Assembly: GCF_019112545.1 (NCBI RefSeq)
Contig: NW_025064883.1
Location: 1,981,919 to 2,045,918 of the forward strand
Direction: 5' to 3'
Length of the DNA stretch: 64,000 nt
DNA from: Guyanagaster necrorhizus
Taxonomy: Eukaryota > Basidiomycota > Agaricomycetes > Agaricales > Physalacriaceae
The notes beneath the pieces were generated by a model, which was given only the letters and a program-made list of their open reading frames with translations, had not been told where the DNA came from and searched no databases. A program made the position numbers and the translations under genes. Shown one piece after another: positions 1 through 64,000 of the stretch; the stretch's first letter is position 1, and each line of letters opens with the position of its first letter.

Positions 1-987
1 GCAAGCGACTCGTGGGCCGAACTTGCAAAGGCTATACGCCTTTCGCTGCAATACGATACTATGGACGAGATGATTCACCTTGTTCATAAGAGCCAGGTTC
101 CGGCAAGGGATTGCGCCTTGATAGGAGTTCGTCAGGTTGTCTACGACAATCTGATGGAAATCCAAGAGCTGCTTGATCCCAATTCGTCAGTATACAGCCA
201 GTCCGAATCGCTGATTGAGGTTTCCACGCAGTTGGCATTGGACGACCAAGCAGATGAGATGGAATGCCCTTTGTATGCAGAGAGTGTTCGTGACGAAGAA
301 GATTCCGTCGATGAAATTGACGACACTATTGTTGCCATTCCAATACAAGATATGCCACGACTGGAGCCATCAACTGAAGAGACAGCTGCTGCATCCTTGA
401 TTCAACGGGTATACAGGAAAGTCCTTCGTCATCGACGAGGCATTGCCAAGAGTGGGATGGCAGGCCTTCGCGCGCAAATATATGCCTCATGCACTAAAGA
501 AGTACCTCGGCTTGGTGATAACCCTGGACTATATCTTCGCTTCTTTCTGGGTCCACTCCCGCACATTTTAGCCTGTCTCGAGATAGTTCGTATCGATTCG
601 TTAAACCAAAAACAAAAGACGAAAAAGAGGTTTCTAGATTGCAGTCTTGACGAGCTTGATGCACTTGATGGCTTGTTGATGCAGATCAAGTACGCATTAC
701 CACTTCTACGGGCGATAACTGACACGATCGACATTTTCAACAGCAAGGCGAGCAAGGCTGCAGTCATATTACAAAAGCAGCTCAGCCCAAGTTCTGCTTT
801 CCATGAGCGTTGTGACGGCAAGGAACTCGAGCAACTAGTGGAAGAGGTTAAGGTTCTGGTTTCTTCTCTCTCTTTTAAAACCTCGTCAAACTTATCGGAT
901 GACCTGCACCTCGCTATCAAAGGGATTTCAACCGCACGTTCATCCACAGGTGCACGCAAAGAGCCGACGCTCAAGATTCGGCGATGA
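1..987 (+). CDS. 3' end of a TRANK1-like UvrD-type helicase paralog (partial at window edge)
   Basis: The frame is open from base 1 to the TGA at 985-987, so the gene begins outside the window; the ATG at 61 is internal. The product matches, along its whole length, the C-terminal part of the large helicase at 10636-18931 on the other strand. Both copies share an IQ-like basic segment (here 'SLIQRVYRKVLRHRRG', bases about 394-444) and the block 'NPGLYLRFFLGPLPH'. Bases 690-743 (gtacgc...cag) are probably a 54-bp intron: the other copy has a similar GT-AG intron at the same place, and here it happens to be a multiple of three without a stop. Similarity continues about 100 bp past the stop codon. 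No helicase motif lies in this piece, so its function is inferred only from the paralog. It is tail-to-tail with the FAD oxidoreductase, 172 bp away. Confidence 0.75.
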   Translation, partial: ASDSWAELAKAIRLSLQYDTMDEMIHLVHKSQVPARDCALIGVRQVVYDNLMEIQELLDPNSSVYSQSESLIEVSTQLALDDQADEMECPLYAESVRDEEDSVDEIDDTIVAIPIQDMPRLEPSTEETAAASLIQRVYRKVLRHRRGIAKSGMAGLRAQIYASCTKEVPRLGDNPGLYLRFFLGPLPHILACLEIVRIDSLNQKQKTKKRFLDCSLDELDALDGLLMQIKYALPLLRAITDTIDIFNSKASKAAVILQKQLSPSSAFHERCDGKELEQLVEEVKVLVSSLSFKTSSNLSDDLHLAIKGISTARSSTGARKEPTLKIRR

Positions 988-1159
988 TTACTATTACCGA
1001 TTCTTGTCTTATCAATCTGTAGTCTGGAATATGAAATTCCCCTTTGATTTACACACCCATAAATCATCGCTGAATCCACATAGTGATGATGGTGAGAGGG
1101 AGGGTATCGTAGGATTAACCTGTTTGATTGAAGGTTCATATCTACAAGATGAAGGATCA

Positions 1160-2659
1160 CTATAGCCAAGATGATATATCTGCCTTTTTCCACCTTTTCT
1201 CTGTGACAAGAAACGGGGCAGGAAGCCAATGAGGGTCTTTGCCAAGAATGATGTACGCCAATGCCTTTCCACTCATCCAAGCGTGGACCATGCCCTCTCC
1301 GGAATAGCCTGCCGCAATCCACTCTGCACCTCCCTCCCCCCTGCCCGACACCTTTGAAGGAAGGCCCCCGACCCATGGCAGGCCATCCGCAGAGATGCCC
1401 AAAATGCCGGACCACACCTTCTTCACGCGTCCCTTCTCAAAGTGGTCGTCGTCATCCACGTCTGCAGACTCGCCTCCCCACCATTTCCCGAAATACGCTG
1501 CCAGTGCCCCGCCAAGATAGGCTGATACACGAAACTCGACTTGGCTGTCGTCAGCACACCCGACGGCGTCAAAGAAGGACGGAGAGCCCATCTCGACACC
1601 ACCGCCAAACATAAACTCTGCCTGGGGTTTCTCGTCGAGTCTCGCCCTGGGATCAGGCGGCTGCTGAGTGAGGTAGTCCCATCGATCCTCGGACGCGCCT
1701 GGGTACAGCACAAACGACCGCGTACCGAGCCACCCGCCGTCCAAACCTGTTCCTGCGCGCTGTGCAGTCATATGGCCTCGTAATGGAACGATCTTTTCCC
1801 GCATCGGCGCGAGGAGGTGGGATGACCATCCATTTGTAGCGTGGACGATGTGCTCGGTGCGGATGTCGCCGCGGGGAGTGTGGACGATGTTGGCGTCGAT
1901 GGAGAGACACGGAGTGTGGGTGTACAGCCGAAAGGATGGGTACGCCTTGAGGAGGCGCGAGAGAATGCCGGTGACGAATCGATATGGATGGATGGCCCCA
2001 CCCGTCGTGGAGATGACTCCACACACCCCATCTGCGAGTTGCATCCCCGCCGAGCCCTCCACCGTATCCCAGCCACCCTTCTCACTCGACAGCTCCTCCA
2101 AGTAGCGCCCTAGCTTCTCCTTTGCTCCCTCAAACACCTCTTTATCAAAAAACACATCGTACGTCTCCACCTTGCGACACTGGCTCTCTTTCGTCAAACC
2201 CTCTTCCTCTGCAACCCTAATCAGCTCATCCAGATGCGACAGTCGAAACTCGATAATCTGCTTCGCTGCCTCGGCACCATGCTTCTTCTTCAAATCAAGA
2301 TAGTCATGGTATAGCGGTGGCGTGATATGTCCCCCATTCCGCGCTGTGGCCCCAGAGCACGCATCCCTCGCTTCCAGCATCACAACCTCCAATGACCTGT
2401 CCCCATTAAGCAGCGTACGCGCAAATGCTGTACCTGTTATCCCAGACCCGATAATCACAACATCCGCACTTTCTGGCAGAGCTGCAATCGAGCCTTCCTT
2501 TTGTATGGGCGACGCTGGGATCGACCAGAAAGGAATCGTGGGATTAGACACCGGAAGTCCAGGAGACTGGCTTATCCGTTTCGAGACACGCCGGTACGAA
2601 GAAACAATCCCCCGTATAGTTTCGATAGTCACTCGGATAAGCGAAAATAACGAAACCAT
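1160..2659 (-). CDS. FAD-dependent oxidoreductase, DAO superfamily
   Basis: An uninterrupted 499-residue single-exon gene. Residues about 65-90 form a Rossmann dinucleotide-binding motif ('VVIIGSGITGTAFAR'), followed by an acidic residue in 'VVMLEARDACSGATARNGG', which fits FAD binding in the DadA/D-amino-acid oxidase-like superfamily. A late block ('GISADGLPWVGGLP') matches the C-terminal FAD-contact region of the same family. The N-terminus has a hydrophobic stretch (about residues 1-20) that could be a weak membrane anchor or signal. The substrate cannot be read from the sequence; amines or amino acids are typical for the family. The 3' end faces the helicase fragment at 1-987. The start is the first ATG of the frame. 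The intact frame argues for a working gene. Confidence 0.85.
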   Translation of the reverse strand: MVSLFSLIRVTIETIRGIVSSYRRVSKRISQSPGLPVSNPTIPFWSIPASPIQKEGSIAALPESADVVIIGSGITGTAFARTLLNGDRSLEVVMLEARDACSGATARNGGHITPPLYHDYLDLKKKHGAEAAKQIIEFRLSHLDELIRVAEEEGLTKESQCRKVETYDVFFDKEVFEGAKEKLGRYLEELSSEKGGWDTVEGSAGMQLADGVCGVISTTGGAIHPYRFVTGILSRLLKAYPSFRLYTHTPCLSIDANIVHTPRGDIRTEHIVHATNGWSSHLLAPMREKIVPLRGHMTAQRAGTGLDGGWLGTRSFVLYPGASEDRWDYLTQQPPDPRARLDEKPQAEFMFGGGVEMGSPSFFDAVGCADDSQVEFRVSAYLGGALAAYFGKWWGGESADVDDDDHFEKGRVKKVWSGILGISADGLPWVGGLPSKVSGRGEGGAEWIAAGYSGEGMVHAWMSGKALAYIILGKDPHWLPAPFLVTEKRWKKADISSWL

Positions 2660-2962
2660 AGCTCTGTGTTATCACACAATTATCAGGCCACTGACCGTTA
2701 TTATCACAGGAACAGGATCGCCGGACCGCGTAAAACTTATGCCACATATAGTCATGAACGCCATTTTGACAACAAAAAGATAGCGGCCCCTCTGACAAGT
2801 CCTCTTTCTCTCGTATACGGCTTAGCCGATCATTACTTCAACAGAGTCCGATATACATACTTGGTTGTAAATACATCGCTGCTTCCTTTACACACCTGAT
2901 TTGTTGCCATATCACTCCCTTCTTAAAATATCGGACAAAGTCGACGACTCTGGTCTCCGGCC

Positions 2963-3438
2963 GCAGCCCAAGCGGAGGTATTTGGCGGAGGATATGACAT
3001 CGTATATGAATCAGTACTGGTGCAGAACCGCGCATTCAAATGGCTGTCTTTGTGGGTACCTCTTCTTTTTTGTTTCTCGAATTCTTGCTAATGCCAATCA
3101 GAATGCAAACAGCGGGGTAAAGGTCTTTCTCATTGGAATGGGCATGTCTAACGCTTTGATATCCATAAATAATGCGGCCACGCAGAGAGGTCGATATAAT
3201 AGGGAACTTCCGATATGCAGACACATACAAAGAAGCACTCGAGTTACTTGCTAGCAGTAAGCATTGCGGTATTCGCGATGCGATGAAGCTAATGCTTTGT
3301 TTAGACTCAATACCTCCAATAATGGATCTCGTAACACACCGTGTGCCGTTCAATGTCGATGCAGTAAAGAAGGCATTTGAGGCTATGGCCAGGGGGAGAG
3401 GATAGCTGGTGATCAAAATCATTATTGGCAGTGAATGA
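2963..3438 (+). pseudogene. Decayed zinc-dependent polyol (sorbitol/xylitol-like) dehydrogenase, C-terminal part
   Basis: Pieces in successive frames spell the C-terminal half of a medium-chain zinc dehydrogenase: 'AAQAEVFGGGYDIVYE', then 'EPRIQMAVFV', 'VKVFLIGMGMSNA', 'REVDIIGNFRYADTYKEAL', 'LVTHRVPFNVDAVKKAFEAM' and 'LVIKIIIGSE'. The order matches sorbitol/xylitol dehydrogenases (coenzyme domain, 'GNFRY', 'LVTHR', 'AFEA'). Two intron-like stretches remain: about 3056-3101 (gtacct...ctaatgccaatcag) and about 3256-3312 (gtaagc...gctaatgctttgtttag). Damage includes a shift near 3010 before the TGAEP-like segment, a shift at about 3180, and a TAG at 3403-3405 that precedes still-recognisable C-terminal codons ending at TGA 3436-3438. 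The catalytic N-terminal half is absent. Retained introns mean it came by DNA-level duplication or local decay, not retroposition. Confidence 0.7.
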
Positions 3439-5033
3439 CAAAGAAATCTTCCTCCATCTGTGGACCTCGCTAGTTTTGCAAGCAAGTGAAGACACGCGGC
3501 AGAGAAACCACAATGCATTCGTCCGTGAAGCCCCATATACTCTCAGGAGAAAAACGGCAGTCCATATCTTATGTATGCAAGCTGTCAGGTGAGCAACTAA
3601 GGCACCTATAGTCTATCCTGAGCCGGGTTACTTGTGTTAGCTGACAGTGTCTTATTGCAGAATGTCCATGACTATGTTGCTGGCAGGAGCAGAGGTGTTT
3701 CGGGGTAGTTGTAATGGAAGTCGGAGAAAAGAGTGACTATTAGAACTTCCCACGCCTCTTTCTCTACCATGGGGTTACGATCTCTTCATGTCGCCGCCAA
3801 ACTGAATGGGCCAAAGTGATCTGACGTGGGTTGGTTCGTTTCAGGCTTCTGGTGGACAGACAGTTCAACATCATTCTTGGCACTCGCCTTGACGCGTTGG
3901 CGTACCTGATCATGGCTGCTGATCCCCCGAGTCGGTACTTTTGGCGCAGCTAGAGTACCACCCTGGGTATGTGGAGACCGTGAAGGCGTGTATCAACGTG
4001 CGCCCGTCCGATGGAAAGGAGGTGTACCATCGGAGGGATGGTGAGGCGTTTGAACTATGAGAGGGACTGTCAGATAAAATGCTTATGGGGAAGATCATGG
4101 TGCAGGTCAAGGAAAGCGGGAGGTTTGGGGATATTTTGGGGCGTATCTCGTTGGATGGACTTTCTCGGTACTGTATGTATATTCTATATTTTCATGCTAT
4201 ATTTAAACAAGCTCTTTTTTTTGTAGAATAAAGCATCCTCTTCGCCCCAAGGACTAATACATCTCTTGCTGTCGTACCCCTAATTCACATAATGCGACAT
4301 TATTTTTTTTTTCCGAAAACAATCTTCAAGATATGGAGCCAGCACCAGCTACTGTGCCTCTTGACTGAATATCTGCTATCGTCACTCTCGGTCCATGAAA
4401 GACATCTTTATCGTGAATAGCATTACGGGGCAGGCCACGAGGTGATAATCTATCTGCGTAATGGCAGATCGCCCATCGTTCATCCGATTACCGGCCCGGT
4501 CGTTTCTGTCTCTTGCGCCCCCAAAATTCACACTGCAGCAACAATACTTGATGAAACTCATAGGAGGTCCTGAAAGTCCGGCCATGGAGCTTACGGCACA
4601 TAATGCTCAGATGGAGAAACATGAAACAAGACATTACCGTGACACCCCTTGCTTAGCACGCATTTCCCAACATACTAGTTGCTGCAGATCGAGACTCATG
4701 TTAGGATGGGACGTGTCAAGTGTTACCTTTACTTCAAACTGACTATCTGTAGTGACACTATGGCGCGAACTTGTCGTTGAGAGTCCCAAATTCCACTGAC
4801 CTTGTGCTTTCCGACATTCATGGGCCATTTACCGATTATTTCGCATTCTCTCGGCTATCCGAGGCTACCCAATACCGAGTTCTGACTCATGCCTCCATGT
4901 CTGGGGCTGGGCGAGCCTGAGCGCTCAAGCCTGCGCCCTGGTCAGTCAGCTCTGACCGTCGCACGTATACCTCCTCCGATGGCAGGCTATAAGGGCGCGT
5001 TTCATCGAAGTCCAGTAGTCTGCAATATGAACA
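3439..5033. other. Intergenic stretch with a coding-like relic at about 3926-4160
   Basis: No complete gene is visible. On the plus strand, 3926-4160 reads as a coding-like frame with one internal stop ('QLEYHPGYVETVKACINVRP', then '...GEAFEL*EGLSDKMLMGKIM...'). The residues look protein-like rather than random, but I do not recognise the family. The last few hundred bases before 5034 would contain the promoter of the secreted-protein gene. Confidence 0.35.
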
Positions 5034-5619
5034 ATGCACTTCCTTCCTCTGCTTCTCTCCTTCTTTGCCTTCCCAGCTCTCATCTTAGCCGGTGGTACTA
5101 TCACTTCACCAGCCAATGGGACGGTCATCCTACCTGGGCAGAGCTTTGCCTTCTCGTATGATCCCATGGCAGACTACAGCATGTCCACCTACAACTATAC
5201 GGTCTTCCTCCTCACGAAGCCCCCCGCCTCTCTTTACCCATCTAATGAGTGGTCCAGCGGACACTATTTCGGTCGTTTCGATTATCCTAACTATCCAGGT
5301 CGGTCTATAAGCACAGTGTTTATGTAGCTTCCACTGAATACATTCACGTAGCTGTTCCGTACCCCACGCACCCGGCCCCAGCCAACCTAACCATGCCGGA
5401 CTTTTCACAACGTGTTGGGAGCGGGTTCGGTGGCGGCATCAACATTAGTGATGCTACAGTTTATCTGGTGGTTTTGGAAGAATGGGCTACTGGATCGGTA
5501 AGTAAATGAAAAATTAGTGTTGCTTGTATTTGCTAATACTTTCGATACAGGACAACTTCGGAATGACGATAAGTCTAGCAGTCAACGAACTTATTTACAA
5601 TGGGACGACGTCTAATTGA
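5034..5619 (+). CDS. Small secreted protein, three exons, family not recognised
   Basis: Exons 5034-5298, 5352-5497 and 5551-5619 join to 159 residues. The introns are 53 bp each with GT-AG ends; the second starts gtaagt and contains 'tgctaatact', a good branch point. The product starts with a clear signal peptide ('MHFLPLLLSFFAFPALILAG'), followed by a short beta-rich domain ('GTITSPANGTVILPGQSFAF') and several N-glycosylation sequons (NGT, NYT, NLT, NIS, NGT). There is no C-terminal hydrophobic tail, so it is predicted to be released. It resembles the short secreted proteins common in mushroom fungi; I know no assigned activity. Exon phases are consistent and the reading frame is complete, ending at TGA 5617-5619. 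Confidence 0.75.
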
Positions 5620-5778
5620 AGTTTGTTCAATGAATACTTTGAAGCGTCTATTATAATATACATTGTATCTATGTTAATGTCTTAGGGCCTTTTAATATTT
5701 CTTGATAAATATCACTAAGGAGACACATAAGTAATAGTACAATATTAGAAAGACTTCCTTTCACTTCATCCAAATTCC

Positions 5779-7005
5779 TCAAACATACACTCTCTGCAGA
5801 TACGCGGGACGCGTGGGATCCGGATCGACACGCATCATACACGAGTTGGCAGGTGGACACTCTTCGTCGGCCTTACCTCCAATCACATGAAAAAGCATTC
5901 CCATTCCTCCCTCCTTCAATCTACTCCACCTCTCCACATTCCCCGCTCCAGGTGAAACCACCATATCCTGCTTAACCAGAACAGCAGCACGTACCTCGAC
6001 GCTCACAAGCCTAGCCACCCCTGCTACCTGATGATCCCACCGATTTTCGACTGCATTAATCAAGGGGTCCCTGAGGAATGATATTGACGGCACCGTGCGT
6101 GACTTGTGTTTATGTTGAACGATGATATTGAGTTTTGTCAAGCGGGGCACCAAAGTCTGTTCTTCTCCCTCTCCCTCTTCCCCTCCTTTGACGTGAATGG
6201 AGGGTAAAGTCTCCAAAAGACAGGAATCCGTCCTATCATTCCACACGGTGAAAGATAACGCAAGCTCTTCAAGGTTCGGCGATGCCTGAAGAATGGATAT
6301 GAATTTATTTACCACTGGGATACAATCTCCGACGGTGATCTTGCGCAAGAAGCAGCCAGATCTCTTGATTAGAAACAGAAGGGCGTGAAGAATCACCTCC
6401 TGGAAGTCTTTGTTGAACAGCTGGACATGGACCTCTTCCAGCTTGGGCGCGATGATGGATCGAAGGATACGAGGATCCCCAGCTGAAGGGTGCGCAGAAA
6501 AGAGAGTCGTATTATTATTGGACATAGGCGTGACGTTCTTAATTTCGGGTCTGTAGAGTTTGTACTCTTCCACTAAGAGTCCAGACGTCCGCGAACAGCA
6601 TCGAATGCAGCCGCTGTCTCGGAGTTGGATAAGGTGAAGTCAAGGTCTTTCCACCGGGGTGCATGCTTCATGAGGATGCAGAGCAACATGTGAGTTACGG
6701 AGGGCATGGATTCTTCTCCCTCAACGAAATGGATGGAAAGCGGCCGGTCCTGCGAATATTTGAGAACGTCGATGAGGGATCTGTATGGTTTCTGGACGTT
6801 TATAGCACCAGGGCTGGTATCGATGGTGATGTTCATCCATAAAGGTGCGTAGGAAGTGATGATGGAATTCCATTTCTTACACACTCGACTGAGTGTCCAA
6901 GGGCCGGCAATAGGGTTGAATGGATTGACAACAGCAGAAGGTATGGCTTGAGAAAAGATATCGAGCAATATTTCTGTAGCATCTCATTGATGTAGGCAGG
7001 TTTGG
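5779..7005 (-). pseudogene. F-box/LRR-like protein gene with frame breaks
   Basis: The F-box region reads 'EILLDIFSQAIPSAVVNPF' followed by 'LSRVCKKWNSIITSYAPLWM', typical of basidiomycete F-box proteins, which act as substrate adaptors of SCF ubiquitin ligases. Frame one runs from about 6968 to a TAG at 6573-6575. The downstream frame, 5779-6573, holds leucine-rich material ('IISPKLEEV'-type segments, 'SPNLEELALSF', 'FLRDPLINAVENRWD') to a stop at 5779. One missing base in the run 'ctcttag' at 6573 would join the frames. Upstream of the F-box, 'LPT' sits in another frame and is separated from 'EILLDIF' by about 16 extra bases (near 6990). The breaks may be true mutations, a sequencing error at 6573, or an intron I could not resolve. 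The middle LRR region looks short for the family. Confidence 0.6.
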
Positions 7006-9631
7006 GTATCTCCTCTTCGGACTTCTGAACGTTTTCGGCATCCAGGTAGCCATGGCGAAGACGCGCAGGTACATAACAGGGAATACCAACATTATCCTTG
7101 CGATAGAGTTTGCTAAGGTAGTCCAGCAAATCCTCGTGTCAAACATTGTTCATTAGAGGGTCGCTGAACAACATATTATGTCAGAGAATGACTGTTAGAA
7201 GATGCAATCAGGGGTGTAATCAAACACAAAGGCCCTGCGGATTACAGACGGTAATGGTTTCTTTGAGAGGGCTGGGGTATGGGCGTCCGTTATGCTAACT
7301 TCTGTAATTCAAGTGAGCGAGGGCGTATTTAAAGAGAAATATGCAGCAGACCTATGACTCGATGCAAAAGAAAGCCCTAGAAAGCTCTAGAAATTCATCT
7401 TTCAAGTCGACGACAGATGTTTTGAGAAAGAACCAGCAGAGTATGGCAGCGCCCGGTGCCTTCGCGCCTCGAGGCGAAGATATTTCAGGTACATAGAACT
7501 TTCACCACATCTCTGGATTAACGCAAAATAGAATGGCGTCAAGTGGCATCTGACAATACCCAAAGGGCATGTAAGCATGAATGATTCGACCTGTGGCAAG
7601 TCCGACCAGCCAACCATCCCTGGAGGTAAGTTACACATGAATCACGATTGACAGGGTAAACGGCCATCCTTGGCAGTCACAACTGACCCAAGTAAAGGAT
7701 CGTATTGCTACGTGGTAGTAAGTACCTTGGGTGAGTCGTGGTGGATGAAACAGCCTCACACATGCACAATGTGACTCGATGAAGCTTGCCAGTAGTTCCG
7801 TTGTCGTGTCCCAGTAGCTACTGTTGACCTGCTCCCCAAAACCAAAAAGGAGATAGATAGATATTGACGGTCGCAAACCGCTGTGGTATTGTAAATTTTT
7901 ACGCAAATCATCTATTACTCCCCGTTAGCTATTTTCACCGCAGTATGGCAGGGCATGCACCTTTAGTATCAACGCATATGACAAACATCACACGATTCGA
8001 TCGCAACTTTATTGAAGGTGTATCTTCAGGCGATTCCTTTGCACTGGCCCAAGTGGCTTCGAATTCGGAACTGCAGCCAAAGGAAACAGTCGAAGAATTC
8101 GATTGGGTGGGTATCTTTTTACTTGGTCATCTCGAGAAAGGATGGACATAGAAGATGTGGTGTTGAACGAAATATGGTTACAAGTTATAACGCTCAGAGG
8201 TCCTTGCAGCAGGGAGGTGAGCGATCTGAGCAATTGGCCTGAGGGGCGTCCGTAAGAGATGGTCGATCAATCGTCTCTTGATTGACCACCATCACCTCCG
8301 ACTCTCAATGCCACGGTCTCATCATGACGTTAGCTGCTGAACGAATGCGAGCAAGGCCCTAAAGTAGGAAAATAGGATACTGTTGCTCTCAGTGTTGTTG
8401 GGAACACCCCAATAACGAAGCCTCAGCGGCCAGGCGTACTCGTGAGTTGTATAACTTGCATTTTGGTTAATCCCTCACTCTGCCTACATGATAGCTCGCA
8501 AATCGCTATATTAGGAGAGAAATGTTGCAGCAATACAAGCAAAACGTGCCGTGAAACGTTTTTCCAGAGATCTCCCGCCTTTCGTTCCATCTTATCCCCA
8601 GTATTTCCAGGCGGTACATTTGTGATTGAACGAAGCCCGTTTGAATAGCGCTGCGCCTGTCAAAGCTTCTTTACCGAACTCACTTCACCAATGAAGCAGG
8701 TGGGGTACGAGGTATCTCCATCATGTTACCTTGACGCAAACTTTCTTCCTTTATTCGTGTTCGTGCAACTATCAGCCCATCTGTTTATCTTGATTCTCGC
8801 ATCTGTCCCGTTGGAATGCCCCTCCAATGCTTATTTAACAATCCCAAGACTTATGCAGTCCGTGGATCGATGTTGGCATCATGGCTAAACTTATGCCTAC
8901 AATGGCAGTGGCGGCCTATTTATTAGCGTCCAAACCTCGTTCTGCTGCCGTTCACTGACCTCTTTAGAATGTACAGAAGCCGCACCGGGTCACATCTCCA
9001 ATGGGCCATCGGCTTTCATCGATGTGACCCGAAGGTCTTCAGTTTTGAGCGCGACTTGAGCACATTCAGTTTCGATAACTGCCTCACTGACTACTAAAGA
9101 AAGCTCCGCAGCTGAAACCATGTATCATGTTGCCGTATCTAATTCAGCCATCGGCCTTCTCCAGGATGTCTTTCTTCACTACTTGACGACCAAAGGTCAT
9201 AATGGACGATCAGCGGACTCTTGTACTTCGATTCGAACTCACACTGTCGTTCCCGATCATCCAGGAGATTGCTTTCGAAGCGCATGCCAGTGCACGTGAA
9301 GCGGTTGGATCACCATTTTCTCGCAATAAGGTACAGCATCAGGATACCAACGCTGGATTCCAATTGGTGCATGAATTACGAAAAGGTCGATTGCATACCT
9401 GATCAAGATCCAATCTATCAGCTATCAGTGGCGCTCGAAGCTGGAATTAAGGCATTTGCAGCCAGAGGTGAGGCAATTTCCCCTCCGTAAGGTTCAAAGC
9501 GTCTGTGTGGTCCGTATCGGAATCCGAAATCGTCAATCAGATGACACCATCGGACCCATCTTTTAAAGCCAGTGTCGATGCTCTCCCGTCTCTCAGTTCT
9601 TTCCCGCCACTTCAACTCTTTCTTACTCATC
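7006..9631. other. Intergenic, no supported gene
   Basis: Several short frames occur on both strands (for example 7864-8151, +) but none shows a recognisable domain, consistent introns or a signal peptide. I see no tRNA, repeat or transposon hallmark. The last bases before 9632 form the 5' region of the glutaredoxin gene. Confidence 0.5.
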
Positions 9632-10097
9632 ATGTCTGTCAAGAACTTTGTCGAAGTATGTTCCCAACCCGTTACTTGTAGAGGGTCTTACATGACCTTA
9701 CATAGGAGACTATCAGCTCGCACAAGATTGCCGTCTTTTCGAAATCCTACTGCCCTTACTGCAAGCGCGCAAAGACGTTGTTCAAGGACAAGTACCCCGA
9801 TGTGGATATTGACATCATTGAGTCCGTTTTTTTTTCGGACTCATGATGACAAGTGCTCACCGTCGGATTCCGCAGGCTCGATGAACGCGATGACGGAAGC
9901 GACATACAGGAGTATCTCCGTCAAAAGACGGGTCAAGGCACCGTGCCTAACGTATTTATCAGTGAGTCTCACATGGTACTTACATCCGACTGGCCTTTTA
10001 TCTGGCATGCCGAACAGATCAAGAGCACATCGGTGGGTGCGATGACACGATGGCGCTGCAGAGTTCAGGAAAGCTCGCTGGATTGATTGCAGCTTAA
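9632..10097 (+). CDS. Glutaredoxin, dithiol CPYC type, four exons
   Basis: Exons 9632-9655, 9706-9821, 9876-9961 and 10018-10097 join in phase to 101 residues, the usual length of a cytosolic dithiol glutaredoxin. The introns are about 50-56 bp, GT-AG. The active site is '[12 protein letters not shown]' in exon 2. Exon 3 carries the glutathione-binding 'TVPNVFI' (cis-proline) segment, and exon 4 '[10 protein letters not shown]', which also contacts glutathione. It would reduce protein disulfides and glutathione mixed disulfides using GSH. No signal or transit peptide is seen, so it is probably cytosolic. Splicing of exon 3 to exon 4 restores the expected Asn before 'QEHIGG', which supports the junction choice. 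The gene is intact. Confidence 0.93.
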
Positions 10098-10635
10098 GGG
10101 AAGGAAGGAAGCTTTATTAGTGGACAGACTCCTGCACAAGAAGAAATCTGTAGAAGCAAATCGTACTTTGAATCATGCACACTGTTTTATCTCTTCGTTA
10201 CAAGACGACGCGTGCAATGACTGAAACGCAGTAACGATACTTCATCTGCCTCAGAGTCGGGTTTTTCTCCACTCCCGTCATCATACACAACAACTTTGAG
10301 ACCTAAGCACAGAACGACCTCCAGCGCTGCAACCTGCAACTCTGCTTCCACGCGCTCACATACGCATCAACAACTTTCCGTTCCGGCCCGCTCTCGGAAA
10401 GTCGCAAAAGCATATCGACAACGGAGTTTGGGTTCAAACTTGTTATCCCAAACTAATCGTATCTTGATCGCGTAGCTCTTTCTCTCGACTGACTTGGTTA
10501 TATATGGCTTTACTCTCACATCGATGTTGCGTCGAGTGGCCGGACTACCTACACGGCATGTCTATATGTTGCATCAGCGATGATTCATGGGTATGACTAC
10601 ATTTCAAACTACAGATCAACAAGGGAAAGTCAGTA
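10098..10635. other. Convergent intergenic region between glutaredoxin and the helicase
   Basis: Both flanking genes end here. The right part (about 10540-10635) is 3' flank of the minus-strand helicase and is similar to sequence just after the stop at 987, for example 'aatcatcgctga' shared by both. No gene seen. Confidence 0.5.
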
Positions 10636-13600
10636 CTACAAGCCATCGTCATTCAGCGTCGGCTTTTTACATGTACCTGTAGATGAACGTTGAGTTACAA
10701 TCCCTTTGATAGCGAGGTGCAGGTCATCTGATAAGTCCAAGGAACTTTTGAAAGGGAGAGAAGAAATCAAATCGTTAGCCTCTTCCGCTAATTTTCTGAG
10801 TTCCTTGCTGTTGCAACTCTCGTGGAAAGCAGAACTTGGGTCGAGCTGCTTTCGTAGTTTGATTGCAGCCTGGTTCGCCTTGCTGTTGAAAATCGAGGTT
10901 CATGTCAATTATCGCCGGTAGAAGTGGTAAATACGTACGTTGTCTTTTTTAACAACTTTTCAACTGCTTCCATCTCGTCACGACTGCAATCTAGAAACCT
11001 CTTTTTCGCCCCTGTTTTTTGGGTGAATGTCTCGGTACAAACATTCTCGAGACAGACTAAAAGGTGCGGCAGCGGTCCCAGAAACAAGCGAAGATATAGC
11101 CCTGGGTTAGCACCAAGCCGGGTCACCTTTTTGGTGCATGAGGCATAGAATTGTGCACGAAGGCCTGTCGTCCCTCTCTTGGCAACACCTCGTCGATGAC
11201 GAAGGACCTTTCTGCATACCCGCTGAATCAAGGATGCAGCAGCGACCTCTCTTTCTGTCGGCTTCCGGGTTGTCATATCTTCCACCGAAATGGCATCGGC
11301 AGCTACAGCATCATCACCAGAAGTCTCCTTGACGGCTTTAGCTTCTTGCATGGGAATGGCATCAACGACTACATCATCATTACCGGAAGTCTCCTCGACA
11401 GCTTCGGCTTCTTGTAGATTCTTCATTTTCTCCACTTCGCCGTCCTTATCCGGGCCCTTCCTCTCAGAAACATCGATTTGCGATGAAGTGGTCTTCCAGT
11501 AAGTGGATGCAGGAACAGCGGGACAAAGCTGCTGTTGAATATCTGAAAGGTCGACGTAGAGACGCTGATGAACCCCTTGTAAGGCATGCTTGTTTATTAG
11601 AGCCTCCTTGCTCAGGTGAACGAGCTGTATCATTTCGATCTTGGGGTCGGATTGCAGAGAAGAACGAATAACCTCTACAAGTTCATCCCATGAGCGGTCA
11701 GCGGCATCGATGCATCTGCAAAAGTCATATATCATGCAGGTGGTTCTTAAGACTGAGACCCACATACTGATTATAAAAAGGAGAAATTAATCGACCTTCT
11801 TGGCGCAAAGACAGCATCAACTTCTGAATACTGACACGGAGAAAATCATCGCAGACATTGTGACCGACTACATAGCAAAATAAGGACACAAATCAGAGAG
11901 CAGTCGGAAACTCACGTAGACCAAGAGCCTTGAATCTGAGAGAGGACTGATATCAGAAAATAATGCGATGGCCGATTTGGAGAAGCTGACTTACATTCTT
12001 AGGATGAAAGCATCATGATAAACTCGGCATGGCACTTTTGAATGATTTCTTGCGGTCACATAAAAGAGATGGTCTGGTAGATCATGAGGATGAAACGCTG
12101 AAGGAAAATAAGTTTCTGTAGCTTACCACAGTTTCTGGTATGCAGTTGTTCCAGGAGATCCTGCATAGGTGCCAGAATGATGCGATAATAATCTGTCTGT
12201 ATCTCCTCATTGAACTCTGGAAAATCATAGTTCACAGACCACAAGAGCCAGCTACGAGGGACAGTTAGGTCAGATGATAATGATTTTCCCGAGCGACAGC
12301 CCCAAAGAATGACAGAACCACAAAGAAAGTCCACAAAGTCGCATAGATCACCGACGTTGATGGACAGTCTTTGCTTTACAACAAGCCTAGAAAGAAGATC
12401 AACCTAGAGCAAAGATCGACAAGACACAGACTTACTCGACAAACAGAAAACCAGCAGTAAGAGACCATGTTTGATCTCCCGACATTGAGCTCAGAAGATT
12501 ATGAATAGCAATACCGTTGTTTTGGCGAACATAATTGGATGGAGGATGTTTTGCGCTGATATATGCGGGATTCCTGAGATAACCCGCTTGACTTCGGTCA
12601 AACATGAGAGCGATGGTAGCTGTCCGTATCACATCCGGGACGAAAGTCATCTAAGGCAGATACTTCCGATCACAAACAAATATTCGCACCCAATCTCTTA
12701 CAATATCCAATGCTCTTGGAGCTTCGGGAATTGTAGAAAGCACGAGATAGGAAATGGAACCGAACATATGATGTGGGGGATAGAGAGCATCGCAAAGACG
12801 GTTGAGCCAGAACCTGTATAAGAATGAATACCGCAAAGTTGGAGAACAAGAATGTCAATGTACTCAGGGGTTTCTCTGCTTTCCATTTGTTCGCAAGCAT
12901 TCCCACTAAGTGACCCCAAGATCAAGATTTGTTGCAGGTGCAGGCGAACGCGCATATTATAGTAACCGGTATCTATCATCAAAGGTGACATATGAACTTG
13001 TGGGCATTGGTCACAACGTCCAGATTCAGCAAAAACTAGGCAAATCTGGAATGCTTGACTTTTCGCACAATCGTCATCTTCAGCGGCAATCCTTCCCTTG
13101 AGATGACTTCGAAGAGCAAATTGAAATAGTCCACGTAATTCGAATGCCGACAACCTGAGATTCGAGTCGTGATCCCTATGCACGCTCTTACGTGGAAGAT
13201 TCAGAGCCGCTTTCTGTAGCCATGCATTCTTGGAGACAAGAAACTCATTCTCTGATATTCGTCGAAAACCGAACATCGCCGCCATTGTTACATCTTCCCA
13301 AGGGTCCGTTCGGGATGCAGCAGCGGAAAGAAGGCCCGCGTAGGTATAAAACAGGCCGAGTTCTTCGACTGCGTCGACAAGTGTCAAGTCTTGGATCCGA
13401 GGTGCCCGAGAAAAATATTGATCTAGGCACAGTAAAGCCGCAGAACTATGATCAGCCTTGTGGAATTTCGATCCCAGCGCGCGCAGCTGAGATGTCTGAT
13501 TATCTATGATGGCCCTAAACATGGACAGCTAAAATGCACCTGTATAAGCTGTGACAAGTAAGAAGTGAGATCGACACTTACTTCATCAGCTTTAGTCCAC

Positions 13601-16600
13601 TCCACAGAAGCCTCATCAATCTGTGAAGCAAAGTGCATCAGCTGCAAGACAGACAGATCTGATCTTATGACGTTCGGGTCAACGTCAAAAGCTATCGTAT
13701 GCCAAAGCTCGTCGAGAATGCATTCTTGAGCTCGGCATAAGGCACGTTTGTTTTCAGCCTCACGGAGGAAAAGCTCGATAGCCTGTTGCTTGCGACCGTT
13801 AGAACAATGCAATTCAGCAGCTTCGCTGATTCGGCCCGTCATTTCCAACAAGTGGGCAAGAGCGACATCGAGATCCCTCTCTTTCAGATACGTCACTTCT
13901 TCTTCGAATGAGTCAAAAAGCTGATGAGCTTTTCTGTTTAGAAAAAATGAGAATGGTTGGTCAATACACTACAGGAAAAGACTCACGTCATCTCGCCATT
14001 AGAAAAGTATGTTAGCCTTGCAAGCTTGATGACATCTTCGACAACCTCCGACAACATTTTGTCTCCATGACCCTTCACAACCACTACCGCCTCATCAAAT
14101 TTGTCAATATCTCTATACAGCTCTGCAGCACGGGTGTACTCCTGAGCCAGTAGAAACTTTTCAGCAGCCCGATTCTTCTCATCAGCTTGTTCGAAGCATT
14201 CGCCACTAATCCTGAAGTATGTCAAGAAATCTCTTGAGTTTGAAGTGAAGTCAGCACATTCTGAGAACGACTTGGCTGCTTCAGCGAAACAAGAACGTCG
14301 TTCGAGCACTTTTTGTCTCGATGTACCAACGACATTACGAGCCTTCATCCGTGAATCATAGGCATCTGCGATAGATGCCAGGAGAGGAAGATTGGCCTTC
14401 CTATAGCAGCGCTTGGCCTGAGAGAAGTGCTTCGCATTGAAAAGTTCACGTCCCTCTGCAGCCCATTCTTCTGGTGTCGACTCAGACGCAAGACGGGGCA
14501 CATCAGATCCTGGCGTGAAATTGTTTATCAAGTTTTTGCTATTCCAAAAGATCTTGATTACTGTAATAAGAATACTGTCTGGATAGGATAGTGCCAACTT
14601 ACTCTCATGGGTTCTCCCGTCTCAGATCCATCTGCAATCCAGATATTTTCACGAGCTCTGGTGATTGCAACGTACAGGCATTTCAGCTGAACAATACCAT
14701 TAATTCGAACCTAAGCGACACCGTGATTCACACTTACCTCACTACAAATATTGGCATGACGGATATAGTCAAACCGAGGAGGTGGATTCCTAGGGTCCTG
14801 CTTGCTCTCCTCGATGGCATTCAGCACAACACGCCATTGTGCGGGACCGGTAGGTGAATCAGCAAAGAAGTTATAAAGCAAGACCTGAAGGGATACAACG
14901 CCGCAGTGAAAAAAAAAATCATTTGCAACATATATATCGACCTACGTCATTGAATTCAAGCCCCTTGCTTTCGTATATGGTACTAAAACATTGACCCATC
15001 AGTAACTTAATGACATAACAATGGAAAACTCGAACAGCACTAGACCGACTTTGCCGACTTTCTGTTGGAGTCTCTCTCTCGCTGTTTCGTTCCTAACGAT
15101 GATGCCTACACACAGATATTTGGAGTCAGGTAGTTTTAATGGGAATAACAGAAGACTAACATTGCTGCGCACCGAACTCAATAGGAGCTCCACCACCATC
15201 AAGAAAGAGGAACTGCTCCAACTGGGCATGATCCTCATTGTTAAAAAAGATGGGCTTGACCCCATCTACAATGCCCATTTCTGGAGAAAGACGATCAATG
15301 CAATCCTCCCAAAACGTCATGATAAGGTCAATGATGGAGTGTGCGCAATCAACGATGCCTGCATGGGACCTATAGTTGACAGCAAGTTGAAACATTTCAG
15401 GCAATTGCTTGGATCCACATCCAAGTCCGCGCCTCCTCCGGTACTGATCCTACTCGTCTAATCAGACTTGCGTACGGGAAATATTCTGAGTAGATCCTAC
15501 CTCAATATTCCACTGAAATGCTTTCAACTCTTCGAAACGGAAGGAGCTTCCGACAGAGATCGTCTGGGCAGTGTCACCCGCCCAGAAGAGACCATCCGCA
15601 TTGTTACATAGCGCCCTCAAGACTAAATGATGAGTCGGTTAGTTGACAATGCTTCATCATGCGAGATGAAGATAAAAAATGACAATTACCCATAGAGTCA
15701 ATGAGCATGTTGTCCTGTACTTCGTCGACATATCTGGAACGATATTGACAAGGAATAAAGAGTAGAAGCAGATGACTCACAAATGATCGAGTCCTTGTCC
15801 TGGAACACCTTTCTCTGCAAAATACTTCAAGATCCTATGGGTTCTAGACCCCAATTATCTTCTACTCGGGCAAGTTCAATGAAGACCTTACCGATCACCA
15901 GTGTCGTACTCTCCTCGCAACTTCTTCTTGTGCATATATAACTCGAAGAGTTTGTATAGCTCGGGTCTCTGGTCTGCAAATGTGGATTGCCGGCGTTCAC
16001 TGAGATCTAGGTAAGTCGCTCTGCTAAGGTGCTGCTTCTCTTCGCTGAGTGTCTTTGCTGATCCTTTGATAACACCTGAAAATCCTAGGTTCAGGTCAAG
16101 CCCATTGAGATAATATATAGATGTGTTACCTATTATTTCGCTGTACACCAAGGCAGGATCTGAATAAATGTCATTCCAGTGCCAATGCTTAGACAAAGGA
16201 GAAGAGCAGAACCTGATCCTTTGATCAATGGCTGAGGGAAATGAGACCAGTAGGACTCGCAAAAGGACTCGAAAGTAATAAGAGTCATGTGCGATTTGTT
16301 GTGCTTGATGCCAATACGGCTCGCGGCGGTCAACGTTTGGATGCCCATGTCAGCTTCCAACATGTCGCAAAGCTATAATCGGGAAAATGAGAAGCACGAA
16401 TAAAAAGAGCTGCTGCTTACACCGTCAAACGTGATAAATAGCGGGAAGTGTTTCTCCTTGAGGTCACTGTACTTGGCTGGCAAATCAATCCGCCAATCTG
16501 CAATGTCATCTGCATGAACCAGCCCTAAATCAGCATGATACTGTGGAGCTCTCGGTAGGTTCATGAGGTCAACAGATGGCTGCGATGCTATTGTTAAGGA

Positions 16601-18931
16601 GCTGGACAACTTCACAAAGTACTCTTGCACTTTCTTAGCAAGCACTCTAGACTTGGTGATGAAGACTTGGCGAGGACGAGGTAAATCCGACTCCATGAGT
16701 TGAAATGTCCTCTCGATAAGCAACATTTTGAATAACATGGTTGTTGTTTTTCTACATCAAATAGGTGTGAGCAAAAGAATGAAGCCCGGTGAACCATGCA
16801 TACCCTGTGCCGCTACGGCCTATAACGTAGCAGGACTTTGGATGCTCTATAATACGTTTCTCTTGCGTGCTGTGAATACATGCTGTCAGCAAATGGACAA
16901 GGAGAGCAAAAGATTGCGGCGCACGAAACCATATGAGGAAACGTTGCATCTACATCTGCTAAAACGGCTACCGAAATGGATCAGGTAAGACTTCCGGACA
17001 GTATCACACAGATACATACTATTTAAAAAGGGCTGTACATCCTCATGGTTAAATCGTCGGTCAGCGGATCAGAAGCACCAGAACATACCTGCGAGAATGT
17101 GATGTATTTCTCAAATCTGTAGGAGATTCAATGACCAGGAGTCAGTTCCTCTATATGGCTTACAGGAGTCTTGAATGGACCTGAGTATAATGGTCAGTAT
17201 TTGGTTAAGAGGGAAAAAAGATGTCAAATCAACCTCAACCGTTTCATCAGGACGTAGATCTGGTATGTCTTCGATCTCCGTCTGCAATACTTCAGGTAGC
17301 GGAGGGAAGAACGCCGGAATAAAAATGTTCTTTGAAGCTTGGGAGTCGGCACGCTTCCTAACCGCACATCTGTATCATCACATTTAGCCTACAGGCATTC
17401 AAATTACGATGAGAAAATATTGCCTTTTGCGGTATTGTTTTCCCTTTTTTTGCAACTGACTGCTGATGGAACTCCACAGACGATTGTCCATTTGAGCATG
17501 CGTATAGATACCAAAAATCTTGATAGCTTCAAAACTGTGAGGAGCAAGCAAAGAGATATGAGCATACACTTACCTTGTTGCTCTCTCTTCCAATGAACCA
17601 GTGTAATTTAGTTACTCGAATTACAAAATTATCCTCCGTACGTACATATTCATCACCTGGGATTAGATCGATTTGGTACTGCAAAGCGGGGTCAGCAATA
17701 TTCGGGATTGATAAGGAACAGGTTTCCTACAACAAGTCGTAGATCACGAGTTATCTTGGCCTCAAAGACGGGGACTTCAGCCACACTACCACTTAGAGGC
17801 TTTTGATTGTTGTTCGTAAAGTGACCGCATGAGAGCTCCCTGCAATGTATTCAGACAAACGCACTTAATATATGATACTATATGATGCGACACATACTTA
17901 ATCTTCTTCATAGTGATGTTAAACGTGTAGAGATTTTTCTTGCGGGCGCTCCGCAAAAAATTGTCAGCGTCCGTAGATATGACGACTGTCCATTCTCCAA
18001 AACCCTCGGCAGTATCAAAATATAATGCCCTTGATAGATATCAATGTGATGTCATTTCGCTAAAGGACATGATGACATACGACTTCATCGGCTGAACGTT
18101 CGGATATGCGGAGGGCAACTCGACTACGAACCCCGGAGCGATTTTCTCTTCATCAATGAGAGACGCAGAAACGATACAACGCTCCTTGAGAGATACATAT
18201 ATCTCAGGACGACGGAGCAGCTCTAAATAGAACTGGGTACGTGTCGGCTATCAATGAGGAGCATGCCAATAGAGCAGCACTTACCTTGAGTGTATCCTTC
18301 TGACTTTGCAAAACATGATCCATGGAGACAGATGCCTCGCTGGAAGTTTCAGGGATGTCGATCTTCAAAATATCAAAATCCTTTTTGACAAAAGCGAAAG
18401 GACCGTCTCCCTTCGTTTGCTGAAACTTGCTTATTTGAGCCTTTCCCTTCTTGTAATACTCTGATCCAGCGATGCGCCCAAGGAAGGAGACAAGAGATTT
18501 CAAAACCTTGGGTCCGATCTGAGCTATCTCGTGGTATCGGGCACATATTTCTTTCTCTTCAACAAAAGAAGATGAAATAAATTCTGCAGAGAGACAGGAT
18601 ATGACTCTGCAGTGGACGGTGGCATCGTAGTTGATGGCTTCAGAAGGAAATGTCTCCAACAACCACGAAATCAACGAGGTGGTCTCACTCAAAACTGTGA
18701 AGATGTAAGAGCCTGATAGACTATGAGATAGCTTGACGAGCTGAACTTACATGACAAGACCAAGAAAAGAATACGAGCGCTCTCATTGTCAATTACTTCC
18801 TGAAAAACGTGCTTGAAATTGTCCTCTGTGAGGATGGTTCGCAGCTCCTCTAACGCACGATCAAGCAGATCGCCCGAGGCGAACTTTTCAGGGCTGAAAA
18901 GGTCGCTGCGATATCTCTGCTTGGGAGACAT
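10636..18931 (-). CDS. Giant UvrD-type SF1 helicase / TRANK1-like protein, multi-exon
   Basis: The gene starts at the ATG at 18931 ('MSPKQRYRSDLF') and ends at a TAG, 10636-10638. Many small introns interrupt it; first exon 18751-18931, second from 18694. I estimate a product of about 2,300 residues. Superfamily-1 motifs appear in order: Walker A 'GRSGTGKTTTM' split by an intron at 16752-16803; Walker B/DEAD-like 'DEVQDNMLIDSM' near 15699-15727; motif III 'WAGDTAQTI' near 15570-15600; motif IV 'QLAVNYRSHAGIV' near 15360-15400; motif VI 'YVAITRARENIWI' near 14640-14680. The C-terminal half is helical with TPR-like pairs such as 'FSQAKRCYRKANLPLLASIA', and the last exons carry an IQ-like segment ('SLIQRVCRKVLRHRRG'). 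The order UvrD helicase then TPR-like repeats is that of animal TRANK1 and fungal relatives. The cellular role in fungi is not established. I did not verify every splice junction, so integrity is likely but unproven. Confidence 0.8.
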
Positions 18932-21900
18932 GGTTGCATCATGGCCATGCCGCTTTCTGATTTATAAAGGCATGCTTCATGCAAAACAATGCCAAATTCA
19001 GACCCCAAGGAAAGCTTCGAAAGGTAAAAAATCGATCATTCACAGAAGCTACCTAAGCGCCTAGATAACCTTGAGACGCGGAAAAGCTCCCAGCTCTGCA
19101 TGGTGTGGTCGCGACGTGTCTGATGGTATCTGTGTAGTGTCTCCGTAAAAGTGGGCTACTTGGCCTGCCCGACAGGTGAAAGATAGGAACGAATCGAAAG
19201 AAACTGATTCTCAGGCTAGTGACCGGAACGTGAACAAGTTGAAGTTGTGAAGGGTCAAGGTATGTAAATCAACGAATTGCCTAATCAGGAGAGCCATCCA
19301 GACTGGACTCCTGCCACCTGCTGTTAGCTGCTATCGGTTGATACGTTCACAGAGAACCCAAGTTGGATCCACTGCGAGCAACTTCGAGAAAGGGCGACTC
19401 AGTGGCAGGCCCCAAACGCGGGCATACTCTGTTTCGTTAGCACGATGAATATACCCAGAGTTTCAGAGAGATGAGCAGTTTGATGCTGACAGCGTCCTGG
19501 GCTCTTAGTTATTGCGGAGAAGGCCGCATAGAAACACATGACACACATCTATTCGTCCTGGGCGACGACACTCCTGCCGCGGCATGTTACCGCGGCACTT
19601 CAACCCGTATCTGTTCTTCCGTCTTGACTCTTTACACAATTGCTAAAGCTCACTAGCGCTCACTGGTACTGGGAGCCTGGCATGGTATTCACATAATACG
19701 TACGCACTATAGAGGCCATGATCTCGATTCTTCAAGATCAAACTTCGATAAGTCACAAGTGATAGCGGTAGGAAAATGGTACACGACTCGTTTATGCAAC
19801 CGCAAGTAATTTTTTTTACCCATAAAACCCGAATCCATCGTGTCGCCTTTTCCTCTTCGTCACCTCAAGTCTTGGCCCTATTGATATGCTATCTCGTTAC
19901 CGCCAGCTGAGCCTCTGAAAGATAATGAGAACACTTATGACACTGACAAGTACTACGTCCACCGCCAGAGAAAAACATCACTAGCGCTCAAGCCACATTT
20001 GACTGTCTCCTACGAGGACGGCACCAAGGGCAAGCGACAAAATCACCAACGCTAAAACCTTTTCTGTATCCCCATATGCATACTCGCGACGGTCTTGCTA
20101 GCTGATGACATCCAGTTTATGCATTCTCTCCAGTTCCTTCCGCCATTTATTACTTCTAACAGATAGCACCACTCTCAGTCTACAATCTTCCTAAATGCTA
20201 TGACGAGTCAACTGGGAATGGAGATCCACAAAATTTCCAGTTCTTGTCATCCCTTCTTTATCTCCGGAATATAGGACATTGTGCGGTGCTGTCATCTGTA
20301 CAAAAGGATATGTACTGTATGTGTATCGTTCGTACGTTTAGTCTTGATCATCCCCGTGGTGTATGTTTTGTGTCCCTCGCAACAAAACTTGTTACGGACC
20401 CCCTCATGGTTTCCGCGCGCACAGGCTTCGGGCTCGCGCATGTCATTCACAGAAGCATTTCAGATCCCGCTGAAGACTTTTATCCCCATGGTTGCAGAAT
20501 AAGATGGCGCATAGCGTAATCCAGTAGTATCCGCACTCACCGCTCGGTATTTCGAATTTTCCTCTCTGTCAACGCACCCCCATTATGACTTGGAGACCGT
20601 TGAAGAATGTGACCAAACTTCAAAGAGGCCCCAAAAGGGGCACGATGGACAAACATTCTTATACCCACCGTCAATACCACACGGACCTATGATACTTAGT
20701 CTCGATAGTCTGGCGGTGAAGGAACGATCGCCCTTTTACTGTTCACTCTGATGGCCTGCTGGAGTTATTACAAAGTTTATTGAAAGCGACAATTTCTTTG
20801 CTGACAGATGATAAACGTTGCTATCGTAGAGCTAGGCGATTCTACCGCCCGTGGGGGAAAACATTGTCGCGATGCATTGATATAATTCAAAGGAACGGGC
20901 TTGCATCTCGGAGGAGGACCTCCGACGCGTACAGACGGACAGCGAGGTTTAGGACGATTGCCATTCTTGGCTCGGGGATATTATTCAACGCAGTCAGAAT
21001 TGGTTGGGGGCAAAAGAAATGGGGCTGACTGGCTTTCTTGACAGGGACGTGCCTCGACCGACCGCGCTTGTGCAAACCTGACTGCGATGATGTCGATGTT
21101 GAGCGCCTGCTTGGAGCTCGTTGACAGATATCCAATCATGGCGATAATAATAGCCCGGAGGCTTTTAGCATTGAATGAAGCGGTCAACCTCCGGCGTGCT
21201 CGTAAAACAATTGGTGGCGGGTTGCGCAAACCAATTGACTTGTGGTAGCCATATTCCTGTTGCGGTGCCTCGACCCCAAGTTGGCTTCCGTTTCATTTCA
21301 ACGCTAGATAATTATAATGTTTCGGCAACTTGCATTACTTCTTCCACAAGGTCCCGGAGCTTCGCTCAACCCTTTCACCCTGGCACTCAACGCGACTTGA
21401 CGCGATACCTTCCAGACTTAAGACTGACTCTGGACTCTGCTGTTCCGTCAATTTGATTATATTGCCGAAGAAATGTAGAGTGTTTACTACACCCGAATTA
21501 TTCAAACCATCCTTCTCAAATGTCAAGAACGCGTTCCGGCCCGATGTCTCTAATGAAAACACGGCGTGATTTACTAAGGACAGTTGTGACCGTCAAACTC
21601 AAGCTATCAAGTGTTAGAACAAGAAAAGATATAGTGGAGATATCAGTATAGCCTCCGACAATCTCTAGCACAGAGCTGATGAAAACAGAGTGGTCCTATG
21701 GTTGATGATCGATGATCACTGAAGCACCTCGAGCCCCAAGTGTCGGGTTATAGTCCCAAAAGGTGATGCCGTACAGCCGATTACGACGGCCGATTACAGC
21801 TGTCGGGATCAAAGCGTAGTCACATATGACAGCCTGCTCTGCACGCTTAGGACATGCGTACAGCGTAGTAAGAGGAAGGACAACCTGTCTATGTTAACTG

Positions 21901-23167
21901 CACATCAAAGAAAAAGCACTTCCGAGGCAAACGCGTGGTGAGGATCGAGTAACAATGATCTCGAAATCCATTGTGCAGCGTCGGCAAATCACATCGCACG
22001 GCGGAAGAGAAACAGCAGGCAGATATGTTGTCTGAACATACATAAATGACGCGCCATCAGTTCTGGAGTTTGAGAGCTTCCGGACCTCCCCTGCCCTAAA
22101 AGAGCTAGTACTTGTGTGTAAGGAAACCCATGTCAGATCGGAGTTGGCAACTCCACTGGGTGGCAAGCAATGCAATACTGAAGCTTGAAGAGACGCATCG
22201 ATTTTAACTTGATCATAGGAGAGTCAAAAGGGGCAGTATCAGGAGGCCGTGCAGTGTTATGGTGGAGAAATCGCCATCGTTCGGAAGCACATAATGGAAG
22301 CAAGAGCAGCTGATATCGAGGCGAATCGCAGCGACCTCACTTTTGTGATTTCGACGCGTTCTTCTACGTAGAACAAAGATTCTTGTAGGGATCTGTTGGT
22401 CCCCTTGTGGCCCCCTGAGGTGACTGAGCGCTGATAAGAGGAAAGTTGGCTGGCAACCAATTAGATCCCGGCTACAGACCGGTCATCTTGGATGGTTACG
22501 AGAGAACGGACGGCCGCTTCAAGGTACCGAGACGACAAGACCTGGACGATTTGTTCAATAGACGGTGTTCCCTGAGCGGATCACGAACAGAACTAGCCAC
22601 AGCACAGTGAGGTAATCCAGTTGAATAGAACAAAGAGAAAGACTACAGAGAAAGAAAATCGCAAGTTCCAGTGATACTAGCCAAGAAACGCATACTATGT
22701 TAATCGGAAGGGCTTACCACTAGCGGCAAGACTTGATGAGGGACTAGTACTGACACGGAAAAATAAGAAAAATAATGAAGCTCAGGGAAAGTGTGACGTT
22801 GTGACGGCGGGAGCACGTGGCAGTCCTATTTGGCCGTGATTATTGATTGTGGCTCCCAGCAACTGATTTGCACCGTCGCTGTCGTCGTTGTTGCCATCGA
22901 CCAGCACCCGTGTACAGTGTCTGCGGCTCTTGTCGCCGTTGCCGACGTTCTCTACGACTATCTTGCCACCGTGCTCCATCCCTACTAGTACTCAAAAGCG
23001 GTGCGTTACGTTTCCCATTGGCATCATTGAATCCCACTGACACGCGAAACGATTATCTTTGTCCTATTTGCTCCTCCGTGGTCTCTCCTGGCTCGCATTT
23101 TGCTCATTGCATTGTATTTCTTTCATTTCCACAGAAGAACGGGACCTGCTTCTTGCGGTCAAAGTCG
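18932..23167. other. Long gene-poor intergenic region
   Basis: About 4.2 kb lies between two divergently transcribed genes, the helicase (-) and the Bni4-like gene (+). Only short frames without recognisable domains are present on either strand. Composition is similar to the rest of the left half and no LTR, TIR or tandem repeat stands out. The part from about 22800 to 23167 is probably 5' leader of the Bni4-like gene; its upstream frame is open from 22847 but lacks an ATG before 23168. Confidence 0.5.
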
Positions 23168-26135
23168 ATGGCCGTTCTCGCACCTTCGGATTGGCAGTAC
23201 CCTCTGAGAGAATCGACAATGGACGTTCCTTCTTCCAACTCGAAACAGCGCTCGCCTTCTGCAAACGATCATTCACCGTCGCAAGCATCCACCGCGCATA
23301 ATCAGCAACAGGGCGGCTACCATCAGCCGCAGCAGCTCTCACAGCCTTATCCGTATCCCGTCCAGCAGCAGCCGCAGGGCGCTTGGACGCCGTCTATCTC
23401 GGCCCAACCATTTTATCCGGCTTTCTATCAAAATCAGCAACAGCAACAGCCCTATCCTCAGATACCCCAGCAAGCCCCCTACTTTGACCCTGCCAACGCA
23501 CAGCTCGCGGCACAATGGGCGTATCACAATATGCTACTTGCTCAGCACTCCCCCCAGAATTTTCCACACGTATCGCCGCCCCAACAACATCATTCCTCTT
23601 CTTCGCAAAGAAGCGGACCCACCCCTTCCTCTTCCAATGACTACTTTTCCCAAAATCAAATTAACAACGTGTTCAATCCATTTCCTAGCGGTACCCCTCC
23701 GCCTCATTCGAACCATAGAGTTGGCGCTGGCGACCATCCACAACAGCAGCAGCCGAATGGACAATACCCTGGTTTCCATCCATACCGACGCCCCAGTCGG
23801 CAACAGTCCCAAACCAGTGAACCCAGTGACTGGCGGTCCGGTGGGGTTCCGAATCCTCCATATGCCAGGCCAGATGCATCAGGATCAACTTCCTCCGTCA
23901 ATTCGTCGCACAGTTCACGCCAGCGGACAAACAGCAATCAGAGTGGGCACAGCGGGCATAACGTGCCGTCTGCGAACGGGAGCGTCCGTAGTAGGAATGG
24001 ATCCTCGGCGGCCTCAGCTCCAAATTCTGCACGGTCTTCGCCCTCAACATCAACATCGTCGCCGGCGTCCGGACCTCAGCGCGGACCACCTCACAATCGC
24101 ACACTGTCTTCCTCATCTTCCGCTTCATCGTCTAATCGTCCTGGTTCTAGCCATTCAGCTACATCTCCTACAGCCGCAACGTCGTCAGCGACGTCTCCAA
24201 GCACGCCACGTCCCGCTCGACCTTCCCCTTTATCTCAGGGAACGTTTACAGCGTCCGAGAAGCGGATGTCTCGTGACGACAGTGATTTGGCAGCCATGCG
24301 CGATCCTATTCCTAGTGCCAGCATGCTGCGTAGTGGCGGACTCAAAGGTCGACTGCGACGGGCGTTGTCTTTCAATGCTGCTCAGGCTTTGAAGGAGGAG
24401 GAGGAGGAGGAGGAGGAGGAAGACTCATCGGCACAGGCCTCATCTCGGGTTGGTAGCTCAAAACTAAAACCCAAGACGCCTATTCTTATCGATGCTGCTG
24501 TGAGTAAACCCGGAGGTGGCACGCGCAGTCCAGATAGTCCTGGTGACGATGTTTCGACAAGAGCTCCTTCGACGGTGCAGACGAAAAAGAAGAGTCGGGC
24601 GGCTTCTTTATTCAATTCACGGTTGAACGCGAGCACGGACAACATATCATTATCGTCTACTGTCAGTAGCGCGAGTGTAATGATCCGCAAGTTGGGATCA
24701 ATGGGGAGACTGGCAAGGCGAAACTCGTTAGCTGGAATCACGTCTTTGTTCAAAGACAAGGACAAGGACAAGGATGGGGAGAAGAAAGGGAAGAAAAAGG
24801 ACAAGAAAGGCAGCGCGAAGGGAGAGGCGAGTGAGGCAAGCGTATCGCATGTCACCGCGGAGTTGGACAGGAGCAGTAGTGACTGGAATGTTGCAGGGGA
24901 GATGAGCGGGCTGAGTCCAGCAGCAAAGCTAGCACGGCAGCACACGCTAAAAAGCAATGCCGAGGCAGCTGCCAAAGCCAAAGCTCAGCAAGAAGCGGAG
25001 GCTGCGGCGAATGCCAACGCGAACGCGGTCAAGGTGAATGGGAGCAGCGGTGTAGCCGCCTGGGAGAAGAATACGGCGACGCGTCAGGGATCTGTATCGC
25101 CTGTCAAGGGAGCGGGGATGCGGGTAAACGAAGATGGCACGAAGGTTCTAGTGGAGGAAGATGAAGAGGACAGCGAGGATGGCCATTATGGTCGTCAGGT
25201 TGGCCCTAGTGATCATATAGAGGGCTGGGAGGATGACGAAGATTGGGGTGAAGGAGAAGAGGAGGAGGACGTGACGATACGACAAGGACTCGAACGAGTG
25301 AGTATGGACGATGAGTATGAGTATCAGGAGGATCCCGAACCTTGGGCAGTCGACGTGAGACGTAGTGTTGAGCGGACACGGACGCCAACCAAAGGTATAC
25401 TAAAATGTAAGTAGGACTCACCGCCTATGATCCTTTTACTCACTTCCTTTGCTCGTTCACAGATGCAGCCTCTTATGATCAGCAAGTGTACCTTGCCGAG
25501 CAGACGCTACCGAACCGGGTACGGTCAAACTCATACAATTCACCCGCGCAAACAGAGTTGGGCCCGCTGGCACGGATACCTTCGCCTGATCCTGATCACA
25601 TTGATGGCCTCCATAGACATCCATCGCACTCATCGGCACATGGACAATTGCCGTCAGCCCCCTTGCTTCCGCCTTTGACATTCGAGTCGTCTGGTCGAAT
25701 GAGCCTTGACTCGGCCAGAGAGATGTCCTCATCCCCCCAGCCCCATGCTCCCATACCTGAAAAGGCATCTTCGATATTCAACCATCCTAATCTCAACTCG
25801 TCAGCGCCTGCTTTGTCAACCATGACATCCGCAGCGCCCACTTTAACACACCGGTCTGCGACAGCACCTACAAGTAAGCGCTTAGCTTTTGCCAGTAATC
25901 TGTCGGTATACGACACGTTTTCTGCTTCTGTCTATGATCGACGAAGTGAGCCTGCCACGTGGAGCCGACTCACGCCTGCACTGGCGCAGCGGATAAAGGA
26001 GGAGTTAAATTCATACAAGATGGAGGAGATGGAAGTTCATGCTGCCAGTCGGATCCAGTATGTTTTTTTCTTAGCACCTTATCCGCAGGATGCTGATTGC
26101 CGTCATTTTTTTTTAGCACGCAGTTCTTTGTTTGA
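23168..26135 (+). CDS. Bni4/Afr1-like PP1-targeting protein, low complexity, three exons
   Basis: Exons 23168-25406, 25463-26057 and 26117-26135 join in phase to 950 residues. The start is the first ATG of the open frame ('MAVLAPSDWQYPL'); the ATG at 23218 is an alternative. The first 270 residues are Q/P/S-rich, followed by long S/T/P tracts, a poly-Glu run (GAG repeat at about 24393-24423), and a K/D-rich segment near 24755-24815. The conserved part is the C-terminus: 'KRLAFASNLSVYDTF', containing an RLAF sequence that fits the RVxF PP1-docking consensus, then 'RLTPALAQRIKEELNSYKME' and 'EVHAASRI' plus a spliced last exon ending 'HTQFFV'. From memory this resembles the shared C-terminal region of yeast Bni4/Afr1, which target the phosphatase Glc7 to septin/bud-neck sites. 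The assignment is by motif only. Confidence 0.65.
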
Positions 26136-28156
26136 ATTATAAATTTTGGATTCGCTACGACTACCTATACACATAAAACGCTCATTTTCCGATCTACGAA
26201 GCCACGACCATCTCACCATCTGCCCTTGAAACGAACTACCACTTTCTTACCAGTTCCGGATTCACAACACATCTTTTCGAAATCGTCATTAACAGTGTTC
26301 TCAATATATACCCTCCTCACGTGTAATAATTTTATCGCGCAAGGCTCCGGCGCTTTTCTTCCATGTTCACATTTGGTCAGATAACTCACACTCGCTATTA
26401 ACTAGTATGTACGCCGTAGTCGTGCCTATTCTCTCGTTTCGTTTTTGGACGGACATTCAGATATAATGCAAACCCAACGCCACACGCACTCACCATCGTT
26501 CCCCACCCAGCCATCCCATATATAAACTAACTGTTTTCATTTGTGTTATCCTTTCATGCTTTTTATTCACTCTTTTCCTCGTCGTTGTTTGTTTTGATTC
26601 AGTAAAGAATTTTAAAACAGGAATTAGACTACCGCGTGGATGTAATAATCGAGCATACTACGTGTAAAATTTTATCTCATTTTTCGCATCAAACATAGGC
26701 CCAACATGAAGTGTACGCATCACGCGGATCTTGAACTAGAACCACGACATCGTCAATGTCAGCTTACTATGTAGCCGCTGGTTACGGGAATGTCTGCACC
26801 CTCGAGACCCTCGAAAAACAACGATCATCTGGATCAGCATCAAACGAGGTACTATGTAGTAACTGATCGTTCCTTTTGGCCCACAGCTCGTGGCCAGCAC
26901 CAAATACCGGCGAAGACACCGTCTCGACAACGGCGTGGTGAACTAGCACATGCATTCCAAGCCGAACCCAGATACTACCTAGGAATGGCCGAGCTCGTCT
27001 CGGGTGTTTGCTTGGTATAGGCGTGTGACTGTCCAAGCTCCAAGGTCTACGTCCGTGACGACCATTCTAGTCTATGTCCTTGGCTGCCGCCACCGAGCAT
27101 ATGGTATCACTTATCTTACCTTCAAATCCCCCCAAAAAACACTGCGATTACCGCAACCCAGCACGTCTTACTGTTTGTTGAAATCACACAGGATGTTCTC
27201 AATTTTTAATCCTATCCGGAACGCTGGTCTTCGATGAGGTAAGTAAATAACCATCTCAATACAGTAGAATGCTAAAGCGCTAAAAGTTAAACGGTTATTA
27301 CGAATGAGGTCGTCGACACGCGTTGCGTGACCGCTGCCTATGTCGGCCGAGGCGCCACTAATGGGGGCTCTACCGAGATATGTGCATGTTTGATGTGTGG
27401 ATACAAACCTACTTTGTACTTGGAGTAATATTTTCACTCGGCACAGCCGATCTCCAGGATTTCTTTTAGGTCACTACACGGCACTGCCAAGAATACGCGT
27501 CATTTCCAAATTATGACAATATCTCCAATTTTCGTCGCTGCTGTAGCCTGCCTTAACTGTGTGCGTGTTTGGATTGGTATATACAGCGGAAACATTCATC
27601 TGAGTATCGCTAAAAATGGTGCCGAATGGTGAGATTTCCGTCAATGTACCGTCGCCCAAACTCGGCGCATTAACAAGAAGCGCCCTTCCTCGCGCACGAT
27701 GATCGGGCACTGAACCATGCATGAGAGAGCAAGTCTTTCCGCCACTAGTATTTCCATTGTTAATGTCGTTGGGTCCGATGCTTCCAGAAACGATGTGAAG
27801 GTAGGTTTGCTTGTGTTGACTGAAAATATCCCCAAGTGCCAACGACTGGCTGTTAATCTGCACAATGGCGTCGCCTGCATGTTGCGTTAGACTCAGCATC
27901 ACAAGCAGGGTGGTGTGAGGCAGCGTTGCGAGCGAGTCCGAAAAGGGCTGTATGTATTCGGATTCGGGTGGAGCTGTCAAGGCGTTCAACGGCATCCGTT
28001 AGCACAGCGTCCTCAGCTTAAAATAGTAGGTAAAATCCATCGGTGGTGCTGAACATAATCAAATGAAAACCTACTACAACAAGGAAAAGGAGACGTAAAC
28101 GTACAAAAAAAATGCTAAGGGATCTTCAAAAGTCAGAGGCTCAAGAGAAGGCCGAG
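26136..28156. other. Intergenic with one unrecognised 173-codon frame
   Basis: The first several hundred bases are AT-rich 3' flank of the Bni4-like gene. On the minus strand 27474-27995 is an open frame of 173 codons ('MPLNALTAPPESEYIQPF...') with a mildly hydrophobic segment. No family is recognised, and the frame may be chance or a relic. No other gene is seen. Confidence 0.4.
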
Positions 28157-28587
28157 TCAGAATGAGCAACCGTTCGATATCCAATGCCCCCGGATTTCAA
28201 GTAGTGTTATGACCTCATTCAATTTGGCCGCAGGGTTTGCACCGGTGAGGTTACGGAAAAGTCCTGATAGGGTATGTGCATCGATAACACTGATGAAAAT
28301 GGTGCGTGGAGAAGGAATCTCCCTGTCCAGTTGGGGAGACAAAAGGGTATTGGTTTGGAATTTTGAAGGCCGATGCCCTTCAATTTGAATGTTTCCACAT
28401 TCGGAAGACCCGAGCTCAACATTTGACGTCTACGAAGCTCAAAGTCCCCTTGAGTACTCTGCATATTCCACCGCGTCGTTGGTCTTGCTTCTACTCGTGT
28501 CTGAATTTATCGTTGGGAATGTCGCACCCCGTGAGGGAGAGCTTTGATTGGGAGGTCAACTCGCACGACCTAAATAATAGGATGTAA
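28157..28587 (-). pseudogene. Possible F-box/LRR gene remnant
   Basis: Two overlapping minus-strand frames give LRR-like pieces of the type found in mushroom F-box proteins: 'LPNVETFKLKGIGLQNSKPI' near 28310-28400, then 'NPAAKLNEVITLLEIRG' near 28175-28235. The frame changes between them and there is no start or F-box. An intact F-box gene begins 0.5 kb to the right on the other strand (29075). The family call is tentative because short LRR fragments are weakly diagnostic. Confidence 0.35.
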
Positions 28588-29074
28588 TCCAGCTTCGGTA
28601 TGTTGTCCCTGATATTTCTTTCACGATTTCCTAACCACGATTCACTCTTCAAGGGTGCCCTGTTGACTTAGCAAAGCCCGTTCCTGCTACCATTAGCTTT
28701 CATTTGGCAGCTTGTAAAGTGCAGGAACATCTTGTGGTGATCTTGTATTCCACATCTTTCCCATCTGTCATGGTCCTTACCATGTACGACCAGCAGACGG
28801 CCTCCCATCCGCAGCGAGCGCAGTCTTTGGCTACAAGCAAGTGGCGCCCGTGAACCAGAATGACACCATACTCCTCATAAAATTCCTTCTCCCATGAAAG
28901 ATTCGTCTGTTTATCCACTCCCACGGCGAGATTACAGGTGCCTTACCCGGATTCACGGGAACATGTACTGCCGTAACTTAATTTTGTCTGCCATGCAGTC
29001 GGTGCGAGCACCGCAAAAGTGATGCCACAGTCCGTTAATCGCCTTGTGACTCTTTCTCAAACTCTCATCTACAG
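28588..29074. other. Intergenic, upstream of the F-box gene
   Basis: A 74-codon minus-strand frame (28700-28924) with several Cys residues is present but not recognisable. The rest is presumed promoter and leader of the gene starting at 29075. Confidence 0.4.
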
Positions 29075-30402
29075 ATGGGTCTTGTCATCTCCAACCCATT
29101 GCGACACTTCAAGTGGAGACCAAAGCAGAAGGCCCGATGCCCAGTTCTCCCACAGGAACTAATCGACTGCGTACTGGACCAGTTATGCGACGATCACCAG
29201 ACTTTGATCGTGTGTCTACGTGCCGGCCGACCTTTCCTGGCTCGTGCTAGAGTGCATATATTCAGTTCAGTTCACATCCAGCTGGAACCGCGACGGAATA
29301 CGTGGAAACAATTCCTTCGTCTCTTCTCTTCTTCACCGCATCTCGCTCCTTTGGTCCATACTGTTCATCTGCAACGAAATCACCAATGGCCTACAGAACG
29401 CCAGTTCATGTCGGCCACAGTCGTGGTGCGAGTCCTGAATTCTCTGGTCAATCTTGAAGAGATTAAACTGCAGGGATATGGTCCGAAGATATTCCGAAGG
29501 AAAGAGACCATGGAGGCGTCTCTGTTCACGTATCTCCTTGCCGACAACCGCATCAAGAGAGTCTACTTGCATGACTGCAAGTTTTTCAGGCAGGAAGACT
29601 TATTTGCCTTTCTGCGAGGCTTTCCGGAAATGAAGGAGTTGTGGATAAGCAAGGGCTTCAAATGTCCGGTCTCCACCTCGGCGTTCAGCAACGATTTACC
29701 CGGAGAGTCTGGAACCATCTATCTAGAAACCCTTCAGATTGTTTCTGACTGGAAAAATCCTCTTGGTGTCCTTGCGCATCCACAATCACCTCTTTCATTG
29801 AAGAAGGTGAAATCATTGATAGTTGGAACGGATTCGTGCATTCGGTATGAAGGTGCACTGAACGTAGTGAGGTTAGCGGATGGGTTCCAAAAGCTGACAT
29901 TGCTAGACATCGGCGTCTATGAGGCGCTTGTTACTCACGGTACGGAATGCTCTCTTCGCTTCCCTGTGGTAACACCTGTCTGACAGAAACACTAGATGTT
30001 CATCTCAACCCGTTTCCTATCCATCAACTCCGCTGCCTCACTTTTGGCCTTAACACAGACAAGTTGGAACTAGCTCCACTTTTGGGAAAATGGGTCTCGC
30101 TGTTCAACAACATTCAGTCAGAGTGCGCACTTCGAAAAGTGACGATCGTCATTTTTGGCTTCTATATGCAGCAATGGCCATTCCATTTTGTGTGCGACAG
30201 GGTGCAATGGACAAGGCTGGACATCTCTATGTCACGATGGAGTTCGTTACGAAAGGTAAACGTGAATGTCAAGGTCCACAGGCCCAAAGAAGTCAAAAAG
30301 TTCATCGAGGCAACCTGTTGTGGATTGATGAAGAAGAATTTATTGCATTTCCTTGATTCCGATAACAGGTGGGCCTCGTCGATCATTTCTTTTACTGAAT
30401 AA
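29075..30402 (+). CDS. F-box/LRR-like protein, two exons
   Basis: Exons 29075-29939 and 29987-30402 join across a 47-bp GT-AG intron (gtacgg...tgacag) to 426 residues. The N-terminus has an F-box-like segment, 'CPVLPQELIDCVLDQLCDDH', about residues 22-41. This is followed by leucine-rich material ('LAPLVHTVHL', 'LVNLEEIKLQGYG', 'FPEMKELWISKG', 'LKKVKSLIVG') typical of the large basidiomycete F-box family. The likely role is substrate selection in an SCF E3 ubiquitin ligase; partner and substrate are unknown. Reading without splicing stops 13 codons into the intron, whereas splicing gives a continuous product with the usual family length. It appears intact, unlike the F-box relics at 5779, 28157 and 32660. 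Confidence 0.75.
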
Positions 30403-30703
30403 TCAATGATGTCCCGACTCCAGCATCTCCACACGTCTGTAAAGCGCTCGCATCATTGGTTCCTCCTGATTTATCCTCGTACCGACTCTCGAAGTCTTCC
30501 AAAATGTCTAAGCGACCTTTTAAGTAAGCGGCGGGGATCTAGGTTTTCACGTCCGGGTCCAAGAAGTGCCTCAAGGTTTCATTGCTCCGCATTATGGTTC
30601 ATGCTCCGATGCCGTGTTCTTCGTCGCCACAACATCAGGCAGCTCTTTTTCAAACACCTCCTAACAGAAAACTGTATCCATACCCATTATACACGAGAAA
30701 ATA
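30403..30703. other. Short intergenic spacer
   Basis: Three hundred bases between two plus-strand genes; AT-rich near the downstream ATG. No gene or clear motif seen. Confidence 0.4.
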
Positions 30704-31432
30704 ATGAACACACGTTCATACAAAATTTTCCTTCCTCTTCGTTTTCTACTTTTATGTCTTTGCATCACACTTGTGTCGTCCACGCATTGTTCGTTCCGCT
30801 CTGTCTCCCCGGAAAAAAAAGTTTGCTTACAGCCTTTTCTTTTGATTTTTTCCAGCCTATTTTGTTATCAAGGAACCTCAGGCATCTGCGCAATGGTCGA
30901 ATGGCGCTGTCAATGTGGTGACATGGGAGAAGGGCGTACAAGATGATATCACGCATTTTGACATGGAGTTGGTGAGGCTGAGCAAGGATGGAGTGACATA
31001 CATAGCCTATAATGGTGCGCCTGGATTATCCACCTTATTCTTTGCCTTGACGAAATCTTTTCTTCAAATGCAGTGGAGGCGTATCCTGCCTCGCCCAATT
31101 CTCTCAACATATACCTAGAAGACATACCAACCGGAGACGACTATTTCCTTCTCTTCCTCAACTCGACGCTTGGTCTCATGCATTGTCTATCATCGCGTTT
31201 CGCTATTATCAACACTACAGGTGTCACGTCGTCCGCAAGCGTGTCTGTAACGCCAGATTCTTCTATACCAATAGTGACTATTAGCGGGTCACCGAATCCG
31301 ACAAAGGGGTTCGTGACGACTTTTGCGTCAAGAGCGAGCTCTATTATGTTTGGGGTTACATCGGGGCATAAGTGCGGAGGGGCGATGGTGTTGGCAGGTG
31401 CTTTGGTTGGTGCGGTGTTGGTGCTATGGTGA
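30704..31432 (+). CDS. KRE9/KNH1-like GPI-anchored cell-surface protein, three exons
   Basis: Exons 30704-30788, 30856-31014 and 31074-31432 join in phase to 200 residues. A signal peptide is present ('MNTRSYKIFLPLRFLLLCL...'). The mature domain begins 'YFVIKEPQASAQWSNGAVNV' with 'VTWEK', the pattern of the fungal Ser/Thr-rich GPI-anchored (KRE9/KNH-type) N-terminal domain, and continues 'FLNSTLGLMHCLSSRFAI'. A Ser/Thr-rich stalk follows, and the C-terminus is a hydrophobic tail ('GAMVLAGALVGAVLVLW') expected for GPI addition. In yeast this family supports beta-1,6-glucan assembly; here only wall or membrane surface location can be inferred. The first 5' splice site (gttcgt) was chosen because it restores the frame and keeps the signal peptide. 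This is the last intact gene before the AT-rich transposon zone. Confidence 0.78.
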
Positions 31433-32659
31433 GGCGACCTCGTTGTATCACCGTTTCTTGACTGTCTTAGACAGTGTTTGCTGTGTTTCTATGCTGTTTC
31501 ATGTGTATTTTGGTCTTATCTTTCGGAGCCGTGGAGGATGCTCATTGTATTTGCGTAGACGATACTGCCTAATGATCACATGTAAATGAATGAAACATAG
31601 TGTATCCTGTGTGTTGCCTTCGTTCTGTTTGCCGGGTGTCAAATTATGTATATCAAACTTCACTTGAAAAGGTACACAGTTGTGTTTCTTTCGCAATACA
31701 GCTTCTGTTGTTTTGTGTCTAGAGAATACACATGACATCATACCTATCTTGAGTCTGTTAAGAACATGTTATTGGAGGTTATCCGCACGTTGACGTTGAG
31801 TTCCTGCCGTTCCGTATTTTTCCTACTTATTACTTACCTTTTATATACGTACTCCTGTCCTTACAGTTTTTCATATAAAAGCCTCGCCGTAGCTTACATG
31901 ATACCTCAGTCGTTCTACTCTTGCTGTGTACAACTGAGTTCTTACAAAGTATCTTTTGTCATTACATGTGTGCTGTAAAGGCAATATGCCTTTATGACAA
32001 GCATGTCACTGCCTCGCATTGATACTTCTTCCACTTTAGATAAGCACCTTCAGTGATATCTTCACACTATCTTTAGTGTGTGCTGTATCTATATTGCTTG
32101 TTTTGTATCCTTTCTTACAGTAACATGGTTTAAACAGTTTGGCTGCAGTTTGGAACCCACAACATGCCTTCTAACAGCCCAAGACACAGGATGTAGGTAT
32201 AGCATTAATAACATGGCACAATTTGAGTGAGATAGTAGGCTTGAACAGTGTATTTTCTTACAGCAGGGAAAAAAGCATCCAAGCATATGGAAAAGGGGAT
32301 AAGGTTCCACTGGATAAGTGTATGAATTGGCCATCTCTGCTAGAACTACCTGATTACCTATAGCTGGCCCGGCATCATCTTATATAATGGGAGTTGTTGT
32401 GCATGGCCAACATAGGCAGCCTGGACAATGATATTTGGTTGTTGATAATCAAATGTATCCATGATTCCTCTTACTCTTGGCTTCCTCTTGACATTGTTTC
32501 ATTAGCCAGTGTCTCTCATCATCTCTGTCATTTATGCTTTTCTGCCAGTATCAAGAAGATCTGGTGGAGATGATACAACCCACTTTCATGCATTCCACTA
32601 TTTCCACTACCATCTTTGGGGCATTATATTTGGTATGAAATCCTCTACCCCACACTCTG
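31433..32659. other. Transition from gene compartment to AT-rich zone
   Basis: The 3' flank of the GPI-protein gene grades into AT-rich, CpG-poor sequence from about 31.75 kb. After about 32.4 kb I can find essentially no CG dinucleotide until 37.6 kb. No gene is visible. Confidence 0.5.
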
Positions 32660-33590
32660 GAAGTGATAATAATGTGCTGTTGCAGAGAACTTGACTTTAT
32701 CATAACTCACATTCATGCAGTCAAGTCTGAGCCCTGCCAAAGGCATCATTTGGAAGAAAATATACAAGTCATATCTCAGATGATGGCTACAATAGCACCT
32801 CACCTGAATGCTCTTCACACAGTATACATCAGATTTGAAGATGGCAGTTATTCCTGCAAGCAGCTCTCAATGGGTCTATGGATCACATTAATTGAAGCTA
32901 TATTTTTGCTTCTTGCCATGGAATTGCTGGAATTGGCAGCTCCATAGCTTACCAAGGACAAAACTTTCTCTTCACTCACTTTATGCCACACTAATCTGTG
33001 GTGTTTCATCTATTGAGCTCTCTTTATATCCTGTAATAAATCTATTCAAATATCAGTGTACAGGAGAAGAAGCATGAGGCAGATAGCTATTGAGATCCAT
33101 AATCTGTGGCTTTTGCTTGATGCCAATTGAGCCACACTAGAGATACTGGAACTGCCTGGAGAGCTAGCTGACAGCCTTTTTGATCCCTCCTTTCCATTGT
33201 TGGAAGAGTTGTGTTTTTTTGAGTATGGATCTGAGAGTCATACATGGACTTGCACTCTTCCACTCTAATCTCATCTTTGAAAGCTGAAAATCAGGGTCAT
33301 TTTCAGCAGTTCTCCTTCCTCTATTTCCATCACATTGCATTTAACACCTTTTCAGGTCACCAAGATGTGATCTTTGATGCTGTTGAACTCTTGCCCCAAT
33401 GACCCTGTGTTCAGTATACTGCTGTCAAACCTAGAACACCTATCTTTGATGCTATATCCTGAGCCCTTCATGCTCCAGTTGTTTTCAGAGTTGAAGATAT
33501 CTGTCAATATCATTCCTTGCTCTGCTGTCAGCACAATTTTAATCTCTGTGCCTCTCAGAAACCTCACAAGCCTGAAATTATCATACTAAT
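32660..33590 (+). pseudogene. CpG-free relic of an F-box/LRR gene
   Basis: Frames on the plus strand give family-like LRR pieces: 'ALHTVYIRFEDGSYSCKQLS' near 32808-32870, 'ATLEILELPGELADSL' near 33130-33180, 'PLLEELCFFEYGS' near 33195-33235, and 'ILLSNLEHLSLMLYPEPF' near 33418-33475. Stops and frame changes separate them and no F-box or start remains. The whole stretch lacks CG dinucleotides, consistent with loss of methylated CpG to TpG/CpA. It looks like a host gene trapped in the silenced compartment. Confidence 0.5.
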
Positions 33591-34582
33591 AGGAGTCAGA
33601 CCAATCCAAAGTCTTTTTCCTTAGCCTCATTCCTTGGATGTTGCTCTATCTAGAATGTCTCAAGCTGAACCAATATAGCAAGAAGAATAAGCCTTTTAAT
33701 GTTGTGGTGTGTCTTTTTCTTCTTTACTCACACTGAAGCTATGCTGATATATCAAACAGTCATTGTTGGAAAAATTACTTTGAAACCTCAAGTATCTATC
33801 AGTTTAACACTTGCATTTGGAGAAATGCAAAGGAAAGTATGAAGTTTTGTCTGACATCAGGATCTAAGAGAATAGAGCCACCACTATGAAGCAGATTATA
33901 TAATAATTATTTTGTTTAATCCCCTCATTACAATCTATCTTGTATCTGAATTTGATCCCAGCCATATTCTGCTGTCCACTGTGGGTGTGGCATTGATGGA
34001 AAATCTCATAGATGGAAATATTGAATTAAAGGCTGTTTTAATTGGCAAGAAGACAGGAGAATATATCCTTTACTCAATATAGCCAAAAATGTTAATTTTA
34101 TGTTAACTCATGTTGAATGAAGATGCTCACACTCATTTAGAGGCCTGTAACCAATGTCATAGCATGGCAACATCTAAATGAAGTATCAAGATGTTAAAAT
34201 GCTGAGTGATGCATAGATATTTAATTATAATCTTTTTATTCTATGATCTTTCTTGTATTTGTATCTGTGCTTCTTGTCTCAGCAGCTGTTTATGTACAAA
34301 TTGTCAAAAAACAATAATCTCAGTCTTCACTTGATATGATTGTAAAAGACTGAATTAATAGTATCTATCAAAGAACAACAATCTACATAATTGTAAGTAT
34401 TATAGTAATATGTAAAGTAATGAAAAACATACCTCAGTCTTCACTTGACATAGATGTAAAAGACTGAGATACATTAGAAAAAGAAAAAGTCTAAAATAAG
34501 GCAATGATTGCATTATTGAATACTGACTATGCAGCTATAAATAAAGGTCATCTGAATATGCTGACAATAGGCATAGACTGAA
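33591..34582. other. AT-rich, includes probable copia LTR with twin hairpins
   Basis: No gene. Two copies of a short inverted repeat (CAGTCTT...AAGACTG), at about 34321-34353 and 34436-34467, lie 115 bp apart. They sit just left of the copia 3' end, whose LTR-like edge on the minus strand ('GGAGGAG' then 'TGTCAAGAG') is at about 34592, so they probably belong to a decayed LTR. Its left edge is not resolved. Confidence 0.4.
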
Positions 34583-35130
34583 TCTCTTGACACTCCTCCT
34601 GAAGTTGACACTCATCACAATCAAACTCCAGTAGAGCCTATATGCTGCAAAAGATTTGTCATATGGGGTTTTGAAATTGTCTTCATGAAGATATCTGCAA
34701 GATTATCTTTGGATAGAATATATTGGATGTTGAGATCTCTGAGCTGAACCACTTCTTATATCCAATGATAATCCAGTGTGAAATATTTTGACTTTCTATA
34801 GCCTTTGGTAAATCTAGTAAAGTCAATTGTGCTGTTGTTGTCACATCAGATGGGATAAGGGTGATCCTTCATGATTTTCAACTCATCCAAAAAGAAACCC
34901 ATCCATATTGACTGCCATCTCTCATAAACTATGGCAACATACTCTACTTCAGTTGTCAATAATGCTACCCTTTTCTGAGCATAGCTACTCTATGAAACAG
35001 GTCCTCCAGCTATTTTGAAGACATAACCCATTGTTGACTTCTCTGTAGTTTTGTTATTGCCATGAGATGAATTAACATAGCTTATAGGCATTAGTCTATT
35101 ATCAGTTTCTGTTTTTCTCTGATACATGAT
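34583..35130 (-). pseudogene. Ty1/copia RNase H relic
   Basis: Minus-strand frames show copia RNase H hallmarks in order: 'TMGYVFKIAGGPVS', 'ALLTTEVEYVAIVYE' (normally LSTTEAEYVA), 'CDNNSTIDFT', 'KYFTLDYHWI' and 'LRDLNIQYILSKDNLADIFM'. A polypurine run follows, next to an LTR-like edge at about 34592. Several stops are at positions expected from CGA or TGG codons. It may be the 3' end of the split copia element described at 36930-37638 and 50909-52960, displaced by the 35131-36929 segment, but this is inference. Confidence 0.7.
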
Positions 35131-35289
35131 TTTATACTATATTAACATGCCCTCTCCATGTTCAGGCATGTAAATTTGTGAAATTTGAGAATACATAGAC
35201 TATATTCCAGTCCACTAAGCATATAACTGAAAATAGAGCTAGAGCATAAAAAAACATAGCTATTATGATGCTAAACTGAAGTAACAATG

Positions 35290-35365
35290 AGCAGAGTGCA
35301 TGGCCTAGTGATAGACTAATACCAGAGGAATTAGACTGTATGTGAGGTTCCAGCACTTGACCCTA
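35290..35365 (+). repeat. tRNA-derived SINE-like or degenerate tRNA-like sequence
   Basis: 'tggcctagtgat' near 35302 fits the RNA polymerase III A-box, and 'ggttccagcac' near 35346 fits a B-box with a mutated CG. Their spacing of about 40 bp is correct for a tRNA-derived promoter. A complete cloverleaf is not evident, so a SINE head or dead tRNA copy is more likely than a functional tRNA. Confidence 0.3.
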
Positions 35366-36329
35366 TACATACCAATATTATTACAAAAAGACATGCTAAA
35401 AATAAAAAGAGTATGATTGAAATATGATCAGCAATTCTGATCACATTGATCAAGGATACACAGCCATTGATGTACTGATGACACACACTTTAGAACAGAG
35501 AACTGAGACCCAAAGAAAGGTATCTGAATAACTGGGTATTGAACAGAGAAATAGAATGATGACAACAAAGTAATAAATAGAGAAATACTACTAAAGAGTA
35601 AATAGCATGCATAGCACTGCAAGGAACCTCACATCATACTGAGGTATGACACATACCCATTAGATGGATTAATTGATACATGCTAGACCAGAACTGAGGC
35701 ATATTATGCATCAGATAAAATGTCTGGACACTGGAAAAGAGAACATAGTCATTGTGGCTGACTCCAGACATGAGAGATAACCCTGAGGGGCTGGAACAGT
35801 TCTCTGATGTCAGAATGCTTTACTGGAGAAATAAAAAAGTGAGCAGACCTAGCTAGGCCAGCTAGCTGATCAGCTAATGAGGGAACAGTGAGCATAGTCC
35901 TGATCTAAAACAGAATAAGCACAGTGACTGTGATATGCATGCAAATAATACTCACAGGATCTGAGATGGAGTTTTGCACTTTGAAGATACTATAGTAGGG
36001 TTGTATTAGTAAGTATCACAGAGTATTTAAATACTGCATTGTATGATTAGAATAGAAGTTTCCAACCCTCTACAGTTGTAGTGTATTGGGCACAGAAAGC
36101 CTTGCTCTCTAGCTCTGGGTTTGCTTTTGTAACTTCAGGTGAGAGAATAGACTTATTATTGATATCATTAAGAGAGATTTGGGAACTGAGTGAGGCACAG
36201 AAGCTTATAAGAGACTTGATTTTGATTTGATAAGAGGTTTTGAATTATGCTGTAGCCTGAGAATAAGAGAGCAGTGTCTGAAGGGCACTATCTTGAGTTT
36301 TTAAGACATTTGTGATGCATAACACTATA

Positions 36330-36530
36330 GGTGGCAGAGGTTTAAACCCTTTGGCTTGATTAGTGTGTGCTTTTGGGTATTTCTGCAGATTGGCAGAGAT
36401 TCAAATCCTTTGAGTCTATTGGACAGCATTTATTGTGTTCTGTGTCTCTGGATCACATAGGTTTGAATTCTGTGGGTCTACAATTGGTTTAGAAGCTTGT
36501 GTACAGAGATCTGAGCTCTTTGCACTTGTG
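36330..36530 (+). repeat. Imperfect repeats of a ~60-bp unit
   Basis: Related strings recur at about 60-66 bp spacing: 'tggcagaggtttaaacccttt' (about 36332), 'tggcagagattcaaatccttt' (36393) and 'cataggtttgaattctgtggg' (36457), with a weaker fourth near 36505. Each resembles GGTTCGAATCC with its CG lost. Origin unknown. Confidence 0.4.
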
Positions 36531-36929
36531 AACATGTTTGTAAAGTGTTTCTGCTTAGAGTGCTAAGCTTTGAGTTGTGTATTGTATGTGTTTAGAGATT
36601 TTGATTTGATCTGAGCTGTGCTTGGAACCTTTTTAAGAGTTGTGGGATTGTTTCAACATATTATATTGAGCTACAGTATCTTTGCCTTGAGATCCAGCAA
36701 CACCTGTTACCACCTCTTGTTTTGAGCAAAAAGCTTTTAGACTTAGAGAGATCTAAGACCATTGTACATGTGCTATTGCTATTCATGTGCAGTGGATTCA
36801 TTGAAAAGACAATTATATTTGCTGTTACTACTCATATTGCATTATAATCCCCTCATGAACTAAGAGTATTGTGTGTGTGTTAGTGTGAGTGTGATCAGTG
36901 AATAGCACTCTGCTGTATCTGTTTTCATC

Positions 36930-37638
36930 TTGCATGCATACAGAAACTCTTTAGTATCATTTCTTTTAGATATACAAGGACATGCATCACTCTGTTTCAA
37001 TAGATGGATCAAGAGTCTAAGATGAACCATTGGAGATACTTTGTGATGAAGACAATATCAGAGTGAGTCTCATTAGCAATATGATTCAAGGAATACTGCC
37101 TTATAGTCCTTATCTTTCATGAACTCTTCATTTTGTGCAGGACTGGTTTGAGTTGAGTATTAAGCATGGCCAAGGTTTCAACTGGTAATAGAGTAGCTTT
37201 GGGTTGGCAATCAAGCATGCCAAATCACTCCAGCATCTTCATTATTAGGTTTTGTTAGTGCAGAGAAACAGATCTGCTTGCATCATCAAATTTCACTGTC
37301 ATTCCAAGAACACTGTTATGCTTTCTCAGATTCTTGGTGTCATACATCTCACTAATCTCCTTTTCATCTAATCTCCTTTGGTTTTAGATATGGATACCTC
37401 AAATATATTGTCAGTGTAGGTGCAGATAATGGTTTGCTCATCTTCTCATTTCAAAAGTCATACACATGGGTCTGCTCAAGATTGGATATGGCCTAGTTTA
37501 ATAAACATCTTGTTTAACTCATGGAATCAGACATTTTCAGTATTCATCATCCTATATATGGCACACCACATCCTGAGAATATAGTCATCTGGTGGGAGAT
37601 CTCTGGTAATGACTTCTTTGTATCCTTAGGGTAGATTG
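36930..37638 (-). pseudogene. Split Ty1/copia element, downstream half (reverse transcriptase)
   Basis: On the minus strand, starting directly at the gypsy-1 insertion site, the frame reads 'DLPPDDYILRMWCAIYRMMN', then 'FHELNKMFIKLGHIQS', 'CTYTDNIF'-like sequence near the catalytic box, 'DEKEISEMYD', 'NSVLGMTVKFDD' and 'SVSLHQQNLI'. These are consecutive parts of a copia reverse transcriptase. The upstream half lies at 50909-52960. Removing 37639-50908 and one GATTG copy joins the halves in the same frame ('NYINLP' then a stop then 'GYKEVIT'). Confidence 0.75.
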
Positions 37639-38172
37639 TGTTATGATTTTTCTTATATTTCTTCTATTTTCTTTTCTTTTCCCTTGGAGATGACCCCTAT
37701 CTTGCTTAGTCAGGGCACTTAGGCCAGCACTTAGGATCGTGGGAATGCTTAGCTCAGCAGCCCAGTTGGTCAATCTCCTATGGCGCTGCTGTGTGCTGTG
37801 AAGGGAGAGACAATGCTCCTTTTGTCTCCAAATTGCAGTGTACAACTACAGCTCTGCAGCAAGACAGCAGCTTTTTGTGGAGAGCCTGGCAATGGTAGGG
37901 GAAACAGCTCTACAGCAAACAATATCTTTTGTGCACAGTTATTTATAGCGAGATAACAGAACAGTATTTAAGTAGCTTAGTTCTCACTGTAATACCCCAG
38001 TCTTGAACTAAAGTTTATACACTATCATCTTATCTCGAGCTCAACTAATTCGAAGAGCCTTGACCACACTATTCCATCTGCACATAAAGTAAACTCAGTC
38101 AGACATACCCGAAGTGCAAGGTACCAAACTGTTTATCATGTGCTAATGGTCACATGGGATTTGGGTCTAACA
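37639..38172 (+). repeat. 5' LTR of gypsy element 1
   Basis: Starts TGTTATG and ends TCTAACA. The TA-rich box 'ttatttatagcg' (about 37943-37954) and 'cagtatttaagtagc' (about 37963-37977) are likely promoter elements conserved in all LTR copies here. Its partner is 50375-50908; the differences I see are almost all C/T or G/A. Confidence 0.85.
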
Positions 38173-38228
38173 ATTAGTTCGAGACTCCTGGCATCTCTTT
38201 CTCATGCCCAATTGTGCTGAGAAACTGA

Positions 38229-38588
38229 ATGCCCATCGCGCTTAATCCTTCAAACCCGAACTTCACCCACGAGTTTTTTAAACTCTTCTTGGCTATTATC
38301 GGAATTCTGGTCGGTCTATTGGTGCTCATACAGCTGTGTCATGGACACCAATCGATTATCGCCTGGTCTATCCATCATTATCACGAATTTCAGCGCATCT
38401 GTACCATTCTACAAAATGTTACACCAGATCTTCCTCTTCATGACATCTCTACTTCCGCCCAACCTTCGATGTCCCAACAGCCCCACCAGCCAGAAGGAGT
38501 CGACCCCAAAGACATCTCTGGGAGAACGTCTTCGGAATATACTATGGAAGAGGAGAAACAGCCTCAGCAGCACACGTACCCCCCTTGA
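38229..38588 (+). CDS. Leader ORF of gypsy element 1 with a membrane-spanning segment
   Basis: A 119-codon frame starts 57 bp after the LTR. Residues about 17-35 form a strongly hydrophobic helix ('LFLAIIGILVGLLVLIQLC'), followed by 'EFQRICTILQNV'. The same peptide is present in the element at the right end of the window (63510-63758; 'IIGTLISLLVIIQLC'). In both copies downstream similarity moves to the +1 frame at the same point, after 'DLPLHDI'. A membrane segment is not usual for Ty3/gypsy Gag. Whether the two frames are joined by frameshifting or splicing is unknown. No known family is recognised. Confidence 0.55.
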   Translation: MPIALNPSNPNFTHEFFKLFLAIIGILVGLLVLIQLCHGHQSIIAWSIHHYHEFQRICTILQNVTPDLPLHDISTSAQPSMSQQPHQPEGVDPKDISGRTSSEYTMEEEKQPQQHTYPP

Positions 38589-40590
38589 CCCCCACCGGCA
38601 GTCATTCGAGACCCAGGGAACCCTTGGGCAACAGGGTTCTGATGACCTAGGTCTGACGTCACCATTCCTTCCCCCCATTGTAGCACCCAAGCAACAAGGA
38701 TGCCAACCCCTGTCTCTGGCACCGGCATTGGGCGCTATGCCAGAGACTCCTTGGACAGCTCACAAATGGCTTGAGAGACCAGTTCTAGGGGCCGAGGATC
38801 CCATCATACAGCATCAGTACAGGAGAGGAGCACTGACAATAGGACAGAGATCAACCAGCTGGAACAATGGCCTATCAGAAACTTCACTGGAGATTTTGTC
38901 AATCAAACAAGAAGCGACAACGAGATTTACAGAGAGAATGACCTCTTTGGGAGGTATCTCTGAGCATGGGAGGAAGAACAGCGGAGGAGAGAGGCCAGCA
39001 GTACCAACACCAGCATCTTGGTTGACATCAGCACCCTCGACTCCTGCCTCTGATACCCCACCCCCTCCTACACCGAATCAGACCCATGGGCAGCACCTGT
39101 CAACAGAGTCATCTATAGCGACAATGTCCCAAGACAGGAGGAGCTCGACGCCAACAACGACGAGCTCAATGACAGCCGCCCATTATCATATGGAATGGAC
39201 ACCATTGCAGACACCGACACAATCCCAGACCACGGGCATGGAATATCAGCGAGTCAGAGATTGATTGGAGGAGACAGCCAGCACATTGACCCCACAGGAA
39301 ACCTCAAGAGGTTTCTTGATGGACCCATGGCTGCCCTCTTCCTTCAACCCCAATTTTACCAAAACTTCCGTCGATATAGCTGAGCAATGGCGGCGAACAC
39401 AGCAGGGGGAGAGGCCGAGTAGCAGCAGCAGCAGCCTGAGCAGGGGCCTTCTCCTTGCCCCAGCCCAGAGGATGCTGGACCTAGTACCCAGCCCCAGACC
39501 CGCCAAACCGACAATTTATGACCTGGCCGACATTTCTCTCCTTGGGGGGGAAATATGGGACCAGGATGGCATCGCGGACAATGAGGCCAAAGGGGAGGAC
39601 CTGGGTGGGAAGGTCATGGACCACCCCTCTGAGTGAGGGGAGGATTTTACAGAACAGATAGCAGAAGAGGCATTGAGACGAGGAGCACACAAGATGTGCC
39701 AGCAGGATTTCATTCAGCTGTACCAAGAGCAGGTAGCTGAATTGTGGAGAGATGATCTTTGGTTAAGATCGTCTCTGGGTCAAAGGTATACTCTCACCGA
39801 CAGGGTCGAGTGAGAGGAAATTTTACAATATGCAGCCACAGAACGGGCCATTTTTAAATTTAATCAATGATTTTTGCATTACCAGATAGGGCCAACACAA
39901 CTATACAAGCCGAGGTATATCCACACGGCATCATCTCGGCACTCGCATAACACTCGTACCATCCCCAGCATGGCATCTCAGCTTGATAAGAGCCGATCCC
40001 AGGCAGTTCGGCAACATCCAGGACCGAGAAAGTTGCTGACAGTCCTGCAACTACCTGCCGAGCAGCTGCCACCATACACAGAAAACAGTAGCACGGTTGA
40101 AGGGTGGGTGCAACCACCTGATGGCAGGATCCCGACCCTGATAACTACCGCTACTGAACCATCCCAGTCAGAACCAGCCATTCACAAAATCTACAGACAA
40201 CAGATAAAGGAACACAAGTTGGCTGGGAAAACAGCCCTAGCCTACTTTGCAGAACTAGAACGACTGGGCACACTTGCTGGAGTATGGGATGACATCACTG
40301 ATACTGGATACATGGTTAAATGTATCAAGGAGGGACTACCACCCATCTATCTCTCAACAATCTTCGACAAGGAACGGTATATCCCTATAGGTTATGACGA
40401 ATGGAAGGGCCGGACCATCGGAATATACAAAGAATGACAATGACATAGAGCCAAGGCGATCACCCTGGCATATGGTCACAGAACACCAGAAACAGATACC
40501 GAAAACATCAGAATTCCCAAGAAGGGGGAAAGATGTTTCAACTGTGCCCAAAAAGGTCACATAGTAGGAAATTGTGACCAAACCCGGTGC
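38341..40590 (+). pseudogene. Gag region of gypsy element 1
   Basis: Plus-strand frames 38341-39264, 39265-39636 and 39874-40437 encode Pro/Ser/Thr-rich then structured Gag-like material ('KTALAYFAELERLGTLAGVW'). A CCHC zinc knuckle follows ('CFNCAQKGHIVGNC', about 40531-40572). Frame changes and stops separate the pieces, so the gene is not functional as it stands. The knuckle would bind RNA during particle assembly. Bases 40590-40738 continue toward protease without a clear motif and are cut by gypsy element 2. Confidence 0.65.
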
Positions 40591-40738
40591 AGTTGAATGC
40601 AGGACACTGAATGATGCTGACTGAAACCACAAACTCGGCCATTAACCAAATTAATATTGACATTTTCCTTTTTAATAGTAACCCCCATGCTTAAATTATA
40701 CATGGACAAACTCATAATTGCTGAATACTGCATATGCG

Positions 40739-41228
40739 TGTTAGGAACGTGCCAATTGAGTGGGCTTGAGTGCACATGCAGAGTCCGGTGGAGTGCATGG
40801 GCATTGACGAAGCTATTGGCAACGTCACCCTTGAGTCAGAGCCCAAGGATCTGGATGGACAGAATGGAGTTCTGTCAGAGAAGTGAACAGGAGTATTCTT
40901 CAGAGCAGAATCCGATGGATGAGATAGGGAGGGGTGAGTACGAAGTGTAGATGGCTTATCCAAGTTGATATTCGAACTGAGTAGCTACGATGATGTACAT
41001 GGCTTTATATACTAATGGTAGCTAATTCTGAGTCGGGTTCCATTGGGTTCCGGTGTCGGTATTCGTTACCGAGTTCGGAGTCTAGATATTACAATGTGAA
41101 ATACGGATGTGAAATGATACTGGTGAAATGAAATTAGTAGGTAATGGGAAGCGGTTGGAGTCTGGTGAGTAGTGATTGGATTCACAGTTGGTTGAGGTGA
41201 TATGGAGGCTGGCGGCATGTGCGTAACA
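40739..41228 (-). repeat. 3' LTR of gypsy element 2
   Basis: 490 bp, same length as its partner at 48113-48602. I count roughly 30 differences, all but one transitions, many at CG sites. It lies 61 bp upstream of the antisense ORF starting at 41290, so it could also serve that ORF as promoter. Confidence 0.88.
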
Positions 41229-41289
41229 GTATCCCCCTCTTAGCGTTCTTGCCCTCAAGAGTGCAGATCCCAATGGCCGATGGGGCCAC

Positions 41290-42695
41290 ATGGAAGATTG
41301 TTGGTGGCCGTGGGAGTTTTTTCAGCTTGATCTGAAACCACCATCTTTGCCTATGTCATCGCTTGCCACATATCATCGCTCACACACTCCCGAGCCTTTG
41401 GTGAGGGGATCCATCCCCAATGGCCCTGAAGAGGCCAAGAAATTGTTTTGTCTGGAATGGCGAACCGCGGAGGAAGAATATGCGGAGGCCATGGAGAGCC
41501 ATTTGGAATGGCAAGGGGAGTGGGAGCAGGAGGAAAGGGTCTGGGTGGACTGTGTGGCCTGGGAGGCGTGGAAAAAGGAGCAGAGGGAGGAGTTGGAGAG
41601 GAAGAGGAAGGAGGTTCGGCAGGCCACAGAGAGGTGGGCTAAGGAGGCAGAGGAGGCATTGAAAGAGGCGGCTCAGAGGGAAGCTGAGGAGAGGGAGGCC
41701 GCGGAGGCAGCGGCGAGGGCTGAGGCTGAGGAGGTAGAGCCAGAGGGGACGGTTATAGAGGATGGGTTGCAAATGACCCCCATGGAGGCCATTGATTTTC
41801 AGCTGCATTGAGTGTTGGTGGAACGGTTTGGCCCTGGCCCCGGTCTTCGCTTCAAGAAGGTGACTCACCCTATGCCCCCGGAATCCAATGATGAACAGGA
41901 CAAGGGGACTGAGGGGGATGATGAGTCCGAGGAATCTGATGGGACTCTGGAGAGGAGGGAGAGGGTGTGGGAGGGGAAGAGAAGGGCAGCGGGTCTGGTG
42001 GAGAAAGGCTGTAAACGCAAGTTCAGGTTGAGGAGCATAGTGGATAGCAGTGGGACAGAGGTGGTTGTTAGCCCTAAAAAGTGGGCAAAGTTGGAAGTGG
42101 TGGGACCAGCGGGGAGCGAGGAATTGTTGGATGGTGAAAGTAAGTGTCTTGGTTTTCTTTTATGGCTCAACTTAGCTTTTTTTTTTTGTTTTTAGGGAGT
42201 TGTGTGCGCTGTCGTCAAGATGGTGCCTGGTGTTATGCATGCCTGGTAACCGAAGGCACTAGTCGAGGGCAGACTTGTTCTCGCTGCAAGGTCAAGAAAA
42301 CCGCCTGTTCATTCAACAAGGGCATTACCGTGAGTGAGGTGATCAGTAGTGTGGAGGTCTCCGCTGATCTCCACCAACTTTCACAATTGATATGCAAGTT
42401 GATGCATCGTGTGGATGAGTTGGCAGATGAGGTGGCGGATGTTTGCGATACTGTGGCAGGTCTTCAAGATGACTACAGTTCTGATGATATGTCGTCTCCT
42501 TCAGAGCTGTTTTTGGAGTCTGAGGTGGAGGCCTGGAAGAAGGCTCGACTGATTTTCAAGGATGAGAGGGATCAGGAGGTGGAGGATCTTCGGGAGGCGA
42601 TGTTGAAGGGGCTGGACGAGGATATAGAGGAGTTGAAGGAGTGGAGGGAGAGTTCAGGTTCCGGTGTAGGTCCATCGGGTTCCACTTCTTTGTAA
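41290..42695 (+). CDS. Antisense accessory ORF of gypsy element 2: coiled coil plus Zn2Cys6-like cluster
   Basis: The frame starts at ATG 41290, is interrupted by one TGA at 41809-41811 (a likely CGA to TGA change), continues to 42139, and after a GT-AG intron at 42140-42195 (gtaagt...tttttag) resumes at 42196 to the stop at 42693-42695. Intron polarity shows it is built for plus-strand transcription, opposite to the element. Residues about 55-155 are Glu/Arg/Ala-rich and probably a long coiled coil. Exon 2 begins with seven cysteines spaced CX2CX6CX2CX11CX2CX6C ('CSRCKVKKTACSF' at the end), close to a fungal Zn2Cys6 binuclear cluster but with a longer loop. A Leu/Val heptad region ('LMHRVDELADEVADV') and an acidic tail follow. 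Possible roles include DNA or RNA binding; the function is unknown. The single stop makes this copy inactive or truncated. Confidence 0.65.
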
Positions 42696-42883
42696 AATAT
42701 TTTGTACAAAATGTATATAGAAAAGGGCATCGGATGTTGGTGGTGGACAAAAATGTAAATGCAAAATTTTTTTTTTTTTTTTTTGACTTTGAAAGTGTAG
42801 AAAGGGTGATTGAACGGTGGTAATTAGTGGTTAGAATTGAAATGGTAAGGTGGGGCATTGGTGGTGTCCAGAGTAGCACTGTA

Positions 42884-45800
42884 TTAGGAATGGGATGTTT
42901 GAATGACTTTGGACAAGGGTCCTGGTTTATCTGGATATCGGTGGTGGAATTCTTCAATAAATTCATTGGCAGAGAACTTGGAGGCTGGTAACCAAGCAAA
43001 TTCTTTGTTGGTACCTTTGTATCCTAGCCACTGGATTTTGTACAGCAGTGGGCAGCAGAACCGGCGGTCCAGTTTAGAGTTGAAGATTTGGGCTATTTCG
43101 AAATGTTCTTCTCCATCAACTTCGACTGGAGGCGGTGGTGGTTGGATTTGGTTAGGAATGGTGTTTTCTTTTATGGGTTCCAATTGTGACACATGGAAGA
43201 CGGGGTGAATGGACCGGAGGTCCGGTGGAAGCCTCAGGGTAAAGGAGTGGGTACCAAGTTGGGCTATGATTTTGAAAGGACCAAGGTATTTCTCTGAGAA
43301 TTTTCTGGTCGGGCGGGTGGTTTTGATATGTTTGGAGCTGAGGTAGACCTTGTCCCCCACTGTGAACGGAGGTGCCAGAATCTGGTGCTTGTCTGCTTGG
43401 GTCTTGTAGCGAGACTGGGCTTCAGAAATTTCATCCTTCAGTAATTGATGGAGTTTGTCAAGGTTGACTGCAAAATCTTGGGTCCGGGCGGAGGCGATGT
43501 CCCTTTCAGGGTGAATGGTGATGTTGGAGTGGTAACCCTTGTTAGCAAAGAATGGGGAAATTCCGGTGGACGCGTTAGGGGCATTATTGTAGGCGAATTC
43601 AGCAATGGGTAAGAGGGTGTCTCAGTTGTCCTGCTGGTAGGAGCAGTAGATGCAGATGTATTGTTCCAGAGTTTGGTTTGCTCATTCAGTTTGGCCGTCG
43701 GCCTCTGGATGATAACCAGAGGTAAGGTGGAGTTCCATGTCAAGGGCCATGGCTAAGGTGCGAGTAAATTGGGAGATGAATTCGGAGCTGCGGTCGGATG
43801 TGATGTGACTGGATACCCCATGTTTGGAGAATACATGGATAAGGAAAAGTTGGGCGAGCTCCATGGAGTTGATGGTGTCATGAGTGGGAATGAAAATGGC
43901 TTGCTTGCTAGCTCGGTCTATGACTACTAAGATGGCAGTGAATCTGTTGGAGTCTGGTAGTTGTTCAATGAAGTCCATGGAAATGGAATCCCATGGCCAT
44001 TCAGGAACTGGCAGAGGTTTTAGTAACCCATAGGGGTGGTGTCTGGGTGCCTTGTTGTGCCCACAAACTGTGCAGGACTTAACATAGTGTCGGACATATT
44101 CACACATCTTTGGCCAGGTGTAGTTCCGCTGGACTAGTTCTAATGTCCAGTTTTGACCAAAGTGACCTGCCAGGATGTGGTCATGATTGTTCTGTAGTAT
44201 ACGGAGATGGAGATCGTCAGAGTCCGGGACATAGATGCGGCCTTCGAAGTGAAGGATGTTGGATTCGTCAACAGACCATTGAGAGGGAGAGGATTCAGAA
44301 GCAGCCTTGGCCTGGCGGAGGCCGTTGGAGAACATAGCATCAGAGGATTGTGCTTGTCTGATATCGGTGTGGAGTTTGTCGATATCCATGATGGCACTAG
44401 CCCATAGGGTGGGGCCTTCGAGATAGGTTGCTCGGAGTGATGCAGAGAGTTGTTCTTGAGTGAACACGGGTCGGAAATTGTGGGGGTTGATTTGGGCATA
44501 TTGGCTATCCCCCTCTTTAGGGTAGACGTCCCATCATCTAGTGAGCGCATCCGGTTTCCCACCAAGTTTTCCAGGGTGGAACCGGATTATTAGGTTGAAC
44601 TGGGATAGGTATTTGGACCAGTGGACCTGTCGGCGGGTTAGAATCTTAGTGGTGGCAAAGTATTCAAGGTTCTTGTGGTCTGTTACGACATCGATGGAGT
44701 CCACGGAGCCTTCAAGGTAGTGCCGCCAATGTTTAAAGGCTTCAAAAATGGCTAGAAGCTCTTTGTCATGAGTGTCATAGTTGAGTTCAGCATTGTGGAG
44801 GCTCTGGGAGTGGAAAGCGATGGGGTGAATTTCGCCATCTTCAAGATAGATGGAGAGGATAGCTGCAATTGCATAGTCGGAGGCGTCGGTTTCCACTACT
44901 ATCTTTCGATTGGGGACCCAGTGGGTAAGGATGAGAGCATGTGTAAAGGCTTGTTTCAATTCATTGAAGGCAGCCAAGCATTTGTCGTCAAATTTCCATG
45001 GAGTTCCCTTACAGATGAGTCGTGTAAGGGGGATGACGATGTTGCTATATCCATGTATGAAGCGACGGTAGAAGTTGGCAAAGCTGAGGAAGGATTGGAT
45101 GTTCTTGACTTTTCGCAGCACCAGCCAGTCAACAATCGCCTTGATCTTTTCTTCAGACATGTGAAGTCCTTCAGATGATAGGATGTAGCCTAGGTACTCC
45201 ATGGAGTCCTGGTTGAATTTGCATTTGGAACCTTTGCAGTAGAGTCCATTAGCTCTAAGCCTGCATAGGACCTCATGAACATGTTTCTGGTGATCTTCCA
45301 GGTTGTCGGAATATATGAGGATGTTGTCGAGGTAGACTACTACTGATATGTCGAGCATGTCTGAGAATATATCGTTCACAAATTGTTGGAATGCTGCTGG
45401 AGCATTTGTGAGGCCAAAGGGCATGATGTGCCATTCGAAGGAACCATAACGGATCTGGAAGGCTGTTTTCCATTTGTCCCCCTTAGCTATGTGAACGAGA
45501 TGGTAGGCATGCCAAAGGTCGAGCTTGGTGTAGATGCATGCGGAGCAGGCAGAGTCGAGGAGGTCAGAAATGAGGGGAAGAGGGTAGCAATCTTTCTTGG
45601 AGATTTTGTTTAGGCCATGGTAGTTGACACAAAGTCAGAGTTCACTGGTCTTTTTCTTGATGAATAGAACTGGAGCCCCATGTGGAGAGTGGGACGGAAT
45701 AATGAACCCATTGCACAGATTATCATCAATAAACTCTTGTAGGGCTTTGAGTTCAGATTCTGAGAGAGAATAAATGGGTCCAAGGGATGGAGATGTCCCT

Positions 45801-46909
45801 TCCTCAAGATTGATTTTGAGGTCGTACGGTCTGTGTTCAGGTAGTTTTTCGGAGAGGGTATCGCTGAAGACATCTGCAAAATTGTGGTACTCTACTGGCA
45901 CTGATGAAAGATCTGCCAGTTCCATGGATGCGGCTTTGGCTCCAATATTAGGCAAAGAAGGCTGCAGTGTGAACTGCTGGGCACTTTCTTCTGCACTGGC
46001 TTGGATGAATGCGGCAGTGGATATGATGGAGATCTTTGGGTGTGCTTTCATAGTAAAAGATTCTGAGGGAGGATAGGAATAGATGGGTTCATATGGGAAT
46101 GAAGTCCGCCGGCTACCCGATGTGGACTTGGAATGGGGTGAAGCCCTGGAAGTTGGACTGATAGAGTCCGATAGGCATGGAAGTCCCGAAATTGAGCTGG
46201 AAGACTCGGAAAGGGGTGGACTGTTGTCCTGTGGGCACGGAAGTCCCTGGGATGCGGTGGAGGCTGTGGAATTGGTTGGAGTGGGGTCCTGGTAGCTTGA
46301 ACGGAAAATGATACTGTTCTCAGCCCAGTCAATCAGTGGATTGTAGTGGGAGAGCCAGTTGTATCCTAGGACAAGATTGCAAGATGAATCCAGAGGAGTG
46401 ACATAAAAGTCGATGGGGAAGGTGTCTCTGGATGGGAAACAAATGGGGATGGTTGTGATTTGAGATATATGGCTTCTGATGGAGCCATCAAATAATCGAA
46501 GTTGCACACTAGGAATGGTTTTAATGGGAATTTCATTGGCAGCTACATACTTAGTGTCAACAAAGCAGTGGCTAGAGCCAGAATCAATAAGGGCAAGAAA
46601 ACGCAGAATGATACAGGTTGGGGAGCCGTTGGGTTCCATAGCAGTCGGTAATTCTGCTGAGAGGGGAATGTGGAAGGAGTGATTGGAAAGGGATGTTGCA
46701 TTGAGAGTGATGACCTCCGGTGTGCGAATACAGTCGACGCAACCCTGAACTCGCATGGAGGGAACAGGGTTGCTTCCTAGTTTTCCGACTCCGTCGGGGC
46801 CGGTTCCACGGGAGTGGTATTGACCTCTGCTGCATGCCCCTTGGTGGAGGCTGCTGCCTTCTGCTTGTTGCAGTCCTCGGTCTTGTGTTTGGCTCCACAG
46901 AACATGCAA
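42884..46909 (-). pseudogene. Pol polyprotein of gypsy element 2 (PR-RT-RH-IN-chromodomain)
   Basis: One frame covers about 1,340 codons without an indel, broken only by stops at 45635, 44534, about 43622 and 43682. Domains in order: protease 'LALIDSGSSHCFVD' (near 46560-46600); reverse transcriptase 'MPFGLTNAPAAFQQF' and 'VVYLDNILIYS' (45311-45340), where the usual YLDD is YLDN; RNase H 'VVETDASDYAIAAIL' and 'DHKNLEYF'; integrase zinc binding 'HILAGHF...CTVC' and catalytic segments 'SMDFIEQLP', 'TSDRSSEF' and 'ADGQTE'; C-terminal chromodomain ('YKIQWLGYKGTNKEFAWLP', near 42970-43050). The stops replace codons that were Arg or Trp in the family. The changed RT active site would abolish polymerisation. 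Confidence 0.88.
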
Positions 46910-48073
46910 AGGTTGTTCTGGTGCTGGTGGTCTTTTTCTTCCTGGGTGAGATGGCCATCTTTGCCTAGCTTGTCGGCATAGGGCTTAGGGGCGGTAGATT
47001 TCGGTGTGGAGCTGGAGTCCAAGGAAGAAGTGTTAGATCCCTTGGATTTGGGGTTGAGGAATTTATTGTCCCAGTTTTCACAGGCAATTTCGGTCTTCTG
47101 GGTCCAGTAGCGAGCATCAAGTTCTTGAGCAAGGAAGCGCATATCACGAAGGTTGTTTGGCTTCCCATGGTGTGCCATGTCATCCTTGATACGGGTGCAG
47201 AGGCCATGGTAAAAGGCATGGTGGAGGGAGTTATCTCTGTACCCAATTTATGAAGTGTACTGGTTGAATTGGACCATATACTTTATGATCCGATCACCAT
47301 CGTGCATCCGAAGGTGTTCTAATGTATCTTCAGCATCTCCAATAGCATCAAAGGGGCCGAAGTTGCTATGAAGCTCATCTAAGAAGGCTGCATAGGAGAA
47401 TTGCCAGGCTGGTGGATTCCGTGGATTGGGGTTAAGAATGTCTGGTTCAAACCAGTTGAGCATGGTGCCAGCCAGGAATGAAATGGCATAGTTAACTTTG
47501 TTAGCATCCATTGCAAACGCGGTAGGTCTGTCGTTGAAGTTCAACTGAAGGGAGACAATGAAAGCCTTCAGTTTGTGAGGGTCAGAGCCATCAAATGGTT
47601 CTGGTTCCTTGATCTTGGTACGGACAGTGGCTGGTTTAGGGTTGTTGAGAGAGGTGGAGACTCCTCGTAACAGGTTCATGAATTCTAGGAACATGTCCTG
47701 CTGGTTTGGATTGTTACTTCCTGTGGGGCTGTCGGCGCTGCCTGGGCCATTGGGACCACCTGGACCTCCTGGACCCTCTGGTCCCCCTGGTCCACCTGGG
47801 AAAGGGTTTGGTGGATTGCCAGCTGGTTCCCGTCAGATGGGAGTATGAGTAGGGGTTAGAGGAATCGTCATAATTAGGTTGGTGGGCAGTGAAGCTAGAG
47901 TGATTGTAGGTTTCCCTATGGGAGGGTTGTCCCCCACTAGAGGCTGATCCGAACAGGCCTGGTTGTTCTTTTGAGGCAGAGGCTGGAATGTCTTCCATGG
48001 AAAACATGTTTGGATGGGTGGACTGTCTTTGTTCGGGATCGGTCTCTGTGGGTTCGGTAAATGTGGTGGACAT
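46777..48073 (-). pseudogene. Gag of gypsy element 2
   Basis: It starts at ATG 48073 ('MSTTFTEPTETDP'), 40 bp inside the right LTR. A Gly-Pro-rich collagen-like linker ('GGPGGPEGPGGPGGPNG', about 47730-47815) is followed by the capsid-like domain ('FDGSDPHKLKAFIVSLQLNF') and a zinc knuckle-like 'CMFCGAKHKTEDC' (about 46870-46915). Damage: a frame change near 47840 and a stop at 47248-47250. The end overlaps the pol frame by about 130 bases in a different frame, as expected where pol is reached by frameshifting. Confidence 0.75.
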
Positions 48074-48112
48074 GATAAAATTTTTGACTCAAGGGTTTGA
48101 GTTTGAATATAC

Positions 48113-48602
48113 TGTTAGGAACGTGCCAATCGAGTGGGCTTGAGTGCACGTGTGGAGTCCGGCGGAGTGCGTGGGCATTGATGAAGCTATTGGCAACGTC
48201 ACCCTTGAGTTGGAGCCCAAGGATCTGGATGGACAGAATGGAGTTCTGTCAGAGAAGTGAACAGGAGTATCCTTCAGAGCGGAATCCGATGGATGAGATA
48301 GAGAGGGGTGAGTATGAAGTGTAGATGGCTTATCCAAGTTGATATTCGAACTGAGTAGCTACGATGATGTACATGGCTTTATATACTAATGGTAGCTAAT
48401 TCTGAGTCAGGTTCCATTGGGTTCCGGTGTCGGAATTCATTACCGAGTTTGGGGTCTAGATATTACAATGTGAAATACAGATGTGAAATGATACTGGTGA
48501 AATGAAATTAGTAGGTAATAGGAAGCGGTCGGAGTCCGGTGGGTAGTGATTGGATTCACGGTTGGTTGAGGTGACACGGAGGCCAGCGGCATGCACGTAA
48601 CA
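48113..48602 (-). repeat. 5' LTR of gypsy element 2
   Basis: 490 bp with TGTTA/TAACA ends; keeps more CG dinucleotides than the left copy in several places. The flanking duplication ATGCA starts at 48603. I did not recognise a standard tRNA primer-binding site in the bases next to it. Confidence 0.88.
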
Positions 48603-49324
48603 ATGCAGTAAAAAACAAACTGCTCTTTGAACAAGACGAACATTGTTCGAACCGATGGAACCCATGACACCAAAGGACTTCCTATCCAGAATCATGATTG
48701 GCAAAAATAACGAACACTACTGAGGTGGCCGGGCCACCGAATCCACGGAAGCAGAAGAAGACACATTTATCCGAGAATTTTCCATGGAGTTGGGAAATTT
48801 CAAACGCGCGGCATTCAAACACTGAATGACCAAGAACATTATCCTGTCTATACCAAGACAGGATGAAGAAACTGGCCCCAGAGGAGTCAGCACTCTCACA
48901 GAACGACATGACAGAACAAACACTGCCACGTTGAAGACTTCTGAAGACACACTCCTCGCCATAATAATCGCACTCATAAATAGCAATATTATCTCATTGG
49001 AACAAATCACAGAGATGCCAAAACAGGGAGGAGATGGCAAGGAAAGCCATGTCCTCCAACCAGAACGCTTCCATGGTATGACCATGGAAACAAGATATAT
49101 AGAGATATATCAGGAATGCCACTATAGATCAAAGGGCACAAAAAGGACATCACGGAAATGTCATTATGACACGACCTCATCATGACTTCTCGAAACCCAT
49201 CACTCGATCACATGATTGACAAGAACAAACATCAATGATACGAAGAGGGTCATGATCAATATTATCCCTGAACAAATATGTTCACCTGCATCAGCAGACG
49301 ACATGTTACTGAGGACAATGGAAA
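48603..49324 (+). pseudogene. Gypsy element 1 internal fragment, right of element 2
   Basis: This continues the interior of element 1 after the nested insertion. A 119-codon frame (48826-49185) and pieces in other frames look like degraded pol-linker sequence, but I cannot assign a domain. It ends at the solo LTR. Confidence 0.5.
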
Positions 49325-49831
49325 TGTTACGATTTTTCCATTTTCTTCCCATTTTTCTTTCTTTCTTTCTTGAAAGTGACCCCTATCTGCACACGTGACC
49401 GTGAGAACGCCCACACAGCAACCCAAGATGGTCATTCTCCTGCTGCGCTGCTGTGCACTGTGAAGAGAGAAACAAGGCTCGTTTTGTTCTCAGAGGGCAG
49501 TGCACGACTACAGCTCCGCAGCAAGACAACAGCTTTTGTGGGAAGCTTAGCAACGGTAGGGAGACTAGCTCTACAGCAGACAATATCTTTTGTGAACCAT
49601 TATTTATAGCATAACAGCTAAACAGTATTTAAGTAGCTTAGTTCTTGCTGTAATACCCCAGTCTCGAACTAAAGTTTATACGCCACCATCTTATCTCGAG
49701 CTCAACTAATTCATCAAGCCTTGAACCACAAGACACTCAACACATCAGTGAACTCAGTCGGACATACCCGAAGCGCGAGGTACCGAACTGTTTATCACGT
49801 GTTGTTTGTCACGTGGGATTTGGGTCCAACA
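49325..49831 (+). repeat. Solo LTR inserted in gypsy element 1
   Basis: 507 bp, related to the element 1 LTR but clearly more divergent than 37639-38172 is from 50375-50908. Exact target duplications GGAAA flank it (49320-49324 and 49832-49836). Both facts show a separate insertion that lost its interior by LTR-LTR recombination. Confidence 0.85.
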
Positions 49832-50374
49832 GGAAATGACCCTCTCCATAACACAGATCCAACAGACTGGATCAAAAGGAGGATTGATCTGTTGTTAACA
49901 GATCTCTATCATGAATCGAAAACTTCCTAGTAATATCATCGCGTTATGATATCACTGACAGAACCATTTCACCTAAATAAGGTCCCTTCATCACCACGGA
50001 CCCATATTTCGATGGATATCACAACTAGACTTCCCAAAAGTGACAGCTATGATGCGACCATCACCATAGTTGATCGCTTCTCGAAGGCAATCATTCTGAT
50101 CAACAGCTCAATGGAATTAAAACAACCGACCAGCCAACAATGAGGAAATGTTAGAGAGGATGATGAAGATGACTCTGTCCAAAACTTGAGCCGACCATGC
50201 GATACCAAAAACCTGAGACAGCAGGACGATAAAGATGGCAGCCCAAACCAGACAATCTCATCCAAAACCGGCCTGGCCAATGACGGATGGGCCCAGCAGA
50301 TTGGCCACCTCCTGTCTGGGGCAGGGGACTCCCTTAATTTGACCATCAGGATGATGGTCTTAAGGAGGGGGTAA
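49832..50374 (+). pseudogene. Integrase fragment and polypurine tract of gypsy element 1
   Basis: The frame 49946-50143 contains 'ISMDITTRLPKSDSYDATIT' and 'IVDRFSKAIILI', the first catalytic-Asp region of a gypsy integrase; the same motif occurs in element 3 ('MVDMITRLPESDGYDA'). The rest of the integrase is deleted. The tail ends in 'ttaaggaggggg', the polypurine tract next to the LTR. Confidence 0.7.
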
Positions 50375-50908
50375 TGTTACAATTTTTCCTATATTTCTCC
50401 TATTTTCTTTTCTTTTCTCTCAGAGATGACCCCTATCTTGCTTAGTCAGGGTGCTTAGGCCAGTGCTTAGGACCGTGGGAATGCTTAGCTCAGCAGCCCA
50501 GTCAGTCAATCTCTTATGGCGCTGCTGTGTGCTGTGAAGGGAGAGACAATGCTCCTTTTGTCCTCAAATTGCAGTGCACAACTACAGCTCCGCAGCAAGA
50601 CAGCAGCTTTTTGTGGAGAGCCTGGCAATAGTAGGGGAAACAGCTCTACAGCAGACAATATCTTTTGTGCACAGTTATTTATAGCGAGATAACAGAACAG
50701 TATTTAAGTAGCTTAGTTCTCGCTGTAATACCCCAGTCTCGAACTAAAGTTTATATGCCACCATCTTATCTCGAGCTCAACTAATTCGAAGAGCCTTGAC
50801 CACACTATTCCATCTGCACATAAAGTGAACTCAGTCAGACATACCTGAAGTGCAAGGTACCAAACTGTTTATCACGTGCTAATGGTCACATGAGATTTGG
50901 ATCTAACA
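50375..50908 (+). repeat. 3' LTR of gypsy element 1
   Basis: 534 bp, the same length as 37639-38172 and nearly the same sequence; ends ATCTAACA followed by the GATTG duplication. Confidence 0.85.
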
Positions 50909-52960
50909 GATTGATGTAATTTTCACTCTGGGGTTCAGCATTGAGATAGATGCTGATGAAATCTATAAGCTAGAAGTCAAGTCTCTGAGTTGCCATAATA
51001 GCAAAGAACATTCTTAATGATTCATATCAAACTACCACTGCAAATGAATCAAAGTAGTAGAGACCCTTGATTTAGCTGAATCTCTTCACTATGAGTCTTG
51101 TCTGTCTCTTGAGTAAACTTTCTACATCTCCATCAAGCTTAATGTTGAATATTCATCTCATATCTATCATCTTTATCTACTTCTCTCATAGTACAATCTT
51201 CTATACATCTCATTCCTCCATCTGACATATCTCTGCATCTATTGCTGGTACTCATAATTTTAGTTTCATCATGGCTTTGCTGTAGTGTGATAGGATCTAT
51301 TTATTTTCAGACTCAAATAAGTTGATAATTTCTGATGCCTTTAATGTGATGATGTCTTTAGAGTCATCATTATCAAATTCTGATACCAGTGAGACATCAA
51401 GATCATTTGTCTTATCTATGCCTTCCTTGCATTTTCTTCATGTTTGAGATACTTGCTAGACTCAACTTGGGCATGTGATGACTTTGAAACATATGTGAAA
51501 TGCAATCTTTCATCTCTTGGCTGATCATGAACAGGAATTTAGTTAGTGATAGGTTGATCAGAGTTGGAATTCACTGTTGCAGAGTTCAAGATTGGAATTT
51601 GTAATGGGCATTCTGATCTGAGTGGGAGATTTTCAAGCTGCAGGCATGTATTATTCTCTGAATTGTCTAACAGGATTATAATCTCCCTCTGAAGAGAGAC
51701 AGTGCATGGAGATGAGCTCTTCAAAGATGATATCATGTGAGATAGTGATTCAGATCTCTGAGCTGTCAAGCAGAACATGGTAGGTTCCATGATCTGCTAA
51801 TCCCACTGAATAGCCTTTCAGACTTCAAAGAGCTAACTTGCTCTCACCTTTTGCTGCCAGGATTTTCACATAATATGGACTCTCTCAGACTTGAATAAAT
51901 TCAACTGATTGTTGCTTTTTAGTCTATTGTTTCTCTGGCATCTTTCCTGGATGTCACACTGATAGTAACAGATTTCTAACTCTGATTGCATAATCACATG
52001 CTTCAGCCCACCATCCATATGCTATTTCTGCCTCCAACAACATAATCCACACTGTTTTAAATACAACATCAAATGCATGTTCTGCTACTCTATTTGCTGC
52101 AGAGTAAGAAGCAGTAAAAAGCAAGATGATCTCCCACTGCTCTATCTAATCATGCTATAACTTGCAATCAAATTTATTGTCACATTTGATTTTCTTCAGT
52201 TTTTTTTCTGTTTGATATTTAGCTATCATTATATATGCATTAAGGGCTGATAAAGTTGTTACAGCATTTCTGTCAGACATAAAGTAAGCTTGCCAGTGAG
52301 ATATTGCTTTGTTGGTGAACTTCATTGCATAATGAGCACCATCAATAGACTTGACATGTGCAGGACTCTAAATATCTAATGTTACAAGTATTAGGATCTC
52401 AGCTTCTAGCTTTACTATGGCATTAAATGGTCATCTCTTTTGGTTACCCATGATACAGGGCTCACATTTTCTGGATAGACTTGAGCCTGACTTGACATTG
52501 AGTTTATCAACAAGATTGTCATAAATCAAAGCTTTAATTCTATCAATCTCATGATAGATGAATCACATATGCTAAATCTCCATGGATACAGCAAAATACA
52601 TAGACCTTGCAGCCAGGATCTGATACTTCTTGGCATGAAGCAATGTCCCATTAATAGCATACAAATTCCCACTTAACTCCTCTATGAATTTTTCTTCCCC
52701 ATCTAGTGAAATAAAGCTAACTTTTCTCCTATTATAGGTTATATTCCATTCATTCTTATTCAACTGTGAAACAGATATGAGGTTTGCTGATATGTCTGAG
52801 TAATGAAAAGCCTGTTCTAATGTTACTACATTTCTTTTATTTGTCTTGAAGATGACTGTTTTAGTATCAGCAATATTCAAGTTCACTCTGGTCTTCAATG
52901 ATCCACCAGCATAATTCTTGAGTGAGATATAGTTGGAGAATGCAGTAATATGTATTGTAT
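50909..52960 (-). pseudogene. Split Ty1/copia element, upstream half (protease/integrase/RT start)
   Basis: Reading on the minus strand from about 52950: protease-to-preintegrase region ('ANLISVSQLNKNEWNITY'; the frame 52572-52898 is still open), GAG-pre-integrase ('CEPCIMGNQKR'), integrase core ('VKSIDGAHYAMKFTNKAISH', 'KIKCDNKFD', 'AEHAFDVVFKTVW'), a linker, then the start of the reverse transcriptase ('KLDGDVESLLKRQTRLIV', 'ATQRLDF', 'AEPQSENYIN') up to the gypsy-1 insertion site. Many stops, nearly no CG. Gag and the 5' LTR are not recognisable. Confidence 0.8.
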
Positions 52961-53559
52961 CAGGCTAGCCCTAAAAATTGCAAATTTTAAACAATATATT
53001 TGCATAAGCTGAAGTCTGTATGACTAGCCATTCAAGAGCTATAGCTGAGGCTTCAAGCTGATAGCCATCCTATGCTAAGAAGACTAAGGATCAATGTGAA
53101 CTTAGCCAAAACAACCCAAAACAACTTTGCACTGGGTTAATAACCTTGAAGTCAAATTAGACTTAGAGGAATAACACTATCATGGTAAAAATGCCAAGTC
53201 AATTTGGACTTAGAAACAGTATTATATTTGAGCCAATTCTAAATGCCATCAGGGCTGGTAGACCATAGTCTAGCTTAGAGATTTATTACCATAGCTAGTA
53301 GTGAAGTACAAGATTCAGCTAACATTTAAATCAGCAGTAAAAGCAAAACAGAACTCATTAGCTTATAGCTAGCACATAAATTAAGATTTCTGTAAAAAGT
53401 ACACATCTTGATACTATTTCAGTAGTTCTATTTATACTTACAATAATCTTGCAACAATCTTCAGTTATCTCTTCACCTTTCTCACTTCCATCTGAACCTA
53501 TATCTCATGAAAAACAAGCCAGATAGCCTTTTTAATGCATTCATGATATCATCTAAGAT
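52961..53559. other. AT-rich spacer between two copia relics
   Basis: A minus-strand segment near 52920-52970 still fits copia protease, but farther right no coding signal is visible. No CG dinucleotides noticed. Confidence 0.4.
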
Positions 53560-54270
53560 ATGGTGTTATGTCTAGTTGTCCATCAGATTCACATTTTGTA
53601 AAAAGAATACAACTGCCATCAGAAAATATTGCCAAAGTTACATCCAGTATTATATCCAAAGAATCTAAGAAAGCAGAGAGTTTTGAAGAAGATCAGGCAG
53701 ACTGGATGCTGAAAATTAATAATGAAGAAAAGTATACACTGGTAGCTATAGTAAGCAAAATAGAGAGATTAGACCCATATGATTTGATTGAAGCATGAAG
53801 TTATTCTGACTGGCCACAATAGAAAGCCAGAATAGCTGAGGAACTCACAAGTCTCAATAATGCCAGTATCTGAAAACTTGTTGAATTATCTTCTGGGTCA
53901 AATGTTAGAGATTCAAAATGGATTTTCCATAGCAAAAAGAATCAATCTAGTCATATTATTCAGTACAAAGTTTGACTGATTGCTCACAGATTTTCTCAAA
54001 TCCCAAACATTGACTACTTTCCAAATGATTTATTTGCATCTGTTATCTGATTAGCTTCCATCTAACTTGTTTTAGCTCTTGCTGCCCATTATGATCTTAA
54101 GCTACATTAGATTGATATCAAAGAGGCATATTTGAATAGGCAACTCACAAAAAGTGAAGTTATCTGCATGCAACAACCTTCTGACTATTCAGTATCTTTA
54201 TAAAGTCTGTCATCTTCTTAAAAGCTTATATGGATTAAAAATGCTGTCTTCAATGATCAGTATTGAAAAT
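53560..54270 (+). pseudogene. Second Ty1/copia relic: N-terminal reverse transcriptase
   Basis: Plus-strand frames give the canonical copia RT entry: 'LDPYDLIEA' and 'SYSDWPQ*KARI', 'GSNVRDSKWIFHSKKNQ', then 'LALAAHYDLKLH*IDIKEAY' and 'SEVICMQQPSDYS', with a 'LLKSLYGLK'-like end near 54215-54245. One 76-codon frame remains open (53568-53798). Stops lie where CGx or TGG codons are expected. Orientation and sequence differ from the split copia element, so this is another copy or family. Confidence 0.75.
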
Positions 54271-55850
54271 GCATTTGTTGTTTGACTTTCAGTACTAATG
54301 TGACAGACTAAAAATGCACTTTAGTATCTCAGGTCATATATATCTTCTAATATATAATAATACTAAGATGGCAAACAGCATATATTGTAATAGGTTCTGC
54401 AATTGTAATTGAGCATAATTAATCATTTTACTATGATTTATACTATTGTTAAAGTATAGCATCCTCTCTTATGCACTAGAAGCAGCTCTTAATCTTGACT
54501 GTATATCTTTAGATCATCTATTAATACTACCATCAAGCTTTTAAATCAGTCTATGATTGTTTCTGATCTCAAAATAAGTGATGATATAATTGTTGTAGAA
54601 TTATCTGATGTACTGCATAAAAATAAACTGTCTATTAAAATTGAAATTCAGCTATTTCAGTCTTTCAGTCATTCTAAGTATTCAAAAAAATTATCATTTT
54701 ATATATCTTTTCATATGTTTTTCTGAATATTATTCAATATTGTTATGTTTTTTCTCCTCACATATATTTTTTTGAATGTATTTGTTATATTTAGCACTCA
54801 TAAATTATCCATCTAATTATTTTTAGTATTGTTTGATAAAATTTTTATCTTATATATTTTTTTCTTGCATATGTTTTTTTGAATGTATTTATTGCTGATG
54901 ACTGCTTTTTTATATTAGAGAGTAATTAAGAGTAACAGAGCAAAGATTTTATTTAGTTACTTATAATACAACTTTTTTTTGACAATTTTTCTTTTAATAT
55001 ATTTTCTTCTGTTAATCTGAAATCTGATTGCAATCTCTGTGAAAAAATAAAATTAGTTTTTGATAAACAGTTTAATAGATTTAAATAAACTTAGTATAAC
55101 TGCAGTTATTATTCTTTCATATGGTTTGCTGCTTTTCTTTGGTAGTATTATATTTTTTAGACTATTCTATATACACTAATTAAAATAAAAAGCAAGGTCA
55201 GTCATAATTGCTATTGTTACTTTTGATTGGCTTTGTAATTTTATTAGATTAAAACTCTTTATTTCTCTTTTTTTTCTTCTCTACACTTATATAGTCTCTA
55301 TTTCACTATAATGACTCTCAAAAGTTATTTTTTTAGGTATTTTATTAGTTTGCTTTTCAAATATAATATAGAATATTAATCTGAGCAATATTATCAGCCT
55401 TTATTATCTTTGGCTACTTTAAGTATAAAGCTTTCTGAATATAGTGTATAAGTATGCTTTTTTATATCTATTATTTATTTGTTTATATTGTTTAACTAGA
55501 AAGAAGTATAATTCAAAGATTTATTGTTATATAATTAATAAACAAAAAATAAATAAAAATATGCTATTAGTTTTTTTTAAATCAGTAATAATTAACTACT
55601 CTAATATAATATTTTGATGATATTTTTATCTTTATATTTTTAATAAGTAAAATATATGACTGCAAGTTTTAGTTCTTGTTTCAAAGAAATAGAAAACTTC
55701 TATAGTAAATATAAGAATATAATACAAAGATTCAAAAAAATAACATTTTATAAAAATTATATGAATGTAATATTAAAGTGAGTCAAAAATAAAACAACAG
55801 CTTTATGTCAAAAAAATATTTAAATAAAAAAATCTTCAACTAGTTGTATA
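54271..55850. other. Very AT-rich non-coding stretch
   Basis: About 1.6 kb with long A/T runs and no open frame of note, no CG and no clear terminal repeats. Probably heavily decayed transposon sequence. Confidence 0.5.
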
Positions 55851-58247
55851 CAGTTGACTATTTCACAATGCATGATGTCGAAATGCATAATTCTGATTTT
55901 GCATATGGATTGAGCTGGAACACAGTTGGGGAGCAGGGAAATGGGCTAGAAATGCATATCGCATAATGCATATGATTCTAGTTAGGAATATGCATTGTCA
56001 GATCAAAAATTATAGTAAGCTGATATAACATTATATATATATTAGAACAATAAAGAATATAATTTGTTTGTATGGACTATGACAAATACAAAAAAAATTA
56101 TTGTAAAGTGACACAGCCTATATCTCTATAAACATGCCTCCTGAACCAACATGAAAACCACATGCTAAACTTAAAAATCCATATGAGTGTACAAAACAGA
56201 AGGAGAAAGTCCTAATGTACACATCATCAGCTCAGCCTCCAAAGCAGATCTCCTGCCTACATCTCACAACAGGAGACTGGCTCGTAGTATTCAAACACAT
56301 TGATAACCATCCTTCCCATCGACATGCTGACATTGTGGCACATTTCACAAACCAAAAAGAAGATGCACTGCTCTTTACCCAATCAACTCTTTTATAGAAA
56401 CTGGCATCTCATACAAAAATTGAACAGCATGCAAACAAGAACCCTAATGCACTATCATCCAAAAAGTCTTGTATTGTCACCTGACCTGATGTGGAGCATG
56501 CTGTTGCATTCTAGTATCAGAACATGCAGCTCTGAGATGAGACTGTGACTGATGCAATACTGATAGAGAAGCAAAATCAGATTGAAAATCTGATGAATAT
56601 TCCAGAGGATCAGTGTTTGAAAGGAGAGGGATGATTGAGGTCATTCTGCAAGGCATGAAAGATTCAGGAGGTTCAGCGGCATGGAGAAGCAGGCTCAGTG
56701 GATATGATGGCAGTGAAAAAAGAACATATGCATCTTCACAGCATTATGGCGAAATATGTGATGTGGGACAGATGGAATATTGATGAATCTGATCTTGTCA
56801 TCTTTGCTATCTCAGATCGTACCTTGGTATCTGGTCCTATGAGTGGATGAAAACAGGACAAGTTCTGCATTATCATGTGTTTTGCTGTAAATGCAGATGG
56901 GAGTGAGTGAATGCCAGTTGTTTTCATTGGCAAGTCAAAGCAATTATGGTGTTTCAAGAAAAAGAGTCCAACGGCAATGGGATTCTATTATCGGAATAAC
57001 AAGAAGGCCTGGATGATGAGCAAAATATTTATAGAGTGAGTGAAGATGTTTGATTTAAAGATGAAGAGGGAGATATGGCAGGTTCTGCTGACCTTAGACA
57101 ACTTTCGAGGGCATTCCATCGCTTATACACCCCATAACACAAAGCTGGAGTTCTTTGAGCCCAATATGACTCCCTATGTTCAGCTGCTAGATGCTGGTAT
57201 TATCCACTGCTTCAAGGCACATTATCAGAATGCCATATGTATCCATGCACTTGATCTCGATGATCTTGGAGAGTCTGAGATCTTCAAGCTTGATCTCCTT
57301 GAAGCTATGACTATTGCTCATGATGCTTGGGCAAATGTCAGCAGTGAAATGATAGCAAACTGCTGGAAACACATTGGTATAATGCCTGACAATGCACCTG
57401 AGTCACAGTCTACCACACCATCCAATGATTTCCAAGCTGCCTCACTCCTCAAGTCTGCATGAAACCTTGTTTATGACTTTACTTCAACAGACAAATACAT
57501 GCTTCCAGGGATTGAACAGGCATTGCAGGATCTGCTTGGAAACCAATATGCTGATGTTGACTGGCGTCCTGCTCTTATGGCTGTTATGAATGCAGAGAAT
57601 GATGTTGGTAAAGCACTGGAGGCAGTCAATCAGTTGGCTTCTTTGTCACAGTCAAAAATGAACACACCTCCCACCCAAATAGCCCCCATTCAACAGCTCC
57701 AGACAGCAGAGATAATATTGAAGGACCATCTTGTCAAATTAAAACAACAAAATCACATGCTTGGTCCCATTCCAACTATTGAAGAAATGATTAACTCTAT
57801 TGCAGAAGAGTATACTGAAGATCTTGAGGTGATGCCAACAGATGAGGAGATTGTTGCTGCTGTCAAGCATGATATTGCAGTAGAAAATGAGGAAATAACT
57901 GTCATTGATGATGATGAGGAGGAAGAAGAGGAAGAGGAGGGTGAGGAAGAACAGACTTTGATAACTACAAGGGAAGGATTTGAGCTTATTCAAAAGCTGG
58001 AGGCATTTTGTGTTTCACAAGGTGATCAGGGTGGATTAGTACCACAGCTGAGGAAGTTGAGAGGGGCATTATTCAAGGAGATGCATGGAAAGCTGACCCA
58101 AAAGCCACTGACAGCATTTTGGGGAAATGACGATATTGTCACATAAAGTCACATATCATATCACATGCTATTTTGGTTCTATATAAATCTATAAATGCAT
58201 ACAGTTTTGGTGTCTCCCAACTATATGCATTGTGAGATAGTCAACTG
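55851..58247 (+). mobile_element. Pogo/CENP-B-like (Tc1-mariner superfamily) DNA transposon, full length
   Basis: Terminal inverted repeats of 23 bp, 55851-55873 and 58225-58247, both starting CAGTTGACTAT and differing at one base, flank 2,397 bp. TA dinucleotides adjoin both ends, as expected for TA target duplication in this superfamily. Inside is one transposase gene on the plus strand. An internal 'atgcataa'-type motif repeats near the left end. Confidence 0.9.
56134..58146 (+). pseudogene. Pogo-like transposase, DDE_1 type, full frame with nonsense codons
   Basis: A single frame of 671 codons from ATG 56134 to TAA 58146 with no indel but about eleven in-frame stops. The N-terminal part is a CENP-B/HTH-like DNA-binding region ('LTTGDWLVVFKHIDNHPSHR', then 'WLRSFCKAW'-like with a mutated Trp). 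The DDE_1 catalytic core shows 'WNIDESDL' (about 56772), 'LTLDNFRGH' (about 57088) and 'LLDAGIIHCFKAHY' (about 57184), with 'FYYRNNKKAWMMSKIF' between. The C-terminal third holds a Glu-rich run (57910-57955) and ends 'TAFWGNDDIVT'. Stops sit at likely ancestral Arg, Trp or Gln codons. The longest open stretch left is 57499-58146. Confidence 0.88.
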
Positions 58248-58960
58248 TATATGACATGCAAATCATGAAAAAAGTCTTTATAATAAAGTTAATAAAATTT
58301 AAACATAAATAAACTATCAATTCAAAACTGAGTTTAAAGATCTCCAATAGATCTAGAGTGCAAAAGCAGTAATAAGCATACAGGGCATTATGTCTGATCA
58401 ATGGCCAAATGCTATCAGTATTATATACACTATGCTGGATGATGAGCTCAGTTATAATATATTATGTAATCAGAGCTCTGATCTAGATGATACAAAAAAA
58501 TGCTTAAAATTTTCTTTAGTCAAAGAGATATAATAGATTAGAATGAGCTACACTTATAACATTGTATTACAATACAGCTGCTTTGCAATCTTAGGTTTTA
58601 ATAAATTATATTCTAATTATGAGGTGAATATCTTAAGGTACATAGGTGTAGTCACTGTGTTTTTTCAACTCATTGATTTCTTCAGAGATACACTTTTGTA
58701 GTTGCAAACAATATGAGGGTAGTTGACATTTTGTAAAAAAGAGTATGAAAGATGACTAATAGCATATTATTGAGGCTGAAGTGATGAATAAAAGCTATGT
58801 TTCTCATATTAAAGCTTAGAACAAAGTTTTCCTTTATATTATAAGATATTTATTAAAATTATACCAAAGAATGGAATTAAATGCATATATAGAGACAGAC
58901 AGATTGTATAAATATCAATAAAACTATTGGTAATGTCACTCTTGAGTCAAAATTCAAAAC
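58248..58960. other. AT-rich spacer with a fragment similar to the gypsy-2 LTR
   Basis: No gene. At about 58912-58957, 'caataaaactattggtaatg' followed by 'tcactcttgagtc' matches the gypsy-2 LTR ('gaagctattggcaacgtcacccttgag') with CG sites lost. It is an old fragment of that LTR family, cut by the LTR at 58961. Confidence 0.45.
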
Positions 58961-59477
58961 TGTTAAGCCCAAACTCCACATGATTATCAACACATGATAA
59001 ACAGTTCAGAATCTTGCACTTCAGGTTAGACTGACTGAGTTCACTGGTGTGTTAATAGAAGTGTGTGGTCAAGGCATTGCAAGTCGCTCGAGATAGGATG
59101 GTGAAGAATAAACTTTAGCTCAAAGCTGAGGTATTACAGCAAGAGCTATGTTACTTAAATACTGTTCTGTTATCATACTATAAATAAATGTTCACAAAAG
59201 ATATTGTCTGTCATAGAGCTGTTACCCCTGCTGTTGCCAGGCTCTCCACAAAGGCTGTTGTCTGGTGGGCTGTTGTTGTTGCTGTTACTGCTGTTTAGTG
59301 ACAAAAGAAGTATTGTCTCTCCCTTCACAGCACACAGCTGTATGATAAGACAATGACCGACTGGGTTGCTGAGCTAAGTGTTCTCATAGTCCTAAGTGCT
59401 AGTCTAAGCACCCTGACTAAGCAGAGATAGGGGTCATTTCCAAGGAAAAAGAAAAGAAAATAGAGAAAATCATAACA
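58961..59477 (-). repeat. 3' LTR of gypsy element 3
   Basis: 517 bp in reverse orientation, same family as the element 1 LTRs (TGTTATG...CTTAACA on the minus strand). The adjacent internal sequence is the polypurine tract 'ttaaggaggagg' on the minus strand. Confidence 0.82.
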
Positions 59478-59599
59478 TTACCTCCTCCTTAAGACCATCG
59501 TCCCAATGGTTAAGTTAGGGTAAGTCCTCCTTGCTGGAAGGAGGTGGCCAATCTGCTGGACCTGTTGATCTTTCATTGGCAGGCTTCAAACAAGTTGAA

Positions 59600-62500
59600 G
59601 GGGTGGTACATTGCTCTTCACTGTATGTCTCCACTATTTGTGGCTCGTCTGTTGCAGAGTCATCTTCATCATCCTCTTTAACATGTACTCTGCTGTTGGC
59701 AGGTCAGTTGATGTATATCTGGCTAGATATCATCTCCCTTCCTGTTGTTGCTACATTTGTTTTTGCAGATATAATATTGAATATGACCCTCTTTGTATCC
59801 AATTTATTGATTTTGTGTTCATAGTCCTGAATGGCATCTTCTGCATTCATATATTTTTTGTTGACCCATTGGTTTGATTCTGGTCCATATCCCTTCCAGC
59901 TGACTAAATAGTCAACAGTTGTTTTCATGCCTCTGCCTCATGCTTTAACCTTTCGGGTTTTGTGGTTTAGCATTTCATCGATTTTGTAGTGTTTTTCATC
60001 ATCGATGAGTTCTGGTGGCAGTGGAGGTGGTTTTTCTTGGTTTGGAAAGGCTGGTGCTACGTATGGAGTCAATAATGTTTCATTGAAAACATTATGGATC
60101 CTTTAAATTGTCAGAAGTTGCAATTTATATGCAAATTTGCCAAATTTAGCAATGACTTTGAATAGACCTGTTCGTTTGTCTGCCAGTTTCTGTTTTGGCC
60201 TTGGCAGGTGAAAGTTCATTGTATCCAACCAAACTCTATCGTTGATTGAATATTGATGTGCTGCCTGTCAGTATTTATTATACTGCTTCTTCATTGTTAA
60301 AGTGGCTTTTTCGAGGTTGGTCTTCATTTGTTCATGGATTTTTGCCATTGTTGTTGCAAAATCCTTTGATGCTGGTGTGGTCGTATGGGTTCGCCCTGTT
60401 TCCACCACTGGTGGATTTCACCCATAGTTCATGAAGAACAGGGTTTTTTCTGTTGCTGAGTGAATACAGTTGTTGTGTTAGAATGCTGCTAATGCTAGCC
60501 ATTCCATCCAATCATCTTGTCAATAGCTGATGAAAAGTCATAAGTACTTTTCTATTTTCTGATTGGCCCATTCTGTTTGGCCATCTGTCTGTGGGTGATA
60601 TGCCATTGAGGCATTTCATTTGATATTGAGGAGTCAGTACAAATCGTCTAAGAATTTAGAGATGAATTGTGGTCCTCTGTCAGAAATTACTACTTGAGGC
60701 ATGCTGTATTTTGCATATACCTCATCATGTAGTATTTTTACCCACCCTTCAGATGTTAATTCTGTTGAACAGATGATCAGAATGATCGCCTTCAAGAAGC
60801 AATCGACTATAATGATGATGGCATCATAGCCATCACTTTCAGGAAGCCTGGTTATCATATCCACCAAGATGTGAGTCCATGGTGATGTAGAGACTTTATT
60901 CAGATGCAGTGGGACTGCTCTGAGTTGTGTTAAAGTCTTGCCTCACTGACAAACCTCGCAAGCCTTGATATATCAGGTGATATCATGGTCCATTTTTGGC
61001 CACCAATATTCTCTTAAGACTAATTCCTTAGTTTTAGCAATCCTGGGATGTCCAGCTATCATGTGATTATGACATATGGTGATAATGTCACCTCGCAGTC
61101 TTTGATCCCTCAGGATGTAGATCCGTTCATCATAATAGATCAATCCTCCTTCTTTCTTTAATCTGTGCTCATGATTGAGTGATGGGGCGATTCTTTGATC
61201 CCATTTGTGGGGATCTTAAGTGGCGCTCTTGATGCGTTCATGCATTTTGTCTTCCATTGGCATGATTATTGCCCAGAAGTGCTCTGACCATAATAATACA
61301 ACCTCTTTGTTGTCATCTCCTCCTTAGTTATGATCCATCCTGCAGCTGAGGAAGTCGGCCTTCTTGTTTGCTACTCTGACTTTGTGGTGGAGTGTATACT
61401 TGTATTCTGATAGTTCTGTGACCCATCTGGCTTGTCTGTGATTAAGCTTTTGGGGCTGTCAGAAATATCGAAGATTCTGATGATCAGTCCAGATTTCGAA
61501 GGTGTGATGGGCTCTAATGAGATAATGCTGCTATTTGGCAAGGGCAAGCATTATGGTGAGGAGTTCCTTGTCATAGATTTCATAGTTGTGCTCAGTCACT
61601 GTGAGCATCTTTGACATAAAGGCAACTGATCACCATTTGTTATCTTGTTCCTGTGAGAGGATGGCTCCGATTGCATCTTCACTAGAGTCTGCTTCCACCT
61701 GGAACTTCCTATCCTGGCTTGGTATGGCCAGAATGACATCCTTGGCTAGTTGGCATTTAAGATCATTAAACACTGCCTGTTGGGAAATTCCCCAGCTCTA
61801 TGGGGAATTTCCAGTTAATTGCATCATAGGTCGCACCACTTTGCTGTAATCCCAGATGAACCATCGGTAGAAGTTGGTGAATCTGAGGAATGATTGTAGC
61901 TCCTTCTTCTTGGTCGGTTCCAGCCATTCAGTTACCCCTGCCACTTTGATGGAGTCCATTCTGATGCTTCCTTCACTGATAATGACTCCAAGGTATTCAG
62001 TTTCTAATACCTCGAATTCACATTTTTCAGCCTTGAGGAAGAGTTGGTGCTTCCTCATTAAGGATAATACTTGGTGTACTATCCATCGGTGTTCCTCTTT
62101 GGTTTTGGACATGATAAGTATGTCATCCAAGTAGATCGTTACCTTTCCCATGGCAATGAGATCTTTGAACATGTCATTCATCATCCACTGGAAGGTGGCC
62201 AGTGAGTTAGTCAGTCCAAAGAACATGACAGTCGGTTCGAACAAACCATGGTTAGTTCAAAAAGCAGCCTTCCACTCATTGCCTTTCTTGATTTGCATAT
62301 TATTGTATCCCCACCAGACATCCAGTTTGGTGTAATATTTCATGCTCTGGAGTTTGTCCATTAACTCTGAGATTAATAGAAGAGGATAACGATTTTTGAT
62401 TGTCATCTCGTTAAGTTTCCAATAATTTTGCACTGGTCAGAGTTTCCTATCCTTCTTTTTGATGAAAAAGAAGGGTGATGCTATCAGTTACTTTGATGGC

Positions 62501-62870
62501 TGGATCCTTCTGCTAGATAAGTTTTCTTCGAGAAACTTATCTAGCTCTTGTTGTTTGTTATTGCCTAATGGATAACACTTGCAATTGAGGTTGGCATTTG
62601 CATTAGAGGTTAGTTCGATGGCATGGTCCCAGAGTTTCACATTGGGTAGTTCATCGAAACTGTCTTTGTCGAATAAATCCCAATAATCACGTGCCCATTT
62701 GGGTACCATTTCTTTGAACGTCCTTTCCCCTTTTTTGGCATTGGCTTTTGCCACCAGGTCATTAGCATGATGTACTGCCTGAATGCTAATAGCCCTTTGT
62801 AGATCAATGGCGAGAATGGTTTCACTGTCTTCCATCTCCTCATCCCATCAGTCCTCAGGATCTTCATCCA
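59600..62870 (-). pseudogene. Pol remnant of gypsy element 3
   Basis: From right to left: protease-RT linker ('FDELPNVKLWDHAIEL', 'ELDKFLEENLSSRRIQPSK'); reverse transcriptase (61798-62244, 'FFGLTNSLATFQ', 'VTIYLDDILIMSK' with the YLDD box intact, 'LRFTNFYRWFIWDYS'); RNase H region about 61330-61790; integrase ('MVDMITRLPESDGYDA', 'VVISDRGPQFISKFLDDLY'); and a chromodomain (59704-59928, 'VDYLVSWKGYGPESNQWV'). Many stops and some frame changes. It confirms that this LTR family is a chromovirus. Confidence 0.8.
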
Positions 62871-62873
62871 GTA

Positions 62874-63468
62874 TGTTACAATTTTTCCTATTTTTCCTCT
62901 ATTTTCTTTTCTTTTCCCTCGGAAATGACCCCTATCTTTGCTTAGTCAGAGCACTTAGGCCAGCACCTATGACTGTGGGAACGCTTAGCTCAGCAGCCCA
63001 AGTCAGTCATTCTCCTGTCGCACTGCCATGAGCTGTGAAGGGAGAGACAATCCCCTTTTTGTCCTCAAATTGCAGTGCACGACCACAGCTCTGCAGCAAG
63101 ACAACAGCTCTTTGTGGAGAGCCNNNNNNNNNNNNNNNNNNNNNNNNNNNNNNNNNNNNNNNNNNNNNNNNNNNNNNNNNNNNNNNNNNNNNNNNNNNNN
63201 NNNNNNNNNNNNNNNNNNNNNNNNNNNNNNNNNNNNNNNNNNNNNNNNNNNNNNNNNNAACAGAACAGTATTTAAGTAGTTTAGTTCTCGCTGTAACACC
63301 CCAGTCTCGAACTAAAGTTTTACTTCACCATCTTATCTTGAGCCAACTGTAAACATCTTGACAACACAACACTAGTCACACACAAGTGAACTCTAACAGT
63401 ATAACCCGAAGTGCGAGGTTCTGTTAGTTTATCACATGTCTCTAGTCACATGGAATTTGGGCTTAACA
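62874..63468 (+). repeat. 5' LTR of gypsy element 4, contains an N gap
   Basis: Starts TGTTACAATTTTTCC and ends GCTTAACA. Same family as the element 1 LTR; bases 63124-63258 are 135 Ns, so the true length is uncertain. The junction with the oppositely oriented element 3 at 62873 could be a real insertion or an assembly join. Confidence 0.78.
63124..63258. other. Assembly gap (135 Ns)
   Basis: Run of N inside an LTR present in several nearby copies; a typical place for assembly failure. Confidence 1.
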
Positions 63469-63509
63469 ATTAGTTTGAGACTTCTTGCTTCCTTTTCTCA
63501 AGCCTATTT

Positions 63510-64000
63510 GTGCTGAGAAACCAAATGCCCCCTGCTCTAAATTCATCTGATCCAAACTTTACACATGAGTTCTTTGAACTCCTAGCTTCTATCATTGGAA
63601 CCCTGATCAGCTTATTGGTGATCATACAGCTGTGCTGTGGACGCCAATCCATTACCGCTTGGGCTATCCGACACTATCAAGAATTTCAGCGCATTCATAC
63701 AATCCTCCGAAATGTCATGCCAGACCTCCCCCTCCACGACATCCCTCCCTCTGTCTGAAACTCCGTCCGACACCCCGAAGAAACAGAAGACGAGCCTAGG
63801 AGCTCGACTCAAAGGTGTTCTAGGGAAGAGAAGGAGCAGCAGCGGCATGAATATCCCCCAAGACCCCTGTCGGCAGTCATCCGAAACCCTGGAAACCCTT
63901 GGGCTACAGGGTTTCGATGAACCTGACCAAACACCCCCATCCCCTCCCCTGAGCGTGGCGTCACCACGTCAAGAACAACCATCGCCCAGTCTGGAATTGG
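63510..64000 (+). pseudogene. Leader ORF and start of gag of gypsy element 4 (partial)
   Basis: The frame 63510-63758 encodes the same leader peptide as 38229-38588, with a membrane-like helix ('IIGTLISLLVIIQLC') and 'LPLHDIP', then a TGA. Similarity to element 1 Gag continues in the +1 frame ('KTSLGARLKGVLGKRRSSS') to the window end. The element continues outside the window, so its state cannot be judged. Confidence 0.6.

Follow-up and report, generated by a model that had tools for sequence, protein, structure and literature searches.

A conserved antisense gene for a cysteine-cluster and coiled-coil protein in a chromovirus-type gypsy retrotransposon of Guyanagaster necrorhizus

A Ty3/gypsy retrotransposon of the chromovirus type in the basidiomycete Guyanagaster necrorhizus carries, on the strand opposite to gag-pol, a protein-coding gene that the element family has retained. 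We analyzed a 64,000-nucleotide stretch of contig NW_025064883.1, here called the window, together with the genome to which it belongs (53.3 Mb in 109 contigs). The structure of the antisense gene, its conservation among copies, the purifying selection acting on it, an old homologue and its linkage to the element were all computed. That a retroelement keeps an antisense protein-coding gene at this place had been proposed in a sequence-only reading of the window, and purifying selection, a conserved intron-like break and presence in other copies bear this part of the proposal out. Selection having maintained it, the protein probably benefits the element, and from its predicted features we put at about even the chance that it is a DNA-binding regulator encoded by the element, one that works as a dimer in the nucleus.

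The element lies on the minus strand, is 7864 bp long and is decayed in the window copy. Its two LTRs, both of the form TG...CA, are at 48113..48602 (5' LTR, minus strand, 490 bp) and 40739..41228 (3' LTR, minus strand), the latter directly upstream of the antisense gene, and they are about 93% identical (93.4% across 500 aligned bases). The LTRs are flanked by the 5-bp sequences ATGCG and ATGCA, which look like a target-site duplication in which one base differs, and a purine-rich tract adjoining the 3' LTR (41229..41250, minus strand) reads like a polypurine tract. The gag region (46777..48088, minus strand) has a broken frame with a Ty3_capsid match inside it. The pol region (42884..46984, minus strand) is spread over several frames or interrupted and encodes protease, reverse transcriptase, RNase H, integrase, an SH3_Tf2-1 domain and a weak chromodomain; the PR-RT-RH-IN order and SH3_Tf2-1 are clear in Pfam. 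The chromodomain named in the sequence-only reading does have a Pfam Chromo match at the expected place, but one that is below threshold, at 14 bits against a cut-off of 25.1. Two other copies give 19.5 and 21.8 bits, and because the match falls below the cut-off in all three copies the element is called chromovirus-type with reserve. An older repeat pair, D3 (37639-38063 and 50375-50799; 300 nt, 93% identical, 12.7 kb apart), encloses the element, which is therefore probably nested in another LTR element. Copies of a further repeat, D1, lie beside the D3 pair, and the 191-bp part of this arrangement has at least 40 matches among 860 candidates in the genome.

The antisense gene occupies the plus strand between the chromodomain and the 3' LTR. 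Exon 1 (41353..42139, plus strand) contains one in-frame TGA in the window copy, at 41809-41811; the predicted intron (42140..42195, plus strand) runs from GTAAGT to TTTTTAG and is 56 nt long here; and exon 2 (42196..42695, plus strand) terminates in TAA. The place, the strand, the intron and the lone stop are all as the sequence-only reading described them. The beginning of the ORF had been put at 41290. The start is most likely the ATG at 41353 (MSSLATY...), which we favor because it aligns with the methionine of an Armillaria protein described below, and we disfavor 41290 because in one subfamily reading from there either enters exon 1 in the wrong frame or meets a stop. The product of an intact copy is 428 aa long. 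The antisense gene ends at 42695 and pol at 42884, so that the two face each other with zero overlap.

Other copies of the element might have lacked the ORF, as the sequence-only reading allowed. Instead, a search with exon 2 gave at least 150 matches among 285 candidates in the genome, and we fetched the best 30 of these copies (L003-L032). The splice donor GTAAGT is intact in 30 of the 30 and the acceptor AG in 29, which upholds the GT-AG polarity that had been claimed for the antisense strand. The intron itself is 49-56 nt long in these copies, every phase being represented. Where it is 51 nt long it can be read through without a break of frame, so that in such copies the frame alone makes no demand for splicing. 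The length of exon 1 from the methionine to the donor changes in threes, apart from a recurrent 17-nt deletion and from L015 and L028, which are rearranged or frameshifted. Stop-free reading from 41353 to the end of exon 2 is found in five of the 30 copies (L007, L010, L014, L017 and L026), four of which are also stop-free from 41290. The 17-nt deletion lies at a short repeat at the start codon (41353-41380 of the window), occurs in nine of the 30 copies and in both main subfamilies, and puts the start ATG out of frame. The start may have been lost in copies able to use protein supplied in trans, or translation may begin farther downstream.

The gene is linked to the element. Among the 150 exon-2 matches listed, 115 are followed downstream, at less than 1.5 kb, by an integrase-tail/chromo match on the other strand, at a distance of 150-199 bp in 105 of those 115, and 115 of the 150 chromo matches listed have an exon-2 match. 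The same opposite-strand arrangement is present in 28 of the 30 fetched copies; one of the exceptions stops matching the element just before the region, and the other adjoins sequence outside the stretch that could be read. A near full-length LTR lies upstream at the expected place in 28 of the 30, with L015 having another layout and L018 a partial LTR. By our own count, exon 2 is stop-free in 31 of the 150 matches listed, and the integrase-tail/chromo region, which is longer, in 17 of 150 listed. Among the matches listed, most copies thus carry the gene and it is conserved to a degree comparable to the integrase tail, the properties by which the aORF-3R class is recognized. The gene is more than a chance ORF.

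Decay in this genome is mainly C-to-T (kappa of 17-50 in the in-frame fits, with many TGA stops), and consequently terminal branches shift omega toward 1. An initial codon fit of 18 copies with the exons joined gave an omega of 0.68 with a kappa of 40. Seven well-preserved copies of our choosing were fitted with a codon model in which omega = 1 was tested on a kappa grid. Exon 2 had the lowest omega, 0.39 (p=1.1e-7 against 1), followed by the integrase tail/chromo region with 0.52 (p=0.0003) and exon 1 with 0.70 (p=0.017). The wrong-frame test of the codon model covered the forward frames, four of which gave 1.31, 1.29, 0.93 and 1.72 in the same seven copies, the last being above 1 (p=0.005). 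Over 28 copies (those fetched minus L015 and L028), omega was 0.60 for exon 2 (p=2.5e-9) and indistinguishable from 1 for exon 1 (0.89, p=0.63); for the integrase tail it was 0.71 over 27 copies, L031 also being dropped. The sequence-only reading had called for dN/dS among copies and had taken a value of about 1 to count against it; in the best-preserved copies the ratio is below 1. Overall, the frame that encodes the protein has been preserved, with a strong signal in exon 2 and a weak one in exon 1.

Pairwise comparisons extend these estimates. Between four subfamily-A copies and L017, dN/dS in the frame of the antisense gene (the aORF frame) was 0.17 for exon 2 and 0.34 for exon 1. Across all comparisons the forward wrong frames gave 0.66-1.37 and the reverse frames 0.27-1.63, the low values occurring in rev2, which mirrors third positions. 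Once CpG sites were left out and a simulated neutral ratio was applied, omega* came to 0.30-0.31 for L017 pairs, 0.62-0.78 for A-B pairs and 0.60-0.89 for pairs that include strongly decayed copies. A count of singleton versus shared substitutions showed no clear silent excess, the signal being blurred by recurrent C-to-T decay.

The predicted protein consists of a conserved N-terminus, a charged helix, an acidic stretch, basic NLS-like stretches, a cysteine cluster and a coil. The first helical region (41425..41730, plus strand), rich in Glu, Lys, Arg and Ala, had been taken for a long charged coiled coil. It is predicted as a helix by AlphaFold2 in the Armillaria homologue, but in copy L010 it has no heptad excess (p=0.42), and the coiled-coil assignment is withdrawn. 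The basic stretch KRKFR (42004..42033, plus strand), a candidate NLS, is also found in the Armillaria protein. At the beginning of exon 2 is a six-cysteine cluster of the form C-x2-C-x6-C-x14-C-x2-C-x6-C (42201..42308, plus strand). Across the 30 copies none of the six cysteines has been lost, compared with a mean conservation of 0.90 over exon 2. The sequence-only reading had counted seven cysteines in a Zn2Cys6-like cluster, and seven are indeed present in the window copy. The seventh is not shared: its column holds Cys in 13 copies, Arg in 12, a stop in four and Ser in one, and because this matches C-to-T decay of CGN we attribute the seventh cysteine to decay. Directly after the cluster comes a heptad coiled-coil region (42327..42464, plus strand), a helix of 35-46 residues with a heptad excess in L010 (p=0.0005) and in the Armillaria homologue (0 of 2000 shuffles). 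The sequence-only reading had named a second heptad region; the significant heptad pattern is in this helix, and the last helix has none (p=0.60).

Gal4-type DNA-binding factors are built in this order: a zinc cluster, a short linker and a coil that dimerises. The antisense protein shares with these factors the C-x2-C-x6-C...C-x2-C-x6-C spacing and the coiled coil behind it, and one database name of its Armillaria homologue points the same way. It differs from them in that it is encoded by a retroelement, has no other Pfam domain and does not reach the Pfam cut-off: Zn_clus (PF00172) reached 11 bits on a 42-aa piece, short of the cut-off of 21, and was absent for the full protein and for the Armillaria homologue. 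It differs also in the loop of the cluster, which is 14 residues here, 8 in the Armillaria protein and 11 in the diverged copy L049. The usual loop of Zn2Cys6 proteins is 5-12 residues, and 14 is longer. Neither scans of Pfam and NCBIfam nor a sequence search of the PDB placed the antisense protein in a meaningful family. AlphaFold2, run on a two-row alignment, produced helices but no confident fold in the cysteine region, where pLDDT averaged about 31-51 over blocks of ten residues.

The full spliced protein had one match in a set of 5.8 billion proteins at E values up to 10: P0001, a 555-aa protein of Armillaria solidipes (E=2.4e-17), 31% identical, with 98% of the query aligned. It is entered in its sources as 'hypothetical protein' and under a second name that includes 'Zn(2)-C6 fungal-type'. 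The alignment begins at the methionines of both proteins (MSSLATYHRSRTPEP / MSASIEYRQSATPEP), retains RKRKFRS and extends through the cysteine cluster into the coil. With the charged helix removed the match still scores 80.8 bits, and 50 shuffles gave at most 0.4 bits. In the same protein set, exon 2 alone had zero matches at E 0.001, and the cysteine region alone was without a match at E 10.

Diverged relatives of the gene are also present within the genome. Two loci, L049 on contig C13 and L052 on contig C9, have an integrase tail 68-70% identical to that of the window element, whereas the cysteine-bearing piece of exon 2 is 37-40% identical, from which it follows that the antisense gene evolves faster than pol. 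Both loci carry the gene in the antisense location seen in the window, interrupted by an intron-like break at the corresponding position and with a partly decayed cluster, and L049 retains an MS..-like start. Relatives with a closer match to P0001 are present in the genome at four places. At L041, the relative and a chromo region 54% like that of the window are on opposite strands. At L055 and L056, relatives of P0001 share the strand of a nearby gypsy pol, with a nested insertion or an unread stretch between the two; because of this separation, a sense-oriented placement of the gene in other gypsy elements was not adopted. At the remaining relative, L057, the 7-kb piece examined had zero pol detectable with the window queries. 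The expectation that matches would lie antisense in gypsy elements holds for L049, L052 and L041. In L065, a member of another abundant gypsy family, a chromo-like stretch is visible by eye on the opposite strand near the end, which suggests an inverted arrangement there. Judged from the distribution of these relatives, the antisense gene is older than the present subfamilies.

Our preferred, still hypothetical, account of how the gene acts is as follows. Antisense transcription would start from a promoter in or beside the 3' LTR, and the single small intron would be removed by splicing. The basic stretches would bring the product into the nucleus, where it would dimerise through the coil and bind zinc and DNA through the cluster. 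Regulation of the element could then consist of tuning transcription from the LTR or of tethering to chromatin. In its fullest form the proposal is an antisense, spliced, dimeric Zn2Cys6-type transcription factor, of a DNA-binding class characteristic of fungi, that reads LTRs or chromatin and controls the element, and that is old, common to several gypsy lineages and Armillaria, and maybe re-oriented relative to pol; we advance this only tentatively, as one possibility that we would wager on with less confidence than on a DNA-binding regulator in general. The LTRs offer a possible binding signature. CGG..CCG pairs are more frequent than in shuffled sequence in the LTRs of the window element, in four LTRs of subfamily A and in that of L020 (p of 0.003-0.017, not independent), but not in the LTRs of L008, L030 and L017 (p of 0.20-0.49).

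A role of the protein in the replication cycle, as a nucleic-acid chaperone, as an aid to import of the preintegration complex, or as a partner of the integrase tail or chromodomain in setting target sites, is somewhat less probable still, although it is the strongest competitor. The linkage to integrase-tail/chromo pol in 28 of the 30 fetched copies and the presence of both basic and cysteine-rich parts in the protein would suit such a role, and a review of aORFs treats nuclear translocation of the preintegration complex (PMC7264820). On the other hand, the cysteine spacing is that of a zinc cluster and not of a CCHC knuckle, and a heptad coil right behind the cluster better fits a DNA-binding dimer.

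It is very unlikely that the antisense RNA is what matters, by pairing with gag-pol RNA and feeding or evading small-RNA silencing, with the ORF being incidental. Antisense transcripts of retroelements may act in this way, as described in the same review (PMC7264820), but selection on the encoded protein in its proper frame (omega of 0.39 in exon 2), exon indels that come mostly in threes while the intron drifts, and a full-length protein homologue at 31% identity all argue against it. Slightly less probable again is the recent capture of a host transcription-factor gene by a few copies. The transcription-factor-like database name of the Armillaria relative and the absence of detected pol in the 7-kb piece at L057 could be read in this way; against it are the at least 150 copies and the diverged L049 and L052, which have the same antisense place and intron-like break and which indicate that the gene is old in the element. 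Recent capture is accordingly unlikely, and an ancient capture is possible. An ORF that arose by chance, or as the mirror of a frame on the gag-pol strand, is hardly credible and was rejected: the opposite strand does have a 259-aa open frame at the antisense gene, and pairwise dN/dS in rev2 is also below 1 (0.27-0.61), but several results speak against it. In 28 aligned copies, with L015 and L028 left out, the aORF frame lacks stops in 19 for exon 1 and in 16 for exon 2, and none of the other five frames, the reverse ones included, is stop-free in more than two. Pairwise, the aORF frame has the lower ratio in every comparison, except that exons 1 and 2 are close within the intact group; its omega in the codon model is not matched in the forward wrong frames; pol ends at 42884, short of any overlap; and P0001 aligns in the aORF frame.

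Retroelements of plants and fungi, and retroviruses, repeatedly carry antisense accessory genes. The fungal gene brtn was reportedly described by Zhao et al. (2011, Virology 417:248). It lies antisense in the Boty-like retrotransposons of Botrytis cinerea (PMC7264820, PMC4227169, PMC8365987, PMC5987419), where gag-pol carries a CHROMO domain (PMC4227169) and brtn sits between pol and the 3' LTR (PMC7264820). The Guyanagaster element resembles Boty as a fungal gypsy element with an extra antisense gene beside a CHROMO gag-pol; it differs in that the host of Boty is an ascomycete, and the likeness to brtn is one of position and orientation. In plants, antisense aORFs include gene23 of Grande, those of RIRE2, and TRP28 of Retand (PMC7264820, PMC11963269). 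These are alike in place, in orientation, in being present in most copies, in a conservation similar to that of other element proteins and in the DNA-binding or nuclear roles suggested for them, but they belong to plant elements, and Retand is stated to be a non-chromovirus. TRP28 (PF04195), the domain of the antisense ORFs of Retand (PMC11963269), is not among the Pfam matches of the antisense gene, and the words zinc and intron do not occur in the main text of PMC7264820 or PMC11963269. The function of retrotransposon antisense genes is stated in the review as not known (PMC7264820).

The sequence-only reading had compared the gene with antisense genes of retroviruses, which is apt as an analogy, but Grande, RIRE2, Retand and Boty brtn are closer precedents. 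HBZ and APH of HTLV are likewise transcribed antisense from the 3' LTR and spliced, and HBZ is a nuclear bZIP regulator (PMC10186651); they belong to retroviruses, however, homology to them was not found, and bZIP is not among the Pfam matches of the antisense gene. An 'add. ORF' of unknown function appears in a figure legend on fungal Gypsy elements (PMC2864245) and could be related to the antisense gene. Elements of bdelloids with extra ORFs have also been described (PMC5408684), and the word antisense is absent from the available text of PMC3248453. In the open full-text literature, we came across no account of an antisense gene with a Zn2Cys6-like cluster in any basidiomycete element. Antisense accessory genes as such are already known, and what is new is the cysteine-cluster-plus-coil protein and its intron. 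With many copies, selection at the protein level and a tractable zinc-cluster-plus-coil architecture, binding of the protein to the LTRs of its own element is directly testable. The Armillaria relative suggests in addition that some of the listed fungal zinc-cluster factors may be retroelement genes.

Elsewhere in the window, an inverted repeat has arms at 333-974 and 10652-11295 that are 78-82% complementary and about 10 kb apart. The arms overlap two ORFs that look related to each other, one at 61-987 on the plus strand and one at 10905-11765 on the minus strand.
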